A stretch of 64,000 nucleotides of DNA from Pelomonas sp. Root405. Its GTDB lineage: Bacteria > Pseudomonadota > Gammaproteobacteria > Burkholderiales > Burkholderiaceae_C. A program made the position numbers and the translations under genes. Below, one piece after another: positions 1-64,000 of this stretch (positions are counted from its first letter, which is position 1; each line of letters opens with the position of its first letter). A model generated the notes under the pieces. The model had not been told where the DNA came from and did not search any database. It worked only from the letters and a program-made list of their open reading frames with translations. The stretch is from positions 110,931-174,930 of the forward strand of contig NZ_LMDU01000016.1 in the NCBI RefSeq assembly GCF_001425165.1, given 5' to 3'.

Positions 1-501
1 ATCGACTTCCTCGCCGACGAGGAGGGCGACTGGGCCTTCCACTGCCACAAGAGCCACCACACGATGAACGCCATGGGCCACGACGTGCCCACCATGATCG
101 GCGTCGATCACAGCGGCCTGGCCGGCAAGATCCGCAAGCTGGTGCCCGACTACATGGTGATGGGCGAGCGCGGCATGAAGGACATGACCGAGATGGCCAT
201 GCCGCTGCCCGACAACACGGCGCCCATGATGGCCGGCCAGGGCCCCTTCGGCGCGGTGGGCATGGGCGGCATGTTCAGCGTCGTCAAGGTGCGCAAGGGT
301 CTGAAGAAAGGCGACTACAGCGACCCTGGGTGGTACCAGCACCCCCCCGGCACGGTGGCCTACGAGTTCAACGGCAGCCTGCCGGATGCCGCCCGCTTCC
401 AGTCGGAAAGCGCGGGCCTGATGCCGCCGGTGAAGCGTGCCAAGACCGATGTCGAGGTCAAGGTTCGCAAGCCCAGCGGCGGCCACGGCGGCCATCACTG
501 A
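1..501 (+). CDS. copA: Multicopper oxidase, CopA-like, C-terminal part
   Basis: The reading frame is open from base 1, so the N-terminus lies outside the window; 166 residues remain. Seen: residues 14-25 hold the last copper cluster of multicopper oxidases, His14-Cys15-His16, then His20 at Cys+5 and Met25 at Cys+10, the type 1 axial ligand. The tail is rich in Met and His and ends in a Gly-His run. Known: CopA-type oxidases are periplasmic and oxidise Cu(I) in copper resistance. Context supports this, because the next genes encode a cupredoxin and a CusF-like copper protein in the same direction. The exact subfamily cannot be fixed from the C-terminus alone. Confidence 0.88.
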   Translation: MDFLADEEGDWAFHCHKSHHTMNAMGHDVPTMIGVDHSGLAGKIRKLVPDYMVMGERGMKDMTEMAMPLPDNTAPMMAGQGPFGAVGMGGMFSVVKVRKGLKKGDYSDPGWYQHPPGTVAYEFNGSLPDAARFQSESAGLMPPVKRAKTDVEVKVRKPSGGHGGHH

Positions 502-528
502 GCGCCCATCATGATCAAGAGGACGAAC

Positions 529-1020
529 ATGAAACAACTCGCCATCGCCACGCTGATCTCGCTTGCAGGGTTGAGCGGTCCCGCCTGGGCCCACGGCAAC
601 GACAAGCACGTCAAGCCGGCCACTGCGGTGCAGAAGGAGCAAAAGCCCTGGGGCATCGCCGGTGACGCCAAGCAGGTCCGGCGCACCATCACGCTGAAGA
701 TGACCGACAACATGCGCTTCACACCCGACCGCGTCGACGTGAAGCTGGGCGAGACGGTCCGCTTCGTCGTGCACAACGACGGCAAGATGCTGCACGAGCT
801 GGTCATTGGCACCAAGAAGGAACTCGATGAGCATGCCGCGCTGATGCTCAAGTTCCCGAACATGGCGCATGACGAGCCCTATATGGTTCATGTTGACCCC
901 GGCAAGAAGGGCGAGATCGACTGGACCTTCAACCGTGCCGGCGAATTCGACTTCGCCTGCCTGATCGCCGGCCACTACCAGGCCGGCATGGTCGGCAAGA
1001 TCCTGGTCAGCGCCCAATGA
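529..1020 (+). CDS. Periplasmic cupredoxin (type 1 copper protein)
   Basis: 163 residues. The ATG at 529 is preferred over an in-frame ATG at 511 because AGAGGA lies just upstream and a clean signal peptide (residues 1-21, ending PAWA) follows. Seen: a cupredoxin fold with candidate ligands His89, Cys144, His149 and Met154; the Cys-x4-His-x4-Met spacing is that of blue copper sites. Known: such proteins, often found beside copA, carry copper or electrons in the periplasm. Inferred: part of the copper-resistance operon, starting 27 bases after the oxidase stop and probably co-transcribed with it. Confidence 0.85.
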   Translation: MKQLAIATLISLAGLSGPAWAHGNDKHVKPATAVQKEQKPWGIAGDAKQVRRTITLKMTDNMRFTPDRVDVKLGETVRFVVHNDGKMLHELVIGTKKELDEHAALMLKFPNMAHDEPYMVHVDPGKKGEIDWTFNRAGEFDFACLIAGHYQAGMVGKILVSAQ

Positions 1021-1064
1021 AACCCACGCCGCGTTCGCTCAACACACCGCCAAGAGGAACCCAC

Positions 1065-1415
1065 ATGAATCGCAACCACCCGCTCGGCCTGTTCGCCGCA
1101 ACCCTGCTCACCGTTGTGCTGATGAACCCAGCAGCACAGGCGGCCAGCCATGGCGCACCACCCGCACAGGCCAGCGCCCCTGCAGCCAGCGCCGACATGA
1201 CCGACGCCGAGGTGCGCAAGGTCGACCGCGACACCGGTAGGTTGACGCTCAAGCATGCCGAGATCAAGAGCCTGGACATGCCGGCCATGACCATGGTCTT
1301 CCAGGTGCGCGACAAGGCGATGCTGGACAAGCTTCAGCCCGGCACCCGCGTCCAGTTCAAGGCGGCCCACGACGGCGGCAAGTTCGTTGTGACCGAATTG
1401 AAGGTGTTGCCGTGA
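1065..1415 (+). CDS. CusF-like periplasmic copper-binding protein
   Basis: 116 residues. The ATG at 1065 has AAGAGGA upstream and opens a signal peptide ending near AAQAA (residue 27). An upstream in-frame ATG at 1017 overlaps the cupredoxin end and lacks a leader. Seen: the C-terminal half matches the small CusF beta-barrel: His64, then positions 72, 75 and 77 with the spacing of E. coli CusF His36-Trp44-Met47-Met49. Here position 72 is Met, not Trp, giving an M-x2-M-x-M cluster. Known: CusF hands periplasmic Cu(I) or Ag(I) to the CusCBA efflux pump. Inferred: copper chaperone or buffer of this operon. No pump gene is visible in the window. Confidence 0.82.
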   Translation: MNRNHPLGLFAATLLTVVLMNPAAQAASHGAPPAQASAPAASADMTDAEVRKVDRDTGRLTLKHAEIKSLDMPAMTMVFQVRDKAMLDKLQPGTRVQFKAAHDGGKFVVTELKVLP

Positions 1416-1822
1416 TGGCCGTCGCGCTGCCTCGCCAGGCATGGCGGCTCGCCGGTCTGTCGGCGTTGCTCATGGCACCGTTCGGCGCTGCAGTCGCCGC
1501 GAACCACATCGTCGACATCGAGTGGGACGCCCAAGGCCGGTTCGCCCACCAGGCCGAGGTCCCACCGACCAAGTTCGTCGAGGTCTGCGGCAAGCTCACG
1601 CCAGGTCAGAAGGTCGCCTGGTCATTCAAGGGCGGCGCCCCGATGAACTTCAACATCCACTACCACCTGGGCAAGGAGACGGTGTACCCGGTCAAGCTCA
1701 ACGAGGTGAAGGATGGCGCGCAGACGCTGGAGGTGCAGGCCGGACAGGTCTATTGCTGGATGTGGTCGAACAAGACGCCTTCGACGGCGTCGCTTGAGCT
1801 TGCCTTGAAGATCGAGCGCTGA
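1415..1822 (+). CDS. Exported protein of unknown function in the copper operon
   Basis: 135 residues; the ATG overlaps the stop of the CusF-like gene (TGATG), so translation is probably coupled; a GTG at 1412 is a second option. Seen: signal peptide to about residue 29; an all-beta-looking body with Cys58, a His-x-His pair (His82, His84), and Cys114 followed by Trp-Met-Trp. The two Cys could form a disulfide, and the His and Met residues could bind metal. I do not recognise the family. Inferred from position only: an accessory periplasmic copper-resistance protein. It is the last gene of the visible operon. Confidence 0.7.
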   Translation: MAVALPRQAWRLAGLSALLMAPFGAAVAANHIVDIEWDAQGRFAHQAEVPPTKFVEVCGKLTPGQKVAWSFKGGAPMNFNIHYHLGKETVYPVKLNEVKDGAQTLEVQAGQVYCWMWSNKTPSTASLELALKIER

Positions 1823-1967
1823 GCGCCGGGTGGTCGGCCGAAGCCCGGCCTGGCCATCTCGCGAGCACGGGTGCTAACGCCACGTGAACTAGACTTTTTA
1901 CACACACACGCCGCTGCTTGCCAAGCCGGCTGCCACAGGCGCAGGGGGCGCTGTCGACAATCTCCGC

Positions 1968-3713
1968 ATGCATTTCGCCACCCGCTTCTTGCGCCTGTTG
2001 TGCCTGCTCTTCGCCGTGCAGCTGTGCCCGGCATGGGCCGATGCAACGCCCGCCGCGCTGCACGTGGATGGCCGCGACGACATCGCGCTGTGGCCGGCAG
2101 TGACTTTGCTGGCAGACCCCAGCCACCGATTGGGCGTTGCCGACGTGCTCCCACGCCGCGCCGAGTTCGCGCCGCACACCGGCACGCCGGGCAACCTCGG
2201 ACGGCACGCCGCGGCACTCTGGCTGCATGTGCCGCTCGATGTGGCCGGGCCCGGCCCGCAGCAACGCGTGCTGGAGATCGACTACCCGTCGCTGAACCGC
2301 ATCGAGGTCTACCTGGTGCGCGACGGCCGGGTGACTTCGCAGCAGTTGATGGGCAACGAGCTGGTCTACTCAGCCCGCCCCCTGCCCTCGCGGGCGCCGG
2401 CCGCGCTGCTGACGCTGGAGCCGGGCCGCAGCGAACTGCTGATCCGCGTCAGCACCCGAAGCTCGATGGTGCTGCCCATCACGCTGCGCACGCCGCAAGC
2501 TTTCCTGGCAGCGGAGTCGGCCACGCACCTGGTGCAGGGTGTGCTGCTGGGGCTGGCGCTGTGCATGCTGATCTACAGCCTGGCGCACTACATCAGCCTG
2601 CGCGACCCGATGTTCCTGCAGTACACCGCGCTGCTGGTCGGCAACCTGGTGTTCCTGCTGTCCTACTTCGGCATCGGGCCGCAATACCTGTGGCAGGACT
2701 CGCCGGGGCTGTCGCAGCAGGTGGCGCCGCTCGGCGTGCTGCTCTCGGTGGCCGCGGCGGCCTTCTTCATCAACGGCGCGCTGGTTCTGCGGGACGGCCA
2801 GCGCCTGATGTTCCACGCGATGCGCGTCGTGGCGGCGCTGGCCCTGCTGACCATCGCGCTCGCCCTGGCTGGAGTGCTGAGCTACGGCGCGGCCCAGACG
2901 CTGGCGATGGTGCTCGGCGTGGGCACACCCGCTTCGGTGCTGCCGCTGGCCTTCGTGAGGATGCTGCGCGGCGAACGCGTGGCTGCCTACATGCTGCTCG
3001 GCTGGACCTTCTACCTGGGCGGCGCGGCCATGGTGTCCATGCTGATCCGGGGCTATGTCGAACCGACCGTGCTGGCGCAGTATTGCTTCCCCGCCGGCAT
3101 CCTCGTCGAGATGGCCGCGTGGATGGCGGTGCTGGGCGTGCGCGTGCAGGCCATGCACCGCAGCGCCGACCGCGCGCGGCTGGAGAGCGAGGGCCTGCGT
3201 GCGTTGGCGCATACCGACGCGCTGACCAGCCTGCCCAACCGCCGCGGCCTTCAGGACAGGCTGGCGGCCGCACTGCCGCAGGCCACGGCGCAGCGCCCGC
3301 TGGCCGTCTACCTGCTCGACCTGGACGGCTTCAAGCCCGTGAACGACCAGCACGGCCACGATGTGGGCGATGCCCTGCTGGTGGCCGTGGGCCAGCGTCT
3401 GCAGCAGCATCTGCGTGACAGCGACGTGGTCGCGCGGCTGGGTGGCGACGAGTTCGTCGTGCTGGCCGACGACCTGGCCGACGACGCCGCCGCGGCCGGG
3501 TTGGGCCAGAAGCTGCTGGCGGCCTTCGACGAGCCTTTCGTCGTGCTGGGCCACCGCTGCAAGGTGGGCCTGACCATCGGCTATGCGATGGCGCCCGCGG
3601 ATGGCCAGCGCGGCAATGAGCTGCTCAAGCGCGCCGACGCCGCGATGTACGCCGGCAAGCGCGCCGGCCGGCATTGCATGCGCCGCGCCGAGCCGGCGAA
3701 GGCCGGCGCCTGA
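1968..3713 (+). CDS. 7TMR-DISM diguanylate cyclase (GGDEF)
   Basis: 581 residues. Seen: signal peptide (1-25); an extracytoplasmic sensor of the 7TMR-DISMED2 type (about 35-165); about seven hydrophobic helices (about 185-395); and a GGDEF domain (about 410-575). The active-site GGDEF is intact at residues 492-496, with RDSD five residues before it, which matches the inhibitory RxxD site. No EAL domain is present. Known: GGDEF proteins make cyclic di-GMP from two GTP; the 7TMR-DISM module is thought to sense small, perhaps carbohydrate, ligands outside the cytoplasmic membrane. Inferred: an active, feedback-inhibited cyclase. It stands alone and shares no operon with its neighbours. The PilZ protein at 45147 could be a receptor, but no direct link is visible. 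Confidence 0.92.
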   Translation: MHFATRFLRLLCLLFAVQLCPAWADATPAALHVDGRDDIALWPAVTLLADPSHRLGVADVLPRRAEFAPHTGTPGNLGRHAAALWLHVPLDVAGPGPQQRVLEIDYPSLNRIEVYLVRDGRVTSQQLMGNELVYSARPLPSRAPAALLTLEPGRSELLIRVSTRSSMVLPITLRTPQAFLAAESATHLVQGVLLGLALCMLIYSLAHYISLRDPMFLQYTALLVGNLVFLLSYFGIGPQYLWQDSPGLSQQVAPLGVLLSVAAAAFFINGALVLRDGQRLMFHAMRVVAALALLTIALALAGVLSYGAAQTLAMVLGVGTPASVLPLAFVRMLRGERVAAYMLLGWTFYLGGAAMVSMLIRGYVEPTVLAQYCFPAGILVEMAAWMAVLGVRVQAMHRSADRARLESEGLRALAHTDALTSLPNRRGLQDRLAAALPQATAQRPLAVYLLDLDGFKPVNDQHGHDVGDALLVAVGQRLQQHLRDSDVVARLGGDEFVVLADDLADDAAAAGLGQKLLAAFDEPFVVLGHRCKVGLTIGYAMAPADGQRGNELLKRADAAMYAGKRAGRHCMRRAEPAKAGA

Positions 3714-3726
3714 GCGACTGGCGACC

Positions 3727-3930
3727 TTATGCCTTGGGCGGCCGCTTGGGCGCGCGCAGCTCCCCACGGCAGATCGCTCGTACCAACGAGTAGGTGCACA
3801 TCACGGCGACCGCACCGCCCATCGCGATGGGCAGCAGGGAATCGGTCGCGCTGGTCACGCCTGCGCCGATCACGATGCTGGCGATGCCGAGCAGATAGTT
3901 CAGCAGGACGGGGTGGCGGAATTTGGGCAC
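3727..3930 (-). CDS. Possible small membrane protein
   Basis: 67 residues from a GTG at 3930. Seen: two hydrophobic stretches (about 9-30 and 31-50) and a basic C-terminus. There is no strong ribosome-binding site and no ATG near, so the start is uncertain. The amino-acid pattern looks like a real two-helix membrane protein rather than a shadow reading frame. No family recognised. It converges with the diguanylate cyclase gene, leaving about 200 empty bases before the K+ channel gene. Confidence 0.4.
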   Translation of the reverse strand: MPKFRHPVLLNYLLGIASIVIGAGVTSATDSLLPIAMGGAVAVMCTYSLVRAICRGELRAPKRPPKA

Positions 3931-4132
3931 GGCAATCGGGATGAGGGGCAAGTCGCGCCAGTATGGGCACCACCGGCGAACCCGCGCTGCCGCGGCCGAG
4001 ACCGTTCGGGGCCGGTGCGTGCAAAAGGTCTCGGCGCATGCGCTGCCGCTGTTGCGGGACGACGGCCGGCTCGTCACCAGCTTCACCCGATGGGGCCGTT
4101 CGTCGCGCGGGCCATGACATAGCATCGACCCG

Positions 4133-5026
4133 ATGACGGGCATACCAACGAAGCAGCCCAGCCGCGCCGAGCCCCTGCACGGTGGCCCGGCGGACGGCTG
4201 GCGCGTGCAGATGTACACGGTGATCTTCGAGGCCGATACGCGGGCCGGCCGCATGTTCGACCTGATCCTGATCGCGATGATCCTGGCCAGCGTCAGCGTG
4301 GTCGTGCTGGACAGCATGGCCACGGTGCATGCGCGCTACAAGCATGTCCTGAACGCGCTGGAGTGGGCCTTCACGCTGCTGTTCACGGTGGAGTACATCG
4401 CCCGCCTGTCCTGCGTCAGGCACCCGAGGCGGTATGCGGGCAGCGCGCTGGGCATCATCGATCTGGTGGCCCTGCTGCCCACCTACCTGGCGATCCTGGT
4501 GCCGGGGCTGAGCGCGCTGATCGACGTCAGGGTGCTGCGGCTGCTGCGGCTGTTCCGCATCCTCAAGCTGGGCGCTTATGTGGCCGAGTTCAGCCTGCTG
4601 GGCCATGCGCTGGCCGCGTCCAGGCGCAAGATCCTCGTGTTCATGGCCTTCGTGATGATGGTCGTCACCATCATGGGCACGCTGATGTATGTGGTGGAAG
4701 GCCCGGCAAACGGCTACACCAGCATTCCGATGGGCGTGTACTGGGCCATCACGACGATGACCACCGTGGGCTTCGGCGACATCACACCCAAGACCGATCT
4801 CGGACGCGCCATCGCGTCGCTGATGATGCTGCTGGGCTGGGGGACGCTGGCCGTGCCGACCGGCATCGTCAGTGCCGAGTTCACCGCACAACGCATGAAC
4901 CGGGCGCCCACCACGCGCACCTGCCATGAATGCCTGAGCGAAGGCCACTGGCCCAGCGCCAAGTTCTGCCGCGACTGCGGTGCGCCGCTGCCGCCCTGGC
5001 GGCACGACGAGCCGGGTACCGGCTGA
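4133..5026 (+). CDS. Voltage-gated potassium channel with C-terminal zinc ribbon
   Basis: 297 residues. Seen: six-helix Kv layout after a 35-residue N-terminus; S4 carries arginines at about every third position (the RVLRLLRLFRILKL segment); the pore filter TTVGFGD is at residues 210-216, the K+ signature; S6 follows. After S6 the tail (about 262-285) has two Cys-x2-Cys pairs 15 residues apart, a rubredoxin-like zinc ribbon. Known: bacterial Kv channels are tetramers; small zinc ribbons often mediate protein contacts. Inferred: a K+ channel whose tail may drive assembly or respond to metal or redox state. An internal ATG at 4211 is a less likely start. Transcribed alone. Confidence 0.9.
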   Translation: MTGIPTKQPSRAEPLHGGPADGWRVQMYTVIFEADTRAGRMFDLILIAMILASVSVVVLDSMATVHARYKHVLNALEWAFTLLFTVEYIARLSCVRHPRRYAGSALGIIDLVALLPTYLAILVPGLSALIDVRVLRLLRLFRILKLGAYVAEFSLLGHALAASRRKILVFMAFVMMVVTIMGTLMYVVEGPANGYTSIPMGVYWAITTMTTVGFGDITPKTDLGRAIASLMMLLGWGTLAVPTGIVSAEFTAQRMNRAPTTRTCHECLSEGHWPSAKFCRDCGAPLPPWRHDEPGTG

Positions 5027-5044
5027 CGCGCCATCTCAGCGGTG

Positions 5045-5686
5045 TCAGGTGAACGCGTTGGCGACCAAGAACAGCACCGTGCGCGCAATCGCGTAGATGA
5101 CACCCGCCACCAGCAGCAGGGCCACGGCGGCGACCAGCAGGCCAAAGACCACCCACAGGCCGTCCCTTTCCATCAGGCCCAGGCACAGCACGCACACCGC
5201 GAAGGCGGGCAGCATGTTGCCCAGCGGAATCGGCAGAAAGACCACCACGGAAAGCGCCAGGCACACCAGCCCCACCAGGCGCTCGGCACTGCGCCCCGAC
5301 AAGGCCCGCCAGCGGGGCCGCAACAGCCGCTCGGCGCGCTGCAGCCAGGGGCTGATGCGGGCAACGATGGCAACGAACTGAGCGTGTGACAGCGAGCGCT
5401 GCGCCACGAAGGCCGGCAGCCACGGTTTGGAGCCGAGCGCCAGTTGCGCGGCGAGCATCAGCATGGGCAGGCCGAGCACGGCCGACGCGCCGGGCGGCAC
5501 AGGGATCACGTTCGGCAGAGCGAATATCAGCAGCAGCGCCGCCACGGCACGGTCGCCGAGCAAGTTCAGCAGGTCCTGCAGCGAAACCCGCTCGCGGCCG
5601 GTGTCGGCCGCGAGCGATGCCAGCGCCGCTGACAACGGCGGTTGAACGCCTGGGTCGGGACTGTTCCCGCCTGCTTCAGCGTTCAC
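5045..5686 (-). CDS. ExoD-family membrane protein
   Basis: 213 residues from a GTG that overlaps the stop of the upstream BI-1 gene (GTGA), so the two are translationally coupled. Seen: a conserved N-terminal helix-rich part, then the ExoD core with prolines in the first membrane segment (FALPNVIPVPPG) and three or four more hydrophobic segments. Known: ExoD (named from Rhizobium exopolysaccharide mutants) is widespread; its biochemical role is not established. Inferred: an inner-membrane protein working with, or simply co-expressed with, the BI-1 protein. Confidence 0.82.
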   Translation of the reverse strand: MNAEAGGNSPDPGVQPPLSAALASLAADTGRERVSLQDLLNLLGDRAVAALLLIFALPNVIPVPPGASAVLGLPMLMLAAQLALGSKPWLPAFVAQRSLSHAQFVAIVARISPWLQRAERLLRPRWRALSGRSAERLVGLVCLALSVVVFLPIPLGNMLPAFAVCVLCLGLMERDGLWVVFGLLVAAVALLLVAGVIYAIARTVLFLVANAFT

Positions 5687-6375
5687 TCGTCCCGGCCGCC
5701 AGCCAGGCCGAGCAGTGCCAGCAGCGACTGGAACACGTTGTAGATGCTGAGATAGACACCCAGCGTGGCGCTGATGTAGTTGGTCTCGTAGCCGTCCTGG
5801 ACGCGCTTGAGGTCATGCAGGATGAAGGCCGAGAAGATGCCGATGGCCAGCACTGAGAGCGTCATCATCAGGGCGCTGCTCTGCAGGAAGAAATTGGCGA
5901 TGCCCGCGACCAGCAGCAGGATGGCGCCGATGAACAGCCACTTGCCCATGGCCGACAGGTCACGCTTGATGACGGAACTCAGCGTCGCCATGCCCAGGAA
6001 GATGACCGCCGTGCCGGCGAAGGCCGTCATGATCAGCCCGGTGCCATTCGCCAGGCCGAGCACCGAGCCCACCAGCCTCGACAGCATCAGGCCCATGAAG
6101 AACGTGAAGGCCAGCAGCACCGGCACGCCGGCAGCCGAGTTCTTGGTCTTCTCGATGGCGAACATGAAGCCGAAGGCGCCGACGAGGAAGACCATGAGTC
6201 CGATGCCCGGCGACATGGCCCGCGCCAGGCCGGTGGCGAGGCCGACCCAGGCGCCGAGCACCGTGGGCACCATCGACAGGGCCAGCAGCCAGTAGGTGTT
6301 GCGCAGCACGCGGTTGCGCTCGACGGCCGGGAGTACCGCGGCCGAATGATGGGAGTGGGGGAATGAAGGATTCAT
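5683..6375 (-). CDS. Bax inhibitor-1 / YccA family membrane protein
   Basis: 230 residues. The ATG at 6375 is chosen because AGGAGCC lies six bases upstream; a longer frame to 6489 has no such site. Seen: about seven hydrophobic helices over residues 25-225. Known: the BI-1/YccA/YbhL (TMBIM) family includes pH-gated calcium-leak channels, and E. coli YccA modulates the FtsH protease. Inferred: inner-membrane protein with channel or FtsH-related role. First gene of a two-gene unit with the ExoD-like gene. Confidence 0.85.
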   Translation of the reverse strand: MNPSFPHSHHSAAVLPAVERNRVLRNTYWLLALSMVPTVLGAWVGLATGLARAMSPGIGLMVFLVGAFGFMFAIEKTKNSAAGVPVLLAFTFFMGLMLSRLVGSVLGLANGTGLIMTAFAGTAVIFLGMATLSSVIKRDLSAMGKWLFIGAILLLVAGIANFFLQSSALMMTLSVLAIGIFSAFILHDLKRVQDGYETNYISATLGVYLSIYNVFQSLLALLGLAGGRDE

Positions 6376-6498
6376 GATGGCTCCTGAAAAGAAAGAGGCT
6401 TGGAAGCAATGGGCGCCGAGGCCGCGGAGCGTTGCGCTCGCGCAGGGTCGACGCGGGTCGACCGGGAAGGCGGTTGCCGATGATGGCAACCGAGCGGA

Positions 6499-6870
6499 TC
6501 AGCCCTTGCGGGGTGGTCTGTCGAGCCGACTGAGTATGAGGCTCGGCATGAAGGCGCGCACATGCTCGGCTGCAACCGACGGCACCGGCGAGGTTTGCCG
6601 CATATCCGCCAATGGCAATGCGCATTCCTGGGGGTCTGCGGCGTTGTCGGTCAAGGCCAGGTCGGCGTCCCAGGCGGCGGGCGCCTGCTCCGGTGAGTCG
6701 CGCTCGGCGGGCGCGGCACTGGCTTGGCAACCGTCTGCGACGGCGCTCACAACGGGCTCGCCAGCGGCAGGCGCTGGCGCCGACGCCCAGCCTGCCCCAC
6801 TGAAGACAACGGCCAGCAGCAGCAGCAACACCAACAGGCAGCGGGAGGTCGACAGGGAAGGCGCGATCAC
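6499..6870 (-). CDS. Hypothetical small exported protein
   Basis: 123 residues. Seen: a signal-peptide-like N-terminus (about 10-30, ending near GWASA), then a low-complexity Ala-, Pro- and Glu-rich stretch, and a C-terminus with an SLILSRLD segment followed by a basic tail. No domain recognised. It lies 123 bases upstream of the BI-1 gene on the same strand and could be its leader gene or independent. The codon pattern is not decisive, so it may be non-coding. Confidence 0.45.
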   Translation of the reverse strand: MIAPSLSTSRCLLVLLLLLAVVFSGAGWASAPAPAAGEPVVSAVADGCQASAAPAERDSPEQAPAAWDADLALTDNAADPQECALPLADMRQTSPVPSVAAEHVRAFMPSLILSRLDRPPRKG

Positions 6871-7060
6871 GAGTTCAGTTTAGCAATCGAGGTGCCCACC
6901 GCTCGCAGGGCGGCTCTTTCGGCGCCCCTGCGGGCAGGCTGTCGGGTGCGTCATGCCGTGCCGTGGCTACACTGCGCGGCGGGTGCTGAACCGTTCCGCG
7001 GAACAGCAGGTGAATTGCGCTGGTCGGGCCGCCACGCGGAGCAACCACGTGCAACCCGCC

Positions 7061-8317
7061 ATGTCCGACAACGTCGTCCAGTACACCGCCCTGGCCATCT
7101 TCGTGCTGGCCCTGGCTCACACGTTCGCTGCCAAGCAGCTCGAACGCCTGTCCCACCGCTTCCCCCAACACGCCGGTCTGTTCCACCTGCTGGGCGAAGT
7201 CGAGGTGGTGTTCGGCTTCTGGGCCATCGTGCTGATCATGGCCATGGCCCTGTTGCAGGGCGGCGGTGAAGCGCTGGCCTATGCCGAATCGCGCAACTAC
7301 ACCGAGCCCTTGTTCGTCTTCGTCGTGATGGTCGTGGCAGCGTCCCGGCCCGTGCTGCGCACCGTGATCTGGGCGGTGGACGGCATCGCCCGCGTGCTGC
7401 CGCTACCCACACCGATGGCGAGCGTCTGGCTGGGCCTGGCGGCCGTGCCGCTGCTGGGCTCGCTCATCACCGAGCCCGCCGCGATGACCATCGCCGCGCT
7501 GATGCTGGCGCCGCAGGTGTTCCGGCCGGAGGTTCCCGAGCGGTTGAAGTACTTCGCCCTGGGCGTGCTGTTCGTCAACATCTCCATCGGCGGCACGCTC
7601 ACCTCCTATGCCGCCCCGCCGGTACTGATGGTCGCTGCGACGTGGCAGTGGGACAGCGCCTTCATGTTCATCAACTTCGGCTGGAAATCGGCAGTGGCGG
7701 TAGTGACCAACGCGACCATTGCCACCTTCGTGCTGCGCAAACACCTCGGTTCGGCGTCCGCGCCAGTGCAGCGGCCGGAGGCTGCCGTGCCCGTGCTGGT
7801 CGTGCTGGTGCATCTCGCACTGCTGGCCGGTGTCGTGCTGCTCGCCCACCATCCCGTCGCCTTCCTCGGCCTGTTCCTAATGTTCCTCGGCTTCGCGCAG
7901 GCCTACGAGCGTCACCAGAACCCACTCATCCTCAAGGAGGCCCTGCTGGTGGCCTTCTTCCTGGCCGGTCTGGTGGTGCTGGGGGGGCTCCAGGCCTGGT
8001 GGCTGCAGCCCATCGTCTCCAGCCTCGAACCCGTCGCCCTGTTCTTCGGTGCGCTGGGGCTGACGGCCATCACCGACAACGCCGCGCTGACCTATCTCGG
8101 CTCCCTCATCACCACCATCTCCGACGAATCCAAGTACATGCTGGTGGCGGGCGCCGTGGCGGGCGGTGGCCTGACGGTGATCGCCAATGCGCCCAACCCG
8201 GCCGGCGTGGCCTTGCTCAAGCGCGGCTTCGAGGATGAATCCATTGGCGCTGGCGGCCTTCTGCTGGGCGCGCTGGGCCCTACCCTGCTGGCGGCAGCGG
8301 CCCTACTGCTGCTTTGA
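7061..8317 (+). CDS. Putative Na+/H+ antiporter (Na_H_antiport_3 type)
   Basis: 418 residues. The ATG at 7061 begins right before the first hydrophobic helix; the frame is open further upstream but that part (from 6953) is Arg-rich and not membrane-like. Seen: about eleven hydrophobic segments with family-like internal motifs, SLITEPAAMT in the first half and AITDNAALTYLGSL in the second, each with an acidic residue in a membrane segment as in ion-coupled antiporters. Known: the family is named putative Na+/H+ antiporter from sequence; transport is little tested. Inferred: inner-membrane cation/proton exchanger. Single gene. Confidence 0.8.
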   Translation: MSDNVVQYTALAIFVLALAHTFAAKQLERLSHRFPQHAGLFHLLGEVEVVFGFWAIVLIMAMALLQGGGEALAYAESRNYTEPLFVFVVMVVAASRPVLRTVIWAVDGIARVLPLPTPMASVWLGLAAVPLLGSLITEPAAMTIAALMLAPQVFRPEVPERLKYFALGVLFVNISIGGTLTSYAAPPVLMVAATWQWDSAFMFINFGWKSAVAVVTNATIATFVLRKHLGSASAPVQRPEAAVPVLVVLVHLALLAGVVLLAHHPVAFLGLFLMFLGFAQAYERHQNPLILKEALLVAFFLAGLVVLGGLQAWWLQPIVSSLEPVALFFGALGLTAITDNAALTYLGSLITTISDESKYMLVAGAVAGGGLTVIANAPNPAGVALLKRGFEDESIGAGGLLLGALGPTLLAAAALLLL

Positions 8318-8470
8318 ACGCGCATCGGCGCCGCTGCCACGCGGCCTTGTCCGACTCCGCGGGAGCCGCGACGCCGACGGGGCTTGCAGGCGCGGCTTCC
8401 TAAGCTTCCTGGTGTGACGACCGCCATCCGAGGACGGTGGTTGCACCCCCGAAAGCAAAAGGAGAACCCG

Positions 8471-9016
8471 ATGAAAACGCAAATCCAGAACCGCCTGCTC
8501 TGTGCCATCGCCCTGATGGGCCTGAGCAGTGTTGCCTCCGCCAACCTCACCCAGCCCGTCTATTCACAGGCCAAGGATGAAGTGAAGGCCATGTTCAAGG
8601 GCGAGCGCGACCGTTGCGGCTCGCTGTCTGGCAACGCCAAGGATGTCTGCGTCGAGCGTGCCAAGGGCCACGAGAAGGTGGCGCTGGCCAATCTTGAATA
8701 CCAATACACGGGCACGGTCAAGGACCGCAATGACTACCTGGAGTCACGCTACGAGGCTCGCTACCAGCTGGCCAAGGAGATGTGCGATGACAGGTCGGGC
8801 AATGCCAAGGACGTCTGCGTCGCCCAGGCCAAGGCCAACCATGACAAGGCCAAGGCCGACCTGAAGGCGAACAAGGCCGTCGCCGAGGCGCAGTCCGACG
8901 CGATGGAGACCAAGCTCAAGGCCGATTACAAGGTTGCCAACGAGCGCTGCGACTCCCTGTCGGGCAATGCCAAGGACAGCTGCCAGGCCAGCGCCAAGGC
9001 ACGCTACTTCCAGTAA
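8471..9016 (+). CDS. Exported protein with three Cys-x10-Cys SGNAKD repeats
   Basis: 181 residues. The ATG at 8471 follows AAGGAGA. Seen: signal peptide (1-24, cut after VASA). The mature protein is Lys-, Ala- and Asp-rich and helical, with three copies of a 12-residue motif (Cys, x3, SGNAKD, x, Cys) at residues 49-60, 105-116 and 160-171, about 55 residues apart. The six Cys suggest one disulfide per repeat. No known domain recognised. Inferred: a periplasmic stress or metal-related protein, based on the neighbouring BON-domain genes. The unit ends in a strong terminator. Confidence 0.85.
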   Translation: MKTQIQNRLLCAIALMGLSSVASANLTQPVYSQAKDEVKAMFKGERDRCGSLSGNAKDVCVERAKGHEKVALANLEYQYTGTVKDRNDYLESRYEARYQLAKEMCDDRSGNAKDVCVAQAKANHDKAKADLKANKAVAEAQSDAMETKLKADYKVANERCDSLSGNAKDSCQASAKARYFQ

Positions 9017-9022
9017 AGACAA

Positions 9023-9090
9023 ACGCCCGCTGCATTCATCGCAGCGGGCGTCACTCATACAAGCCGCCGGTCGTGAACCGGCGGTTTTTT
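9023..9090 (+). terminator. Two stem-loops, the second an intrinsic terminator
   Basis: First hairpin at 9023-9051: an 11-bp perfect stem (ACGCCCGCTGC with its complement) and a 7-base loop. Second at 9064-9090: CCGCCGGT, loop CGTGA, ACCGGCGG, then six T. The second is a textbook Rho-independent terminator for the Cys-repeat gene. Its T-run touches the stop codon of the converging BON gene. Confidence 0.85.
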
Positions 9091-9718
9091 ATTGCGGCTT
9101 GGGGGCCGGCGTTGTGGGCTGCAGCGTCGGCGCAGCGGCATCGCCGACGGCGACGACCTGGGGCGCCTGCGGCAATGTCAGCCTGTTGTCGACGCCGCGC
9201 ACACCCTGAGGCGCACCGGCCAGCACGGTGGCGCGTTCCTTGGCGACCGCGTCGGGCGCTGGGCCCTCCAGGCGGACGATGCCCTGGGTGGTGGTGACAT
9301 CAATGCGGGGCGCGCTCAGGGCCGGGTCGGCGGCCAATGCGGTCTTGACCTTCAGGCTGATGGCGGTGTCGTCGACCGCCGTCGTGACGCCGTCCAGCGC
9401 GTTGCGCGACACATCCACGGCCGCGTTCTGTGAATCGGTCACCGCTCGGCCCGCCTCGCTGCCGATCTGGCGCACGCTGGAGACGGCATCGTCAAGCTGG
9501 GTGCCCAGGGTGCGCGGGTCGTGCATGTTCGACACAGCGATGGCCGCGATGGCCGCGCCCAGGCCGAGCGCCAGCAACCAACCACCCACCCCCGACCTTC
9601 GCCGGCGTGGCTCCGGCGCTTGTACAGGCGGCTGAACGACAGGGTGGACGGCAGGCTGGCCATACGGCGGCAGGTTGTCGCGCCAGTCGTCGGGCTTCGT
9701 GCTGTTTGAAGTTTTCAT
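9089..9718 (-). CDS. BON-domain membrane-anchored protein
   Basis: 209 residues. The ATG at 9718 has CAGGAG upstream. Seen: a proline-rich cytoplasmic N-terminus (about 1-40) with an Arg run, one membrane helix (about 43-62), and a BON domain (about 120-190) with its conserved core around VKTALAADP and GIVRLEG. The tail is Pro- and Ala-rich. Known: BON domains (OsmY type) are periplasmic, bind lipid or envelope components and respond to osmotic stress. Inferred: inner-membrane anchored periplasmic stress protein. A second BON protein is encoded at 10968-11417. Confidence 0.85.
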   Translation of the reverse strand: MKTSNSTKPDDWRDNLPPYGQPAVHPVVQPPVQAPEPRRRRSGVGGWLLALGLGAAIAAIAVSNMHDPRTLGTQLDDAVSSVRQIGSEAGRAVTDSQNAAVDVSRNALDGVTTAVDDTAISLKVKTALAADPALSAPRIDVTTTQGIVRLEGPAPDAVAKERATVLAGAPQGVRGVDNRLTLPQAPQVVAVGDAAAPTLQPTTPAPKPQ

Positions 9719-9947
9719 GACGGTCTCCTGGATGGGACAGGCTTCGGCCAGCCTGCAGGCCAAGTCTGGTGGGCGGAGTAGCGCCGGCCCATCAGTCGCC
9801 GCAGCCGTCGGTTGTAGGACCACGCGCTGCTGCGCGCGGAGGCCGCAACGGCTTCGCTTTGTCCGATAGCGCGCTCGGCATCCCGCCGACAACGTCGCCA
9901 CTGCCGCCGACAGATCATTTGCTCATCCCACTTGAAGCGCCGCCGCC

Positions 9948-10433
9948 ATGAAGCTCCGCCTGCTCTTCTCGCTGCTCGGTCTGTCACTCGCGCAAGCTGC
10001 TCTTGCCGAGGGCTTGCCGGCAGGCACAGCTGCTGCCGGCCAAAGCACCGGCCTGGCCGCAGCCGACCCGGAACTGAACTGGCGCGACCCACGATGGCTG
10101 AGCCGCCAGCGCGAGCAGTCGCGCTGGCGCTACCAACTCGGTGTTGAGCAGCAGCTGCGCTCACCGGTGCAGTTCGGTCCGCAGGCCGCGGTCCGCGAAG
10201 CGGTGTGGGCAGGCGTCAGCTATGACTTCACTCGCCGTCTCAGCGGCGGTGTGGAGTCGCCGGTCTGGGAGCGTGATACCGGGTGGGCGTCGCGCATGGC
10301 ATTTCAGAAGTCCAAGAAAGAAGGCCTGGCCGGCCTGCGCGGCGCGTTCAGCTATCAGCTGTCGCCGCAAAGCCGGCTGACACTGCGCCCGCGGGCGCGG
10401 AACGTGATGTTGAGCTACTCGGCCACTTGGTGA
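9948..10433 (+). CDS. Hypothetical exported protein
   Basis: 161 residues. Seen: signal peptide (1-20, ending ALA); an Arg- and Trp-rich middle; then alternating polar/apolar segments (YDFTRRLSGGVE, GAFSYQLSPQSRLTLRPR, MLSYSATW) that look like beta-strands of a small outer-membrane or periplasmic beta protein and end in an aromatic residue, as outer-membrane barrels often do. No family recognised. Located between the BON gene and a lone receiver gene. Confidence 0.65.
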   Translation: MKLRLLFSLLGLSLAQAALAEGLPAGTAAAGQSTGLAAADPELNWRDPRWLSRQREQSRWRYQLGVEQQLRSPVQFGPQAAVREAVWAGVSYDFTRRLSGGVESPVWERDTGWASRMAFQKSKKEGLAGLRGAFSYQLSPQSRLTLRPRARNVMLSYSATW

Positions 10434-10441
10434 AAGAATTG

Positions 10442-10457
10442 CGCCGGTTCGCCGGCG
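10442..10457. terminator. Stem-loop between converging genes
   Basis: A perfect 6-bp GC stem (CGCCGG and CCGGCG) closed by a TTCG tetraloop, 8 bases after the stop of the 9948 gene and 45 bases before the stop of the converging receiver gene. There is no T-run, so terminator function is likely only in a loose or Rho-assisted sense. Confidence 0.4.
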
Positions 10458-10501
10458 GGGCTCCCCAAGGCGCCAGAGCCCTCGCGATGCGAACGGCTTG
10501 T

Positions 10502-10888
10502 TCAGGCGGGCTTGGCCGACAGACCAGCGCAGTAGCTGATCAGCTCTTCAAGCTGGCGGCACTTGTCGAACACACGCTCGGCACCCAGCATGGCGCAGCG
10601 CCGCCGCACTTCGTCGGTGGCGTAGTTCGTCAGCACGATGCGGCGGGCCGCAACGCCAAGGCGCTGGGCCGCACGCAGCACGCCCAGGCCACTTCCTGAG
10701 TTGAGGAAGACATCGACGATGACGACGTCGGCCTTCCTGGCGCCTGGCCGGCTCATCCAGTGCACCGCCGACTCCTCGTCGCCGGCGCTGCCGATGACCT
10801 CGACGTTGGCCAGTTCCTCAAGCGTGCCGGCCAGGTTCTCCCGGATGACGGGGCTGTTCTCGACGATGAAGGCACGCAATGCAGTCAT
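10502..10888 (-). CDS. Stand-alone response-regulator receiver domain
   Basis: 128 residues, a single REC domain and nothing else. Seen: the phospho-acceptor Asp at the end of a hydrophobic strand (VVIVDVF), the switch Thr (IVLTNY) and the conserved Lys (VFDK). The acidic pair that binds Mg2+ is partly replaced, since the first strand reads FIVENS with Glu only. Known: CheY-like lone receivers pass a signal by protein binding. Inferred: partner of an unseen kinase, or a phosphate sink; the NarL-type regulator at 11883 is near but has its own receiver. Confidence 0.85.
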   Translation of the reverse strand: MTALRAFIVENSPVIRENLAGTLEELANVEVIGSAGDEESAVHWMSRPGARKADVVIVDVFLNSGSGLGVLRAAQRLGVAARRIVLTNYATDEVRRRCAMLGAERVFDKCRQLEELISYCAGLSAKPA

Positions 10889-10929
10889 GGAAACCTCGGC
10901 TCAGGCCAGCGCGGTACGTTGTTTGGGCC

Positions 10930-10959
10930 GCCTGCAAACCGGCTGAGCCGGCTGCAGGC
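10930..10959 (-). terminator. Long stem-loop after the BON lipoprotein gene
   Basis: Arms GCCTGCA...CCGGC and GCCGG...TGCAGGC pair with a small internal bulge around a TGA loop. It begins 8 bases after the stop codon of the minus-strand BON lipoprotein gene. There is no clear T-run. Probable transcript 3' end or mRNA-stabilising hairpin separating it from the receiver gene. Confidence 0.4.
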
Positions 10960-10967
10960 GTTGGCCA

Positions 10968-11417
10968 TCAGCTGTTGCGCGCGACGGTCAGCTGGTTGTC
11001 GACCGAGCGGACACCGTCCACCGCCGACGCCAGCGTCGTGGCGCGGGCCTGCGACCCAGCGTCGGGTGCCGTACCACTCAGCACGACGCGACCGGCTTCG
11101 ACCTTGACGTCGATCTGCGTTGCCTTGAGCTTGTCGTCGGCCATCAGCGCAGCATTGACCTTGGTCACGATGCTCGCGTCAGCCATCGCGTCGGATGCGG
11201 TCGCCGTGGCGTCCTTGAGCTTGTTCTCGGCCGTGTCCATCGCCTGGCCAGCCTCGACCTTGGCTTCTGCGCCCGCCTGCTTGGCTTCGGCAATCGCACC
11301 ATCAAGTTTCTGGCCGGCCGTGCGGTCGTCTTCTTGCTTGCTGCAGGCGGCCAGGGCGGCTGCGAGAGCCAGGGCGCCGAACAACGGCGCACGGAAGGTG
11401 GTGTTGCGTTTCATCAT
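10968..11417 (-). CDS. BON-domain lipoprotein
   Basis: 149 residues. Two adjacent ATG codons; the second (11414) has better spacing to AAGGA. Seen: lipoprotein signal with lipobox LAAC (Cys at about 25), a helical Ala-, Glu- and Lys-rich region (about 30-75) and one BON domain (about 80-145; motifs VTKVNAALMADD and GRVVLSGTAPD). Known: OsmY-like BON proteins act in envelope stress. Inferred: anchored in the outer membrane or the outer face of the inner membrane. It lies in a minus-strand group with the small membrane gene at 11431 and the receiver gene. Confidence 0.87.
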   Translation of the reverse strand: MMKRNTTFRAPLFGALALAAALAACSKQEDDRTAGQKLDGAIAEAKQAGAEAKVEAGQAMDTAENKLKDATATASDAMADASIVTKVNAALMADDKLKATQIDVKVEAGRVVLSGTAPDAGSQARATTLASAVDGVRSVDNQLTVARNS

Positions 11418-11430
11418 GCGTCCTTCTTCT

Positions 11431-11688
11431 TCATCGTTGAAATGTCGGAGACATCGATGTCCCCAACTGGGGTGACTGGTTGCGCGGCGCCATGTTGGCG
11501 GCCATGCCTATCGCGTGCCGGACGTTGCCGGCCCGCTGCGCCTGGCGCAATTGCTCGCCCTGGCGAACGTTCTCCTGCAGGGTATTGATGAAAGCCGCCA
11601 TCAACATGGCACCCAATGCGGCCGCCACCATCGACGTCAGCCAGACAGGTGGCGTCACACGAGGCAGGTTGCGGGTCAGGGCTTTCAT
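11431..11688 (-). CDS. Small single-helix membrane protein
   Basis: 85 residues; a GGAGTGA ribosome-binding site precedes the ATG. Seen: one hydrophobic helix (about 15-35), then a Gln/Arg-rich amphipathic region and a Met-rich tail. No family recognised. The stop lies 13 bases before the BON lipoprotein start, so the two are probably one operon. Likely envelope-associated. Confidence 0.6.
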   Translation of the reverse strand: MKALTRNLPRVTPPVWLTSMVAAALGAMLMAAFINTLQENVRQGEQLRQAQRAGNVRHAIGMAANMAPRNQSPQLGTSMSPTFQR

Positions 11689-11882
11689 CGTTCACTCCGT
11701 GTCGGCCAACTTGACCGTGGAATGAACTGTGCAAAAAACCGGGCGATTGAGCTGCCGGTCGCTGACCCAAGCTGATGTAGGACAGAAACCGCGACCTGAC
11801 TCGTGTAGGACACCGCTGATCGCATACGGCGCATGGCGTCGTTACGCTTACGCACATCCCTCAATGGATGCGGAGTGAAAAC

Positions 11883-12518
11883 ATGATTCGAGTTGGCATC
11901 GTTGACGACCACGCCATCGTGCGCTCAGGCCTACGGCAATTCCTGAGCGAGAACGTCGACCTCCGCGTCACGGGCGAGGCCGGCAACGGGCGCGACGCGC
12001 TGGAACTGGCGCGCGGCGGCGAGGTGGACGTGCTGTTGATGGACATCTCCATGCCCGGCCAGAGCGGCGTGGATGCCCTGTCCGCCATCAAGACACGCTT
12101 TCCGGACTTGCCGGTGCTGATCCTGAGCGGCTTTCCGGAGACGCACTACGCCACGACGCTGCTGCGCCAGGGCGCCAGTGGCTACCTGAACAAGGAATGC
12201 GACCCCGAGGAAATCGCCAACGCGATCCGCACCGTGGCGCGCGGCCGGCGCTACATCAGCCCGGCGGTGGCCGAGCTGCTGGCCGACGGCGTCGCCGGCG
12301 GCGCCTCCGACCGGCCCCTGCACGAGTCGCTGTCCGAGCGCGAGCTGCAGGTCTTCCTGCGCTTGGCCAAGGGCGAGACGGTGGGCGACATGGCCAAGGC
12401 AATGTTCCTCAGCGTCAAGACTGTCAGCACCTACCGCACCCGCGTGCTGGAAAAGATCAAGTTGGAGACCAACAGCGACCTGACTTACTACGCGCTGAAG
12501 AACGGCCTGATCCAGTAG
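11883..12518 (+). CDS. NarL/FixJ-type response regulator
   Basis: 211 residues. The ATG at 11883 follows GGAGTG; an ATG at 11868 is less well placed. Seen: receiver domain (1-115) with Asp pair DD, phospho-Asp in LLMDISMPG, Ser switch (ILSG) and Lys (LNKE); C-terminal LuxR-type helix-turn-helix (about 145-205; LSERELQVFLRLAKGETV, then VKTVSTYRTRVLEKI). Known: such proteins bind promoters when phosphorylated. Inferred: it may control the divergent envelope-stress genes (BON, small membrane protein), with which it shares a 194-base intergenic region. No kinase is adjacent. Confidence 0.9.
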   Translation: MIRVGIVDDHAIVRSGLRQFLSENVDLRVTGEAGNGRDALELARGGEVDVLLMDISMPGQSGVDALSAIKTRFPDLPVLILSGFPETHYATTLLRQGASGYLNKECDPEEIANAIRTVARGRRYISPAVAELLADGVAGGASDRPLHESLSERELQVFLRLAKGETVGDMAKAMFLSVKTVSTYRTRVLEKIKLETNSDLTYYALKNGLIQ

Positions 12519-12543
12519 GAAGCCAAGCCGCCGCTCCATGACA

Positions 12544-12565
12544 AACGGCCCCTCGCGGGGCCGTT
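12544..12565 (+). terminator. Terminator-like stem-loop
   Basis: Nine-bp perfect stem (AACGGCCCC and GGGGCCGTT) with a TCGC loop, 25 bases after the stop of the NarL-type regulator; followed by TCTGCTT. It also lies just beyond the stop of the converging DUF3563 gene, so it may serve both strands. Confidence 0.65.
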
Positions 12566-12583
12566 CTGCTTGGTGCTGGACGC

Positions 12584-12760
12584 TCAGCGGCCGATGTTCA
12601 TCGGCGCCATTGACAGGCTGGCGCGCGACTGAGTCGCAATGCGGCGCTCCAGGTCGGCATGGTCGATGGCGTCGGCCAGATAGCGCTCTTCCGTGTCGGA
12701 CTGGGTGTCAGCGGTCAGCGCGCTGCGCAGGGAGTGCAGCAGGTTGTGGATCAGGCTCAT
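12584..12760 (-). CDS. DUF3563 small protein
   Basis: 58 residues from the ATG at 12760 (an ATG seven codons earlier is possible). Seen: the family core, a Glu-Arg-Tyr-Leu-Ala-x-Ala-x-Asp-x-x-Asp-Leu-Glu-x-Arg pattern at residues 24-39, and an N-terminal amphipathic helix. Known: DUF3563 proteins are short, common in Burkholderiales and of unknown function. Its promoter region carries two copies of an 11-base repeat, described separately. Confidence 0.75.
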   Translation of the reverse strand: MSLIHNLLHSLRSALTADTQSDTEERYLADAIDHADLERRIATQSRASLSMAPMNIGR

Positions 12761-12786
12761 GGCGGTTCGGGCTTGTGGCACCGTCG

Positions 12787-12814
12787 TTATAGGGTAAACC
12801 CGATTATAGGGTAA
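12787..12814 (-). promoter_or_regulatory. Tandem 11-base repeat in the DUF3563 promoter
   Basis: TTATAGGGTAA occurs at 12787-12797 and again at 12804-12814, 17 bases apart. On the minus strand the second copy creates TATAAT (12808-12803), a perfect -10 hexamer, placing a start site near 12795, about 35 bases before the ATG. A regulator bound to the repeats would cover the -10 region. Confidence 0.5.
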
Positions 12815-12855
12815 CCACTAGTTTTTCGAGGCCCGCCTCCGAATGGTCGCCCGTG

Positions 12856-13779
12856 CTACGCCACTTCCAGCACGTTTCCAGCCTGTGTCCAGGCCTCAAT
12901 GCCACCGCGCAGCACGCGGGCCTGGTAGCCCTGGCGCTGCAGCCACTGCGCGGCGCGAGCGGCGGAGACGTCATTGGGACAGGCGCAGTAGGTGACGAAC
13001 TCGGCGTCCGCCGGCCAGCCCGCGAGTGCCACGTCGCCCAGGGCACCGAGGTCGAGAAGGCGCGCGCCGGGGATGCGGCTGGCGGGCGGCCCGCCGCGCA
13101 CGTCAACGAAAACGACCTGGCAGCCCTGCTGCTGCAAGGCCGTCACTTCGGCGGGGTCCAGGCGCTCGAAGCCATTCAGCTCACGCCGCACGACAGCGCG
13201 CCGCCACAACCGCCAGGCCAGATAGGCCGCGATTACCGCCACGCCCAACGCGATGGCCGCGCTGCCCAGCCGGCCCAGCTCACGCAGCAGCGCATCGATC
13301 TGCGCATGGAAGACGCGGCCCGCCGCCAGGCCGGCGGCGGCCCAGAGCGCCGAGCCGAGCAGATTCCAGGTCAGGAAGCGCCCGGCCGTCATGCCCAGGG
13401 CGCCGGCGAGCGGCGGCGCCAGCATGGACAGCCCCGGCACGAACTTGGCGATCAGCAAGGTCAGCGCGCCTCGACGGGCAAAGCTGATCTCGTTCTGACG
13501 CACGCAGCTGTCGGGCGAGATGGAAACCCGGCACAGCGCCGTCAGCACGCGCCGCCCCAGGCGCCGGCCGGCCCAGAACCATATTGCGTTAGCCACGACC
13601 GCGGCGCCAGTGATGGCGGCGAAGGCGCGCAGCGCGAAGCCGTCACGCGAGGCCGACTCCGCACCCAGCAACAACAGCAGCGGCGTGGACGGCAGCGGCG
13701 CGCCGAGCTGATGAAGCAACACGGCCACGGCCACGGCGATCAGGCCGTGGCGGGAGAAGAGTTCGGTCAGCAGTTCCAT
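12856..13779 (-). CDS. DedA-family membrane protein fused to rhodanese domain
   Basis: 307 residues. Seen: DedA/VTT domain (about 1-195) with several membrane helices and the loop carrying Arg and Pro (AKFVPGLSMLAPPLAGALGM); a basic linker; then a rhodanese domain (about 210-300) with the catalytic Cys in the loop YCACPNDVSA and the substrate-facing segment GGIEAW. Known: DedA proteins help move undecaprenyl-phosphate or other lipids across the membrane; rhodaneses transfer sulfur. The fusion is found in other Burkholderiales. What sulfur chemistry has to do with lipid flipping is not known. No strong ribosome site before 13779. Confidence 0.88.
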   Translation of the reverse strand: MELLTELFSRHGLIAVAVAVLLHQLGAPLPSTPLLLLLGAESASRDGFALRAFAAITGAAVVANAIWFWAGRRLGRRVLTALCRVSISPDSCVRQNEISFARRGALTLLIAKFVPGLSMLAPPLAGALGMTAGRFLTWNLLGSALWAAAGLAAGRVFHAQIDALLRELGRLGSAAIALGVAVIAAYLAWRLWRRAVVRRELNGFERLDPAEVTALQQQGCQVVFVDVRGGPPASRIPGARLLDLGALGDVALAGWPADAEFVTYCACPNDVSAARAAQWLQRQGYQARVLRGGIEAWTQAGNVLEVA

Positions 13780-13837
13780 AGCGGTTTGCGACGCAGCATA
13801 GAGCGTCAGGCCTGCCCCGGCCCGCGTCGGCTTTTCG

Positions 13838-13857
13838 TGATGTAGTTGATTACATTA
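13838..13857 (+). promoter_or_regulatory. Inverted repeat before modB, candidate ModE operator
   Basis: TGATGTA, six bases, TACATTA: seven-base arms that match at six positions, 6 bases before the modB ATG. ModE, encoded last in this operon, represses mod operons through AT-rich palindromes in other bacteria. The sequence is not the E. coli consensus, so the assignment is inference from position and symmetry. Confidence 0.4.
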
Positions 13858-13863
13858 CGCGCC

Positions 13864-14547
13864 ATGCCCGCCAATCTTTGGAGCCAGTTCGACGCCGCAC
13901 CGCTGGCCCTGACGCTGCGCGTCGCCGGTGTCGCGACGGTGCTGGCCCTGCTGCTGGGTGTGGCGCTGGGCTGGGTGTTCGCCCGCACGAAGCTGCCCGG
14001 GCGCGGCGTGCTGGAGGCCGTCTGCATGCTGCCGCTTGTGCTGCCGCCCACGGTGCTGGGCTACGGCATCCTGGTGCTGATGGGCCGGCGAAGCGCTTTA
14101 GGCGGCTGGCTGCGCGAGCACTTCGACTACACGGTCATCTTCAACTGGCACGGCGCCGTCATCGCGTCCACGCTGGTGGCGCTGCCGCTGGTGCTGAAGG
14201 GTGCGAGCGGCGCCTTCGCGCAGGTGGACCGCAACCTGGAGGCGGCGGCGCGCACGCTGCGCCAGTCGCGCTGGAGCACCTTCGTGCGCGTGACGCTGCC
14301 GCTGGCCTGGCCGGGCATCCTGGCCGGCACGCTACTGGCCTTTGCCCGCGCGATGGGCGAGTTCGGCGCGTCGCTGATGGTGGCCGGGTCCATCCCGGGG
14401 CAGACGCAGACGGCGTCGATGGCCATCTACGACGCGGTGCAGGCCGGGCGTGACGACATCGCGCTGATGCTGGTGCTGGTCGTGTCGGCGGTGTCGGTGG
14501 CCATCCTGCTGCTGTCCAACCGCTTTCTGCAGCGCGCGCCGTCATGA
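13864..14547 (+). CDS. modB: Molybdate ABC transporter permease
   Basis: 227 residues; the ATG at 13864 is used, not the TTG six codons earlier. Seen: about five membrane helices and the ABC inner-membrane signature (AARTLRQSRWSTFVRVTLPLAWPG, shortened here to AARTL and VTLPLAWPG), and the ModB-like MGEFGASLMVAG segment. Known: ModB forms the channel through which molybdate passes, driven by ModC and fed by ModA. First gene of modBACE; every junction in the operon is a 4-base overlap. Confidence 0.93.
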   Translation: MPANLWSQFDAAPLALTLRVAGVATVLALLLGVALGWVFARTKLPGRGVLEAVCMLPLVLPPTVLGYGILVLMGRRSALGGWLREHFDYTVIFNWHGAVIASTLVALPLVLKGASGAFAQVDRNLEAAARTLRQSRWSTFVRVTLPLAWPGILAGTLLAFARAMGEFGASLMVAGSIPGQTQTASMAIYDAVQAGRDDIALMLVLVVSAVSVAILLLSNRFLQRAPS

Positions 14548-15275
14548 AGCGCTTGTTGCTGCTGCTGACCGCCCTGCCCTTGCTCGCCTCGGCTGAAGCG
14601 GTCACGGTCTCGGCCGCCGCCAGCCTGACGGATGCCTTCAAGGAAATCGCCCCGCGCTTCGAGGCCACCAGGCCGGGCGTGACCGTGCGCTTCAACTTCG
14701 CCGCCTCGGGCGTGCTGCTGCAGCAGATCGCCCACGGCGCGCCGGTGGATGTGTTCGCCAGCGCCGACCAGGAGACGATGAATCGTGCTGCGGAGCAGAA
14801 GCTCATCGCGGCGGACACGCGGCGCGACTTTGCGGCTAACGCGCTGGTGCTGGTGACAACGGCCGCCAGCCCGGTCAAGGCCATGCAAGACCTGGCACAG
14901 CCCGCCGTGAAGCGAATTGCCGTCGGCAAGGTCGCCTCCGTGCCAGTGGGCCGCTACACGCAGCAGGCGCTGGAAAACGCCCAGCTGTGGGCGCCGCTGA
15001 GCCCGAAGCTGGTGTTTGCCGACAACGTGCGGCAGGTGCTGGACTATGTGTCGCGCGGCGAGGTGGAGGCCGGCTTCGTCTACCGCACGGATGCGAAGCT
15101 GGCCAAGGGCAAGGTCGTCATGGCGATGACGGTGGGCGGGCATGCGCCCATCACCTACCCGGCGGCGGTCGTGGTGGACAGCAGGCAGGCGGCGTTGGCA
15201 CGCGATTTCGTCGCCTTCCTCGGCCGCGCTGAGGCGCAGGCCATCCTCGTCAAGTACGGGTTCGGCAAACCGTGA
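14544..15275 (+). CDS. modA: Molybdate-binding periplasmic protein
   Basis: 243 residues; ATGA overlap with modB. Seen: signal peptide (1-18); the ModA opening VTVSAAASLTDAF, with Ser residues that bind the oxyanion; the VDVFASAD segment; and the C-terminal YPAAVV region. Known: ModA captures molybdate or tungstate and delivers it to ModBC. Usual order is modA first; here modA follows modB. Confidence 0.94.
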   Translation: MKRLLLLLTALPLLASAEAVTVSAAASLTDAFKEIAPRFEATRPGVTVRFNFAASGVLLQQIAHGAPVDVFASADQETMNRAAEQKLIAADTRRDFAANALVLVTTAASPVKAMQDLAQPAVKRIAVGKVASVPVGRYTQQALENAQLWAPLSPKLVFADNVRQVLDYVSRGEVEAGFVYRTDAKLAKGKVVMAMTVGGHAPITYPAAVVVDSRQAALARDFVAFLGRAEAQAILVKYGFGKP

Positions 15276-15973
15276 TCGACATTGCGCTCAAACTGTCCGT
15301 CAGCGACACGCGCCGTCGCTTCGACCTCGACATCGCCTTCGCGACCGATGCGCCCTTCGTCGCGCTCTACGGCCCGTCGGGCGCCGGCAAGTCGCTGACG
15401 CTGCAGGCCATGGCCGGGCTGTTGCCGGTGCGCGCCGGCCACGTGAAGTTGAACGGGCGTGTACTGCTGGACAGCGCCGCCGGCATAGCCCTGCCACCCG
15501 AGGCGCGCGGCGTGGGCTACCTGTTCCAGCACTACGCCCTCTTCCCACACCTCAGCGTGCGCGACAACATCGCCTTCGGGCTGACGAGCTGGCGGCGGAG
15601 GCTGCAGCCAGAAGATGCCGCACGCGTGGATGAACTGATCGAAGCCTTCGGCCTGGCGACCCTGGCGCGCAGCAAGCCGGCCACGCTGTCCGGCGGCCAG
15701 CAGCAGCGGGTAGCGCTGGCACGCGCGCTGGCCTGCAACCCGCAGGTGCTGCTGCTGGACGAGCCCTTCGCCGCGCTGCACAGCGCGCTGCGCCGCGAAT
15801 TGCGCGACGAACTGAAGCGGGTGCGCGCGCGGTGGGGCATCCCGGCGGTGATGGTGAGCCACGACGCAGACGACGTGGTCGCATTGGCCGAAGAGGTCTT
15901 CCTGTTCGACGGCGGCCACGTGACCGACCACCTGGTCGCCGGCCGAGACGATCTGCGGGCACGCCTGGCATGA
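15272..15973 (+). CDS. modC: Molybdate ABC transporter ATPase, short form
   Basis: 233 residues from a GTG overlapping the modA stop (GTGA). Seen: Walker A GPSGAGKS (34-41), Q-loop Gln86, signature LSGGQ (139-143), Walker B LLLDEP (160-165), H-loop His197. Position 170, normally the D-loop Asp of an AALD motif, is His. The protein stops after the nucleotide-binding domain; E. coli ModC is about 350 residues and ends in a molybdate-binding TOBE domain, which is absent here. TOBE domains occur instead in the next gene and in mop at 33896. Confidence 0.92.
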   Translation: MIDIALKLSVSDTRRRFDLDIAFATDAPFVALYGPSGAGKSLTLQAMAGLLPVRAGHVKLNGRVLLDSAAGIALPPEARGVGYLFQHYALFPHLSVRDNIAFGLTSWRRRLQPEDAARVDELIEAFGLATLARSKPATLSGGQQQRVALARALACNPQVLLLDEPFAALHSALRRELRDELKRVRARWGIPAVMVSHDADDVVALAEEVFLFDGGHVTDHLVAGRDDLRARLA

Positions 15974-16767
15974 CGGCCAGCGACCACCCGCTGCTGCAAG
16001 GCGACCTGCGCCTGGCCGGCCGGCTCGATGGCCGCTTCTTCGACCTGCTGGCCGCACTGGCACTGACCGGCTCGCTGCAGAAGGCCGCCAAGGCCGCCGG
16101 CTACAGCTACAAGGGCGCCTGGCTGGTGCTGGACGCGGCGACCGCCTTGACCCATGCGCCGTTGGTAGCCAAGTCCACCGGCGGCGCGGGCGGCGGCGGC
16201 ACGATGCTGACGGCCGAGGGTCAGGCCTTGCTCGCCGCCTGGCGCGAGCTGCAGGCGCGCCACGCCGCCTTCCTGCACGAACAGGCCGCCTGGCTGGCCA
16301 CGCAACCAGCGCTCGACGCGCTGTTGAAAAGGATGAGCATGAAGACCACCGCACGCAACCAGTTCCTTGGCCGCATTGCGAGCGTGAACGCCGGCCCATC
16401 GACAACGACGGTGCGTCTCGCACTGGACGGCGGCCAGCAGGTCACCGCCTCGCTGACGACGGAAGCTGCGCAGGAACTCAAGGTCAAGAAGGGCCAGGAG
16501 GCGCTGGCGCTCGTGAAGTCCAGCGAGGTCGTGCTGGTGACCGACTTCGGCGGCTACAAGCTGTCGGCGCGCAACCAGCTGGCCGGCACCGTGTCGCGCG
16601 TGGAGCGCGGCGCCGTGTCGTCGCTGATCGGGCTCACGCTGCCGGGCGGCACGGTCGTGACGGCGAGCGTCACCAACGATGCGGTCGATGGCCTCGGCCT
16701 GGCGGCGGGCCATCCGGCCACCGCGGTGTTCAAGGCCTACGCGGTGATGCTGGCGGTGCGCGCCTGA
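15970..16767 (+). CDS. modE: Molybdate-responsive regulator ModE
   Basis: 265 residues; ATGA overlap with modC. Seen: N-terminal winged helix-turn-helix (about 15-115, LTGSLQKAAKAAGYSYKGAW) and two TOBE/Mop domains (about 126-190 and 197-262; each starts with an ARNQ-x-x-G motif). Known: ModE dimers bind molybdate through these domains, repress mod operons and activate molybdoenzyme genes. Inferred: feedback repressor of modBACE, perhaps at the inverted repeat before modB. Confidence 0.93.
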   Translation: MTASDHPLLQGDLRLAGRLDGRFFDLLAALALTGSLQKAAKAAGYSYKGAWLVLDAATALTHAPLVAKSTGGAGGGGTMLTAEGQALLAAWRELQARHAAFLHEQAAWLATQPALDALLKRMSMKTTARNQFLGRIASVNAGPSTTTVRLALDGGQQVTASLTTEAAQELKVKKGQEALALVKSSEVVLVTDFGGYKLSARNQLAGTVSRVERGAVSSLIGLTLPGGTVVTASVTNDAVDGLGLAAGHPATAVFKAYAVMLAVRA

Positions 16768-16875
16768 CCGCCGCTGCGCGCGCCGGCGATCAATTTTTCG
16801 ATGCCGGGGTTTAGATCGACGGCCCTGCCCCGACCTCACGGTTCGATCAAACAACAGAACCGGGGATGGGAGTCG

Positions 16876-18447
16876 ATGACCTTGTCGGGCTATCGCGCTG
16901 AGCTGGCCAGCGAGCGGCGCTTTGCGCGCCAGTTGTTCTCCAGGGCCGCGCCTACCGCACCGGTGCAGGCGTCACCGCCCAGCCGGCAGCACTTGGAGCA
17001 GTTCGCCCGGCACGACGCCGATGCATCCGGGCGTCGCATCGACCAGCAGACGGTGGACGACCTGGAGCTGCATGCCGCGACGAAGGCGGTGTTCGAACCC
17101 TGCTCCAAGGCCGGTCACTACGCGGGCTACGCGGCCCTCGTCAATGGAACTGCCGACGCACAGCGAGGCGACGTCGCCGCCATGAAGGCCGATGTGCGAC
17201 GCCATGCCGACGCGCTGGCGCCGCTGCTGGAGCCGCTTCGCCATTCACCACACGACCCGCTGCCCTTCCTGTTCCTCGGCGCCCGATACCCGACGCCGGC
17301 CTGGGCCAACCACCTGGTGGTCATGCCGCTGCTGCTGCTCATCGGCATCGTGCTGGTGGCGTCGGGTTGGGCTGCGGGCTGGCTGGCCCTGGCTGCGGCA
17401 GTCGCCACCATGGCCTACGCGCAGATCCGGCTGCACGCCTTCCTGATGTCATGGAAGATGGTCAGGGCGGGGCTCTGGACGGTGCTCGCCACGGCGGAGG
17501 CGTTGATCACATCGGGGACCGTTCGCCATGCGCTGCCGCTGGCCCACATCGAGACTCTCCGGCGCGCCCTCGAACGCAGCAGGTCGCAATGGGCCTGGCT
17601 GAACGAATACCTCAACCTCGCCATGCTGCGCGAGTACCGCACGATGCTGGGCGACATCCGGCGCGTGGAGCGCGACATCGAGCTGGTTCGCAACGCCTAC
17701 CTCCATTGCGCGGGCGTCGATCTGCAGCACGCGCTCGTCACGGCGCCGAGCCGGCTCGGCATTGCGTGGTCGGACGTGCAGGACGGCGAAACAGTGACCG
17801 CGTATGGCCTGAGTTTCGAGGGGCTGGTGCACCCGGGAATCGCCCGCCCGCTTCCCTTCTCCAGCCTTACTGCGGGCATCGGCGGCACATTCATTTCGGG
17901 CCAGAACGCCGCCGGCAAAAGCACGCTGCTGCGTGCCGTCGGCGTCAATGCGCTGTTCCTGCGGGCGTTCGGCGGCGCCTTCTGCACGCGCTGCACGGGC
18001 GAGGTGACCGGCGTCATCAGCTCGATCACCGCCACCGATTCCATGGCCAACCGCGAAAGCCTCTACGCCGCCGAGCTCAGGCGCTGCCGGGAGGTGCTGG
18101 CCACGGTGGCGTCGATGGACAAGGTGCTGGTGCTGGTGGACGAGCCGTTCAGGGGCACCAACAACCTGGAATCGCTCTCGGCTTCAGCCAGCGTGCTGGA
18201 GTCGCTGGGCTCACGCGCGCGCACCGTCGTCGTCACGCACAACGTCATCCTGTGCACGCTGTTGCCGGAGTTCCAGGCGCTGCAGGTCAGGCGCGCCGGC
18301 AGCCACATCTCGGTGGAGCCCGGCGTGCTGGCCGACCCCAACGGCCTGCGGCTGTTCGACGACGTCGTCCAGGACGCGCAGCTTTCCGCCCGCGCTCGCC
18401 ATTGGTTCGATCGCTTGAGCGGCGAGCACCTGCGCGGCACGCGTTGA
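16876..18447 (+). CDS. Membrane-anchored MutS-like ATPase
   Basis: 523 residues. The ATG at 16876 follows GGGAG; a frame from 16801 lacks a ribosome site. Seen: an N-terminal helical region; two adjacent hydrophobic segments (about 140-180); a helical clamp-like region; and a MutS domain V ATPase with Walker A GQNAAGKS (342-349) and Walker B LVLVDEPFRGTN (Asp422). No mismatch-recognition domain I is present. Known: the ATPase motif order is that of MutS homologues, where DNA-bound dimers couple ATP to conformational change; membrane-bound versions are annotated in other bacteria without known function. It follows modE by 108 bases. Confidence 0.85.
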   Translation: MTLSGYRAELASERRFARQLFSRAAPTAPVQASPPSRQHLEQFARHDADASGRRIDQQTVDDLELHAATKAVFEPCSKAGHYAGYAALVNGTADAQRGDVAAMKADVRRHADALAPLLEPLRHSPHDPLPFLFLGARYPTPAWANHLVVMPLLLLIGIVLVASGWAAGWLALAAAVATMAYAQIRLHAFLMSWKMVRAGLWTVLATAEALITSGTVRHALPLAHIETLRRALERSRSQWAWLNEYLNLAMLREYRTMLGDIRRVERDIELVRNAYLHCAGVDLQHALVTAPSRLGIAWSDVQDGETVTAYGLSFEGLVHPGIARPLPFSSLTAGIGGTFISGQNAAGKSTLLRAVGVNALFLRAFGGAFCTRCTGEVTGVISSITATDSMANRESLYAAELRRCREVLATVASMDKVLVLVDEPFRGTNNLESLSASASVLESLGSRARTVVVTHNVILCTLLPEFQALQVRRAGSHISVEPGVLADPNGLRLFDDVVQDAQLSARARHWFDRLSGEHLRGTR

Positions 18448-18455
18448 CGCGTGCC
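18436..18455. terminator. Stem-loop spanning the MutS-like stop codon
   Basis: GGCACGCG, loop TTGA, CGCGTGCC: an 8-bp perfect stem whose loop contains the TGA stop. It lies between converging genes (the DUF1348 gene ends at 18462). No T-run; possible bidirectional 3'-end hairpin. Confidence 0.4.
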
Positions 18456-18461
18456 CGGCGT

Positions 18462-18923
18462 TCAGAGCCCCAGTTCGCTCAGGCTGGGATGCTCATCCGG
18501 CCTGCGACCCAGCGGCCAGAAGAACAGCCGTGCCGACTCCGCAATGGGCAGGTCGTTGATGCTCGCAAAGCGCCGCCGCATCAAGCCCTCATCGGTGAAC
18601 TCCCAGTTCTCGTTGCCGTAGCTGCGGAACCAGTGGCCCGAGTCGTCGTGCCATTCGTAGGCAAAGCGCACCGCAATGCGGTTGCCGGTGAACGCCCACA
18701 ACTCCTTGATCAGGCGGTAGTCCAGCTCGCGCGCCCACTTGCGTGTGAGCAGCGCATGCACCTGATCGCGGCCGACGGGGAACTCGGCGCGGTTGCGCCA
18801 GACCGTGTCGTCCGTGTAGACGCCGACAACGCGGTCCGGATCGCGGCTGTTCCACGCGTCCTCGGCCATGCGCACTTTCTGGATGGCCGACTCAAGCGTG
18901 AACGGCGGAAGCGGCGGCTTCAT
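18462..18923 (-). CDS. DUF1348 (SnoaL/NTF2-like) protein
   Basis: 153 residues. Seen: an NTF2-like cone fold with the DUF1348 hallmarks [25 protein letters not shown] and [11 protein letters not shown], and the WPLGRRPD ending. Known: the family is widespread, cytoplasmic and without assigned activity. It starts 4 bases after the cynS stop and is the last gene of the cyanate-type operon, so it may act on a nitrogen compound handled there, but that is inference. Confidence 0.85.
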
Positions 18924-18927
18924 CGCG

Positions 18928-19371
18928 TCAGTAGGTCTTGTACGGAAGGAACTTGCCGCTCATGACGATGCTGACGCGGTCACCGGCGGCGTTCGGCTCG
19001 CGCTGCAGGTCCATCTTGAAATCGATGGCGCTCATGATGCCGTCGCCGAATTCTTCGTGGATCAGCTCCTTGAACGTCGTGCCGTAGACGCTGATCAGCT
19101 CGTAGAAGCGGTAGATCAGCGGGTCTGTCGGCACGCTGGTCGGCAGGCTGCCCTTGTAAGGCACCACCTTGAGCCACTGGGCCTCGCACTCCGTCAGGTC
19201 GAAGGTCTTGGCGAGCTTGGCGGCCTGCTCGTCGTTGAAGGTCATCTGGCCCAGGCAGCCGGCGGTAACCCATTCCTTGCTGAGGCCGATGTCGGCGGCG
19301 ACGTCGGCCCACTTGATGCCTTTGGCGACCTTGGTGGCGATGATCTTTTCGGTGACTTCGAGGCGGCTCAT
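18928..19371 (-). CDS. cynS: Cyanate hydratase (cyanase)
   Basis: 147 residues; AGGAG precedes the ATG, which overlaps the ATPase gene stop (ATGA). Seen: N-terminal helical domain (1-75) and the catalytic domain; the active-site Arg and Glu are in YRFYE and the Ser in GIMSAIDF, matching Arg96, Glu99 and Ser122 of E. coli CynS. Known: cyanase converts cyanate and bicarbonate to CO2 and carbamate, which yields ammonia; the enzyme is a decamer. Position in the transporter operon marks the system as a cyanate uptake and use pathway. Confidence 0.97.
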
Positions 19372-20249
19372 GCGGTGCTCCTGTGGATGGCGGGGTTGGT
19401 ATCGAGGGGAATGACTTCGGCGGTCTGCGCAAGCCCCGGCCGAACCTCGGGCGGGTGCTCGGGCGCGCGGCCGTGAGAAAGGGTGGCGCTGCGCTCGACG
19501 AGGAAGTCGACGAGGTGGTTGCGGATCCGATAGAACTGCGGGTCGTGGTGCAGCGAGGCACGCTGCCGGTCGCGCGACATCGTGTTGACGACGATCTCCG
19601 CCACACGCGCCTGCGGGCCGTTGGCCATCAGCAAGATGCGGTCGGCGAGCAGGATGGCTTCGTCCACGTCGTGCGTGATCATGAAGACGGTCTGGCGCGT
19701 GGCGGCGCAGATCTTCAGCAGCTCGTCCTGGATGGTGCCGCGCGTCAGCGCGTCCAGCGCGCCGAAGGGCTCGTCCAGCAGCAGCATGCGCGGCTCGATG
19801 GCGAAGGCGCGGGCGATGCCCACGCGCTGCTTCATGCCGCCGGAGAGCTGGCTCGGCTTCTTGTCCAGCGCGGGCGTGAGGCCCACCAGGGCAACGTACT
19901 TCTCGACCTGCGCATCGATCTCCGCGCGCTTCCACCCCGGCCACTTGCTGCGCACGGCGAAGGCGATGTTCTGGCGCACGGTGAGCCAGGGCATCAGCGC
20001 ATGGCCCTGGAACACGACGCCGCGCTCCAGCCCCGGCGCATTGACTTCGCGCTTGGCCATGAAGACGTGGCCATCGCTCGCATGCTCCAGCCCCGCCAGC
20101 ACGTTCAGGATGGTCGTCTTGCCGCAGCCGCTGTGGCCAATGATGCAGACGAACTCGCCCTCGGTCAGTGTGAAGTTGACGTTATCGAAGACGGTCGCGT
20201 CGCCATAGCGCTTGGCCAGGCCTTGCACCTGGACGAGTTCAGTCGACAT
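19368..20249 (-). CDS. Nitrate/cyanate-type ABC transporter ATPase
   Basis: 293 residues. Seen: Walker A GHSGCGKT, signature LSGGMKQR, Walker [14 protein letters not shown]-loop ITHDVDEA; the C-terminal tail (about 240-293) has the MSRDRQR segment of NrtD/CynD-type ATPases. Known: this subfamily powers uptake of nitrate, sulfonates, taurine or cyanate. Because cynS follows directly with a 4-base overlap, cyanate is the likely substrate (CynD-like). Its start overlaps the permease gene end by 11 bases. Confidence 0.92.
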   Translation of the reverse strand: MSTELVQVQGLAKRYGDATVFDNVNFTLTEGEFVCIIGHSGCGKTTILNVLAGLEHASDGHVFMAKREVNAPGLERGVVFQGHALMPWLTVRQNIAFAVRSKWPGWKRAEIDAQVEKYVALVGLTPALDKKPSQLSGGMKQRVGIARAFAIEPRMLLLDEPFGALDALTRGTIQDELLKICAATRQTVFMITHDVDEAILLADRILLMANGPQARVAEIVVNTMSRDRQRASLHHDPQFYRIRNHLVDFLVERSATLSHGRAPEHPPEVRPGLAQTAEVIPLDTNPAIHRSTA

Positions 20250-21108
20250 AGGTGATGGCTTTCTGAGCGCGGGCGAAGAGAAGATCGAGCGCCATGCCCA
20301 CGAGGCCGATGACGAGGATGGCGAAGATGACGTTGGGCAGGCTGAGGTTGTTCCACTCGTTCCAGACGAAGTAGCCGATGCCCGTGCCGCCGACCAGCAT
20401 CTCGGCCGCCACGATGACCAGCCACGCAATGCCCATGCTGATGCGCATGCCCGTCAGGATGGTGGGCGCAGCGGCCGGCAGGATGACCTCGAAGGCGCGG
20501 CGCAGCGGGCTGACTTCCAGCGTGCGCGCCACGTTCAGCCATTCGCGCCGCACGCCGGCCACGCCGAAGGCCGTGTTGATCAGCATCGGCCACAGGCTGC
20601 AGATGAAGATGACGAAGATGCCGCTCGCGGCCGAGTCCTTGATCGTGTAGAGCGCCAGCGGCATCCACGCCAGCGGCGAGATGGGCTTCAAGACCTGGAT
20701 GAACGGGTCCAGCGCCTTGTAGATCAGCGGGCTCATGCCGATGACGAAGCCGAGCGGGATGGCCACCAGCGCCGCCAGCAGATAGCCCACGCCGACGCGG
20801 CCCAGCGAATAGGCCAGCTGCAGGCCGATCCCCTTGTCGTTGGGCCCGCGGTCGTAGAAGGGCTCGGACAAGTGATTAAGAACCGTGCGGCCCATCACCG
20901 CCAGCGTCGGAAAGCCGCTCTTCGCAGCCACCGGCGTGGCGTCCACCGGCTTGCCCATCAGCTTGGCGTACTCGATCTGCTCCGCCGTCATCACCGCTGG
21001 TGCCGCAGCCTGCATGCCGCCCAGCGTGGCTAGGTGCCACAGGCCGAGCAGGCAAAAGAGCAGCAGCAGCGACAGCAGGCCGGCGCGGAAGTTCAGGGAT
21101 TTCTGCAT
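20239..21108 (-). CDS. Nitrate/cyanate-type ABC transporter permease
   Basis: 289 residues. Seen: one N-terminal membrane helix, a periplasmic insert (about 35-95), and five more helices; the ABC-permease EAA loop is at about 195-215 (LNVARTLEVSPLRRAFEVIL region, ending ILPAAAP). Known: NrtB/CynB-type permeases form the membrane channel as dimers. The gene is separated from the upstream binding-protein gene by a long hairpin (21129-21205) and overlaps the ATPase gene. Substrate cyanate is inferred from cynS. Confidence 0.92.
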   Translation of the reverse strand: MQKSLNFRAGLLSLLLLFCLLGLWHLATLGGMQAAAPAVMTAEQIEYAKLMGKPVDATPVAAKSGFPTLAVMGRTVLNHLSEPFYDRGPNDKGIGLQLAYSLGRVGVGYLLAALVAIPLGFVIGMSPLIYKALDPFIQVLKPISPLAWMPLALYTIKDSAASGIFVIFICSLWPMLINTAFGVAGVRREWLNVARTLEVSPLRRAFEVILPAAAPTILTGMRISMGIAWLVIVAAEMLVGGTGIGYFVWNEWNNLSLPNVIFAILVIGLVGMALDLLFARAQKAITYVD

Positions 21109-21128
21109 GGAAATAGGAATTCAGGAAT

Positions 21129-21205
21129 GCAACCACGGAGGCACAGAGGCACAGAGGAACAACAGCCGCAGAGTTTTCGCTGTGTCTCTGTGCCTCTGTG
21201 GTTGC
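21129..21205. repeat. Hairpin repeat between binding-protein and permease genes
   Basis: Arms at about 21129-21154 and 21180-21205. The outer 20 bases of each arm (GCAACCACGGAGGCACAGAG on the left) pair with one mismatch; the stem then goes on through another mismatch. The CAGAGGCACAGAG wording recurs in a second hairpin at 30215-30291, also between a binding-protein and a permease gene. Probably a dispersed intergenic repeat that forms a stable RNA stem. Confidence 0.85.
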
Positions 21206-21220
21206 CTTTGATTTGGGAGT

Positions 21221-22603
21221 TCAAGCCCGCTTGATCGCGAAGCTGGACAGATAGGCGTCGGGCTTCGCGGGGTCGAACTCCTTGCCCATGACCTTGAACT
21301 TCGGATAGCCACCCGCCTTGTCCTCGGGCACGGCCTGGCCGAGCGCCTTCATCTGCTTGCGCGCATCCGTCAGCAGGAACACCTTCTCTGCCACCTGCTT
21401 GTAGTTCACGTCGCCCTTCAGGTAGCCCCAGCGCTTCATCTGCGTCAGCATCCACACGGCCATGCCCTGCCAGGGCATCGGGTCGAAGTCGGCGCGGTCG
21501 GGCACGACCTTGACGTTGCCCAGACCGTCGGCGAACTTGCCCGTCAGCACCTGGGCGATGACGGTCTCCGGCTGGTTCAGGTAGGCCTGCGGCGCGATCA
21601 CCTTGGCGATCAGCTCGCGGTTCTTGGCCTCGCGCGCCATCGCCGCCGACGTCAGCACCGCGCGGTACAGCGCGATGAAGGTGTTGGGGTTCTTCTGAAT
21701 GAACTCCGTGCTCGTGCCAAAGGCGCAGCAGGGGTGGCCGTTCCACAGCTCCTTGGTGAGGATGTGGATGAAGCCCACCTCCTCGTACACCGCGCGCTGG
21801 TTGAACGGGTCGGGGCCGAGGAAGCCGTCGATGTTGCCGGCGCGCAGGTTGGCCACCATCTCGGGCGGCGGCACCACACGGATCTGGATGTCGCGGTCCG
21901 GGTCCAGCCCCGCTTCCGCCACGTAGTAGCGCAGCAGGAAGTTGTGCATCGAATACTCGAACGGCACGGCGAACTTGAAGCCCTTCCACGTCGCCGGGTC
22001 GCGCTTGTCCTTGTGCTTCACGCTCAGCGTGATGGCCTGGCCGTTGGTGTTCTGGATCGTCGCCACATTCATTGCCGTGGCCGGCGCGCCCAGGCCCAGG
22101 CTGATGGCCAGCGGCATCGGCGACAGGAAGTGCGTGGCGTCGTACTCCTTGTTGATCATCTTGTCGCGGATCAACGCCCAGCCCGCCGTCTTCACCACCT
22201 CCACGTTCAGCCCCTGCTTGGCATAGAAGCCCAGCGGGTGCGCCATGATCAGCGGCGTGGCGCAGGTGATGGGGATGAAGCCGATCTTCAGGTCCTTCTT
22301 CTCCAGCGCGCCGGTCGTGCCCTGCGCCATCGCCTGCAGGCTGGCGAGCGGCAGCACGCTGCCGATGGCCGCCATCGCCGTGTTGCGACCGACCGCCCTC
22401 AGGAAGCGGCGACGCAGCGCGTCCTGGGGGAACAGCGCCTTCACGAGCGAGGCTTCGATGAAGTTGGCCGATTCGGCCTCGAAGTCGGCGCTCTCGCTGC
22501 GCGTGCGCAGTTCGGCGGCGGCGTGGTCAGCCGCGCTGGCGTGCTGGCCGCAAGCGCAGCGCATCAGCAAGGGGCGGTCAGCGTCGTAGGGATCGTGGGT
22601 CAT
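21221..22603 (-). CDS. NrtA/CynA-type substrate-binding protein with Tat signal
   Basis: 460 residues. Seen: a 60-residue N-terminal extension with Cys-Ala-Cys (residues 16-18), then a twin-arginine signal (LRRRFLRAVG, Arg64-66) and a hydrophobic stretch (about 76-94), then an NrtA-like binding domain (about 103-460; KIGFIPITCATPLIMAH, GFLGPDPFNQRAVYEEVGFI). Known: NrtA, CmpA and CynA bind nitrate, bicarbonate or cyanate, and the Tat route fits the family. Inferred: cyanate or nitrate receptor of this operon. The extension before the twin arginines is odd; a later in-frame start would be shorter, but none has a clear ribosome site. Confidence 0.88.
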   Translation of the reverse strand: MTHDPYDADRPLLMRCACGQHASAADHAAAELRTRSESADFEAESANFIEASLVKALFPQDALRRRFLRAVGRNTAMAAIGSVLPLASLQAMAQGTTGALEKKDLKIGFIPITCATPLIMAHPLGFYAKQGLNVEVVKTAGWALIRDKMINKEYDATHFLSPMPLAISLGLGAPATAMNVATIQNTNGQAITLSVKHKDKRDPATWKGFKFAVPFEYSMHNFLLRYYVAEAGLDPDRDIQIRVVPPPEMVANLRAGNIDGFLGPDPFNQRAVYEEVGFIHILTKELWNGHPCCAFGTSTEFIQKNPNTFIALYRAVLTSAAMAREAKNRELIAKVIAPQAYLNQPETVIAQVLTGKFADGLGNVKVVPDRADFDPMPWQGMAVWMLTQMKRWGYLKGDVNYKQVAEKVFLLTDARKQMKALGQAVPEDKAGGYPKFKVMGKEFDPAKPDAYLSSFAIKRA

Positions 22604-22765
22604 CGAGTGCTCCTCAGGATGGGAGCGACTCTAGGAACGACGGCGCCGTCGCGGAATCGTGGGGGGCGGCGAGTTTTTGTAGGGGTGGAACTACGAGGGA
22701 TTACCTGGGGCTGAAGCGGTTGGCGGCAGAAATGTGTCTTCGCTTCCAACCTCTATGCTTGTGCC

Positions 22766-23548
22766 ATGAAGCCAGAAGAAATCGCTGCCTATATCGGTGC
22801 CGCTGCGTGGTTACCCCAGATCGCGAGTTGGATCTATCGCAGAGTCGTGCGTCCTTCAGTGCGAATCGTGCCGAACCAATACGCGGAGGCCGGTTTCACT
22901 TCGTTGGGACCGATCTGCAACCTTCGGATGGCCATATTGGTCGACAACAAGGATGTCGTCATCGACGGAATGGAAATGGTTCTCCGCCACGAAGATGGAG
23001 ACAGCCGAATACTTCGTTGGGCAGGTCTTGGGGAGACGTTCAGTGAGATCACCGATGCCGCAGGAAACAAGCAAGTCGTGAGTCGCGATCAATCGCCTAT
23101 CGCTATTAAGGTTGGAACGGAGTCCTTGCTTGAGAAGTTCGTTCGGTTTCAGGAGCCCCGATATCACGAAGGTGATCGGCCATTGATCCAAACACTAGTG
23201 GGTCATTTCAACTACTTGAAGCAAGGCAAACCCGACGCCTATGTGGCCGAGACTCTCGCCAGCAAGGAGCTGTTTTCTTTGCTGGAGGCGCGCCGCAAAG
23301 CGTTCTGGTGGAAGCCAGGACGCTATGACATCGAGATCCAACTGAGTTCGCCCCAAAAGTTCAGTGTGGCAAGCGGAAAGTTCCGTTTCGACCTCACCGC
23401 AAGCGACGTGCAACTTCTTCAGAAGAACGTCTCCACGATGGAGGCGGATCTGCGGAACATCGTCTCTTCAAACCTGCCCGACTTCCAAGCGCAGCCGGTC
23501 AACTGGAATTGGGCGAACGTTGATGTACTGCGGGCGAACGACGCATAG
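22766..23548 (+). CDS. Unknown protein, low-GC gene
   Basis: 260 residues. Seen: a possible short membrane-associated N-terminus (about 5-25), then a mixed alpha/beta body (IRMAILVDNKDVVIDGMEM-like strands) and a C-terminal region rich in Asn, Gln and Trp. No family recognised. Composition differs from the neighbours: by eye the gene is clearly lower in GC and uses codons such as TTG, GAA and AAA more freely. No strong ribosome site. Inferred: a recently acquired gene standing alone between the cyanate operon (divergent, 162 bases away) and an MFS gene. Confidence 0.75.
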   Translation: MKPEEIAAYIGAAAWLPQIASWIYRRVVRPSVRIVPNQYAEAGFTSLGPICNLRMAILVDNKDVVIDGMEMVLRHEDGDSRILRWAGLGETFSEITDAAGNKQVVSRDQSPIAIKVGTESLLEKFVRFQEPRYHEGDRPLIQTLVGHFNYLKQGKPDAYVAETLASKELFSLLEARRKAFWWKPGRYDIEIQLSSPQKFSVASGKFRFDLTASDVQLLQKNVSTMEADLRNIVSSNLPDFQAQPVNWNWANVDVLRANDA

Positions 23549-23745
23549 CCCGGTGGGGGCGCGCATTGCGAACACCAACACGACCACACCGGCCGCCCCT
23601 GTTGGGGTTCAGTGCCTTCACCCCAACCTACCCCGCCTGACAGCCGGTTTGGGCGGCCTCCGAACCCTCGGCAAGACACCGAACGCGCAGCCAAGCTCCG
23701 CCACTGCTGTCGATCCGGCACAGCCTCGTTCGTCTTGATCGTGAA

Positions 23746-23766
23746 GCGGCGGAACCGTTCCGCCGC
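23746..23766 (+). promoter_or_regulatory. Stem-loop in the MFS gene leader
   Basis: GCGGCGGAA, loop CCG, TTCCGCCGC: a perfect 9-bp stem ending 22 bases before the ATG at 23789 and just before its AAGGAC ribosome site. It could affect translation start. The rest of 23549-23745 shows nothing recognisable. Confidence 0.35.
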
Positions 23767-23788
23767 GCCACGACACGAAGGACCTGTC

Positions 23789-25024
23789 ATGCCCTCCTGG
23801 ACAAACACCGTGCGCGAGCATTACCGCTGGGTCATCGTCGCTGCCGGCGGAATGCTCGGCTGCGTGGCCATCGGTGCCCTCTTCTCGCTGCCGGTGCTGT
23901 TGCGGCCCATCGCGCTGGACACGGGCTGGTCGACCACCGGCATCTCCGCCGCAATGACCATTGCCTTCGCGGCGATGGCGGTCGGCAGCATGGCCTGGGG
24001 CACGTTGTCGGACCGCATCGGGCCGCGCGCCGTCGTCATGGCCGGCTCGCTGCTGTTGATCGCGGGCCTGGCATTGGCGAGCCTGGCGACGTCGCTGCTG
24101 GCCTTCCAGCTGCTGTTCGGCGCCGTTGTCGGCCTCGCTGCGGCGGCGATCTTTGCGCCGCTGATGGCCTGCGTGACCGGCTGGTTCGACACGCGGCGCA
24201 GCCTGGCCGTATCGCTGGTGTCGGCGGGCATGGGCATGGCGCCGCTGACGATGTCGCCGCTGGCCGCCTGGCTGGTGCAGGGCCATGACTGGCGCACGAC
24301 CGTGCAGATCATCGCGGCCGTGGTGGCGGCCGTGATGCTGCCGGCGGCCCTGCTGATCCGCCGCCCGCCCGCGCTGGCCGAGGCTGCCGCTGCACAAGAA
24401 GCCGGCGCGGCGCACGACCACGGCATGACCGTCGGCCAGGCCGTGCGCTCCGCGCCCTTCCTGATCCTCGTGCTTACGAGCTTCCTCACCTGCGCCACGC
24501 ACTCGGGGCCGATCTTCCACACGGTCAGCTATGCCGTCACCTGCGGCATCCCGCTGATGGCCGCCGTGTCGATCTACAGCCTGGAGGGGCTGGCCGGCAT
24601 GGGCGGGCGGCTGGTGTTCGGGCTGCTGGGCGACCGCTTCGGCGCGGCGCGCACGCTGGTGCTGGCGCTGCTGGCCCAGGCCGTCGTCGTGCTGGGCTAC
24701 GTGCAGGCGCGCGAGCTGGGCAGCTTCTACACGGTGGCTGCGCTGTTCGGCTTCACCTACGCGGGCGTGATGCCGCTGTTCGCGGTGATCGCGCGCGAGA
24801 ACTTCCCGCTGCGCATGATGGGCACCGTCATCGGCGGCACGGCGATGGCCAGCAGCGTCGGCATGGCGCTGGGCCCGGTCCTGGGCGGGCTGATCTTCGA
24901 TGCGACGTCCAGCTACACGTGGCTGTTCATCGGCGCGTTTGCACTGGGCATCGGCTCGTTCCTGTCGGCGCTGGCGTTCATGCGGCTGCCACGGCGGCCG
25001 TTGGCCGCAGCGATGCAGGGCTGA
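23789..25024 (+). CDS. Major facilitator superfamily transporter
   Basis: 411 residues. The ATG at 23789 has AAGGACC upstream. Seen: twelve hydrophobic segments; the MFS loop 2-3 motif (GTLSDRIGPRAVV, about 70-82) and its repeat in the second half (GLLGDRFGAARTLV); a His/Ala-rich central loop (about 195-210). Known: this oxalate/formate- or monocarboxylate-like MFS group moves small organic anions by proton or anion coupling. Substrate cannot be read from the sequence. Followed after 115 bases by the haloperoxidase-like gene. Confidence 0.87.
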   Translation: MPSWTNTVREHYRWVIVAAGGMLGCVAIGALFSLPVLLRPIALDTGWSTTGISAAMTIAFAAMAVGSMAWGTLSDRIGPRAVVMAGSLLLIAGLALASLATSLLAFQLLFGAVVGLAAAAIFAPLMACVTGWFDTRRSLAVSLVSAGMGMAPLTMSPLAAWLVQGHDWRTTVQIIAAVVAAVMLPAALLIRRPPALAEAAAAQEAGAAHDHGMTVGQAVRSAPFLILVLTSFLTCATHSGPIFHTVSYAVTCGIPLMAAVSIYSLEGLAGMGGRLVFGLLGDRFGAARTLVLALLAQAVVVLGYVQARELGSFYTVAALFGFTYAGVMPLFAVIARENFPLRMMGTVIGGTAMASSVGMALGPVLGGLIFDATSSYTWLFIGAFALGIGSFLSALAFMRLPRRPLAAAMQG

Positions 25025-25139
25025 CCGCCCCGCGGCAATCCTCAACCGAGAGGACAGAGCGCGGTTGCGCCGCCATCTAGGGGTTGCCGGGCCACAGGGG
25101 CGGGCGGAGCCTTGCGCCGTCAACTGCGAAGGAGCTGCG

Positions 25140-26345
25140 ATGACGCTTGTTGCCTTGAAAGCCCTGCTGGCCGCCGTGCTGATGACGGCCCTGCCGTTTG
25201 CGCGAGCCGATGTCGTCACGGACTGGAATGTCACTGCGCTGGGCCTCACGGTGTCCAGCCCGCCGCAGGTCGAGATGCGGGCGCTGTCCCTGATGCACGT
25301 GTCGATGTTCGACGCCGTCAACGCCATCACGCGCACGCACCAGGCCTACATGAGCCCCGTGCCCGCGGCGCCGGCCGGCGCGTCGGCCGAGGCGGCGGCT
25401 GCGTCTGCGGCGCATACCGTGCTCGTGTCCATCTACCCGCTGCAGAAGCCGGCGCTCGACGCCGCGCTGCAGGCCTCGCTGGCCAAGCTGCCCGACGGCG
25501 CCGGCAAGAGCGATGGCAGCGCCCTGGGCCGCCAGGTGGCCGAGCAGTGCATCGCCATGCGCACCGGTGACGGCTGGAACGCGCGCGTTGCCTACACGCC
25601 AGCGACCGCGCCGGGCAGTTGGCAGGCCGCGCCGCCTTCGATGGGCGCTTTCGCATCCGTCCACTGGGCCGAGGTCAAGCCCTTCTTCCTCAAATCAGCG
25701 GCCGAGGTGACAGCGCCCGGCCCGCTGGCCATCGACAGCCCGCAGTACGCGAAGGAGCTCGACGAGGTGCGGCGTCTGGGCGCGCGCAACTCCACCGAGC
25801 GCACCGCCGACCAGACGGCGGCGGCCATCTTCACGCTGATGAATGGCGGCCAGATGTGGAACGCCGCCGCGCGCGCCGCCAGTGCCGCCAAGGGCAACTC
25901 GATGCCGGAGAACGCCCGCATCTTCGCCATCATCAACATGGCCGCGCTCGACGCCGTGATCGCCGGCTGGGAGGTCAAGCGCAAGATGGGCACCTGGCGC
26001 CCGCTGACCGCCATCCGCGCCGCCGCGAAGAACGCCGACCCGACCTGGGAGCCGCTGATCAACACGCCGCCGCACCCGGACTATCTGTCCGGTCACTCGG
26101 TGACTTCCGGCGCCTGGTCCAGGTCGCTTCAACTGCTGTTCGGCAACGACGGCGTGCCCTTCAGCGCCACCTTCAACATCGCGCTGACGCGTCATTTCAG
26201 CAGCTTCTCCCAGGCGGCCACGGAGATCGAGAACGCGCGCATCTGGGCGGGCATCCACACCCGCACGGCCGACGAGCACGCCACGGCGCTCGGCCGCCAG
26301 GTGGCGGAACTGGCGGTGCAGCGCGGGATGCCCAAGCTGCCGTGA
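25140..26345 (+). CDS. Vanadium-type haloperoxidase / PAP2-like phosphatase
   Basis: 401 residues; GAAGGAGCTGCG precedes the ATG. Seen: signal peptide (1-23, cut after ARA). The conserved vanadate/phosphate site is complete in order: Lys-Arg-Lys-Met...Arg-Pro (KRKMGTWRP), Ser-Gly-His (DYLSGHSV), and Arg-x4-Gly-x-His (ARIWAGIHT). Known: proteins with this layout are vanadium-dependent haloperoxidases or related acid phosphatases, exported. Inferred: periplasmic enzyme; haloperoxidation versus phosphatase activity cannot be decided here. Confidence 0.85.
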   Translation: MTLVALKALLAAVLMTALPFARADVVTDWNVTALGLTVSSPPQVEMRALSLMHVSMFDAVNAITRTHQAYMSPVPAAPAGASAEAAAASAAHTVLVSIYPLQKPALDAALQASLAKLPDGAGKSDGSALGRQVAEQCIAMRTGDGWNARVAYTPATAPGSWQAAPPSMGAFASVHWAEVKPFFLKSAAEVTAPGPLAIDSPQYAKELDEVRRLGARNSTERTADQTAAAIFTLMNGGQMWNAAARAASAAKGNSMPENARIFAIINMAALDAVIAGWEVKRKMGTWRPLTAIRAAAKNADPTWEPLINTPPHPDYLSGHSVTSGAWSRSLQLLFGNDGVPFSATFNIALTRHFSSFSQAATEIENARIWAGIHTRTADEHATALGRQVAELAVQRGMPKLP

Positions 26346-26354
26346 AGCGCCGCC

Positions 26355-27149
26355 TCAGCGGCTCGTTGCTGCCGCGCGCGTGATCTGCACCTGAACCTCG
26401 CCGACGCCGGCAAACACGTGCCGCGACTGCTGGCCGATGCGGATGTCGTGCACGCCGGTGATCATGCCGGTGGAGATCACGTCGCCCGCCTTCAAGGTCT
26501 CGCCCTGCTGCGCGCGCTTGTTCAACGTGAAGGCCAGCGCGCCCAGCGGGCCGGGCTTGATGGCGACCTTGCCGGTGCCGACCGACTGGCCGTCGATGAA
26601 GGTCTCGACATCGACGGTTTCCAGCTCGCGCCAGTTCGTGATCGCCGGGCCCACCACGACGCCCCAGTTGTTGCCGAAATCGGAGATGACGGCCCCCGGA
26701 CCCACGTCGTTCAGCGTCGCCAGCGGGCTGCTGGCGACTTCGACGCCGATGTGCATGGACTTGACGAGCGGCAGCACGGTCTCGGCCGTCCAGTCGGCCT
26801 TGCCTGCCGGCGAATCGGCGGCGACGACGATGACGACTTCGGCCTCGACGGCCGCAAAGCCGCCTTCGAAGACCGGGCATTGCGCGGCAGCGCCGGGCGC
26901 CACGTGGTGGACGTTGGCCGCGAAGGCAGGGCCGATGAGGCGCTCTTCAGGGAACTGCGCGGCGAACGCCGGGTTCACGCGCGCGACCTTCCAGCCCTTG
27001 ACCGCATCGGGCCAGCGCGCGATGGCGGCGGCCTGGATGGCGTAGGCCTCGGCCAGCGTGGCGGGCGGCGTGCCGGGATATTCGGGCAGGGAGCGACCGG
27101 CGGCGCGGGCGGTGGTGAAGGCTTCGGCGATTTGCTGGGTGGCGCTCAT
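26355..27149 (-). CDS. 2-keto-4-pentenoate hydratase-like (FAH family)
   Basis: 264 residues. Seen: FAH/MhpD fold with the metal-binding Glu-x-Glu (AVEAEVVIV, around 100), the Asn-rich segment FGNNWGVVVGP, and the GDVISTGMITG turn. Known: relatives hydrate 2-hydroxypentadienoate or decarboxylate 4-oxalocrotonate in aromatic meta-cleavage pathways. No pathway partner lies near, so the substrate is unknown. Converges with the haloperoxidase gene 9 bases away. A second, shorter FAH-like gene lies at 57031. Confidence 0.85.
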   Translation of the reverse strand: MSATQQIAEAFTTARAAGRSLPEYPGTPPATLAEAYAIQAAAIARWPDAVKGWKVARVNPAFAAQFPEERLIGPAFAANVHHVAPGAAAQCPVFEGGFAAVEAEVVIVVAADSPAGKADWTAETVLPLVKSMHIGVEVASSPLATLNDVGPGAVISDFGNNWGVVVGPAITNWRELETVDVETFIDGQSVGTGKVAIKPGPLGALAFTLNKRAQQGETLKAGDVISTGMITGVHDIRIGQQSRHVFAGVGEVQVQITRAAATSR

Positions 27150-27246
27150 GGAGTTCTTTCTATGCGCCGGCCGGCGCGGTCATGCATGCGGCCGGCAATG
27201 TACCGCGCAAAAACGAAACACGGTTTTACTTTGCCGGAAGGGTGCG

Positions 27247-27912
27247 CTATCCGGTCTGCTCCATCCGCACCGCAAACAGCGCCAGCTCCACGTCATTGCG
27301 CACGCCGATCTTCTCCAGCACCCGGGTGCGGTACGTGGACACGGTGTTGGGCGACAGCACCAGCTGCTCGGCGATCTCGCCCACGCTGCGCCCGGCGGCG
27401 AGCAGCTGGAAGACCTGGTGCTCCCGGTGCGACAACCGTTCGTGCAGCGGCTGCTCGTCGTCGGCCCGCTTGCCGCTGCCCGCGCCCACCGCGCCGGCCA
27501 GCTGCTCGGCAACGCTGGGCGTGATGAACAGCCGGCCCCGAGCGACGCTGCGCACCGCGTCGATCATCTGCTCGCTGTCTGCGCTCTTGTTCAAGTAGCC
27601 GGCGGCACCAAGCTTAAGGCTGCGCACGGCGTACTGCCGGTCCGGGTAGGTCGACAGCATCAGCACCGGCAGGCGCGGGAACTCCGACTTCAGCGCCTTC
27701 AGGATGTCCAGCCCGTCGCGCTGGGGCATGGCGATGTCCAGCAGCACGACATCCGGGCCGGTACCCGAGGCATGGCCCGCCCTCACCTGCTGGATCGCGT
27801 CCGGCCCGTTGGCCGCCTCGCCGACCACGCGCACATCTTCGGCCTCGGCCAGCACCTGCTTGATGCCCTGCCGGACGATGAGATGGTCGTCGCAGATCAG
27901 CACGCGGATCAT
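27247..27912 (-). CDS. NarL/FixJ-type response regulator
   Basis: 221 residues; its ATG overlaps the kinase stop (ATGA). Seen: receiver (1-120) with DD, phospho-Asp in VVLLDIAMPQ, Ser switch (MLST) and Lys (LNKS); LuxR-type helix-turn-helix (about 150-215; LSHREHQVFQLLAAGRSV and NTVSTYRTRVLEKIGV). Known: phosphorylated NarL-type regulators bind DNA as dimers. Inferred: partner of the PAS kinase encoded just upstream. Targets may include the divergent sulfate operon, but no site is proven. Confidence 0.93.
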   Translation of the reverse strand: MIRVLICDDHLIVRQGIKQVLAEAEDVRVVGEAANGPDAIQQVRAGHASGTGPDVVLLDIAMPQRDGLDILKALKSEFPRLPVLMLSTYPDRQYAVRSLKLGAAGYLNKSADSEQMIDAVRSVARGRLFITPSVAEQLAGAVGAGSGKRADDEQPLHERLSHREHQVFQLLAAGRSVGEIAEQLVLSPNTVSTYRTRVLEKIGVRNDVELALFAVRMEQTG

Positions 27913-29087
27913 GTCTGCTCCAACGGAATGACCAGCCGCACCGTCGTTCCACGGCCCGGCACACTTTCGATCCCCAGCCGCCCGCCGAAGTGCCCCGCCC
28001 GCTCGCGCATGCCGAGCACGCCGTAGCTGCGCGCATCGTTGAGCGCCTCGGGCGCCGCTCCCACGCCGTCGTCGCGCACCTGCAGATAGAGCACCGGCGC
28101 GGGCGGCGCGTCCACGTCGATGCGGATGGACACCTGGCGCGCGCGGGCATGGCGCGCCACGTTCGACAGCACTTCCTGGAAGATGCGGAACACGGCGATG
28201 GCCAGCCCGCCTTCGGGTGGCGCCACATCGGCGGCGACGTGCATCTTGAAATCCACCGCGCGCTCATCGCTGCCGGCGAGCTGGAACTCCTGCGCCTGCC
28301 ATTCCAGCGCCGCCCACAGGCCCTGGTGGTCCAGGATGCTGGGGCGCAGGTCCGTGATGATGCGGCCCACCGCATCCACGGCGGTGTCGACCAGCCCGCC
28401 CATGCGCTGGCATTTGTCCACCATGGGTTCCCGCTGAGCGGGGTCGCCCACGCGGCGGGCCAGCCAGTCCAGGTCCATCTTCAGCGCCACCAGCAGCGAG
28501 CCCAGCTCGTCGTGGATCTCGCGGGCGATGCGCTTGCGCTCGGTCTCGCGCATCGCCTCCATGTGGTGGGCCAGCTCGCGCAGCTCGGCGGTGCGCTCGG
28601 CGACGCGCTGCTCCAGCTCGTCGTGGCTGGCGCGCAGCAGCGCCTCGGCCCGGCGGCGCGCCGAGATGTCGACGAAGGTGACGACGGCCCCCTGGACCAC
28701 GCCGTCTTCGATGACGGGATAGCTCGAATACTCCGCCGGGAAGGGGCTGCCGTCGGCGCGCCACAGCACTTCGTCGTCGATGCGGCAGGGCTCGCCGCGC
28801 CGGAAGGCGTTGAAGATGGGGCAGTCGCACTCAGGGTAATGGGCGCCGTCATCGCGCGAGTGATGGATGAGCGCGTGCATGTTGCGGCCGAGCACCTCGT
28901 CGGTGCGCCAACCCAAGCCATCACAGGCGGCGCGGTTCACAAAGGTGCATCGGCCGTGCATGTCGATGCCGAAGATCCCCTCGCCGGTGCTTTCCAGCAG
29001 CAGCGTGAGGCGGCGCGTCGCTTCTTCCAGTGCGGGCGGCGGGGTCGTCAGGGCAAACGGCATGCTCATGCGGACTGCAAGCTCCAT
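27909..29087 (-). CDS. PAS-domain sensor histidine kinase (HisKA_3)
   Basis: 392 residues from the ATG at 29087. The frame opens to 29177, but that start would leave only 14 bases to the divergent sbp gene and no promoter, so 29087 is preferred; GGTGG is upstream. Seen: no membrane helix; PAS domain (about 25-150) with a CDCPIFN segment of two close Cys; coiled coil (about 150-185); HisKA_3 with phospho-His in REIHDELGS; ATPase domain with N-box (LSNVARHA) and G-box (DDGVGA). Known: such soluble kinases sense redox or small ligands. Inferred: cytoplasmic sensor paired with the 27247 regulator. Confidence 0.9.
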   Translation of the reverse strand: MELAVRMSMPFALTTPPPALEEATRRLTLLLESTGEGIFGIDMHGRCTFVNRAACDGLGWRTDEVLGRNMHALIHHSRDDGAHYPECDCPIFNAFRRGEPCRIDDEVLWRADGSPFPAEYSSYPVIEDGVVQGAVVTFVDISARRRAEALLRASHDELEQRVAERTAELRELAHHMEAMRETERKRIAREIHDELGSLLVALKMDLDWLARRVGDPAQREPMVDKCQRMGGLVDTAVDAVGRIITDLRPSILDHQGLWAALEWQAQEFQLAGSDERAVDFKMHVAADVAPPEGGLAIAVFRIFQEVLSNVARHARARQVSIRIDVDAPPAPVLYLQVRDDGVGAAPEALNDARSYGVLGMRERAGHFGGRLGIESVPGRGTTVRLVIPLEQT

Positions 29088-29104
29088 GCCACCATTTGGT
29101 GCAT

Positions 29105-29146
29105 TCCGAATAAGGAAATAAGCAAACTGTCGTTTGGTGAATAAGC
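29105..29146 (+). promoter_or_regulatory. AT-rich repeats before the sulfate operon
   Basis: AATAAG occurs three times (29109, 29117, 29140) and CAAAC-TGTC-GTTTG forms an inverted repeat at 29123-29136, in a strongly AT-rich patch 46-87 bases before sbp. LysR-type CysB sites are AT-rich and repeated in enteric bacteria, so this is a candidate CysB region. No consensus match is claimed. Confidence 0.35.
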
Positions 29147-29191
29147 GACTTCGGGCAACCTCGCATCTTTCGTTCACCCGAAGCTCAGCCC

Positions 29192-30202
29192 ATGCCCGCC
29201 TTTCTGCCCTCCCGCCGTGCCGTCGTCGCGCTGATCGCGGCCACTTCCGCCCTGCCTGCCCTTGCTGCCGACCCGACGCTGTTGAACGTTTCGTACGACG
29301 TTGCCCGCGAGCTCTACAAGCAGATCAACCCCGCCTTCGTTGCCGCGCAGAAGGCCAAGGGTCAGGCCGTCTCCGTCAATCAGAGCCACGGTGGCTCCAG
29401 CAAGCAGATTGGCGCCGTCATCGGCGGCCTGGAGGCTGACGTCGTGACGATGAACCAGGCCACCGACGTGGACCAGCTCGCCACCACCGGCCTGACGCCC
29501 GCCGACTGGCGCAGCCGCTTCCCGAACGGCGCGGCGCCCTATTCGTCGACGATGACCTTCCTGGTCCGCAAGGGCAACCCCAAGGGCATCAAGGATTGGG
29601 CCGACCTGGCCCGCCCGGGCGTGCAGGTCATCCTGCCCAACCCTAAGGTGACCGGCAACGGCCGCTACAGCTATCTGGCCATCTGGGGCAGCGTCATCGC
29701 CAACGGCGGCAGCGAGGCACAGGCCAAGGAACTGGTCACCAAGGTGCTGACCAACGTGCCGGTGCTGGACGGCGGTGGCCGCGGTGCGACGACGACCTTC
29801 ACCCAGCGTGGCATCGGTGACGTGCTGGTGACCTTCGAGGCCGAGGTCGAGCTGATCGAGAACGAGTTCGGCAAGGGCAACTTCGAGCAGGTCAACCCGA
29901 GCATCTCCATCGAAACCGATGCGCCGGTGGCGCTGGTCGACAAGGTGAGCGCCAAGAAGGGCACGGCCGCGCTGGCCAAGGCTTACCTCGACTTCCACTG
30001 GAGCCCGGAGGCGCAGGAAATCATCGCCAAGAACAACTTCCGCCCGCGCGACCCGGCCATCTTCAAGAAGCATCAGCAGCGCTTCGCCAACATCAAGCTG
30101 TTCACGGTGGACCAGACGCTGGGCGGCTGGGCCAAGGTGAGCAAGCAGCACTTTGCCGACGGCGGCAGCTTTGACCAAGTCATGGCAGGCATCAAACGCT
30201 GA
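29192..30202 (+). CDS. sbp: Sulfate-binding periplasmic protein
   Basis: 336 residues. Seen: signal peptide (1-25) containing a twin-arginine start (SRRAVVAL); the sulfate-binding opening LLNVSYDVARELY, the SHGGSSKQ oxyanion loop, VLPNPK-like ILPNPKVTGNGRY, and the FTQRGIGDVLVTFE region. Known: Sbp/CysP proteins bind sulfate or thiosulfate and feed CysTWA. First gene of sbp-cysTWA; a strong hairpin (30215-30291) follows it. A paralogue lies at 36775 next to cysB. Confidence 0.95.
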   Translation: MPAFLPSRRAVVALIAATSALPALAADPTLLNVSYDVARELYKQINPAFVAAQKAKGQAVSVNQSHGGSSKQIGAVIGGLEADVVTMNQATDVDQLATTGLTPADWRSRFPNGAAPYSSTMTFLVRKGNPKGIKDWADLARPGVQVILPNPKVTGNGRYSYLAIWGSVIANGGSEAQAKELVTKVLTNVPVLDGGGRGATTTFTQRGIGDVLVTFEAEVELIENEFGKGNFEQVNPSISIETDAPVALVDKVSAKKGTAALAKAYLDFHWSPEAQEIIAKNNFRPRDPAIFKKHQQRFANIKLFTVDQTLGGWAKVSKQHFADGGSFDQVMAGIKR

Positions 30203-30214
30203 GCGAACTCAAAC

Positions 30215-30291
30215 GCAACCACAGAGACACGGAGGCACAGAGAAACGCAGAGTTCAGGTCTTGCTCTGTGCCTCTGTGCCTCTGTGGTTGC
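30215..30291. repeat. Hairpin repeat between sbp and cysT
   Basis: Arms 30215-30242 and 30264-30291 pair over 28 bases with two non-Watson-Crick positions; a 21-base loop separates them. The arm starts GCAACCACAGAG and runs through GGAGGCACAGAG. It is related to the hairpin at 21129-21205, and both sit in the same place in their operons, between the binding-protein and permease genes. Confidence 0.88.
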
Positions 30292-30332
30292 ATTTCTCTC
30301 CGCCGCGGCCAACACGGCTAGAAAAAAACGAT

Positions 30333-31202
30333 ATGGCTTTGTTCTCTCTGGGAAGACGACGCGTGCTTCCCGGCTTTGCGCCCACGCTTGGCTTCACGCT
30401 GTTCTACCTGTCGCTGATCGTGCTGATCCCGCTGATCGCGGTGTTCGTGAAGTCATCGGGCCACGGCTTCGATGTCTTCTGGGCAGCGGCCACGTCGCCT
30501 CGCGTCATGGCGTCGTACAAGCTGAGCTTCGGCGCGTCGCTGATCGCCGCCTTCATCAACCTGTTTTTCGGGCTCATCCTGGCCTGGTGCATCGTGCGCT
30601 ACGAGTTCCCGGGCAAGAAGCTGGTCGACGCGTTGATCGACCTGCCTTTCGCGCTGCCGACCGCCGTCGCCGGCATTGCGCTGACGGCCTTGTATGCGCC
30701 CAACGGCTGGGTGGGCTCGCTGTTCGCCCCCGGCGGCGCGCTGGCCCCGCTGTTCGGCGAGGCCGGTCTCAAGATTGCCTTCACGCCGCTGGGCGTGCTG
30801 CTGGCACTGATCTTCATCGGCCTGCCCTTCATCGTGCGCACGGTGCAGCCGGTGCTGGAAGACATGGAAACCGAGCTAGAGGAAGCGGCCGCATCGCTCG
30901 GCGCCCAGCGCTGGCAGACTTTCCGTTATGTCGTGCTGCCCACCTTGCTGCCAGCGCTGCTGACCGGCTTCGCGCTGGCCTTCGCGCGCGCCGTCGGCGA
31001 GTACGGCTCAGTGATCTTCATCGCCGGCAACATCCCCATGGTCAGCGAGATCACGCCGCTGATGATCATCGCCAAGCTGGAGCAGTACGACTACGTGGGC
31101 GCCACCGCGATTGCGACGGTGATGCTGATCGTCAGCTTCGTGCTGCTGCTCGTCATCAACGGCCTGCAGGCCTGGAGTTCGCAACGGGGTGGCCGCAAAT
31201 GA
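30333..31202 (+). CDS. cysT: Sulfate/thiosulfate ABC permease CysT (CysU)
   Basis: 289 residues from the ATG at 30333, just past the hairpin repeat; no strong ribosome site, only A-rich sequence. Seen: six membrane helices, the ABC EAA loop at about 185-210 ([14 protein letters not shown]), and the CysT-like [14 protein letters not shown] segment. Known: CysT and CysW form the heterodimeric channel for sulfate. Its stop overlaps the cysW start (ATGA). Confidence 0.95.
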
Positions 31203-32080
31203 GCACCGCACTTCACCTCGCGCCGGCACGCGCGCGCGCCAAGTATCAGGACAACCCCGCCACGCGCGAATCGCCCGCAGTGCGCTTCACGCTGCTGGCG
31301 CTGGGCTTGGGTTTCTTCGCCATCTTCCTGCTGCTGCCGCTGGTGGCTGTCTTCACCGAGGCGCTGCGCAAGGGCTGGGAGGTCTACTTCGCGTCGCTGG
31401 CCGACGAGGAGACCTTCTCGGCCATCAAGCTCACCCTGATTGCTGCGGCCATTGCCGTGCCGCTGAATCTCGTGTTCGGCCTGGCCGCGTCCTGGGCCAT
31501 CGCCAAGCACGACTTCCGCGGCAAGCAGTTGCTGATCACATTCATCGACCTGCCCTTCTCGGTCTCACCCGTCGTGGCCGGCCTGATGTACGTGCTGATC
31601 TTCGGCGCGCAGGGCTGGTTCGGCCCGTGGCTGCAGGCGAACGACATCAAGATCATCTTTGCCGTGCCCGGCATCGTGCTCGCCACCGTGTTCGTGACCT
31701 TCCCCTTCGTCGCCCGCGAGCTGATCCCGCTGATGCAGGCGCAGGGCAAGGACGAGGAAGAGGCCGCCACCGTGTTGGGTGCCAGCGGCTGGCAGACCTT
31801 CCGCCGCGTCACGCTGCCCAACATCAAGTGGGGCCTGCTGTACGGCGTCATCCTCTGCAATGCGCGGGCGATGGGCGAGTTCGGCGCGGTGTCGGTCGTG
31901 TCCGGGCACATCCGCGGGCTGACGAACACGCTGCCGCTGCACGTCGAGATCCTCTACAACGAATACCAGTTCGCGGCCGCGTTTGCGGTGGCGTCGCTGC
32001 TGGCGCTGCTGGCGCTGGTGACGCTGGTGATCAAGCAATTCATCGAGTGGCGCGCCAGCCAGTCGCACAGGGGCGAATGA
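31199..32080 (+). CDS. cysW: Sulfate/thiosulfate ABC permease CysW
   Basis: 293 residues; ATGA overlaps on both sides. Seen: a 25-residue cytoplasmic N-terminus, six helices, EAA loop (about 195-215; [15 protein letters not shown]) and the CysW-type [17 protein letters not shown] segment. Known: second channel subunit of the sulfate importer, working with CysT and CysA. Confidence 0.95.
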
Positions 32081-33141
32081 TGGGTATTGAAGTCCAGAAC
32101 ATCCACAAGAGCTTCGGCAACTTCACCGCGTTGGGTGACGTCTCGCTGGAGTTCCCGCGCGGCGAGCTGGTCGCGCTGCTGGGCCCGTCGGGCTGCGGCA
32201 AGACGACGTTGCTGCGCATCATTGCCGGCCTGGAAACCGCCGACCGCGGCCGCGTGCTGCTGGACGGCCAGGACGCGTCGGACACGCATGTGCGCGAACG
32301 CCAGGTCGGCTTCGTCTTCCAGCATTACGCGCTGTTCCGCCACATGACGGTGTTCGACAACGTCGCCTTCGGCCTGCGCGTGAAGCCGCGCAAGCAGCGC
32401 CTGCCGGAACCGGAGATCAAGAAGCGCGTCACCGAGCTGCTCAAGCTCGTGCAGCTCGACTGGCTGGGCGACCGCTTCCCGCCGCAGTTGTCGGGTGGCC
32501 AGCGCCAACGCATTGCGCTGGCGCGGGCGTTGGCTGTGGAGCCGCGCGTGCTGCTGCTGGACGAGCCTTTCGGCGCGCTGGACGCCAAGGTTCGCAAGGA
32601 GCTGCGCCGCTGGCTGCGCCGGCTGCACGACGAGCTGCACATCACCAGCATCTTCGTCACGCACGACCAGGACGAGGCGCTGGAGGTGGCCGACCGCATC
32701 GTGCTGATGGACCACGGTCGCGTTGAGCAGGTCGGCACGCCGCAGGAGGTGTACGAGCGCCCGGCGACGCCTTTCGTCTACGGCTTCCTTGGCGCGGTCA
32801 ACCGCTTCGTGGGCCATGCGCGGGGCGGCGTGCTGCACATGGGCGAGCACCAGCTGCCGGGCGCCGGTACCAACGTGGGTGGCGGTGAAGTGCAGGCTTA
32901 CGCGCGACCGCATGAGCTGCAGATCCTGACGGATGAATCGGCGCCAGGTTTGGCGGCGACGGTGGAGCGGGTACTGTCCTTCGGCGCGAGCGCGCGGGTC
33001 GAGTTGATCGGGCCGGATGGGCAGCCGCTGGAGGCAGAACTGACGCGGGCGGAGGCGGACGGGTTGCGCTTGCAGAGCGGCCAGCGGGTGAGGTTGAGTG
33101 CGGCGAGGTTGAGTTTGTTTGAGGCTGGGGCGGGGATTTGA
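32077..33141 (+). CDS. cysA: Sulfate/thiosulfate ABC ATPase CysA
   Basis: 354 residues; the ATG at 32077 overlaps the cysW stop (a second ATG follows at once). Seen: Walker A GPSGCGKT (about 37-44), signature LSGGQRQR, Walker [13 protein letters not shown]-loop VTHDQDEA, and a C-terminal TOBE-like regulatory domain (about 240-354). Known: CysA hydrolyses ATP for sulfate import. Last gene of the operon; a large palindromic element (33187-33762) follows. Confidence 0.95.
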
Positions 33142-33186
33142 GGTCGTCGGTAGACAGCGGTTGCTCGTCGGAGCCTCGGTTGGACT

Positions 33187-33762
33187 CGCTGCATTGCCGG
33201 GAGTCCCGCCCGGCAGCGGGGTAACTTTCTTCTGCGGGGCCAGAAGAAAGTCACCAAAGAAGAGGCCCTGAACCGCACACCAGCACCACATGCACGAGCT
33301 ACGCCGTGCGACAGCCATTGGGCGTTCGCGCCGACGCGAGCCGCTGCGCTCTCGCTGCTGTCCTTGTCACCAGCACCATCCATTGCCGCAGACGGCCGCT
33401 TAACGCGCGGCTGCACGCCGGGCTCACGAGGAATGCGAAGACAGCGTCCCTCGGGCGACGCGACGGGTCGCGCTCAACCCCACTGGCGTCGCCCGAGCGA
33501 CGCCGCATTGGCATTCCTTGGTGAGCCCGGCGTGCAGCCGGCGTTAACGGGCGTGAAGGGGCGATGGATGGCGCTCTTCACAGGGACAGCAGCGAGAGCG
33601 CAGCGGGTCGGGTATCGGCGCAATGCCAGCGGAGGTTTTCGCGCGCCGCTCTTCGCGGCGTCGCGATCATGTGCGGTTCAGGGCCTCTTCTTTGGTGACT
33701 TTCTTCTGGCCCCGCAGAAGAAAGTTACCCGGCCGCCGGGACGGGCTCCCGGCAATGCAGCG
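33187..33762. repeat. Giant imperfect palindrome, about 576 bp
   Basis: This region fills most of the 754-base gap between cysA and mop. It is one inverted repeat around base 33474. The block 33219-33279 is identical over 61 of 61 bases to the reverse complement of 33670-33730. Other mirrored blocks keep the same axis: 33187 on against 33762 back, 33341-33363 against 33584-33606, and CTCGGGCGACGC (33450-33461) against 33486-33497, leaving a 24-base centre. Small hairpins lie inside each outer arm (ACTTTCTTCTG / CAGAAGAAAGT at 33224-33251 and 33698-33725). Open frames across it are artefacts of the repeat. Function unknown; a mobile or dispersed repeat, or a structured RNA, is possible. Confidence 0.9.
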
Positions 33763-33895
33763 ATGAGGCGCACCGCCCCACAAATGCAATCACAAAGTCC
33801 TTCGCTCGCCCACCGCATACCCACGCTCAATTTCATTCGTTCCGTAACCTAACCACGCTGAGCACACTGGCGACTCCCCATCCAGGAGCCCAGCC

Positions 33896-34114
33896 ATGAG
33901 CATCACCGCCATCAACGTCCGCAACCAGTTCCGCGGCACCATCAAGGAAATCATCGAAGGCCCGGTCGTCTCCGAGGTCGACGTCCTCACCCGCAACGGC
34001 GACATCGTCACCTCCGTCATCACGACGCGCTCGGTCAAGGACCTGAACCTCGAAGTCGGCCGCGAAGTCGTCGCGCTTGTAAAGTCCACCGAGGTGTCGA
34101 TCGCGACGCTCTGA
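33896..34114 (+). CDS. Molybdate-binding Mop protein (molbindin, one TOBE domain)
   Basis: 72 residues; an AGGAG ribosome site precedes the ATG. Seen: a single TOBE/Mop domain with the usual ARNQ-like start (VRNQFRGTI), GPVVSEV, ITTRSV and the AxVKSTEVSIAT ending. Known: single Mop proteins form hexamers that store molybdate or tungstate; the fold resembles the TOBE units of ModE. Inferred: molybdate store or buffer. It is remote from modBACE (17 kb) and sits next to sulfate uptake genes. Confidence 0.92.
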   Translation: MSITAINVRNQFRGTIKEIIEGPVVSEVDVLTRNGDIVTSVITTRSVKDLNLEVGREVVALVKSTEVSIATL

Positions 34115-34118
34115 CGCC

Positions 34119-34718
34119 ATGAGCTACAAGGCCCCGCGCATCCTCATCATCCCGGGCCTGCACGACAGCGGCCCGACCCACTGGCAGACCTGGCTGCAAG
34201 GCCAGTACCGCGACGCTCGCCGTGTCACGCAGCGCGATCCGAGCCGACCTGAACTGGAGCGCTGGGCCGAGCGCATCCAGCGCACGCTGGAGATCGCCGC
34301 GACACCACATGAACAGGGCGAATGGCTCGCCGTTGCGCACAGCTTCGGCTGCCTGGCACTGGCCCGACACCTGGCCGACCGACCGGACTCACCCATCCGC
34401 GAGGCGCTCTTAGTGGCCCCCGCCGAACCCGACAAGTTCGGCATCGCGGAGGCGCTGCCGCATCAGCGCCTGTCGCGTCGTTCTCGACTGATCGCCAGCA
34501 GCACGGACCCCTGGATGAGCGCCGCCAGCGCCGCACGCTGGGCGCACCGGTGGGGCGCCAGCTACAGCAACCTCGGCAATGTCGGCCACATCAATGCGGA
34601 AGCCGGCTTCGGCCCGCTGCCACTCGCCAAGAGCTGGATCGAAGCAGCCCGTGCGCGCGCCGCCGCACAGCAGCGGCCGCGGCATGCAGAGTTCAGCGAA
34701 TGGGCGTTCGCCGTCTGA
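34119..34718 (+). CDS. RBBP9/YdeN-type serine hydrolase
   Basis: 199 residues; starts 4 bases after mop, so likely co-transcribed. Seen: alpha/beta-hydrolase of the RBBP9 group: opening ILIIPGLHDSGPTHWQ, nucleophile Ser in AHSFGC (about residue 75), acid Asp in SSTDPW (about 129), His in GHINAEAGFG (about 156). Known: family members are small serine hydrolases with few known substrates. Cytoplasmic. Its stop abuts the stop of the converging dienelactone-hydrolase gene. Confidence 0.88.
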   Translation: MSYKAPRILIIPGLHDSGPTHWQTWLQGQYRDARRVTQRDPSRPELERWAERIQRTLEIAATPHEQGEWLAVAHSFGCLALARHLADRPDSPIREALLVAPAEPDKFGIAEALPHQRLSRRSRLIASSTDPWMSAASAARWAHRWGASYSNLGNVGHINAEAGFGPLPLAKSWIEAARARAAAQQRPRHAEFSEWAFAV

Positions 34719-35594
<876 letters not shown>

Positions 35595-35665
35595 GCACAT
35601 GCTCCGGTTGAAGGACTGCCGACTTTAGGGGGCACCGCAGCGGCGCGACTGCGCAAGGATTGAAT

Positions 35666-35684
35666 AACCATATGGCGAATGGTT
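35666..35684 (+). promoter_or_regulatory. Dyad before cysB, candidate autoregulatory site
   Basis: AACCAT, seven bases, ATGGTT: a perfect inverted repeat with the 7-base spacing common in LysR-type boxes, 39 bases before the cysB ATG. LysR-family regulators often bind next to their own promoter. CysB binding is inference. Confidence 0.45.
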
Positions 35685-35723
35685 CGACGACAGATGCCGG
35701 CGCAGTTCCCAGAATCGCGCCGC

Positions 35724-36698
35724 ATGAACTTCCAGCAACTCCGCTCCGTCCGCGAAGCCCAGCGCCGCGGCTTCAACCTGACCGAGGTGGCCCAGGCCCT
35801 GCACACCTCGCAACCGGGCGTCAGCCGGCAGATCCGCGAGCTGGAAGATGAACTGGGCATCGAACTCTTCGTGCGCGTCGGCAAGCGCCTCACCGGGCTG
35901 ACCGAGCCGGGCGAGCATGTGTTGCCGGTCATCGAGCGGCTGCTGCAGGAGGCCGACAACCTCAAGCGCGCTGCGGACGACTTCGCCCAGGCCGGCAGTG
36001 GGCGGCTGCGCATCGCCGCCACGCACAGCCAGGCCCGCTACGCGTTGCCGCCCGCCGTGCGCGACTTCCGCGCCCATCACCCCGACGTCAGCCTGCACCT
36101 TCAGCAGGGCTCGCCACAGCAGATCGCGCGGCTGCTGCTGGACGGCGAGGCCGATGTGGGCATCGCGACCGAGGCGCTGACGCAGTACCCCGAGCTGGTC
36201 GCCCTGCCCTGCTACCGCTGGACGCACTCGGTCGTCGTGCCGCCCGACCATCCGCTGCTCGACGGGCCGCTGACGCTGGCGCGCCTGGCGCAGTTCCCCA
36301 TCGTGACCTACGAGCCCGGCTACACCGGCCGCTCGCACATCGACGAAGCCTTTGCCGCAGCTCAGTTGGCGCCGCACATCGTGCTGAGCGCCATGGACGC
36401 CGACGTCATCAAGACCTATGTGGAACTGGGCCTGGGGGTGGGCATCGTCGCGGCCATCGCGTTCGACGAGGAGCGCGACCGCCATCTGCGCGCCATCGAC
36501 GCACGCCACCTGTTCGCCGACAACATGACGCGCCTGGCCATGCGGCGCAGCGCCTATTTGCGCGACTACGTCTACGAGTTCATCCAGACGTTCGCGTCAC
36601 CGCTGAAGCGCGAGGTTGTCGACGCAGCGCGTCACGACCTGCCGGCCGGGCACGACACCGGCCGCGAGCCCGTGCTCGCCTGGTCAAAAGCCGCATGA
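35724..36698 (+). CDS. cysB: LysR-type regulator CysB
   Basis: 324 residues from the ATG at 35724. Seen: N-terminal winged helix (1-62; [26 protein letters not shown]) and a CysB-like effector domain (about 90-295; [26 protein letters not shown]). CysB proteins are longer than most LysR relatives because of a C-terminal extension, as seen here. Known: CysB activates sulfate assimilation genes, with N-acetylserine as inducer. Placement next to sbp genes supports the call. Confidence 0.93.
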
Positions 36699-36774
36699 GC
36701 TTGTGCGAACTCCTTCTTTGCCCGCGCTGCCCCCCGTCCCTAGAGTGAAGCGCCTCACCCCAACTCCAAGAATC

Positions 36775-37773
36775 ATGCGCCGCCTTCTCACCGCTCTGTC
36801 GCTCGCCCTGGCCGCCACCAGCGCTGCCTTTTCCGTTTCAGCGCAAACCTCGCTGCTCAACGTCTCCTACGACCCGACGCGCGAGCTCTACCAGGACTTC
36901 AACAAGGCATTCGCTGCCAGCTGGAAGGCCAAGACGGGCGAGACCGTCAGCATCAAGGCCTCGCACGGCGGCTCCGGCAAGCAGGCGCGCTCGGTGATCG
37001 ACGGCCTGGAGGCCGACGTCATCACGCTGGCCCTGGCCTATGACATCGACGCCGTGGCCGACCACAAGCTGCTGCCGCTGGACTGGCAGAAACGCCTACC
37101 CAACAACGCCAGCCCCTACACGTCGACCATCGTCTTCCTGGTACGCAAGGGCAACCCGAAGAAGATCAACAACTGGCCCGACCTGGCGCGCAGCGGCGTC
37201 GAGGTCATCACTCCCAACCCCAAGACCAGCGGCGGTGCGCGCTGGAACTACCTGGCCGCCTGGGGCTATGCGTTGCAGAACGGCGGCACGCCCGCCTCGG
37301 CCAAAGACTTCGTCAAGCGCATCTATGCCAACACCAAGGTACTGGACTCCGGCGCCCGCGGCTCGACGACGACCTTCGTCGAGCGCGGCATCGGCGACGT
37401 GCTGATCGCCTGGGAGAACGAAGCCTTCCTGGCCGTCAAGGAACTGGGGCCCGAGAAGTTCGAGATCGTCACGCCCAGCGTCTCCATCCTGGCCGAGCCG
37501 CCCGTGGCCATCGTGGACAAGGTCGTCGACAAGCGGGGTACCCGCAAGCAGGCGCAGGCCTATCTGGACTACCTCTACAGCCCCGAAGGCCAGGAGCTGG
37601 CAGCCAAGAACTACTACCGCCCGAGCGACGCCAAGGTCGCGGCCAAGTACGCCAAGCAGTTCCAGCCGGTCAAGCTGTTCACGCTGGGCGAGTACTTCGG
37701 CACCTGGCGCCAGGCGCAGAAGGCGCACTTCGATGACGGCGGCGTGTTCGACCAGATCTACTCCAGCAAGTAA
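36775..37773 (+). CDS. sbp: Second sulfate-binding periplasmic protein
   Basis: 332 residues from the ATG at 36775, which begins a good signal peptide (1-22, SVSA). Only a weak AAGAA ribosome site. Seen: [37 protein letters not shown] and [14 protein letters not shown], the Sbp signatures. It differs at many places from the 29192 protein, so the two probably diverged to bind sulfate and thiosulfate or differ in affinity. It lies 77 bases after cysB and has no transporter genes of its own; it may share CysTWA. Confidence 0.94.
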
Positions 37774-37880
37774 CGCCTTCCAGCGGGTCCGGCAGCGGTG
37801 CGGCAGGATGTGAAGTCTTGTTTCTCCGCGCCACCTGACCTCGACAGCTGACGCCGGGCGGCCTCATCATCGAGGCTGCC

Positions 37881-39401
37881 ATGAGAAGCCTCGCCGTCAG
37901 CACCGCCCTCCTACTGAGCCTGCTCGGCTGCGCCACCACCCCGCAGCCCGCCGCAACGGCACACGGTCCAGCCCGAGACACGCTCTGGCTGGACCGTCTC
38001 ACATGGGGCGCCAGCAGCACCGACCTTGCGGCGCTTCGCAGCCTTGGCCGGGCGGGCTGGCTGGACGCCCAGCTGCAGCCGCGCAACCCCGCAGCGCTGC
38101 CGGCCGCCGCGCAATCGCAGATCGATGCCCTGTCCATCACGCAGGTGGAACTGCTGCCGCTGGTGCAGCGCATGGAGGTTCAGCGCAAGGCAGCAGATGC
38201 GGTGACCGACGACGCGGCCAAGGCCGACGCGCAGAAGAACTACCAGCAGGCGCTGACCAAGTTGGCCCGCGAGGCCTCGGCGCGGGCGCTACTGCATGCG
38301 CTGTATTCGCCCAACCAGGTGCAGGAGCAGTTGACCTGGTTCTGGTTCAACCACTTCAACGTCCACCAGTTCAAGCACAACCTGCGCGTCATGGTGGGCG
38401 ACTACGAGCAGGGCCTGCGAGTTCGCGCCCTCGGGTCGTTTCGCGAGCTGCTCGGCTACGCGGTACGACACCCCGCCATGCTGCGCTACCTCGACAACGA
38501 GCAGAACGCCGCCAACCGCATCAACGAGAACTTCGCGCGCGAGCTGCTGGAGCTGCACACGCTGGGCGTCGGTGGCGGCTACAGCCAGCGTGACGTGCAG
38601 GAGCTGGCCCGCGTGCTGACCGGCCTTGGCGTGAACCTGACCGACAACAAGCCCAGACTCAAGCCCGAGCAGGAGGCCCGCTACCGCCGTGCCGGCCTGG
38701 TGGAGTTCAACCCCGCACGGCATGACTTCGGCGACAAGGCGCTGCTCGGCATCACCGTCAAGGGCGAGGGTGAAGCCGAGCTGGACCAAGTGCTGGACCT
38801 GCTGGCCAAACACCCGAGCACCGCCCGCCACGTGTCAGGCAAGCTGGCCCAGTTCTTCGTCGCCGACGACCCGGCGCCGGCACTTGTCGAGCGGATGGCC
38901 GAGCGCTGGCGGCAGACCGATGGCCGCATCGCCGACGTGATGCGCGCGATGGTGCAGTCGCCCGAGTTCGAGGCCTCGCTGGGCGCCAAGTTCAAGAGCC
39001 CGACGCACTACGTTGTCTCCGCCGTGCGGCTGGCCTATGCCGACAAGATGGTGCTGAACACGGGCCCGATGATCGGCTGGCTCTACCGCCTGGGCCAGGC
39101 GCCCTACAACCGCCAGACACCCGACGGCTATCCGATGGACGAGAACGCCTGGGCCGGGCCGGGGCAGATGGCGACGCGCTTCGAGATCGCGCGCGCCATC
39201 GGCAGCGGCAGCGCCGGGCTGTTCAAGGTGGAGGGCGAGGCCAAGGACCGGCCGGCCTTCCCGCAGCTCGCGCAGCCGCTGTATTACGACGGCATCGCGC
39301 CGCGCCTTGCGCCCGCGACGCAGCAGGCACTGGCCCAGGCCACATCGCCGCAGGAATGGAACACCTACCTGCTGGCCTCCCCCGACTTCATGCACAGGTG
39401 A
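37881..39401 (+). CDS. DUF1800 lipoprotein
   Basis: 506 residues. Seen: lipoprotein signal with lipobox LLGC (Cys17); DUF1800 domain with its hallmark order: RLTWGAS near the start, the FWFNHFNVH motif, NEN-FARELLELHTLGV (about 220-235), and NPARHDFGDK. Known: DUF1800 and DUF1501 genes are usually paired in many bacteria; the proteins are exported and their function is unknown. The partner DUF1501 gene follows 5 bases later. Confidence 0.9.
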   Translation: MRSLAVSTALLLSLLGCATTPQPAATAHGPARDTLWLDRLTWGASSTDLAALRSLGRAGWLDAQLQPRNPAALPAAAQSQIDALSITQVELLPLVQRMEVQRKAADAVTDDAAKADAQKNYQQALTKLAREASARALLHALYSPNQVQEQLTWFWFNHFNVHQFKHNLRVMVGDYEQGLRVRALGSFRELLGYAVRHPAMLRYLDNEQNAANRINENFARELLELHTLGVGGGYSQRDVQELARVLTGLGVNLTDNKPRLKPEQEARYRRAGLVEFNPARHDFGDKALLGITVKGEGEAELDQVLDLLAKHPSTARHVSGKLAQFFVADDPAPALVERMAERWRQTDGRIADVMRAMVQSPEFEASLGAKFKSPTHYVVSAVRLAYADKMVLNTGPMIGWLYRLGQAPYNRQTPDGYPMDENAWAGPGQMATRFEIARAIGSGSAGLFKVEGEAKDRPAFPQLAQPLYYDGIAPRLAPATQQALAQATSPQEWNTYLLASPDFMHR

Positions 39402-39406
39402 CCTCG

Positions 39407-40588
39407 ATGCAACGCCGCCATCTGATTCACCTCGGCTTCGGCGCCGCGCTGCCCCTGCAGCTCTGGGCTGCTGCGCCGGAAACGCCTCGCCTGCTCGTCG
39501 TCTTCCTGCGCGGCGCCTACGACGCGGCCAACCTGCTGGTGCCCACGTCGTCCAGCTTCTACTACGAGGCCCGGCCCAACATCGCCATCGCCAAGGTCGC
39601 CGCGCTGCCGCTGGATGCCAGCTGGGGCCTGGCTCCCGCCGTGGCCGACAGCCTGCACCCGCTGTGGCTGAAGAACCAGGCGGCCTTCGTGCCGTTTGCC
39701 GGCAGCAAGGACACCTCGCGCAGCCACTTCGAGACGCAGGACCACATCGAGCTGGGGCAGCCCGAGCAGGGCAGCCGCGACTTCCGCAGTGGCTTCATGA
39801 ACCGGCTCGCCACGGTGCTGGGCAGCAGCACCCGCCTGGAGGCGATGGCCTTCACCGACCAGGTGCCGCTGATCCTGCGCGGCGAACGCCCCGTGGCCAA
39901 CCAGGCGCTGCGCGACGTCAACAAGCCCGGCATCAACGCGACGCAGGCCGAGGTCATCGCCAGCATGTACGCCGGCACCCGGCTGCACGGGGCGGTCCGC
40001 GGCGGCTTCGAGGTGCGGGAGGAGGTGTCACGCGAGATGGCCGGCGACAAGGCCGCCGAGATGGAAGCCGCCAGCCGCGGCGCCATCGCGCCCAAGGGCT
40101 TCGCGCTGGAAGCCCGGCGCATCGCCCGGCTGATGCGCGAGCGCGTGACGCTGGGCTTCATCGACGTGGGCGGGTGGGACACGCACGTGGGCCAGGGCGG
40201 CGCGACCGGCCAGCTGGCGAACCGCCTGGGCGAACTGGGCCGGGGCCTGGCGCTGTTCGCCGACGAGATGGGGCCGCAGTGGCGCAACACCGTCGTCGTC
40301 GTCGTCAGCGAGTTCGGCCGCACCTTCCGCGAGAACGGCAACCGCGGCACCGACCACGGCCACGGCAGCGCCTACTGGGTGCTGGGCGGTGGCGTGCGCG
40401 GCGGTCGCATTGCGGGAGAGCAGGTGGAGGTGAAGGCCGCCACGCTGCATCAGAACCGCGACTGGCCGGTGCTCAACGAGTACCGCGCGGTGCTCGGCGG
40501 CCTGTTCAGGCGCATGTACGGCCTGAACGACACGCAACTGGCCCAGGTCTTCCCGGGCGCCAGTGCACGCGATCTGGGACTTATTTAG
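39407..40588 (+). CDS. DUF1501 exported protein
   Basis: 393 residues from the ATG at 39407. Seen: a short twin-Arg-like N-terminus (MQRRHLIHLGFG) and signal (to about residue 22); DUF1501 domain with alkaline-phosphatase-like features: LRGAYDAANLLVP, SRSHFETQDHIE, VGGWDTHVGQGG and SEFGRTFRENGN...TDHGHG. Known: DUF1501 resembles the sulfatase/alkaline phosphatase fold, with likely metal-binding Asp and His, but no activity is established. Forms an operon with DUF1800. Its end overlaps the converging flavodoxin gene by 8 bases. Confidence 0.9.
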   Translation: MQRRHLIHLGFGAALPLQLWAAAPETPRLLVVFLRGAYDAANLLVPTSSSFYYEARPNIAIAKVAALPLDASWGLAPAVADSLHPLWLKNQAAFVPFAGSKDTSRSHFETQDHIELGQPEQGSRDFRSGFMNRLATVLGSSTRLEAMAFTDQVPLILRGERPVANQALRDVNKPGINATQAEVIASMYAGTRLHGAVRGGFEVREEVSREMAGDKAAEMEAASRGAIAPKGFALEARRIARLMRERVTLGFIDVGGWDTHVGQGGATGQLANRLGELGRGLALFADEMGPQWRNTVVVVVSEFGRTFRENGNRGTDHGHGSAYWVLGGGVRGGRIAGEQVEVKAATLHQNRDWPVLNEYRAVLGGLFRRMYGLNDTQLAQVFPGASARDLGLI

Positions 40589-41135
40589 TCCAGCGCTCGA
40601 CGACCGCCTTCACCCGCTCGCCAAACACCTTGGCAGTGGCGATGTCGCCCGGCACCATCTCCTCGGCCGACGCATCGCTGGGCGTCTGCGTGATGAGGCC
40701 GGCATAGCCGCCCAGGTTGTTGATGTCATCGCGCGTGGCGGCCTTGTGGTTGGGCGCCTTCATGCCCATGCCGACCCAGATCATGCTGTGCTGCTGGCTC
40801 AGCGCATGCAGGTACTGGATGGTGCTGCCCTTGTCACCGTTCAGCGTGGCCGAGTTGGTGAAGCCGGCCGCGATCTTGTCCTTCCAGAGCTGGGCATACC
40901 AGGGCTTGCTGCTAGCGTCGGCCACCTTCTTGAACTGCCAGCTCGGGCCGCCCATGTAGGTCGGCGTGCCGAAGATGACGCCGTCGGCTGCAGCCAGCGA
41001 GGCCCAGTCGGCCTCGGTGATGTTGCCCTCGGCGTCGATGGCGATCAGCTCGGCACCCGCCGCGCCGGCGACGGCCTCGGCGACCTTCTTCGTGTGGCCG
41101 TAGCCGGAGTGGTACAGAACGACGATCTTGCTCAT
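40581..41135 (-). CDS. WrbA-type flavodoxin / NAD(P)H:quinone reductase
   Basis: 184 residues. Seen: flavodoxin fold with FMN phosphate loop HSGYGHTKKVAE (residues 9-20), GTPTYMGGPSWQFKK and the NSATLNGDK loop. Known: WrbA-type enzymes reduce quinones by two electrons and protect against oxidative stress. Inferred: cytoplasmic quinone or FMN reductase; 29 bases after the pirin gene end, so possibly one unit with pirin, which also belongs to redox-linked sets in many bacteria. Confidence 0.88.
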   Translation of the reverse strand: MSKIVVLYHSGYGHTKKVAEAVAGAAGAELIAIDAEGNITEADWASLAAADGVIFGTPTYMGGPSWQFKKVADASSKPWYAQLWKDKIAAGFTNSATLNGDKGSTIQYLHALSQQHSMIWVGMGMKAPNHKAATRDDINNLGGYAGLITQTPSDASAEEMVPGDIATAKVFGERVKAVVERWTK

Positions 41136-41164
41136 GGTGAGTTCCTCAAGTGGGACGGGAAAAA

Positions 41165-41896
41165 TCAGGCGGCCAGGTCGAACACCAGCACTTCGGCATC
41201 GCGGCCCGCGGTCAAGGCAAGGCGCGATGCTTCACGAACCTGCAAGGCATCACCCGCCGTCAGGTCTTGTCCATTCACGTTAAGGGAGCCGCGAACGACG
41301 TGGATGTAGGCGAGGCGGCCGTCCGCCAGCGCCAGCTCGGCCTGTTCAGCGCCGTCGAAAAGACCGGCGTAAAGCTTCGCATCGGCGTGGATGGTCACCG
41401 CGCCCTGGGCTTGCGCTTCGCCGTCGTTGGCCGCCACGAGGCGCAGCTTGCCGCGCTTGGACGCGGCGTCGAAATGCTTCTGCTCGTAGCTGGGCGCGAT
41501 GCCGCGATGGTCGGGCTGGATCCAGATCTGCAGGAAGTGCGTCGTTTCCTTGGCGTTGTTGAACTCGCTGTGCATCACGCCAGTGCCGGCGCTCATGCGC
41601 TGGACATCGCCTGGCCGAATGACGCCGGCGTTGGCTGCACCCGCTTCACCGTTGCCCATGCTGTCCTTGTGCGCCAGCTCGCCCGAGAGCACATAGCTGA
41701 TGATCTCCATGTCGCGGTGGCCGTGCGTGCCGAAGCCTTTGCCAGGAGCGACCTTGTCCTCGTTGATGACGCGCAGCGGCCCGAAGCCCATGCGTGCCGG
41801 GTCGTAGTAATCGGCGAACGAGAAGCTGTGGAAAGACTTCAGCCAGCCATGGTCGGCGTAGCCGCGGTCGCTGGACTTGATCAGTTGGGTGGTCAT
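41165..41896 (-). CDS. Pirin-family protein (quercetinase-like)
   Basis: 243 residues; AAGGAG ribosome site before the ATG at 41896. Seen: bicupin with the N-terminal metal site His-x-His (FGTHGHRDME) and Glu, later His in GVMHSEFN; C-terminal cupin is less conserved. Known: bacterial pirins such as E. coli YhhW can degrade quercetin and bind iron or other metals. Control is probably by the divergent LysR-type regulator (41996), sharing a 99-base intergenic region with a LysR-type dyad. Confidence 0.92.
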   Translation of the reverse strand: MTTQLIKSSDRGYADHGWLKSFHSFSFADYYDPARMGFGPLRVINEDKVAPGKGFGTHGHRDMEIISYVLSGELAHKDSMGNGEAGAANAGVIRPGDVQRMSAGTGVMHSEFNNAKETTHFLQIWIQPDHRGIAPSYEQKHFDAASKRGKLRLVAANDGEAQAQGAVTIHADAKLYAGLFDGAEQAELALADGRLAYIHVVRGSLNVNGQDLTAGDALQVREASRLALTAGRDAEVLVFDLAA

Positions 41897-41976
41897 GCTT
41901 TGCTCCTTGCTTCGTTGCGATGAAGTCAATGTAGGAGCCGGGCCCGCGGCCATCGTCAAGCGGCTCTGAGGACACC

Positions 41977-41993
41977 GTTCAAATAGACTGAAC
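41977..41993 (+). promoter_or_regulatory. LysR-type box between pirin and lysR genes
   Basis: GTTCA, seven bases, TGAAC: a perfect dyad that contains the T-N11-A pattern (T41979 to A41991) of LysR-type sites. It lies three bases before the regulator ATG, where binding would block or autoregulate its own gene, and about 80 bases before the pirin start. Confidence 0.55.
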
Positions 41994-41995
41994 CC

Positions 41996-42964
41996 ATGAG
42001 CCAATCACAGGACAAGCGCCGCGCGCTGACCCCCGAAGCGCTGTCGATGATGGACACCATCGCCCGCACCGGCAGCTTTGCCGCCGCTGCCCGCGAGATG
42101 GGCCGGGTGCCGTCGGCGCTGACCTATTCCGTGCGCCAGCTGGAAGACGCGCTCGACGTGCTGCTGTTCGACCGCAGCTCGCGCCAGGCCGTGCTGACCG
42201 CCGCCGGCCAGGAGCTGCTGGTGGAAGGACGGCGCCTGCTGCAGGAGCTGGACGCCGTGGCCAACCGCGTGCGCCGCATCGCCACCGGTTGGGAGAGCGA
42301 ACTGACCATCGCCGTGGACGACGCCGTCGCCCGCCGCGCTTTGTTCGACCTGATGGAGGCCTTCTATGCCGAGACGACCGAAGGGGGCGGCCCGCCGCCG
42401 ACCCGGCTGAAGCTGCGTGTGGAAGTGCTGGCCGGCACCTGGGAGGCCTTGCTGCATGGTCAGGCCGACGTGGCAATCGGCGTGCCGAGCCAGTTGCAGA
42501 ACAGCAGCATCCATTGCGAGCTGGCCGGTGAACTCGAGTTCGCCTTCTGCATCGCGCCCCACCATCCGCTCGCCGGCCTGCCGGAGCCGCTGAGCGCCAG
42601 CCAGATCGCCGAGCACCGCATCATTGCCGTCGCCGACAGCGCCCGCCTGCTGGCGCCCATCACCGTCGGCATGCTGCCCGGGCAGGACGTGCTGACGGTG
42701 CCGTCGCTGGCCACCAAGCTGGAGGCACTGATGCGCGGTCTGGGTTGCGGCTCGCTGCCGGTTCCCATGGTCAGCCGCCACATCGACGCCGGGCGCCTGG
42801 TGCGCAAGGCGACCTACGAAGGCCGGCGCACCGGGCTGATGCATTACGCCTGGCGTGACACGGGGCAGGCACCGGGCAAGGCGCTGGCCTGGTGGATAGA
42901 CAAGCTGCGCGGGTCTGCCACGCAGCGCGCGCTGCTGGAGCAGCACGAAGGCCTGCTGCTCTAG
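41996..42964 (+). CDS. LysR-type regulator
   Basis: 322 residues. Seen: winged helix (about 12-70; [36 protein letters not shown]) and an effector-binding domain (about 95-300). Known: LysR regulators commonly control a divergently transcribed gene. Here that is the pirin gene. The effector is unknown. Followed after 8 bases by gluQ, a gene of unrelated function. Confidence 0.9.
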
Positions 42965-42972
42965 GAGGCGCC

Positions 42973-43833
42973 ATGTACCGAGGCCGATTCGCGCCCTCGC
43001 CCACCGGCCCGCTGCACGCCGGCTCGCTGGTGGCCGCGCTGGCCAGCTGGCTGGATGCCCGCGCGCATGGCGGGCAATGGCTGGTTCGCATCGAGGACGT
43101 CGACGGCCCGCGCTGCCCACCGGGCATGGACGACGTCATCCTCGGCCAGCTGGCGGCCCTGGGCTTGCGGCCGGATGAGCCGCCCGTCTGGCAATCCCGC
43201 CGCGGCGAGCTCTACCAGGCGGCACTGGACCGGCTGATCGCCTTGGGCCAGGCCTATGGCTGCGCCTGCACGCGCGCCGAGATCGCCGCCGCAGCCGGGC
43301 CGCGGCCCAAGCATGGTGAGCTGGTCTACCCCGGCACCTGCCGCCACGGCACGAAAGGCCGCGCTGCGCGCGCCTGGCGATTCCGCGTCAAGGGTTCGGT
43401 CGAATGGCAGGACCGCCGGCTGGGTGCTCAGTCTCAAAATCTCGAGACCGAAGTCGGTGACTTCGTGCTCAAGCGCGCCGATGGCCTCTGGGCCTACCAG
43501 CTCGCCGTCGTCGCAGATGACGCCGACCAGGGCATCACCGACATCGTCCGCGGCGAGGACCTGGCCGACAACACGCCCCGCCAGATCGCGCTGCAACGGG
43601 CGTTGGGGCTGCCCACGCCGCGCTATCTGCACACGCCGCTGGTGCTGGCCGAGGATGGCCACAAGCTGTCAAAGCAGAACGGAGCGGCGGCGCTGGACCT
43701 GGCCAATCCGGCGGCCCGCCTGCACGAGGCCGCGAGCCGGTTGGGCCTGGTGATCGACACCGCCGGGCGTGGTGCGAGCGACCTGCTCGCCGAGGCCGTG
43801 GCCCAATGGCGGACCGTGCAGTCGCGCCGCTAG
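42973..43833 (+). CDS. gluQ: Glutamyl-Q tRNA(Asp) synthetase
   Basis: 286 residues from the ATG at 42973 with AGGAGG upstream. Seen: class I synthetase N-terminus with the HIGH-like PLHAGS (residues 14-19), the Zn-binding Cys-x-Cys...Tyr...Cys pattern (CACTRAE, about 97; YPGTC, about 118), and KLSKQN. The tRNA anticodon-binding domain of GltX is missing, as is normal for GluQ. Known: adds glutamate to queuosine in tRNA(Asp). Not part of an evident pathway cluster. Confidence 0.92.
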
Positions 43834-43842
43834 CGGGTGCTG

Positions 43843-44208
43843 TCAGGCCTGCACGCGGCTGCCAAATAGCCGCGCGAACCAGCTGCGGCGCTCGGGTTCA
43901 GCGGCCGGCCGCGCCACACCCAGTTCAAGCAGCCTGTCCTCCACCTTGGTCAGGCCGACACGGATGGCCGCCTGCATCGGCGTGGCGGCGTCGAATTCCG
44001 AAGGCAGGTGCGGATTGGCGCCGTTCGCCAGCAGGAAGAGCGCCACATCCTGCTGCCCCGCCAGGATGGCCGCCACCAGCGGCGTGGACAGGAATTCGGG
44101 GTGCGCATAGTTGACGTCAACGCCGCACTTCACGTGGTACTCGACCAGCCCCACGTCGCCCTCGCATCCCGCCTGGTACATCTCCTTCCAGTTCCCGCCT
44201 GCTGGCAT
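43843..44208 (-). CDS. Ankyrin-repeat protein
   Basis: 121 residues from the ATG at 44208 with AAGGACG upstream. Seen: two to three ankyrin repeats (about 12-90): GCEGDVGLVEYHVKCGVDVN, TPLVAAILAGQQDVALFLLANGANP (broken here as TPLVAAILAG) and TPMQAAIRVG. Known: ankyrin units bind other proteins; the target is unknown. Cytoplasmic; single gene converging with gluQ. Confidence 0.8.
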   Translation of the reverse strand: MPAGGNWKEMYQAGCEGDVGLVEYHVKCGVDVNYAHPEFLSTPLVAAILAGQQDVALFLLANGANPHLPSEFDAATPMQAAIRVGLTKVEDRLLELGVARPAAEPERRSWFARLFGSRVQA

Positions 44209-44323
44209 CGTTCGTCCTTGCTCGATTGAGAGACGCCGCACTCTATAGGCATGCCGCCTGCCCCGCACTGGGCATTGGCCGCGCGGCGACAATCGCGGCT
44301 TTCGCCAACTCAAGGAAAGCTCC

Positions 44324-45046
44324 ATGAACACGACGCCCAGCGGCCTGCAATTCGAAGACACCGTCGAAGGCGACGGCAAGCAGGCCCAGGCCGGCCAGGA
44401 CGTCACCGTCCACTACACGGGCTGGCTCTGGGTCGATGGCGCCAAGACAACCAAGTTCGACTCCAGCAAGGACCGCAGTGAGCCCTTTGAGTTTGAGCTG
44501 GGCGCTGGCATGGTCATCCGCGGCTGGGACGAAGGCGTGCAGGGCATGAGGATCGGCGGCAAGCGCACGCTGCTCATTCCGGCCGAGCTGGGCTATGGCG
44601 CGCGCGGCGCCGGCGGCGTCATCCCGCCGAACGCGACGCTTTGCTTCGAGGTTGAGCTGCTCGGCCTGGCCGGCGGCCCCGAGAACGTCGAGCTGAATCT
44701 GCACACGGCCTCCAGCGGGCTGCAGTACGAGGACCGTGTCGTCGGCGAAGGCGCCGAGGCCACCAAGGGGCAGCGCGTATCGGTGCACTACACCGGCTGG
44801 CTCTACAAGGACGGCATGCGCGGCAAGAAGTTCGACTCCAGCAAGGACCGCGGCCAGCCCTTCAAGTTCCGCCTCGGCGGCGGCGAGGTGATCCAGGGCT
44901 GGGACGAGGGCGTGCAGGGCATGAAGGTCGGCGGCACGCGCATGCTGGTGCTGCCGCCCGAGCTGGGCTATGGTGCCCACGGCGCGGGCGGTGTCATTCC
45001 GCCGAACGCGACACTGCTTTTTGAAGTCGATTTGCTGGCCGTCTGA
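44324..45046 (+). CDS. Tandem-domain FKBP peptidyl-prolyl isomerase
   Basis: 240 residues. Seen: two FKBP domains in tandem (about 1-117 and 124-240), each with the VHYTGWL core, KFDSSKDR loop, IRGWDEGVQGM/IQGWDEGVQGM and the GAGGVIPPNATL segment; the copies are close relatives and keep the catalytic Tyr, Phe, Trp and Ile/Val set. No signal peptide. Known: cytoplasmic FKBPs speed proline isomerisation; single-domain forms of about 118 residues are typical. Inferred: a recent gene-internal duplication. Confidence 0.95.
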   Translation: MNTTPSGLQFEDTVEGDGKQAQAGQDVTVHYTGWLWVDGAKTTKFDSSKDRSEPFEFELGAGMVIRGWDEGVQGMRIGGKRTLLIPAELGYGARGAGGVIPPNATLCFEVELLGLAGGPENVELNLHTASSGLQYEDRVVGEGAEATKGQRVSVHYTGWLYKDGMRGKKFDSSKDRGQPFKFRLGGGEVIQGWDEGVQGMKVGGTRMLVLPPELGYGAHGAGGVIPPNATLLFEVDLLAV

Positions 45047-45077
45047 GGCCTTCACCGAACCACATTCGAGCGACGAA

Positions 45078-45098
45078 ACAGGGCTGACAAGCCCCTGT
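45078..45098 (+). terminator. Stem-loop after the FKBP gene
   Basis: ACAGGGCT pairs with AGCCCCTGT (one bulged C) around a GACA loop, 32 bases after the FKBP stop. No T-run. Possible terminator before the PilZ gene. Confidence 0.35.
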
Positions 45099-45146
45099 CA
45101 TTCGCAGATGCTTTGATCCAGTCCGTTAACGCAGCACGATCTCATC

Positions 45147-45563
45147 ATGTCGATTGACCAACGCCGCTTCCCCCGCGTGGAGTTCTTCCTTGTGCCCGAC
45201 CAGCACGAACAACTGCCGGTCTGGGTCATCAAGCCCGAAGGCCTGGCCGCCGAGCGCGGCGGCGTGGTCGTCAACCTCAGCGAGGCCGGCCTGCAGATCC
45301 TGGCGGCGGCCGAGCCGCCGCTGGACGCACAGCACTACGAGCTGCGGCTGCTGCTCGGCGAGGACGAAGGCGTGCCCCTGTTCACCGCCGACGTGCGCCG
45401 CGCCTGGTCGCGGCCGCTGAGCCGCATCGTGCAGCTCGGCGGCTTCGAGTTCGAGACGCCCAACTCCGAAGCTGAGGAGTTCCTGCTCGCACAGACGGCG
45501 CAGATCACCGCGCGCAAGTGGGTCCGTTGCGTGCTGGTGGAGCGGATGACGGCGCTGGCCTGA
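45147..45563 (+). CDS. PilZ-domain protein
   Basis: 138 residues. Seen: an RxxxR motif (RRFPR, residues 6-10) and the partner NxSxxG (NLSEAG, about 43-48), the two conserved c-di-GMP-binding elements of PilZ. The C-terminus (about 110-138) is helical and may act as an output. Known: PilZ proteins change motility, adhesion or polysaccharide production when they bind c-di-GMP. It may respond to the diguanylate cyclase of this genome (1968), but that is inference. Single gene. Confidence 0.7.
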   Translation: MSIDQRRFPRVEFFLVPDQHEQLPVWVIKPEGLAAERGGVVVNLSEAGLQILAAAEPPLDAQHYELRLLLGEDEGVPLFTADVRRAWSRPLSRIVQLGGFEFETPNSEAEEFLLAQTAQITARKWVRCVLVERMTALA

Positions 45564-45581
45564 GCTGTTGGCGCCTCGCGA

Positions 45582-45662
45582 TGCTTGCCGGGTTGACCGG
45601 CAAGCACATCGCCATCGGGGCCGGCTTGGGACGGCGGCGCTCGACCCCAAATGCCAAGCCGG
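45582..45662. terminator. Two stem-loops between converging PilZ and map genes
   Basis: First, 45582-45606: TGCTTGCCGG, five-base loop, CCGGCAAGCA, a perfect 10-bp stem. Second, 45621-45662: CCGGCTTGG pairs with CCAAGCCGG over a 24-base loop, right after the map stop. Neither has a T-run. Together they probably mark the 3' ends of both transcripts. Confidence 0.5.
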
Positions 45663-45667
45663 GGATT

Positions 45668-46459
45668 TCAGTCGATCGCCGGATAGTCGCCGAGCCCATC
45701 CGGCCACGGCGTCAGGATCTCGAAACCGTCGGCGGTCACGGTCACCATGTGCTCCCACTGGGCCGACAGCGATTTGTCGCGGGTCACCACCGTCCAGCCG
45801 TCGTTCAGCTCGCGGATGCCAGGCTTGCCGGCGTTGATCATCGGCTCGATCGTGAAGATCATGCCCTCCTGCAACTTCAGTCCCTCGCCCGGGCGGCCGA
45901 AATGGTTGACATGCGGCTCGTCGTGATAGACGTCGCCGATCCCGTGGCCGCCGTACTCCCGCACGACGCTGAAGCCGGCCGCGTGCGCGACCTGCTGGAT
46001 GGCAAAGCCCACATCCCCTAACGTCGCACCCGGACGCACCTGGCGGATGCCGGCGCGCAGTGCCTCGTAGGTCGTGTTGACGAGCCGGCGTGCCAGCACG
46101 TTGGTCTCTCCGACGATGAACATGCGGCTGCTGTCGCCGAACCAGCCGTCCTTGGTCAACGTCACATCGACATTGACGATGTCGCCCTTCTTCAGCCGTT
46201 TGTCCTTTGATGGGATGCCGTGGCAGACGACGTGGTTGGGCGAGATGCAGGCCGTTTTCGGGTAGCCGTGATAGCCGACGTTGGACGGGATGCACTTCAG
46301 CGTGTTGACGATGTACTCGCGGCAGATGTCGTCCAGCTCCTCGGTCGTCACGCCGGGTACGACGTGCGGCTTGAGCATGGCCAGCACCTCGGCGATCAGG
46401 TGCCCGGCCTCGCGGGCCTTGGCGACCTCCTCGGGGCTGCGCAGCTTGAGGCTCTTCAT
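45668..46459 (-). CDS. map: Type I methionine aminopeptidase
   Basis: 263 residues; ATG overlaps the stop of the ParD-like gene (ATGA). Seen: pita-bread fold with all five metal ligands: Asp in VNVDVTLT, Asp in FGDSSRMF, His in YGGHGIG, Glu in FTIEPMI and Glu in QWEHMV. Known: removes the initiator Met from new proteins; a cytoplasmic, usually essential enzyme. A housekeeping copy beside rpsB is normal in Burkholderiales, so this could be a second copy. Its coupling to a small antitoxin-like gene is the notable point. Confidence 0.93.
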   Translation of the reverse strand: MKSLKLRSPEEVAKAREAGHLIAEVLAMLKPHVVPGVTTEELDDICREYIVNTLKCIPSNVGYHGYPKTACISPNHVVCHGIPSKDKRLKKGDIVNVDVTLTKDGWFGDSSRMFIVGETNVLARRLVNTTYEALRAGIRQVRPGATLGDVGFAIQQVAHAAGFSVVREYGGHGIGDVYHDEPHVNHFGRPGEGLKLQEGMIFTIEPMINAGKPGIRELNDGWTVVTRDKSLSAQWEHMVTVTADGFEILTPWPDGLGDYPAID

Positions 46460-46707
46460 GCCCGCACCGCCTTGGCCTTCGCAGGCTGCTGCGCCCAGCC
46501 CGCCAGGCGCGCCAGGTCCAGCCCGCCCTCCTGCTCGGCGCGGATCAGCAACTGGCAGATCTCGCTGTGGCTCAGCTGCGGGTGCAGTTCGGCCAGCATG
46601 CCGATGCGCATCCAATGCTCGGCCTGGGCGTTGATGGAGCGCGACAAGGCCTGGCTCGCAACGCGAAGGCTCTCATGCATCGGATCGGAGATTTTGACGA
46701 TTCCCAT
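46456..46707 (-). CDS. ParD-like ribbon-helix-helix protein
   Basis: 83 residues from the ATG at 46707. Seen: an RHH-type N-terminus (about 1-45; VKISDPMHESLRVASQALSRSI) and a helical C-terminus (about 50-80). Known: the ParD-like family is named from RHH antitoxins of type II toxin-antitoxin systems. It is translationally coupled to map (4-base overlap), and no toxin gene is visible. A 28-bp palindrome lies 9 bases upstream, typical for RHH autorepressors. Inferred: a regulator of map expression or an antitoxin-like partner of MetAP. Confidence 0.75.
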   Translation of the reverse strand: MGIVKISDPMHESLRVASQALSRSINAQAEHWMRIGMLAELHPQLSHSEICQLLIRAEQEGGLDLARLAGWAQQPAKAKAVRA

Positions 46708-46716
46708 GCCGTGACT

Positions 46717-46744
46717 ATATACGATTCGTATACGAAACGTATAT
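46717..46744 (-). promoter_or_regulatory. 28-bp palindrome, ParD-like operator
   Basis: Left half ATATACGATTCGTA, right half TACGAAACGTATAT, matching at 13 of 14 positions around a perfect 12-base core (TTCGTATACGAA). It lies 9 bases before the ParD-like ATG and its outer edge touches the thioesterase stop codon. AT-rich, with TATA steps that could hold a -10 element. Fits RHH operator architecture (two short dyad sites). Confidence 0.8.
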
Positions 46745-47185
46745 TCAGATCTTGGCAACCAGTGCACCTTCGTAGACGGTCAGGAACTCCGCCGGCATGC
46801 GCTTCGGCTTGCCGCTGCTGATTTCGATGCAGATCAGCGCCCAGCGCCCGCGCATCAGCGTCACGCCATCGCCCGCACGGCGCAGCTGGAAGCGCCGCTC
46901 CATCGTCAGCTTGCCATCGCTGGCCGTCAGCCAAGTGCCGAGCACCAGCGCCTCGCCCTCGAAGGACGGCAGCAGGTAGTCGTAGTGCCCCTCGCGGATG
47001 GCCATGGCGCGGTCCAGGCGACGGTAGTCGTCGAGCGACAAACCCAGGGCCTCGGAGTGCGCCCAGCCGGCTTGTTCGCACCACTGCACGTAGACGGCGT
47101 TGTTGGTGTGGGCCAGCCCGTCGATGTGCTCGGCCGCCGGTGTCAGCGCCAGCGTGAACGGCGACGGGTGGTCCCAGTCAGTCAT
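46745..47185 (-). CDS. 4HBT-type acyl-CoA thioesterase
   Basis: 146 residues. Seen: hotdog fold of the YbgC/4-hydroxybenzoyl-CoA thioesterase group: HIDGLAHTNNAVYVQWCEQAGW with a conserved His and Asn, and the EISSGKPKRMP ending. The usual catalytic Asp of YbgC-like proteins (HVNN-x-x-Y-D context) is not obvious. Known: hydrolyse acyl-CoA esters. The ATG lies inside the last codons of the MksB gene (8-base overlap), so it is part of the same transcript. Confidence 0.85.
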   Translation of the reverse strand: MTDWDHPSPFTLALTPAAEHIDGLAHTNNAVYVQWCEQAGWAHSEALGLSLDDYRRLDRAMAIREGHYDYLLPSFEGEALVLGTWLTASDGKLTMERRFQLRRAGDGVTLMRGRWALICIEISSGKPKRMPAEFLTVYEGALVAKI

Positions 47186-49994
47186 ACACGGAGACTTCGG
47201 GCCGCCGTGCCAGCACGGCGATGGGCGGCGCCCAGCGTTCGCCGCGCGGCTTCTTGCTGGTGACCAGTGTGATCTCGCTGGGCTCGAAGACTTCGACGTT
47301 GTGCGTGATCGGCGTCGTCAGCAGGTACTGCGCGCGGGTGCTGCGCAGGAAGTGGCCGACGAGCTGGATGTTGCGCACATCCAGGTGGGCGAAGGGCTCG
47401 TCGATGAAGACGAAGCCGCCCGGCGTCTCGTCATCCTTCATCAGGCCGACGAGCAGGATCAGGCTCTTCAGCACCTGCTGGCCGCCCGAGGCCTCGCCGT
47501 CGTTCAAGCCCACCTCGCCCTTGCCGTCGAAGTTGAACTTCACGTGCAGGCCCGCCTGCGCGAGCACGGTGTCGTCGTTGTCCAGGTGCGGCAGCACGGC
47601 CTCGGCCGTCGTGCCGGCCAGCTCGCCCAGCTCGGCGACATTCTTCTTGTAGCGGCGCACGGTGGCGCGCATCACGTCGATGTAGCGCTCGCGGGCGTTG
47701 AAGGCGGCGATGCGGGCCAACTCGTTGCTGGCACGGCGGTCGCTGAGCTGGGTGTCCTGCTCGTGCACCTGGGCGGCCATGCGGGCATGGCGGTCCACCA
47801 CGCTGGCATCGACTTCCCAGTGGCCCCCTTGCAGTTCCTGGTCCACATGGTGGGCGCGGATCTCGGCCTGGCGGGCATTCTCGAATTCGTCGCGCAGCGC
47901 GGCCAGCGCGATCGAAGTGACCCAGGACTTGGGGAACTGGGCTTTCTGCTTGCGCGATTCCTGCGACGCCTTGCGCAGCGCGTCGCGCCTGGCCTCGTGC
48001 TCGCGCAGGCGGCCGGCCGCGGAACCCTCGCCGTCCTTCAGCGCGATCTGCGCACCTTCGTAGGCCTGCTCGCTGCGCGTGGACTCGCGCACCACACGGT
48101 CGTGCTCGCTGTCCAGCGCGCTCATGCGCGAGGCGGCTTCGGCGCGCGCCTGGCGCAGCACGGGCAGGCGCGCGCGGGCTTCGGCGAACTCGTCCGAGCG
48201 CTCACTCAATTCCTGTGCCGCCTTGTGGCCCACGGCCGCGCGCTGCACATCCTTGAACTGGCGTTCGACTTCCGCCTGCGCCTTGGCGATGCGGCTCAGC
48301 TCACCGTCCCAGCGGGCCAGCTCAGCTTCCAACGCGCCGCGACGTGAATCGATCGCCGAAGCGCCGAACTGGTGGTCGCGCGGCTCGACGAACACGCTGC
48401 GGCCGCCGCGGCCATCGCGGTAGTAGGCGTCGGTCGTGATCCATTCACCGCCGACCTGGGCGCCCTCTTCCGTCGACGTGACGCAGCGGATGCCGCTCAA
48501 CTGGCGCGCCAGCCAGGATGGCAGCGGCGCGCTGACATTCAGCGCGGCCAGCAGCGTGCCAGCCGGCGCCTGCGTGACGGGCGAGGTGTCCGCCACGACG
48601 TAGTGGCGATAGCGTTGCTTCGCCGCGATGTCGAAAGCGCGGCCCTCGTCGCTGCGGTGCTTCAGCACGACCACCCAGCGCGACGGGCGCAATAAACCTT
48701 CGGCGGCAGCGCGCCAGGTCTCGTCGGCGATGTCGATGCTGTCGGCGACCAGATAGTGGGCGATGCCGGCGTCGTCCAGCGCGCGCTTCATCGGCGTGAC
48801 TTCGGGCGGCGGCGGGGGCAGGCGCCTGCCGCTCAGCTCGCCGAGCGCGGTCTGCGCACGCGCGGCTTTGTCGCTGGCGCGTGTGTAGTCGGCGCGCAGG
48901 CGCTCGCGCTCGCTGGCCAGCCCCTGCATCTTGGCCGTCAGCGCGGCGGCATCGGCCTCCACATCGGCCAGCGCCTTCAGCTCGTCCTCGCGCTTGACCA
49001 GCGCCTCGGCAGGCCGTTCGGCCTCGCGCGCCGCGTCGAACGCAGCACGCGCCTCACGACGCTCGCCGTCCAGCGCCTTCAGCCGCTCCTTCGCCGCTTC
49101 CTGCGCCGTGAACAGGCTGTGCAGCGCCGCGCGCTTGTCGCTCAGCGCCTTCACGTCACCCGACGCGAACAGCCGCTGGCGGTGCAGCTCGCGCGCGTCG
49201 CGGGCGATGCGCTCGCGCGCCTCGCTCCAGCGCAGCACGGGCAGCACCTCGGTGGCCAGGCGCTCGCGCTCCTGCACCTTGAGCTGGTACTGGCGGTGGC
49301 TGTTGACGCGATTGGCCAGGTCGCTGAGCTGGGCCTGCGTGTGAGCCAGTTCGGCGCTGGCCTGCTCCACCTCCTTGCCCAGGTGCTGCTGGTGGCTGCG
49401 CGCCTGCTCGTAGCGGTCCAGCACCTCCTGGTCGCCGAACACCTCGAAGACGAGGCGCAGCAGCTCCTTGGGCGACAGCTCGCAGAGCCGGTCGGTCTGC
49501 CCCTGCTCCAGTGCCAGCACGCGGCCGATGGCACGCGTCAGCCCAGCGGCTTCGAGCCGCTTCTTCCACGCCTCGATGCCCAGCCAGTCGCGGTCGCCCT
49601 TCTCCGCCAGCTGCTCGATCTCGTGCACGCCGTCGAGGATGACGTAGCGGCGCGCCCAGTCGCCGCCATGGCGCTCGATGCGGCAGGCCAGCGTTACCTG
49701 GTCGGCATACAGCAGCGACGACGCGAACGGCCGGCTGCTGTTCTGGCGCGAGCGCGGGCGGTTGTCCACCAGTGCGCGCAGCCAGGCCGTCTCGGCGTTG
49801 GCGTGACGGGCGTAGGTCTTGTACGTGCGGCCGCCCGAGCACTCCAGGCCCAGCAGCGTGCGCATCGCGTCCAGCAGCGTGGTTTTGCCCGAGCCATTGG
49901 GGCCGGCGATGGTGATGATGGCGCCGTCCAGCGGCAGCGTGACGCGCTGGCAGTAGTCCCAGTGCAGCAGTTCGAGCGATTGCAGGTGGAACAT
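47178..49994 (-). CDS. MukB/MksB-like SMC ATPase
   Basis: 938 residues from the ATG at 49994; frame continues upstream but that part overlaps mksE. Seen: Walker A GPNGSGKT (31-38); long coiled coils (about 180-420 and 560-780) around a hinge-like globular region (about 430-540); C-terminal signature SGGQQ (about 836) and Walker B VFIDEP (Asp865, Glu866). Known: MukB/MksB/JetC proteins form SMC complexes with a kleisin and a winged-helix subunit that fold or clear DNA. About 940 residues fits MksB better than MukB (about 1490). Inferred: the motor of an Mks condensin or a Wadjet-like complex. Confidence 0.87.
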   Translation of the reverse strand: MFHLQSLELLHWDYCQRVTLPLDGAIITIAGPNGSGKTTLLDAMRTLLGLECSGGRTYKTYARHANAETAWLRALVDNRPRSRQNSSRPFASSLLYADQVTLACRIERHGGDWARRYVILDGVHEIEQLAEKGDRDWLGIEAWKKRLEAAGLTRAIGRVLALEQGQTDRLCELSPKELLRLVFEVFGDQEVLDRYEQARSHQQHLGKEVEQASAELAHTQAQLSDLANRVNSHRQYQLKVQERERLATEVLPVLRWSEARERIARDARELHRQRLFASGDVKALSDKRAALHSLFTAQEAAKERLKALDGERREARAAFDAAREAERPAEALVKREDELKALADVEADAAALTAKMQGLASERERLRADYTRASDKAARAQTALGELSGRRLPPPPPEVTPMKRALDDAGIAHYLVADSIDIADETWRAAAEGLLRPSRWVVVLKHRSDEGRAFDIAAKQRYRHYVVADTSPVTQAPAGTLLAALNVSAPLPSWLARQLSGIRCVTSTEEGAQVGGEWITTDAYYRDGRGGRSVFVEPRDHQFGASAIDSRRGALEAELARWDGELSRIAKAQAEVERQFKDVQRAAVGHKAAQELSERSDEFAEARARLPVLRQARAEAASRMSALDSEHDRVVRESTRSEQAYEGAQIALKDGEGSAAGRLREHEARRDALRKASQESRKQKAQFPKSWVTSIALAALRDEFENARQAEIRAHHVDQELQGGHWEVDASVVDRHARMAAQVHEQDTQLSDRRASNELARIAAFNARERYIDVMRATVRRYKKNVAELGELAGTTAEAVLPHLDNDDTVLAQAGLHVKFNFDGKGEVGLNDGEASGGQQVLKSLILLVGLMKDDETPGGFVFIDEPFAHLDVRNIQLVGHFLRSTRAQYLLTTPITHNVEVFEPSEITLVTSKKPRGERWAPPIAVLARRPEVSVYD

Positions 49995-49996
49995 GG

Positions 49997-50677
49997 TCAG
50001 TCGTCGATATCTTGTTGTTCTTCTTGCGGGCGCGGCAGCGGGTGGCCGGCGCGGGCCAACACGTCGCCCAAAGCGCCGTCGAGGATGCGCGGCGCCAGCA
50101 GGTCGTAGTCGATCAGCAGGTCCAAGAGCGGCCCCTCGGCAATGTCCTCGCCGCGGCGCGTGACGAAGCCGTGGCGCTCCAGCAGCTTCAGGTTGGTGTC
50201 CAGCCGCAGCTTCTTGCCGAGCTGGTCGCCGAAGTCGGCCAGCAGGCTGCGGTAGCTGATCAGCGGCGCGACGCTGGCGGCCTGCGGCATGGGCTTGTCG
50301 GTGGCGAAGAACTCGCCCTGGCCGGCATGGATGGCGTCGCTGCGCGCGACCTGCCGTTGCCGCTTGGGCAGCACGATCAGGCTCCACAGCACCACCAGCA
50401 ACGCCACGCCGTCGCGCGGCAGGTCGAGGTTGTTGTTGGCGGCCAGGCCTGCTTCGCCGAACACGGCGCTCTCGGCCGGGCGCAGCAGCGCGACCGAGAT
50501 GTGGTCGGCATGCACGTTGTCCACCAGCTGCAGGCCCACACCGGCCAGGCGGGCGCCGAGCTGGTTCCACAGCTCGGTGTCGATCAGCGCGCGCTTCACG
50601 AGGGGATGGCTGCGCGGCAGCCAGCGGCGGGCCAGCAGTTGCGCGGCGAGTTGCTGGGCGTCGTCGAGTGGGCTCAT
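49997..50677 (-). CDS. MukE/MksE-like subunit
   Basis: 226 residues; ATGA overlap with the kleisin gene and a 2-base gap to the SMC gene. Seen: winged-helix content, with the C-terminal half (about 145-200; SYRSLLADFGDQLGKKLRLDT, LLERHGFVTRRGEDIAEGPL) forming a wing-like motif. Tail acidic with Glu and Gln run. Known: MukE/MksE/JetB dimers bind the kleisin and regulate DNA binding. Assignment rests on order, size and fold character rather than strong sequence identity. Confidence 0.75.
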   Translation of the reverse strand: MSPLDDAQQLAAQLLARRWLPRSHPLVKRALIDTELWNQLGARLAGVGLQLVDNVHADHISVALLRPAESAVFGEAGLAANNNLDLPRDGVALLVVLWSLIVLPKRQRQVARSDAIHAGQGEFFATDKPMPQAASVAPLISYRSLLADFGDQLGKKLRLDTNLKLLERHGFVTRRGEDIAEGPLLDLLIDYDLLAPRILDGALGDVLARAGHPLPRPQEEQQDIDD

Positions 50678-51984
50678 GTGGCAGGAGATTCAGGAGTGAG
50701 GACGCCGCGGCTCATCCATTTGACGAACTCGTCGTCCACGGGGCCTTGGTCGGCGGACCAGCGGACCGACCAAGGCTGGCGGGCCATGTCGCCGGTGGCG
50801 CCCTTCAGGTGACGCGCCTGCGCGTCGCCCAACAGCGGCAGCAGCTGGGCGCGGTAGGCGGAGCGGGCGTAGCTGTCGCCGAGGATGGCGGGCGCCAGGT
50901 CGCGCTCGACCGGCTCGGCCGCCCAGGCGCTCAAGAGGGTTTGCATCTGATCCATGTCCGGCGGCAGCTGCATGACGGCCAGCTCGCCGGTCGGTGCGGC
51001 CTGGCCTTGCGGCAATGCGGCAGCCTCGGCCGGCTTGGGGCGGTCGCGCTCGAACTCGGCCTCGGCCGTGTCGACGAGGTCGCGCTGCGCCACCAGCACC
51101 GGATGCACCGGCCGCTCCCAGGCGCCGTTGATGAGCGCTGCCAGGTCGCCCTGGCTCTGCAGCCAGCGGCGCACGTCCGTCGTCGTGATGCCGGTGGAGC
51201 CCAGCGTCACGCGCTGGCGGTCGGCCTGCTGCAACGCGCGGTTGAACTGGCTGGCCATCGCCAGCAGCCGCGCCTGCGCCAGGCCCAGCTCGCGCGCCAG
51301 ACGCTCCAGCCGCGCGTCGCCGGCCGCTTCGGCTTGGGCAATGATGGCGCCCAACGCCTCGCCGGCACGGTCCACCAGCGTCAGCGCCTTCTCGAACCGG
51401 GTGCGCGCGCGGCGCAGCGCGAACTCGCTGCCACTGGCGATGGCGTCGGCGAACTCGTCGTAGAGCCGTGACAGCTGGGCCAGCAAGTGCTGCAGCTGCG
51501 CCGGCTGCAAGGTGCCCAGCTGATGGGCGCCGGCCACACCGGCCAGCAGCGAGGCCAGGTCACCGTCGGGCGACTGCTCCTGCGTCAGCGGCTGCAGCAG
51601 GCCGACGACCTGCTGGGCCAGTGGCGTGACGGCATAGGTCTGCGCGGTGGCGTCCCAGGCCAGCAGGTCGGCCTCGCGGAAGCGTTTCAGTACACCGTCC
51701 AGCGCCTCGTCACGCAGCACATGGAAGGCCTGGTTCAGCGCCTCGCGCGTCAGGCGCGATTCGCGCAGCGCCATCAGCTCGAAGAACACCCACAGCCGCA
51801 ACCGCGTCAGCGCCGCCGAGCCCTGGAACAGCGCGCGCAAGGCGGCCTGCAGCGCGTCCTGGTGCTCCAGCTGCCACCACAGCAGCGCCTCGGCCGGCGC
51901 GCTGCCGTCGCGAAAGTAGTCCTCCACGCGCAGGGCGTCGTCGCTCTCGGGCAGGGAGGTGGGCGGCAGAGTCGGTTGGGACAT
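50674..51984 (-). CDS. MukF/MksF-like kleisin
   Basis: 436 residues. Seen: N-terminal winged helix (about 15-125; LWVFFELMALRESRLTREALNQAF), helical middle (about 150-330), and a C-terminal region rich in Trp and Asp that could be the SMC-binding end. Known: kleisins bridge the SMC heads. First gene of a minus-strand run, followed by mksE, mksB, thioesterase, ParD-like and map. Divergent from the DOPA dioxygenase gene over 91 bases. Confidence 0.77.
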   Translation of the reverse strand: MSQPTLPPTSLPESDDALRVEDYFRDGSAPAEALLWWQLEHQDALQAALRALFQGSAALTRLRLWVFFELMALRESRLTREALNQAFHVLRDEALDGVLKRFREADLLAWDATAQTYAVTPLAQQVVGLLQPLTQEQSPDGDLASLLAGVAGAHQLGTLQPAQLQHLLAQLSRLYDEFADAIASGSEFALRRARTRFEKALTLVDRAGEALGAIIAQAEAAGDARLERLARELGLAQARLLAMASQFNRALQQADRQRVTLGSTGITTTDVRRWLQSQGDLAALINGAWERPVHPVLVAQRDLVDTAEAEFERDRPKPAEAAALPQGQAAPTGELAVMQLPPDMDQMQTLLSAWAAEPVERDLAPAILGDSYARSAYRAQLLPLLGDAQARHLKGATGDMARQPWSVRWSADQGPVDDEFVKWMSRGVLTPESPAT

Positions 51985-52075
51985 GGGGCGCGGATTATCA
52001 GTTCAGCCGCTTTGAGCGCTGCCGGCAGCCCGCTTGAACCTCGGTACGGCGGCGCCGGCCTAAGCTGAAGCCATC

Positions 52076-52870
52076 ATGAAACAGCCCACCTTCTTCCTCT
52101 CCCACGGCGGCGGCCCCTGGCCGTTCATGGACGGCGACTACCGCCGCGCGCACGCCCAGCTGGAAGCCTCGCTGCAGGCGCTCCCGGCCACGCTGCCTGA
52201 GAAGCCCAGGGCCATCCTGATGATCTCGGCGCACTGGGAGGAGGACGCCTTCACGGTGATGACCTCGCCCGCGCCGGGCATGCTCTATGACTACGGCGGC
52301 TTTCCGGCCCACACCTATGAAGTGGTCTACCCCGCGCCGAGCGACCCGGTGCTTGCCGAACGCGTCGCCGCGCTGATCGAGGCCGCCGGCCTGCCCGCTG
52401 CTCGCGACGCGCAGCGCGGCTTCGACCACGGCGCCTTCTGCACGCTGGTGCCGATGTATCCGGACGCCGACGTGCCGGTCGTGCAGCTGTCGCTGAAGCG
52501 CGGCCTCGATCCCGCCGAGCATCTGGCGCTGGGGCGCGCCCTCGCCCCCTTGCGTGACGAGGGCGTGCTCATCCTCGGCAGCGGCTTCAGCTTCCACAAC
52601 CTGCGCCTTTACGGCGCGGCGGGCCGCGAGCCGTCGGCAGCGTTTGATGCCTGGCTGCAGGCGGCCCTGCCGCTGGCCGACGGCCGTGGCGAGCGTCTGC
52701 AAGCCTGGGCCCGGGCTCCGGCGGCACGCCTGGCCCACCCGCGCGAGGAGCATCTATTGCCGCTGATGGTGGCCGCTGGCGCGGCCGAAGGCGAGGCGGC
52801 AAGCTGCAACTATCACGAGACCGACTTCATGGGCGGCGTGACGGCATCGAGCTTCCGGTTCGGCCGGTGA
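52076..52870 (+). CDS. 4,5-DOPA dioxygenase family protein (LigB type)
   Basis: 264 residues. Seen: class III extradiol ring-cleavage fold with metal-binding His in SHGGGP (about 10), SAHWE (about 53), FDHGAF (about 121) and HPREEHLLP (about 227). Known: E. coli YgiD relative; opens catechol rings such as DOPA using Fe or Zn. No pathway genes near. Cytoplasmic, single gene. Confidence 0.9.
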   Translation: MKQPTFFLSHGGGPWPFMDGDYRRAHAQLEASLQALPATLPEKPRAILMISAHWEEDAFTVMTSPAPGMLYDYGGFPAHTYEVVYPAPSDPVLAERVAALIEAAGLPAARDAQRGFDHGAFCTLVPMYPDADVPVVQLSLKRGLDPAEHLALGRALAPLRDEGVLILGSGFSFHNLRLYGAAGREPSAAFDAWLQAALPLADGRGERLQAWARAPAARLAHPREEHLLPLMVAAGAAEGEAASCNYHETDFMGGVTASSFRFGR

Positions 52871-52900
52871 GCTGAGCGCCTGCGAGGGCGCGGCCGCACC

Positions 52901-53905
52901 TCACAGCGCGACAAGCTCGATGTCGCGCGCGCGCCGGGATAGGTCCGCCAACTGCTCGGGCGTGAAAGCGTCTCCCACCACAGCCAGCAAGGCCGTGGTC
53001 GGAAAGGGCCTGGACTCAAAGTCCAGGCCAGGGCCCAGCCTGTCGATCAACGCGTTGCAGGCATGACCGTAGGCGACCAGGCGCAGCCAGAGGATGGGCT
53101 TGGACCTGACCTCCAGCTGGTGCAGCAGGTGGTCGAAGGGGGACACGAAGCCAAAGCCCTCCTTGTCGAGCCGGGCGGTGAATTCATCGAAGCGCAGCAC
53201 GCGCTCGACGCCGCTGAGTTCGCGCTGGATGAGGGCCTGCGCGCAGGCCGACAGCGAATCCGCGAACACATGTTGGTGCTGACCGCTCCAATCGACGCCA
53301 GGCAGTCCTTGGACCAGGTCGTCGCCACTGAGGATGCGGGTGATGGTGCGCCGAAAGCGCAGGCACACGACCGCTGAAGGGTCCACCGCGAAATCGGCCA
53401 CGCCGACCTGCCGTTCGACCAGTTCCGCAATGGACAGCGGCCGCAGCAGGCGATAGAGCGTGCTGCGGCCGTAGTAGTTGGCGATGTCGATGCGGTAGTG
53501 CTCGCGAGCGTGAAAGGACTCGATGCGCCCGGCCAGATCGCGGCAGGCCAGCAGCAACTGAAAGCGCAACGGCCCGATGGCCGTGTAGAGCCGGCGCCTG
53601 GCCTCGTACTCGTACTGGCGCTGCGCGGCCATCTGGCCCAGCTGGGTATCGACCTCGCGCTTGATCGCCGCTTCGAACAAGGCCTTGTCGTGGCCCAGCT
53701 CCAGCTGGATCTGGCCCTTGGTGCGCTCCAGGTCCTGGCTGAGGCCGAGCTTGTGGGTTTCCAGCTGGCGCGACAGCTCGGACTTGCGCTGCTCCAGCGC
53801 TTCGGTCAGGCGGTGCTGCACCAGCGTGCGCGAGAGCCAGTAGGCCCCCGCGAGCGACAGGCCCAGCGACGAGCTGGCGGCGGCGACGACGGTACCGAGA
53901 TCCAT
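52901..53905 (-). CDS. Membrane-anchored coiled-coil protein, unknown
   Basis: 334 residues; GGGGAGAA before the ATG at 53905. Seen: one membrane helix (about 5-27), then a strong coiled coil (about 30-100: repeated Glu, Leu, Lys, Gln, with ALEQRKSELSRQLETHKLGL), then a helical globular domain (about 115-330). No family recognised. It is divergent from the two-HEPN gene, with 91 bases between starts, so the two may be regulated together. Inferred: a sensor or anchor with its globular part in the cytoplasm. Confidence 0.72.
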   Translation of the reverse strand: MDLGTVVAAASSSLGLSLAGAYWLSRTLVQHRLTEALEQRKSELSRQLETHKLGLSQDLERTKGQIQLELGHDKALFEAAIKREVDTQLGQMAAQRQYEYEARRRLYTAIGPLRFQLLLACRDLAGRIESFHAREHYRIDIANYYGRSTLYRLLRPLSIAELVERQVGVADFAVDPSAVVCLRFRRTITRILSGDDLVQGLPGVDWSGQHQHVFADSLSACAQALIQRELSGVERVLRFDEFTARLDKEGFGFVSPFDHLLHQLEVRSKPILWLRLVAYGHACNALIDRLGPGLDFESRPFPTTALLAVVGDAFTPEQLADLSRRARDIELVAL

Positions 53906-53996
53906 GGCTTTCTCCCCAGCAGGGTGGACGTGGCGCATCGTAGGCGCGCGCTGCGGCGCCAGAATGACGCGGCTACTCTGGCCCAAGGAGGCTGCC

Positions 53997-55964
53997 GTGA
54001 GCGTCTCAAACGGCGACGAGATCGTCCTCGTCTCCCATCTACCGCTGGTCTGCATCGCCGCAGACAGCGTTCCGTTTGCCGGCGGCGACCTGTGGCGCAT
54101 GCCCTTCGAGGTCTTCGATGCACTCACGGTCGGTGCCTTCTCGGACCACCAGAAGGCTTATGCGGCGATGGCGCCCGTGTTCCTGCGCGTCGTGCTGCGC
54201 GCCCGCCTGCCCAATGTGGTGGCGCTGCACGAGCCGCAGGCACGCAGTTCCAGCTTGCAGCTGAAGCTGCCCGAACGGTCCTGGCCGCTGCTGACGGAGT
54301 TTGGGTTGGACATCCTCGTCAGGTTCCACGACCTCGCCGTGCAGCCCGCCTGGCAGGCGCTGCTGCTGCAGGCGCCCGATGCCGTGCTGCCGCCGCCGCG
54401 CTGGTCGCTGACGCTGGCCATCGCGGACGAGGGCTTCGGCTTCAGCGGCGGAGAGCAGCCTTCGCGCGTGGCCAGCGTGCACGGCGATGCCGACATCGAG
54501 TACCTGATCAGCGACGGCTTCCCCACCCGGCACTTCGACAGTGCAGAACTTGAGGCAGCCGCGGTCTGGACGGAACGCCTGTCGGCCGCGACCTCGGTCG
54601 ATGCGCGCCTGGGCCCGGCGCTGGATGCGCTGGCCGAATGCGCGTCGCCACTGCTGGGCGCTGCCGAGCGCACGGTGCTGGCAACCATGGCGCTGGAAAC
54701 GCTGCTGCTGCCCGAAGCGCGCAGCGGCCTGTCCGCCACTTTGGAGCGCCGGCTGGGCCATCTGCTGGGGCGCGACGAGGCCGAGCGTCAGCACAGCCGC
54801 GCGAGTGCGCGCGCGCTCTACAAGGCGCGCAGCGCCTCGGTGCACGGCGAGACACCGAGCCCGCACGACGCTGCCGGCGGCGCCTGGCTGGCCGCAGCCA
54901 TCATTGCGCTGGACCGCCAATCCACGGCCAGCGCCACGGCGGTAGCCGATCTGCTGCCGCGCCTGGACGAGCAGCCGCTGGGCGAGGCGCTGCCCCGTAG
55001 CGCCCCGCCTTGCGCGCCGGCGCTGTTGCGCGCGCGGACCAGCAGGGTCGCGATCGTCGCGCCGGAGCTGGCCTCGCCCGAAGAAGGCTGGCTGATGTGG
55101 GCACCGCTGCCAGGGCTGCTGAACCACCAGCCGCTGGCGCTGGACGACGAGCGCCGCCGGCTGCTGCTGTCACTGTCCGGCCATGAGCTGCTGATGCTGG
55201 AAGAGCGCGACATCGCGCGTGACTTCGCCGGCGCCCTGCGCGCGCAGGAGGACGAGATCGCCGCGCTGTGCCTCCTCGTGCCGGGCGACGACGAGGACGC
55301 GGCTGGCGCCATGGCCCGGCTGCAGCAGGAACGCGACCTCGCGGTGGCAGCCCTGCGCCTGGCCGGCTTGCACGGCTTCTGCGACCCGGCGCTGGCCGGC
55401 CCCGTGGCGATGCGCAAGGCGATCCGCTTTCGGCAGCCCTCGGTGCTCCGGCAATCGGTCTGGCAGATCGTGGCGCACAAGCGCGACGAGGCCACGGCGC
55501 TGCAACCCGCGCATGCCGCGCCGCTGGCTTCAGCCTGGCGCACGGTCGACGATTACCGCCGGGCGGGCGGCCACGGCGATCTGGATCGCGCGCTGTCGCT
55601 GTATCGGCGGGGCTTTGATCGGCGCTTCAACACGACGCATGCCTGCGCCGGTCTGCACTTCGCGACGATCGAGTCCTTGCTGGGCCGCTTCCGCATGCCC
55701 GGCGATGCCATGCCGCTGGAGGCGCTGGTCACGCGACTGCTCGGCGAGCAGCATGCGAGCGCCGCCTGGTTTGTCAGCGACGGCCGCGCTCTGCGCAATG
55801 CCGTGGCCCATGGGCGCGCGACGGAGGGCGTCGAGCATACGGCGCTCGATGCGTTGGCCACGATTGCCGGCGCCGCGTGGCGCCGCGCGGCGCAGCTTCA
55901 AGCCGGTGAGCCCGCCGACCCGACACGGCCGGGCAAGCGGCTGGTGCGTGCGCTGACGGCCTGA
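53997..55964 (+). CDS. Large protein with two HEPN-like motifs
   Basis: 655 residues. A GTG at 53997 is chosen: AAGGAGG lies five bases ahead; ATG codons at 53904 and 53964 lack one. Seen: two RxxxxH-type HEPN motifs, RSASVHG (Arg278-His283) and RNAVAHG (Arg600-Asn601-His605), each in a helical region. The first resembles the ApeA-type HEPN (LYxxRSxxVHG pattern). The N-terminal 200 residues are mixed alpha/beta and unrecognised. Known: HEPN proteins are often RNases or nucleotide-acting partners in defence and toxin-antitoxin systems. Inferred: RNase-like defence or stress protein. Confidence 0.75.
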   Translation: MSVSNGDEIVLVSHLPLVCIAADSVPFAGGDLWRMPFEVFDALTVGAFSDHQKAYAAMAPVFLRVVLRARLPNVVALHEPQARSSSLQLKLPERSWPLLTEFGLDILVRFHDLAVQPAWQALLLQAPDAVLPPPRWSLTLAIADEGFGFSGGEQPSRVASVHGDADIEYLISDGFPTRHFDSAELEAAAVWTERLSAATSVDARLGPALDALAECASPLLGAAERTVLATMALETLLLPEARSGLSATLERRLGHLLGRDEAERQHSRASARALYKARSASVHGETPSPHDAAGGAWLAAAIIALDRQSTASATAVADLLPRLDEQPLGEALPRSAPPCAPALLRARTSRVAIVAPELASPEEGWLMWAPLPGLLNHQPLALDDERRRLLLSLSGHELLMLEERDIARDFAGALRAQEDEIAALCLLVPGDDEDAAGAMARLQQERDLAVAALRLAGLHGFCDPALAGPVAMRKAIRFRQPSVLRQSVWQIVAHKRDEATALQPAHAAPLASAWRTVDDYRRAGGHGDLDRALSLYRRGFDRRFNTTHACAGLHFATIESLLGRFRMPGDAMPLEALVTRLLGEQHASAAWFVSDGRALRNAVAHGRATEGVEHTALDALATIAGAAWRRAAQLQAGEPADPTRPGKRLVRALTA

Positions 55965-55979
55965 GCTGCGGCGCCGCGC

Positions 55980-56909
55980 CTAGACCTGGTGCGCCGCCAC
56001 CGTCCGGCGCTCGCCGATCAGGAAGGCATCGGCCACCAGCTGGAACGGCCGCCAGTCGACCTCGGACCGGCCCGCCGCGACCATCTCGGCGAAGCGGGCA
56101 TACAGCCGCGGGTACTCGCCCGCCAGCGCCTCGTCGGCGCCGATGGGCTGGCCGTCGATCTCCAGCGCGCCGCCGCCGTGCGACAGACGCAGGCGGCCGT
56201 TCGTGGCGACCAGCTCGATGTCCCAGGTCTGCTCGCCCTTCTGGCGGAAGTCGAACTCCGCGTTCACCGTGACGCCAGCCTCGGTGCGCAGGTCCAGCAG
56301 GGCGGCGATGGGCGCCTGCTGGTTCGCCGGGCACTCCAGCACCGCCTTGTGGACGACGACTTCCTCGGCCAGCACCTCGGTCAGCACCGACAGCGCGTTG
56401 ATGCCCGGGTCGAACACGCCCAGGCCGCCCGCGTCGAAGATCCACTGCTGGCCCGGGTGCCAGTGGTGCACGTCTTCCTTCCAGATGATGCGGCCGCCGG
56501 TCAGCGTGCGGTCACGGACCCAGTCGCGCGCCGCGTCCACGCCCGCGGCGAAACGCGAATGCCAGGTCTGGAACAGCGTGCGGCCATGGCGGGCCGCCTC
56601 GGCCTGCAGCAGCGTGATCTCGCGCGTCGTCGCTGCAGGCGGCTTCTCCAGCATCACGTGCTTGCCGGCACGCAGCGCGGCCAGCGCCGCCTGAAAGTGC
56701 GCCTGCGGTGGCGTGCAGATGGAGATGGCGTCCAGCTCCGGCACGGCGGCCAGCATGGCCTCGACGCTGGTGTAGCTGGCCACGCCGTCGACGCTGGCGT
56801 TGCGGCTGGCGGTGGCCATCAGCTCGAAGCGCGGGTCGGCGGCGAGCGCCGGAATGTGTTGATCGCGGGCGATCTTGCCAATACCTACCAAGCCCAACTT
56901 CAGTGCCAT
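55980..56909 (-). CDS. Gfo/Idh/MocA oxidoreductase, galactose dehydrogenase-like
   Basis: 309 residues. Seen: N-terminal Rossmann fold with NAD(P) motif GLVGIGKIARDQHIPAL, then the EKPP motif (MLEKPPAATT, about 92) whose Lys is catalytic, and the C-terminal sheet. Known: close in pattern to D-galactose or L-arabinose 1-dehydrogenases that oxidise sugars to lactones. Substrate not proven. Ends 15 bases from the HEPN gene stop (convergent). Confidence 0.88.
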   Translation of the reverse strand: MALKLGLVGIGKIARDQHIPALAADPRFELMATASRNASVDGVASYTSVEAMLAAVPELDAISICTPPQAHFQAALAALRAGKHVMLEKPPAATTREITLLQAEAARHGRTLFQTWHSRFAAGVDAARDWVRDRTLTGGRIIWKEDVHHWHPGQQWIFDAGGLGVFDPGINALSVLTEVLAEEVVVHKAVLECPANQQAPIAALLDLRTEAGVTVNAEFDFRQKGEQTWDIELVATNGRLRLSHGGGALEIDGQPIGADEALAGEYPRLYARFAEMVAAGRSEVDWRPFQLVADAFLIGERRTVAAHQV

Positions 56910-57030
56910 GCTGTTCCCAGAAAATGCTGTCGCGCCGCGCGCTGCGCCGCAGTGTTGACGTTGCTCGCGGGCACATGGCCCGACGTACTTTCATCTTAAG
57001 GTCCGGTCCTCCGGCCACCCACTCACGCTC

Positions 57031-57705
57031 ATGACCGAAGCCCTGATCCAGGCCCTTGTTACCGCCCACCGCAACGGCACGGCGCTGCTGGCGGCCGACT
57101 GGGTCGGCACGGTGCACGACGAAGCCGATGCCTATGCCGTGCAGATGGGGGTGGCGGCCGCGCTCGGCTGGCGGCTGGACCGATGGAAGTCCGGTGGCGC
57201 CAGCGCGCAAGGGCCTTTCAGCCACTCGCCGGTGAACCCGGTCGCCGGCACCGCGCTGCTGGGTGTCGAGGCCGAGGTGGCGCTGCGCGTCGGCGCGGAT
57301 GGCTCGCCGCAGTCCATGTGCGTCGCCATCGAGCTGGTCGCTTCGAGATGGGCGGAAGGACTGGACGCACCTGCCCTGCTGCGCATGGCCGATCACCAAT
57401 CGAACGCCGGGCTGCTGCTGGGCCCGTGGCAGCCGTATCGTGCGCTGGACTGGGGCCTGTTGGAGTGGCGCCTGGCGATCCCCGGTCAGCCGGACATCGT
57501 GCGACGCGGCGGGCATTCACTGGCCGACCCGGCCGGCGTGCTGCCAAGCTGGCTGCGCCATGTCACGCGCAACGGCTGGACGCCGCCAGCCGGCACGGTC
57601 GTGACGACGGGCGCCTGGGGCGGGCTGCATTCCTGGACTGGCGCGGTGCGCGGCACGCTGAGCGTTGACGGCCTGGGCGAGTTCAGCTTTTCAACAGCGG
57701 CGTGA
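57031..57705 (+). CDS. FAH-family hydratase/decarboxylase-like protein
   Basis: 224 residues. Seen: a short FAH fold: VEAEVALRV with the Glu-x-Glu metal pair (about 80), MADHQSNAGLLLGP (about 118), and GTVVTTGAWGGLHSW at the end. It lacks part of the N-terminal region of classical hydratases. Known: relatives hydrate 2-oxopent-4-enoate or hydrolyse fumarylacetoacetate. Divergent from the sugar dehydrogenase gene; its last 23 bases overlap the converging cold-shock gene. Confidence 0.75.
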   Translation: MTEALIQALVTAHRNGTALLAADWVGTVHDEADAYAVQMGVAAALGWRLDRWKSGGASAQGPFSHSPVNPVAGTALLGVEAEVALRVGADGSPQSMCVAIELVASRWAEGLDAPALLRMADHQSNAGLLLGPWQPYRALDWGLLEWRLAIPGQPDIVRRGGHSLADPAGVLPSWLRHVTRNGWTPPAGTVVTTGAWGGLHSWTGAVRGTLSVDGLGEFSFSTAA

Positions 57706-58273
57706 AGACGGCGACGAAAGCAGCGATGTTGACGGCGACCGTCAGCCAGTAGATGCGGCGGAACTCGCGCTTGGCGCTCTTGTGGCGGAGCAGGTGCTGG
57801 GCGAGCAGCGCGCCCGGCCAGCCGCAGGCCAGCGACAGCCCATGCAGCGTGTTCTCGGCCACGCGCCACCTGCCGCGCGCCGCGGCACGCTTGTCCAGCC
57901 AGTAGACGATGAAGGTGGCCGTGCTCATGGCCGAGTAGGCGCCCCAGAACCAGTTGGGCAGGCCCCAGAGCAGGCGGCAGACCAGCACGAAGCCGGCGAA
58001 CGCCGGGATCAGTAGCAGCACGCGGCCGTCGTCGCGCGGCGCCTGGGCCGGTGGGGTGCGGCGCGGTTCCAGGCTTTGAACATCCAGCGCGCGTGGCTTG
58101 CGCTGGGCATCCAGCCCGGGCAGATAGCTGAGCCGCTCACCGACGAAGGGGCGCTGTGCCCTCAGCCCGAACGCCTTGATGTGCACGAAGAGCCGGGCGC
58201 CGCCGCCGTCGGGCGTGACGAAGCCATAGCCCTTGGCGTCGTCCCACTGGGTCAGCCTGCCGTTTTGTCGCAT
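57683..58273 (-). CDS. Cold-shock domain / DUF1294 fusion
   Basis: 196 residues. Seen: N-terminal cold-shock domain (1-65; GYGFVTPDGGGARLFVHIKAF, shortened as GYGFVTPD...LFVHIKAF), then about four membrane helices of DUF1294 (about 85-195; YWLDKRAAARGRWRVAENTLH marks it). Known: CSD binds single-stranded RNA or DNA; DUF1294 is a small membrane domain of unknown function, and the fusion is common in proteobacteria. Followed downstream by the FAH gene, which converges and overlaps. Upstream neighbour is the DEAD-box helicase gene, which also acts on RNA. Confidence 0.9.
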   Translation of the reverse strand: MRQNGRLTQWDDAKGYGFVTPDGGGARLFVHIKAFGLRAQRPFVGERLSYLPGLDAQRKPRALDVQSLEPRRTPPAQAPRDDGRVLLLIPAFAGFVLVCRLLWGLPNWFWGAYSAMSTATFIVYWLDKRAAARGRWRVAENTLHGLSLACGWPGALLAQHLLRHKSAKREFRRIYWLTVAVNIAAFVAVFTPLLKS

Positions 58274-58285
58274 GTCTTTCTGCCA

Positions 58286-58313
58286 AGAAAAAGGCCTGCT
58301 TGCGCAGGCCTTT
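58286..58313 (-). terminator. Intrinsic terminator after the DEAD-box gene
   Basis: On the minus strand AAAGGCCTGC, loop GCAA, GCAGGCCTTT then a further T run (five T in all), 35 bases after the helicase stop and just before the cold-shock gene start. Perfect 10-bp stem. Confidence 0.8.
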
Positions 58314-58347
58314 CATCATCCCTCAGCCTGGGTCACAGGCCCAAGGC

Positions 58348-59961
58348 TCAGCGGCCGAAGCCACCCTTGCGGGGGCCGCTCGGCGGGCGGCGGTCACCGA
58401 AGGCCGGCTTGGCGCCGAAGCTGGGCTTGCCACCAAAGCCGGGCTTGGCGCCGGGCGTGAAGGGGCGGTCACCGCGCGGCGCGAAACCACGGTCGTCGCG
58501 GGGCTGGAAGCCACGGTCGTCACGCGGCGCGAAGCCACGGTCTTCACCACGGGGCTGGAAGCCTTCCGGGCGCGGCTGGAAACCGCGGTCCTCACGCGGC
58601 GCAAAGCCACGCGAATCATCGCCACGGGGCGCAAAGCCACGGTCAGGCTGGCCGAAGGGCTTGCCGCCGCCATGCTGGGGGCGGTCGTCGCGACGGAAAG
58701 GCTTGTTGCCGAAGCTGGGGCGGCCGCCGAAGTTGCCACGCGGGGCGCGGTCGTCAAAGGAGCCGGCCGGACGCGGCGGGAAGATGCGCGGTTCTTGCGT
58801 CTTGGGCTCAAGGCCCGCGATCTGCTCGACCGGGATCTGCTGCGTCGTGAACTGCTGGATGCGGCGGATCATCGACACGTCCTCGCGCATGCCCAGCGTG
58901 ATGGCCAGGCCGGCACGACCGGCGCGGCCGGTGCGGCCGATGCGGTGCACGTAGTCCTCGGCCTTCATCGGCAGGCCGTAGTTGATGACGTGGCTGATGG
59001 TCGGCACGTCGATGCCGCGGGCGGCAACGTCGGTAGCCACCAGCACGCGCACCTGCTTGCTGCGCAGGGCCTGCAGCACGCGGTTGCGCTTGCCTTGCGG
59101 CATCGCACCGTGCAGCGGGGCAACCGAGTGGCCGATCTCGGCCAGGCGATCGGCCAGCCAGTCGGCATCGCGCTGGGTGCTGGTGAAGACGACGGCCTGG
59201 TCCATCTCCGGATTGGCCAGGATGGCTTCCAGCAGCTGGTCCTTGTGGTTGGGGTTGTCGGCCCAGTGCAGGCGCTGCGTGATGTTCTCGTGGGTGTCGG
59301 TGTGCGACGCGACTTCGATGCGCTGCGGGTCCTTCAGCAGGTCCTGAGCGAGACGGCCGACATGGCCGGCAAAGGTGGCGCTGAACATCACCGTCTGGCG
59401 CTCGGCCGGGGTGTGGCTGGCGATCATCGTGATGTCGTCGATGAAGCCCATGTCCAGCATGCGGTCGGCCTCGTCCAGCACCAGCATCTCGACGTTGGAC
59501 AGCACGCACTTGCCCGACTGGATGTGGTCGATCAGGCGGCCGGGCGTGGCAATCAAGATGTCCAGCGGGCCCATCAGTTGGCGGATCTGCAGCGGGTAGG
59601 GCATGCCGCCCAGCACCGTCGCGACCTTCAGGCCGGGGATGAAGCGGCCGTAGGTCTGCGCGGCCTTGGCGACCTGCATGGCCAGCTCACGGGTGGGCGC
59701 CAGCACCAGGATCTTGGGACCGTAGATCTTGCCCTTTTCGCGGCGCGTGTTGTCGGCACCACGCGCGGCCAGGATCTTCTCCAGCGCCGGCAGGATGAAG
59801 GCAGCGGTCTTGCCGGAGCCGGTGCGCGCCGAGACCATCAGGTCTTTGTTGGCGATGCCCGCGGGGATGGCAAGGGACTGCACGTCGGTGGCGGTCTCGT
59901 AGCCGGAATCTTTCACGGCCTTCATCACGACGTCGCTCAGGCCAAGGTTCTCGAAACTCAT
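58348..59961 (-). CDS. DEAD-box RNA helicase, RhlE-type
   Basis: 537 residues. Seen: Q motif, Walker A ARTGSGKT (45-52), PTRELA, TPGR, DEAD box (LVLDEADRMLD), SAT, and C-terminal helicase motifs (VATDVAARGID, HRIGRTGR). After about residue 390 a low-complexity tail of RGF-x-PR-x-D units that is Arg, Gly, Phe and Pro rich. Known: RhlE helps ribosome assembly and RNA decay; such tails bind RNA. A long leader of about 277 bases and a good promoter precede it. Cytoplasmic; single gene. Confidence 0.95.
   Translation of the reverse strand: MSFENLGLSDVVMKAVKDSGYETATDVQSLAIPAGIANKDLMVSARTGSGKTAAFILPALEKILAARGADNTRREKGKIYGPKILVLAPTRELAMQVAKAAQTYGRFIPGLKVATVLGGMPYPLQIRQLMGPLDILIATPGRLIDHIQSGKCVLSNVEMLVLDEADRMLDMGFIDDITMIASHTPAERQTVMFSATFAGHVGRLAQDLLKDPQRIEVASHTDTHENITQRLHWADNPNHKDQLLEAILANPEMDQAVVFTSTQRDADWLADRLAEIGHSVAPLHGAMPQGKRNRVLQALRSKQVRVLVATDVAARGIDVPTISHVINYGLPMKAEDYVHRIGRTGRAGRAGLAITLGMREDVSMIRRIQQFTTQQIPVEQIAGLEPKTQEPRIFPPRPAGSFDDRAPRGNFGGRPSFGNKPFRRDDRPQHGGGKPFGQPDRGFAPRGDDSRGFAPREDRGFQPRPEGFQPRGEDRGFAPRDDRGFQPRDDRGFAPRGDRPFTPGAKPGFGGKPSFGAKPAFGDRRPPSGPRKGGFGR
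58470..58670 (-). repeat. Repeats encoding the RGF-x-PR-x-D tail
   Basis: About eight imperfect units of roughly 24 to 30 bases inside the helicase gene, encoding RGFAPR or RGFQPR blocks separated by Asp/Gly-rich linkers. Such repeats expand and contract easily, so tail length may vary between strains. They explain open frames seen on the plus strand here. Confidence 0.75.
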
Positions 59962-60238
59962 GTCAATCTTTCAGTCAAAAGCCCGTCCACGCCGCTGCTT
60001 GAGCGGGCGCGCAGGCACCGGACGGCATACAGCCGTCTGGCAGTCATAGTCGCTGGGAGAAAGCTCGTGTCGGGCGGCTCGGCTTGCCTGGGACAAGGCC
60101 GGGTGCGGCACGGGGGAACAGTCAAAGCGACGGCTTCATCGCCGCCGACCGATCCACGAGGGGTGTTCGAGAAGCCACAAGAACTGTGGGCCGAACGAGG
60201 TCAGAGGAGACGTACGAAGCTCGGTTGGAACCGAGCGA
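59962..60238 (-). promoter_or_regulatory. Long 5' leader of the DEAD-box gene
   Basis: About 277 bases between a predicted start site near 60238 and the ATG at 59961, holding no gene. Near the 5' end, 60219-60236 forms an 8-bp stem (GCTCGGTT / AACCGAGC) on a 2-base loop; another hairpin (CCGGACGGC / GCCGTCTGG, one mismatch) is at 60018-60040. Known: helicase and cold-shock mRNAs often have long structured leaders. Function here is inferred. Confidence 0.5.
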
Positions 60239-60245
60239 AGCCGCG

Positions 60246-60275
60246 ACTATAGCACGGCTCAGGGTTTTTACTCAA
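60246..60275 (-). promoter_or_regulatory. Sigma-70 promoter of the DEAD-box gene
   Basis: On the minus strand -35 TTGAGT (60275-60270), 18 bases, -10 TATAGT (60251-60246). It overlaps the last four bases of the pabBC gene. Predicted transcript start near 60238. Confidence 0.6.
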
Positions 60276-62038
60276 GCATTGCGAACGAGTTCCGCCGTCA
60301 GCCAGCCGCGCAGGCTGTTGAAAAATGCCAACCCTTCGGCCCGGGCGAGGTCATCGCAGGTCAGCCGGGCCTCCGTGATACGGCCTTGCGCCAGCAGTTC
60401 GGCGCGCAGCACGCCGGGCAGCAGGCCGGCGGCCAGCGGCGGCGTGAGCCATTGGCCACCAAGCTGGACAGCGAGGTTGCCAAAGCTGCATTCGGTCAGC
60501 TCGCCGGCCTCGTTCCACAGGATGAGGTCGAACGCCTCGGCCGGTTTGGCGAAACCGGCATAGATCTCGCGGCGCGTCGTCTTGTGGACGAGGAATTCAG
60601 CGGCCGGGCCGCGCGTCGCGATGGGCCGGTCGGCGAGGGCCAGCCGCACGGGTTCGGCCGTGGCCGCAAAGGCGGCCAGCGTGTGGGCGATGCGCCCTTC
60701 CGCGTCGCAGGTCAGGCGCAGCCGCCAGCTGCCTTGCGTGTTCGCTTCGGCGACCGCCTTCAGATGAGCGCGTGCCTCGGCCAGCGAGAAGCGCAGGCCG
60801 AAGTGCCGCGCCGTGCGCTGCATGCGGGCCAGATGGGCCTCGCCGCGCAATGCCACGCCGTGGTTCAGACGCAAGGTCTCCAGCGCCTCGACCGGCGCTT
60901 CGGCACGGGCCAGGAAGCGCGACTTGGCCCGCCATTCCGCAATCTCGGCGGCCGGTTCGCTGTCCAGCGTGATGGCGCTGCCGATGCCGCAGGTCAGCGC
61001 CTCGCATCCGAACTCGACAGTGCGGATGGGCACATTGAAAGTCGCCACACCGCCCGGCTGGATAAGGCCGAGCGCGCCGCAATACCAGCCACGTGCCGTC
61101 GGCTCCAGCTCGCGGATGACCTGCATCGCGCGGACCTTGGGTGCGCCGGTCACCGAGCCGCAGGGGAACAGCGCCGCGAAGGCGTCCGCCAGCGCCAGCC
61201 CGGGACGGCTGACCGCCGTGACGGTGGATGTCATCTGCCAGACGGTCGGCAGCGCATGCAGCTCGAACAGGCGCGGCACGCGCACGGTGCCGAGTTGGGC
61301 GACGCGGCTGAGGTCGTTGCGCAGCAGGTCCACGATCATCAGGTTTTCCGCCCGCTCCTTCTCGCTGGTGCGCAGATGGGCCTGGGCCGCCTCGTCGTCG
61401 ACGCGGTCGCGGCCGCGCGGGGCGGTGCCCTTCATCGGCTGGGCAGCAAGCAGCCAGCTCGCCTTCGCCCCAGGCACGGGGCGCCAGTCGAAAAAGAGTT
61501 CCGGTGACACGCTGGCAGCGCCCGCTTCGCGCAGGAAAAGACTGAACCCGCCGGGCTGGCTGGCATGCAGTGCCAGGAAAAGCTGGGCCGGGTCCAGATC
61601 GCCCGCCGCCGCGCGCAGCCGCGTCGTCAGGTTGACCTGGTAGCAGTCGCCATCGCGGATGTACTCGCGGATGCGCTCGATGGCGGCGTTCGCATCGGGT
61701 TCGGCGTCCCGCCAGCCCAGCAAGCCGGTATGGGCGGCAGCGTCGTCCGGCCAAGGCTCTGGCGGCTTCTCGTAGACGGCGAACTCGGCCAGCGGCGCGG
61801 CAGCCTCATGCGTGCTGAGCGCCTTGTCGAACGCCGCGGCCGCCTCATAGCGCAAGCCGCCCAGCACCCAGGCGCCCGCACGGGCCGCGCCCTCCGCCTC
61901 GGCGATGACCGCCCTCACCTCCTCGTGTCGCGCCGCCCTCAGCCAGCGCGCGGGTGCCTCGCGCCAGACACCGAGCAGCCGCTCGCCGTCTTCGCGGGCG
62001 AGCGGATGCCGAGGGAAGTCAAACGCAGCTTGGATCAA
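60272..62038 (-). CDS. Aminodeoxychorismate synthase/lyase fusion (PabB-PabC)
   Basis: 588 residues. The likely start is a TTG at 62038 overlapping the orn stop (TTGA); no ATG fits. Seen: chorismate-binding domain (about 80-380; [43 protein letters not shown]) and class IV aminotransferase domain (about 390-588) with the PLP Lys in VHKTTRRE (about 490) and CSFGNLAV. Known: makes 4-amino-4-deoxychorismate then p-aminobenzoate for folate; fusions are common in Burkholderiales. Start coupling to orn is unusual since the functions differ. Confidence 0.88.
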
Positions 62039-62592
62039 AGCGCCAGCAGATGCGTCCGGTAGTGGATGAGCTCGTCGATGGATTCGTGGATGTCCGCCAG
62101 CGCCGTGTGCGCCTGGGCCTTCTTGAAACCCTCCAGCGAGGACGGCTTCCAACGCTTGGCCAATTCCTTCAGCGTCGACACGTCCAGGTTGCGGTAGTGG
62201 AAGAAGCTCTCCAGCTCCGGCATGTAGTTGGCGAGGAAGCGGCGGTCCTGGCAGATGCTGTTGCCGCACATCGGGCTCTTGCCCTTGGGCACGTACTGCT
62301 TCAAAAAGGTGATGGTCTGGGCGACGGCATCGGCCTCGCTGATCGTCGAGGCCTTCACGCGGTCGATGAGGCCGCTGCGTCCATGCGTGCCCTTGTTCCA
62401 GGCGTCCATCGCGTCCAACGTCGCGTCGGTTTGGTGGATGGCGAAGACGGGGCCTTCGATGCGCGTCGCGAGGTTGGGATCCGTGACGACGACGGCAATC
62501 TCGATGATTCGGTCGGTGTCGGGATAGAGCCCCGTCATCTCAAGGTCGATCCAGATCAGGTTGTTGTCGCTGGAGGCAAGGGTGTCGGACAT
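62035..62592 (-). CDS. orn: Oligoribonuclease
   Basis: 185 residues. Seen: DEDDh exonuclease with Asp-x-Glu in WIDLEMTGL (residues 15-17), Asp in [10 protein letters not shown], and His with Asp in [10 protein letters not shown]. Known: Orn degrades 2- to 5-base RNA, and pGpG from c-di-GMP breakdown; it is essential in many proteobacteria. It divides 51 bases from the divergent M48 protease gene, the usual Burkholderiales neighbour. Confidence 0.96.
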
Positions 62593-62643
62593 GGTGGGCT
62601 CGCTCTGAAGAGCTGCGAATTCTCGCAGCCTAAACTTCGCACC

Positions 62644-63915
62644 ATGTCTGCCACGCTGCTGTCCCTCGCGTTCGCACTTGCGCTCGCCGCCTCCCTTCTG
62701 GTCAAGTTCTGGCTGTCCACGCGACAGATCCGCCATGTGGCGGCTCACCGCAACGAGGTTCCCGCCGCCTTTGCCGGCAGCGTCACGCTCGCGGCGCATC
62801 AGAAAGCCGCCGACTACACGATCGCCCGCAGCCGCTTCGGCCTGTTGGCCCTGGCCTTCAATGCCGCGGTGCTGCTGGGCTGGACGCTGCTCGGCGGCCT
62901 GGATGCGCTCAACGGCTGGGTGCTCGAATGGAGCGGCGCGCTGCCCGAGGCTTGGCGGGCCATGGGCTACCAGCTCGGCCTGGTCGGTGCTTTCGTGCTG
63001 ATCGGCTCGCTGCTGGATCTGCCCTGGGAGATGTGGTCCACCTTCAAGATTGAGCAGGCCTTCGGTTTCAACCGGACTACGCTGCGTCTGTACTTCGCCG
63101 ACATGCTGAAGGGCTTGGCTGTCGGCGCACTGCTCGGCCTGCCCATCGTCGCGCTGATCCTGTGGCTGATGGGCGCCGCCGGGCCGCGCTGGTGGCTGTG
63201 GGCCTGGGGCGCGTGGGTGGGTTTCCAGCTGCTCGTGATGGTGCTCTACCCGACCGTCATCGCGCCGCTGTTCAACAAGTTCGAACCACTGACGGACGCG
63301 GCGCTCAAGGAGCGTGTCGAGCGCCTGATGGCCCGTTGCGGCTTCGCGGCCAAGGGCCTGTTCGTCATGGATGGCAGCCGGCGCTCGGCGCATGGCAATG
63401 CCTACTTCAGCGGCTTCGGCCCGGCCAAGCGCGTCGTTTTCTTCGACACGCTGCTGACCAAGCTGAACGGCGGCGAGGTGGAGGCGGTACTCGCCCATGA
63501 GCTGGGTCACTTCAAGCACAAGCACATCACCAAGCGCATCGCGCTGATGTTCGCGATGAGCCTGGCTGGCTTTGCGCTGTTGGGCTGGTTGGCACAGCAA
63601 CCAGCCTTTTTCGCCGGCCTGGGCGTGCGCCCCTCGCTCGGCGCGCCCAACGATGCGCTGGCCCTCATCCTCTTCCTCCTCGCCGGCCCGGTGTTTGGCT
63701 TCTTCGTCACGCCGCTGGCCAGCCACTTCTCGCGTCGCGACGAGTTCCAGGCCGACGCCTATGCCCGCGCCCAGGCCAGCGGTGCCGACCTGTCATCTGC
63801 GCTGCTCAAACTGCACGAGGACAACGCCGGCACGCTGACGCCGGACCCGGTCTACGCCCGCTTCTATTACTCACACCCACCCGCTGCTGAACGTCTTGCA
63901 GCCCTCGCCTCATGA
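62644..63915 (+). CDS. M48 family (Ste24-like) membrane metalloprotease
   Basis: 423 residues. Seen: N-terminal membrane helices (about 5-25, 65-90, 105-125, 150-175, 185-205), then the catalytic HELGH ([11 protein letters not shown], about 284-294), two more helices and the third Zn ligand in [11 protein letters not shown] (about 363). Known: Ste24/CAAX prenyl protease 1 relatives are integral membrane Zn proteases; in bacteria they are thought to handle membrane-protein quality. Inferred: intramembrane cavity protease. Next gene overlaps by 4 bases (ATGA). Confidence 0.92.
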
Positions 63916-64000
63916 ACGATCTGCTGCTCGCCCAATGTGACCCCAAGGCCGCGCTGCTGGACGCCGACACGCGCACCCGCGTGCTCGCCGCCCTGCCCGG
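63912..64000 (+). CDS. Start of probable pterin-4a-carbinolamine dehydratase
   Basis: Only 29 residues fall in the window; the ATG overlaps the M48 stop (ATGA). Seen: [20 protein letters not shown], then a helix ending LPG at the edge, a pattern resembling the N-terminus of PhhB/DCoH (short helix, then LPGW). In other Burkholderiales a PhhB or RsgA gene often follows this M48 gene. The call is a guess from ending and order. Confidence 0.4.
   Translation, partial: MNDLLLAQCDPKAALLDADTRTRVLAALP

Follow-up and report, generated by a model that had tools for sequence, protein, structure and literature searches.

A ParD-like protein as probable local autorepressor of a supplementary methionine aminopeptidase gene in Pseudomonadota

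Background

Ribbon-helix-helix repressors such as MetJ, Arc and CopG occupy series of short repeated boxes on DNA, one dimer adjoining the next. Of the two members of a toxin-antitoxin pair, it is the toxin that a cell cannot harbour by itself. Two functional methionine aminopeptidases (MetAPs) reportedly occur in Acinetobacter baumannii, as Yuan et al. are said to have described in 2011; the pair-bearing genomes considered here likewise hold two or more presumably active MetAPs.

Bacillus subtilis has, with map and yflG, a second functional and weakly expressed MetAP, for which YvoA is a possible weak repressor (PMC1266368). The locus described below resembles this arrangement in that a second MetAP appears to stand under a repressor. 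The abstract of that paper names YvoA and no ParD-like gene, whereas here a ParD-like gene is predicted to be co-transcribed with map from its own operator. On the side of the small protein, Rv0367c of the Rv0366c-Rv0367c pair is described as a ParD_like antitoxin of family PF11903 (PMC6362051). The PF11903 antitoxins that accompany ParE-like (PF15781) or zeta toxins share with the present protein the Pfam family and the position of a small gene that opens a two-gene operon. They differ from it in that the partner here is a MetAP and not a toxin, that the glycine at position 2 is here invariant, and that the proteins of the present subfamily score at least 83 bits against their profile as opposed to at most 43 bits for the toxin-linked ones. 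No paper on the ParD-like/map pair was found among open PMC papers, a set outside which subscription journals mostly lie; in PMC13129497, the ParD-like protein is filed under another Pfam number.

The gene pair and its surroundings

The window, that is the whole 64-kb stretch of DNA analysed, carries a ParD-like gene followed on the same strand by map (Table 1). The ParD-like protein scores 105.9 bits against PF11903 (ParD_like; curated Pfam cut-off 23) and 138 bits against the profile of its subfamily. The map product scores 298.5 bits against the NCBIfam equivalog TIGR00500 (cut-off 171.35). The sequence-only reading of this DNA had described an ATGA overlap between the two genes and the absence of an adjacent toxin gene; the overlap lies where it had been placed, and the neighbour is indeed a TIGR00500 MetAP. 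Among 149 loci with the pair the junction is ATGA in 70 and TAATG or TGATG in 43. The ATGA overlap suggests that the two genes are translationally coupled, and the TAATG/TGATG junctions imply as much. The ParD-like protein is predicted from its Pfam membership to be a ribbon-helix-helix repressor; a PDB search returned only designed proteins (E = 0.012 and 0.02), and a profile search against the PDB gave no match.

Table 1. Features of the ParD-like/map locus (positions within the 64-kb window)
Feature	Position	Strand	Basis
map, 263 aa, second type I methionine aminopeptidase gene of the genome	45668-46459	-	TIGR00500
ATGA overlap of ParD-like gene and map	46456-46459	-	4 shared bases
ParD-like gene, 83 aa	46456-46707	-	ATG 46707-46705; PF11903, MetAP-linked subfamily
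TATAGT, possible -10 box, inside and just after the operator	46714-46719	-	sequence and conservation in the genus
Putative operator, tandem 11-bp repeats	46716-46750	-	35-column matrix from 145 relatives
28-bp palindrome, core of the putative operator	46717-46744		13/14 pairs
Thioesterase-like gene, upstream neighbour outside the cassette	46745-47185	-	4HBT_2, 37.5 bits

Downstream of map, a PilZ-domain protein is encoded on the opposite strand (45147-45563, +; 22.8 bits, cut-off 22.5), and an FKBP-type isomerase with two domains is found at 44324-45046. Upstream of the thioesterase gene, positions 47178-51984 (-) encode an SMC-like protein with weak JetC/MukB-like matches together with ORFs of 226 and 436 aa, in what we take to be the order of an MksBEF/Wadjet-like condensin. 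No nuclease gene was seen between these ORFs and the ParD-like/map pair.

Linkage and distribution

A subfamily profile was built from 25 pair-type ParD-like proteins. At all 149 loci scoring at least 83 bits against it, map lies directly downstream on the same strand, as opposed to none of the 42 loci with other PF11903 proteins (at most 43 bits); these loci are interrelated and were selected by similarity of the ParD-like protein. The remark in the sequence-only reading that such genes stand beside map in other proteobacteria is thereby borne out, and the pairing is conserved. The neighbours of the low-scoring PF11903 genes include 23 ParE-like and five zeta toxins among 60 proteins tested, out of 108 candidate ORFs. 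In the subfamily, by contrast with a type II toxin-antitoxin system, the place of an adjacent toxin gene is taken by map at all of these 149 loci. Later loci follow the same layout in 22 of 24 cases, one of them (in genome G901) as an in-frame MetAP fusion. There are two exceptions to the layout: at locus L235 the ParD-like gene is accompanied by no more than a broken remnant of map, and at L294, on a contig filed as viral, the two genes diverge around the operator.

The pair-type gene is found in at least 25 of 150 genomes of a family sample and at least 48 of 398 of a phylum sample. These are lower bounds: 47 of 64 PF11903 places in the family sample and 70 in the phylum sample were inspected for map, the others scoring at most about 71 bits. 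The gene is also present in at least 10 of 369 genomes of a class sample and in 17 of 20 of the genus. Named relatives among the best 80 of 571 include Pelomonas/Roseateles, Acidovorax, Variovorax, Pseudomonas, Achromobacter, Collimonas, Methylomonas and Pantoea. PF11903 had no match in 14 control genomes. Presence in E. coli was rejected, the pair of a Klebsiella plasmid having no near match in 20,395 records. On plasmids (162 records with a match), map lies downstream at all six loci examined, and some of the pair-bearing plasmids are conjugative or mobilizable. Two plasmid copies (L239 and L242, from Klebsiella and Paraburkholderia) have NTF2-like, alpha/beta-hydrolase, peroxidase-related and LysR genes in their vicinity, which may form an island connected with stress.

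Several other affiliations were considered and rejected. The ParD-like protein has no match in 50,697 phage records, which speaks against a phage system; IMG/VR yielded four loci from 28 pattern matches. A defence gene is not indicated, there being no PADLOC match. Nor does a conserved third gene accompany the pair: at 20 class-2 loci no Pfam family occurs in more than two of 129 neighbouring proteins (from 154 ORFs, those in the map or parD frames and overlaps having been left out by hand).

The operator

The 28-bp palindrome begins directly after the thioesterase stop codon. As the sequence-only reading had it, 13 of its 14 positions pair, and it ends 9 bp (46708-46716) ahead of the ParD-like ATG. 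No other ungapped palindrome in the window reaches 13/14. Twenty Markov-1 sequences of the same length contained two such palindromes in all, or 0.1 per window, and the palindrome by itself is only mildly unusual. What makes the site non-random is its conservation in relatives, and not its symmetry. The tandem pattern ATACGNNNCGTATACGNNNCGTAT, allowing up to three mismatches, has a single match in the window, and none of 100 dinucleotide shuffles contains it; the pattern was picked after the site was seen.

Upstream of 145 distinct pairs we identified tandem 11-bp repeats of the form ATAYGNNTCRT (consensus AATATACGATTCATATACGTTTCGTATA), which mostly end 8-9 bp ahead of the start codon. With the 35-column matrix the window operator scores 37.1 bits, the best in the 64 kb; the next match elsewhere scores -5.1. 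Of the earlier proposal of a dedicated palindromic operator, the dedicated operator stands, being conserved before the pair, while the 28-bp palindrome does not stand as the unit, being one form of the tandem 11-bp repeats. In 142 of 145 cases the upstream region scores higher than any of 725 shuffles, the operator being weak or missing at L064, L096 and L094. Since some of the rows scored here had also served to train the matrix, cross-class and outside tests were added. A matrix trained on one class scores 34 of 36 sites of the other class higher than all shuffles; in the reverse direction the figure is 106 of 106. Both tests carry a mild leak in that the training sites were chosen with the full matrix. 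Outside the training set, 12 of 14 loci score at least 26 bits (L235, with 13.9, and L241, with -5.7, fall below); L264, from a training genome, and the other loci of the genus, close kin of training rows, are not counted among these 14. The same 26 bits are reached by 23 of the 24 later loci, kin of training rows included.

Within the genus the operator is kept while its flanks diverge, with TATATAGT behind the site. A strict operator pattern is found ahead of the pair in all 18 pair-bearing genomes searched. These genomes hold three matches away from the pair as compared with five for a reversed control, and a wider regulon was rejected on this count; two genomes without the pair that served as blanks (G023 and G009) gave no match. 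The operator thus looks private to the ParD-like/map pair. The TATAGT hexamer sits 6 bp ahead of the ParD-like ATG, and as a -10 box it would possibly give a nearly leaderless mRNA. The operator probably overlaps the promoter of the operon; a sigma-70 scan of the window returned no promoter.

A conserved putative operator ahead of the operon is what type II toxin-antitoxin systems possess, and short repeated boxes are what repressors of the MetJ/Arc kind possess. Side-by-side dimers on repeated boxes are likewise proposed for the ParD-like protein, which differs from MetJ, Arc and CopG in the regulated enzyme, in the 11-bp tandem unit and in sequence, with no detectable PDB match.

The linked methionine aminopeptidase

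The linked map (hereafter map2, its product Map2) is an additional copy, a point that the sequence-only reading had missed. The second map of the window genome (G000:C16:77275-78018) is 58% identical to it. In the family sample, all 25 pair-bearing genomes have at least two map genes, whereas among the 119 genomes with map but no pair six do; in the phylum sample, each of the 47 other pair-bearing genomes has at least one further map. An rpsB motif adjoins the unlinked map at nine of 21 loci. Since none of these loci carries a ParD-like gene of the subfamily, it is the linked map that we regard as the accessory copy.

We take D97, D108, H171, E204 and E235 (E. coli numbering) to be the metal ligands of type I MetAPs. 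In the linked maps, the window included and three short sequences (L164, L178 and L195) left out of the residue counts, H79, D97, D108, E204 and E235 are present in 142 of 142 and H171 in 141, the exception being a glutamine in L192; apart from this, linked, orphan and unlinked maps all retain the ligands. Cys70 and Phe177 are presumably residues of the substrate pocket. The former position holds cysteine in all 21 unlinked maps, and cysteine (62), leucine (44) or asparagine (36) in the 142 linked ones. The latter holds tyrosine or methionine in 141 of 142 linked maps (with one gap) and phenylalanine in 19 of 21 unlinked maps. The loss of Cys70 had suggested electrophile or inhibitor stress as an inducer, a candidate that was dropped, as the window map retains its cysteine. 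The linked maps fall into two classes; a joint clade, as a common origin would require, is not rejected by the AU test (p = 0.309, or 0.854 with L224 and L219 included). The dN/dS ratios (0.07-0.17 in 18 comparisons of map, 0.07-0.20 in 15 intact parD-like genes) indicate that both genes are under purifying selection. Map2 appears to be an active supplementary type I MetAP.

map2 without the ParD-like gene

Five genomes (G144, G013, G028, G887 and G896) carry a map of the Map2 clade without a ParD-like gene and without any match to the operator. The maps of the first three belong to the same clade with 72-73% identity. In G887 and G896, which belong to the genus of the window, map is 91-92% identical and lies directly behind the thioesterase gene, the ParD-like gene and operator being gone; gene loss is the simpler reading there, as the ParD-like gene is present in 17 of the 20 genomes of that genus. 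The metal ligands are intact in three of the orphan maps, which were checked by column, and the two others are full intact ORFs. Since G144 and G013 belong to one genus, the five genomes could stem from only two or three events. In G901 (C137; L279 or L280), the ParD-like residues after about position 41 are missing and the predicted ribbon-helix-helix part runs in frame into MetAP, giving a protein of 323 aa. This fusion stands behind an intact operator and was seen once, in a draft genome.

Regulation and alternative explanations

From the comparisons above we consider it probable that the ParD-like protein is a dedicated local autorepressor of a two-gene operon that also encodes a supplementary, non-toxic Map2. 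Autorepression from a dedicated operator, already put forward in the sequence-only reading, is the natural interpretation given an operator conserved ahead of the pairs. ParD-like dimers would bind side by side on the tandem 11-bp repeats, which would cover the promoter and start region of the operon, and the bound dimers would hold down both the ParD-like gene and the coupled map2. When repression is lifted, active supplementary Map2 would be made and, being no toxin, would need no antidote. The exceptional layouts of L235 and L294, the weak or missing operators of L064, L096, L094, L235 and L241, and the negative outcomes of the PDB searches and the sigma-70 scan count against autorepression.

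The same early reading had also proposed MetAP as a toxin-like partner held in check. In such a toxin-antitoxin-like pair free MetAP would be harmful, and the ParD-like protein would bind and silence Map2 as well as repress the operon. The gene order, the ATGA overlap and the presumed autoregulation do resemble a type II system, the PF11903 relatives outside the subfamily do adjoin ParE-like (23) and zeta (5) toxins, and the pair does travel on plasmids, including conjugative or mobilizable ones. Yet an effector that is not tolerated without its antitoxin gene is not what the five orphan-map genomes display: they keep an intact Map2 with neither ParD-like gene nor operator, and on these grounds the idea of MetAP as a toxin requiring an antidote was rejected. 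Free MetAP as such must be tolerated, since each genome tested holds another, unlinked map; and G901 lacks the stretch after the predicted ribbon-helix-helix part, the rest being fused to MetAP. We regard this explanation as very improbable. A milder version, in which the ParD-like protein represses the operon and also binds a non-toxic Map2, with free Map2 tuning repression (compare conditional cooperativity), is possible, if on the unlikely side. Contact between the two proteins is conceivable because the antitoxin-like stretch after the predicted ribbon-helix-helix part is kept, and this retention possibly counts against a pure autorepressor. Residues 41-64, which correspond to the post-ribbon-helix-helix stretch of the toxin-linked relatives, are conserved in class 1, with P43, L45, L54 and G61 invariant in 48 sequences. 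The gene overlap would favour co-translation, and the natural in-frame fusion of G901, next to an intact operator, joins the two partners. However, the C-terminal tail of the ParD-like protein shows little conservation and is short in class 2, and the fusion is a single one from a draft genome.

MetAP removes methionine before glycine. Codon 2 of the ParD-like gene specifies glycine in 145 of 145 subfamily proteins and in 30 later ones, while a Met-Gly start is seen in two of 42 relatives of the toxin-linked type, which mostly have alanine, serine, proline or threonine. The starts of the subfamily are 137 ATG, seven GTG and one TTG, all of them predicted, and 66 of the 145 have an in-frame alternative start upstream. 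The repressor is thus likely to be itself a substrate of MetAP. The invariant Gly2 and the trimming of Met-Gly by MetAP lead to a further reading, which we consider improbable: processed and unprocessed repressor would differ in operator binding, and Map2 would be made if the housekeeping MetAP fails. While MetAP works, trimmed repressor would bind the operator; under metal starvation or inhibition of the housekeeping enzyme, newly made repressor would keep its methionine and bind only weakly. The spare MetAP, with a pocket that often deviates at the Cys70 and Phe177 positions, would then be made until trimming, and hence repression, is restored. Residues 2-6 form the start of the predicted DNA-contacting strand, and the regulated gene encodes the very enzyme that acts on Met-Gly. 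Against this, Gly2 may owe its invariance to DNA contact and nothing else, the residue 2 of the toxin-linked relatives is also mostly small and MetAP-compatible, and the predicted start codons with their upstream alternatives weaken the count. Local autorepression of a supplementary, non-toxic Map2 is the reading that we retain.

Implications

Current annotation calls the ParD-like gene an antitoxin, and surveys of toxin-antitoxin systems may count it as such. If local autorepression is correct, a branch of an antitoxin family would have left its toxins and come to act as a dedicated repressor of an enzyme that works at an essential point in protein maturation. The pair would mark a regulated second MetAP in many Pseudomonadota, and on plasmids too, a point that matters where MetAP is considered as a drug target. 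It also raises the testable question of whether and how a cell measures N-terminal methionine excision; should the sensor reading be true, the ParD-like protein would be a built-in gauge of that process.
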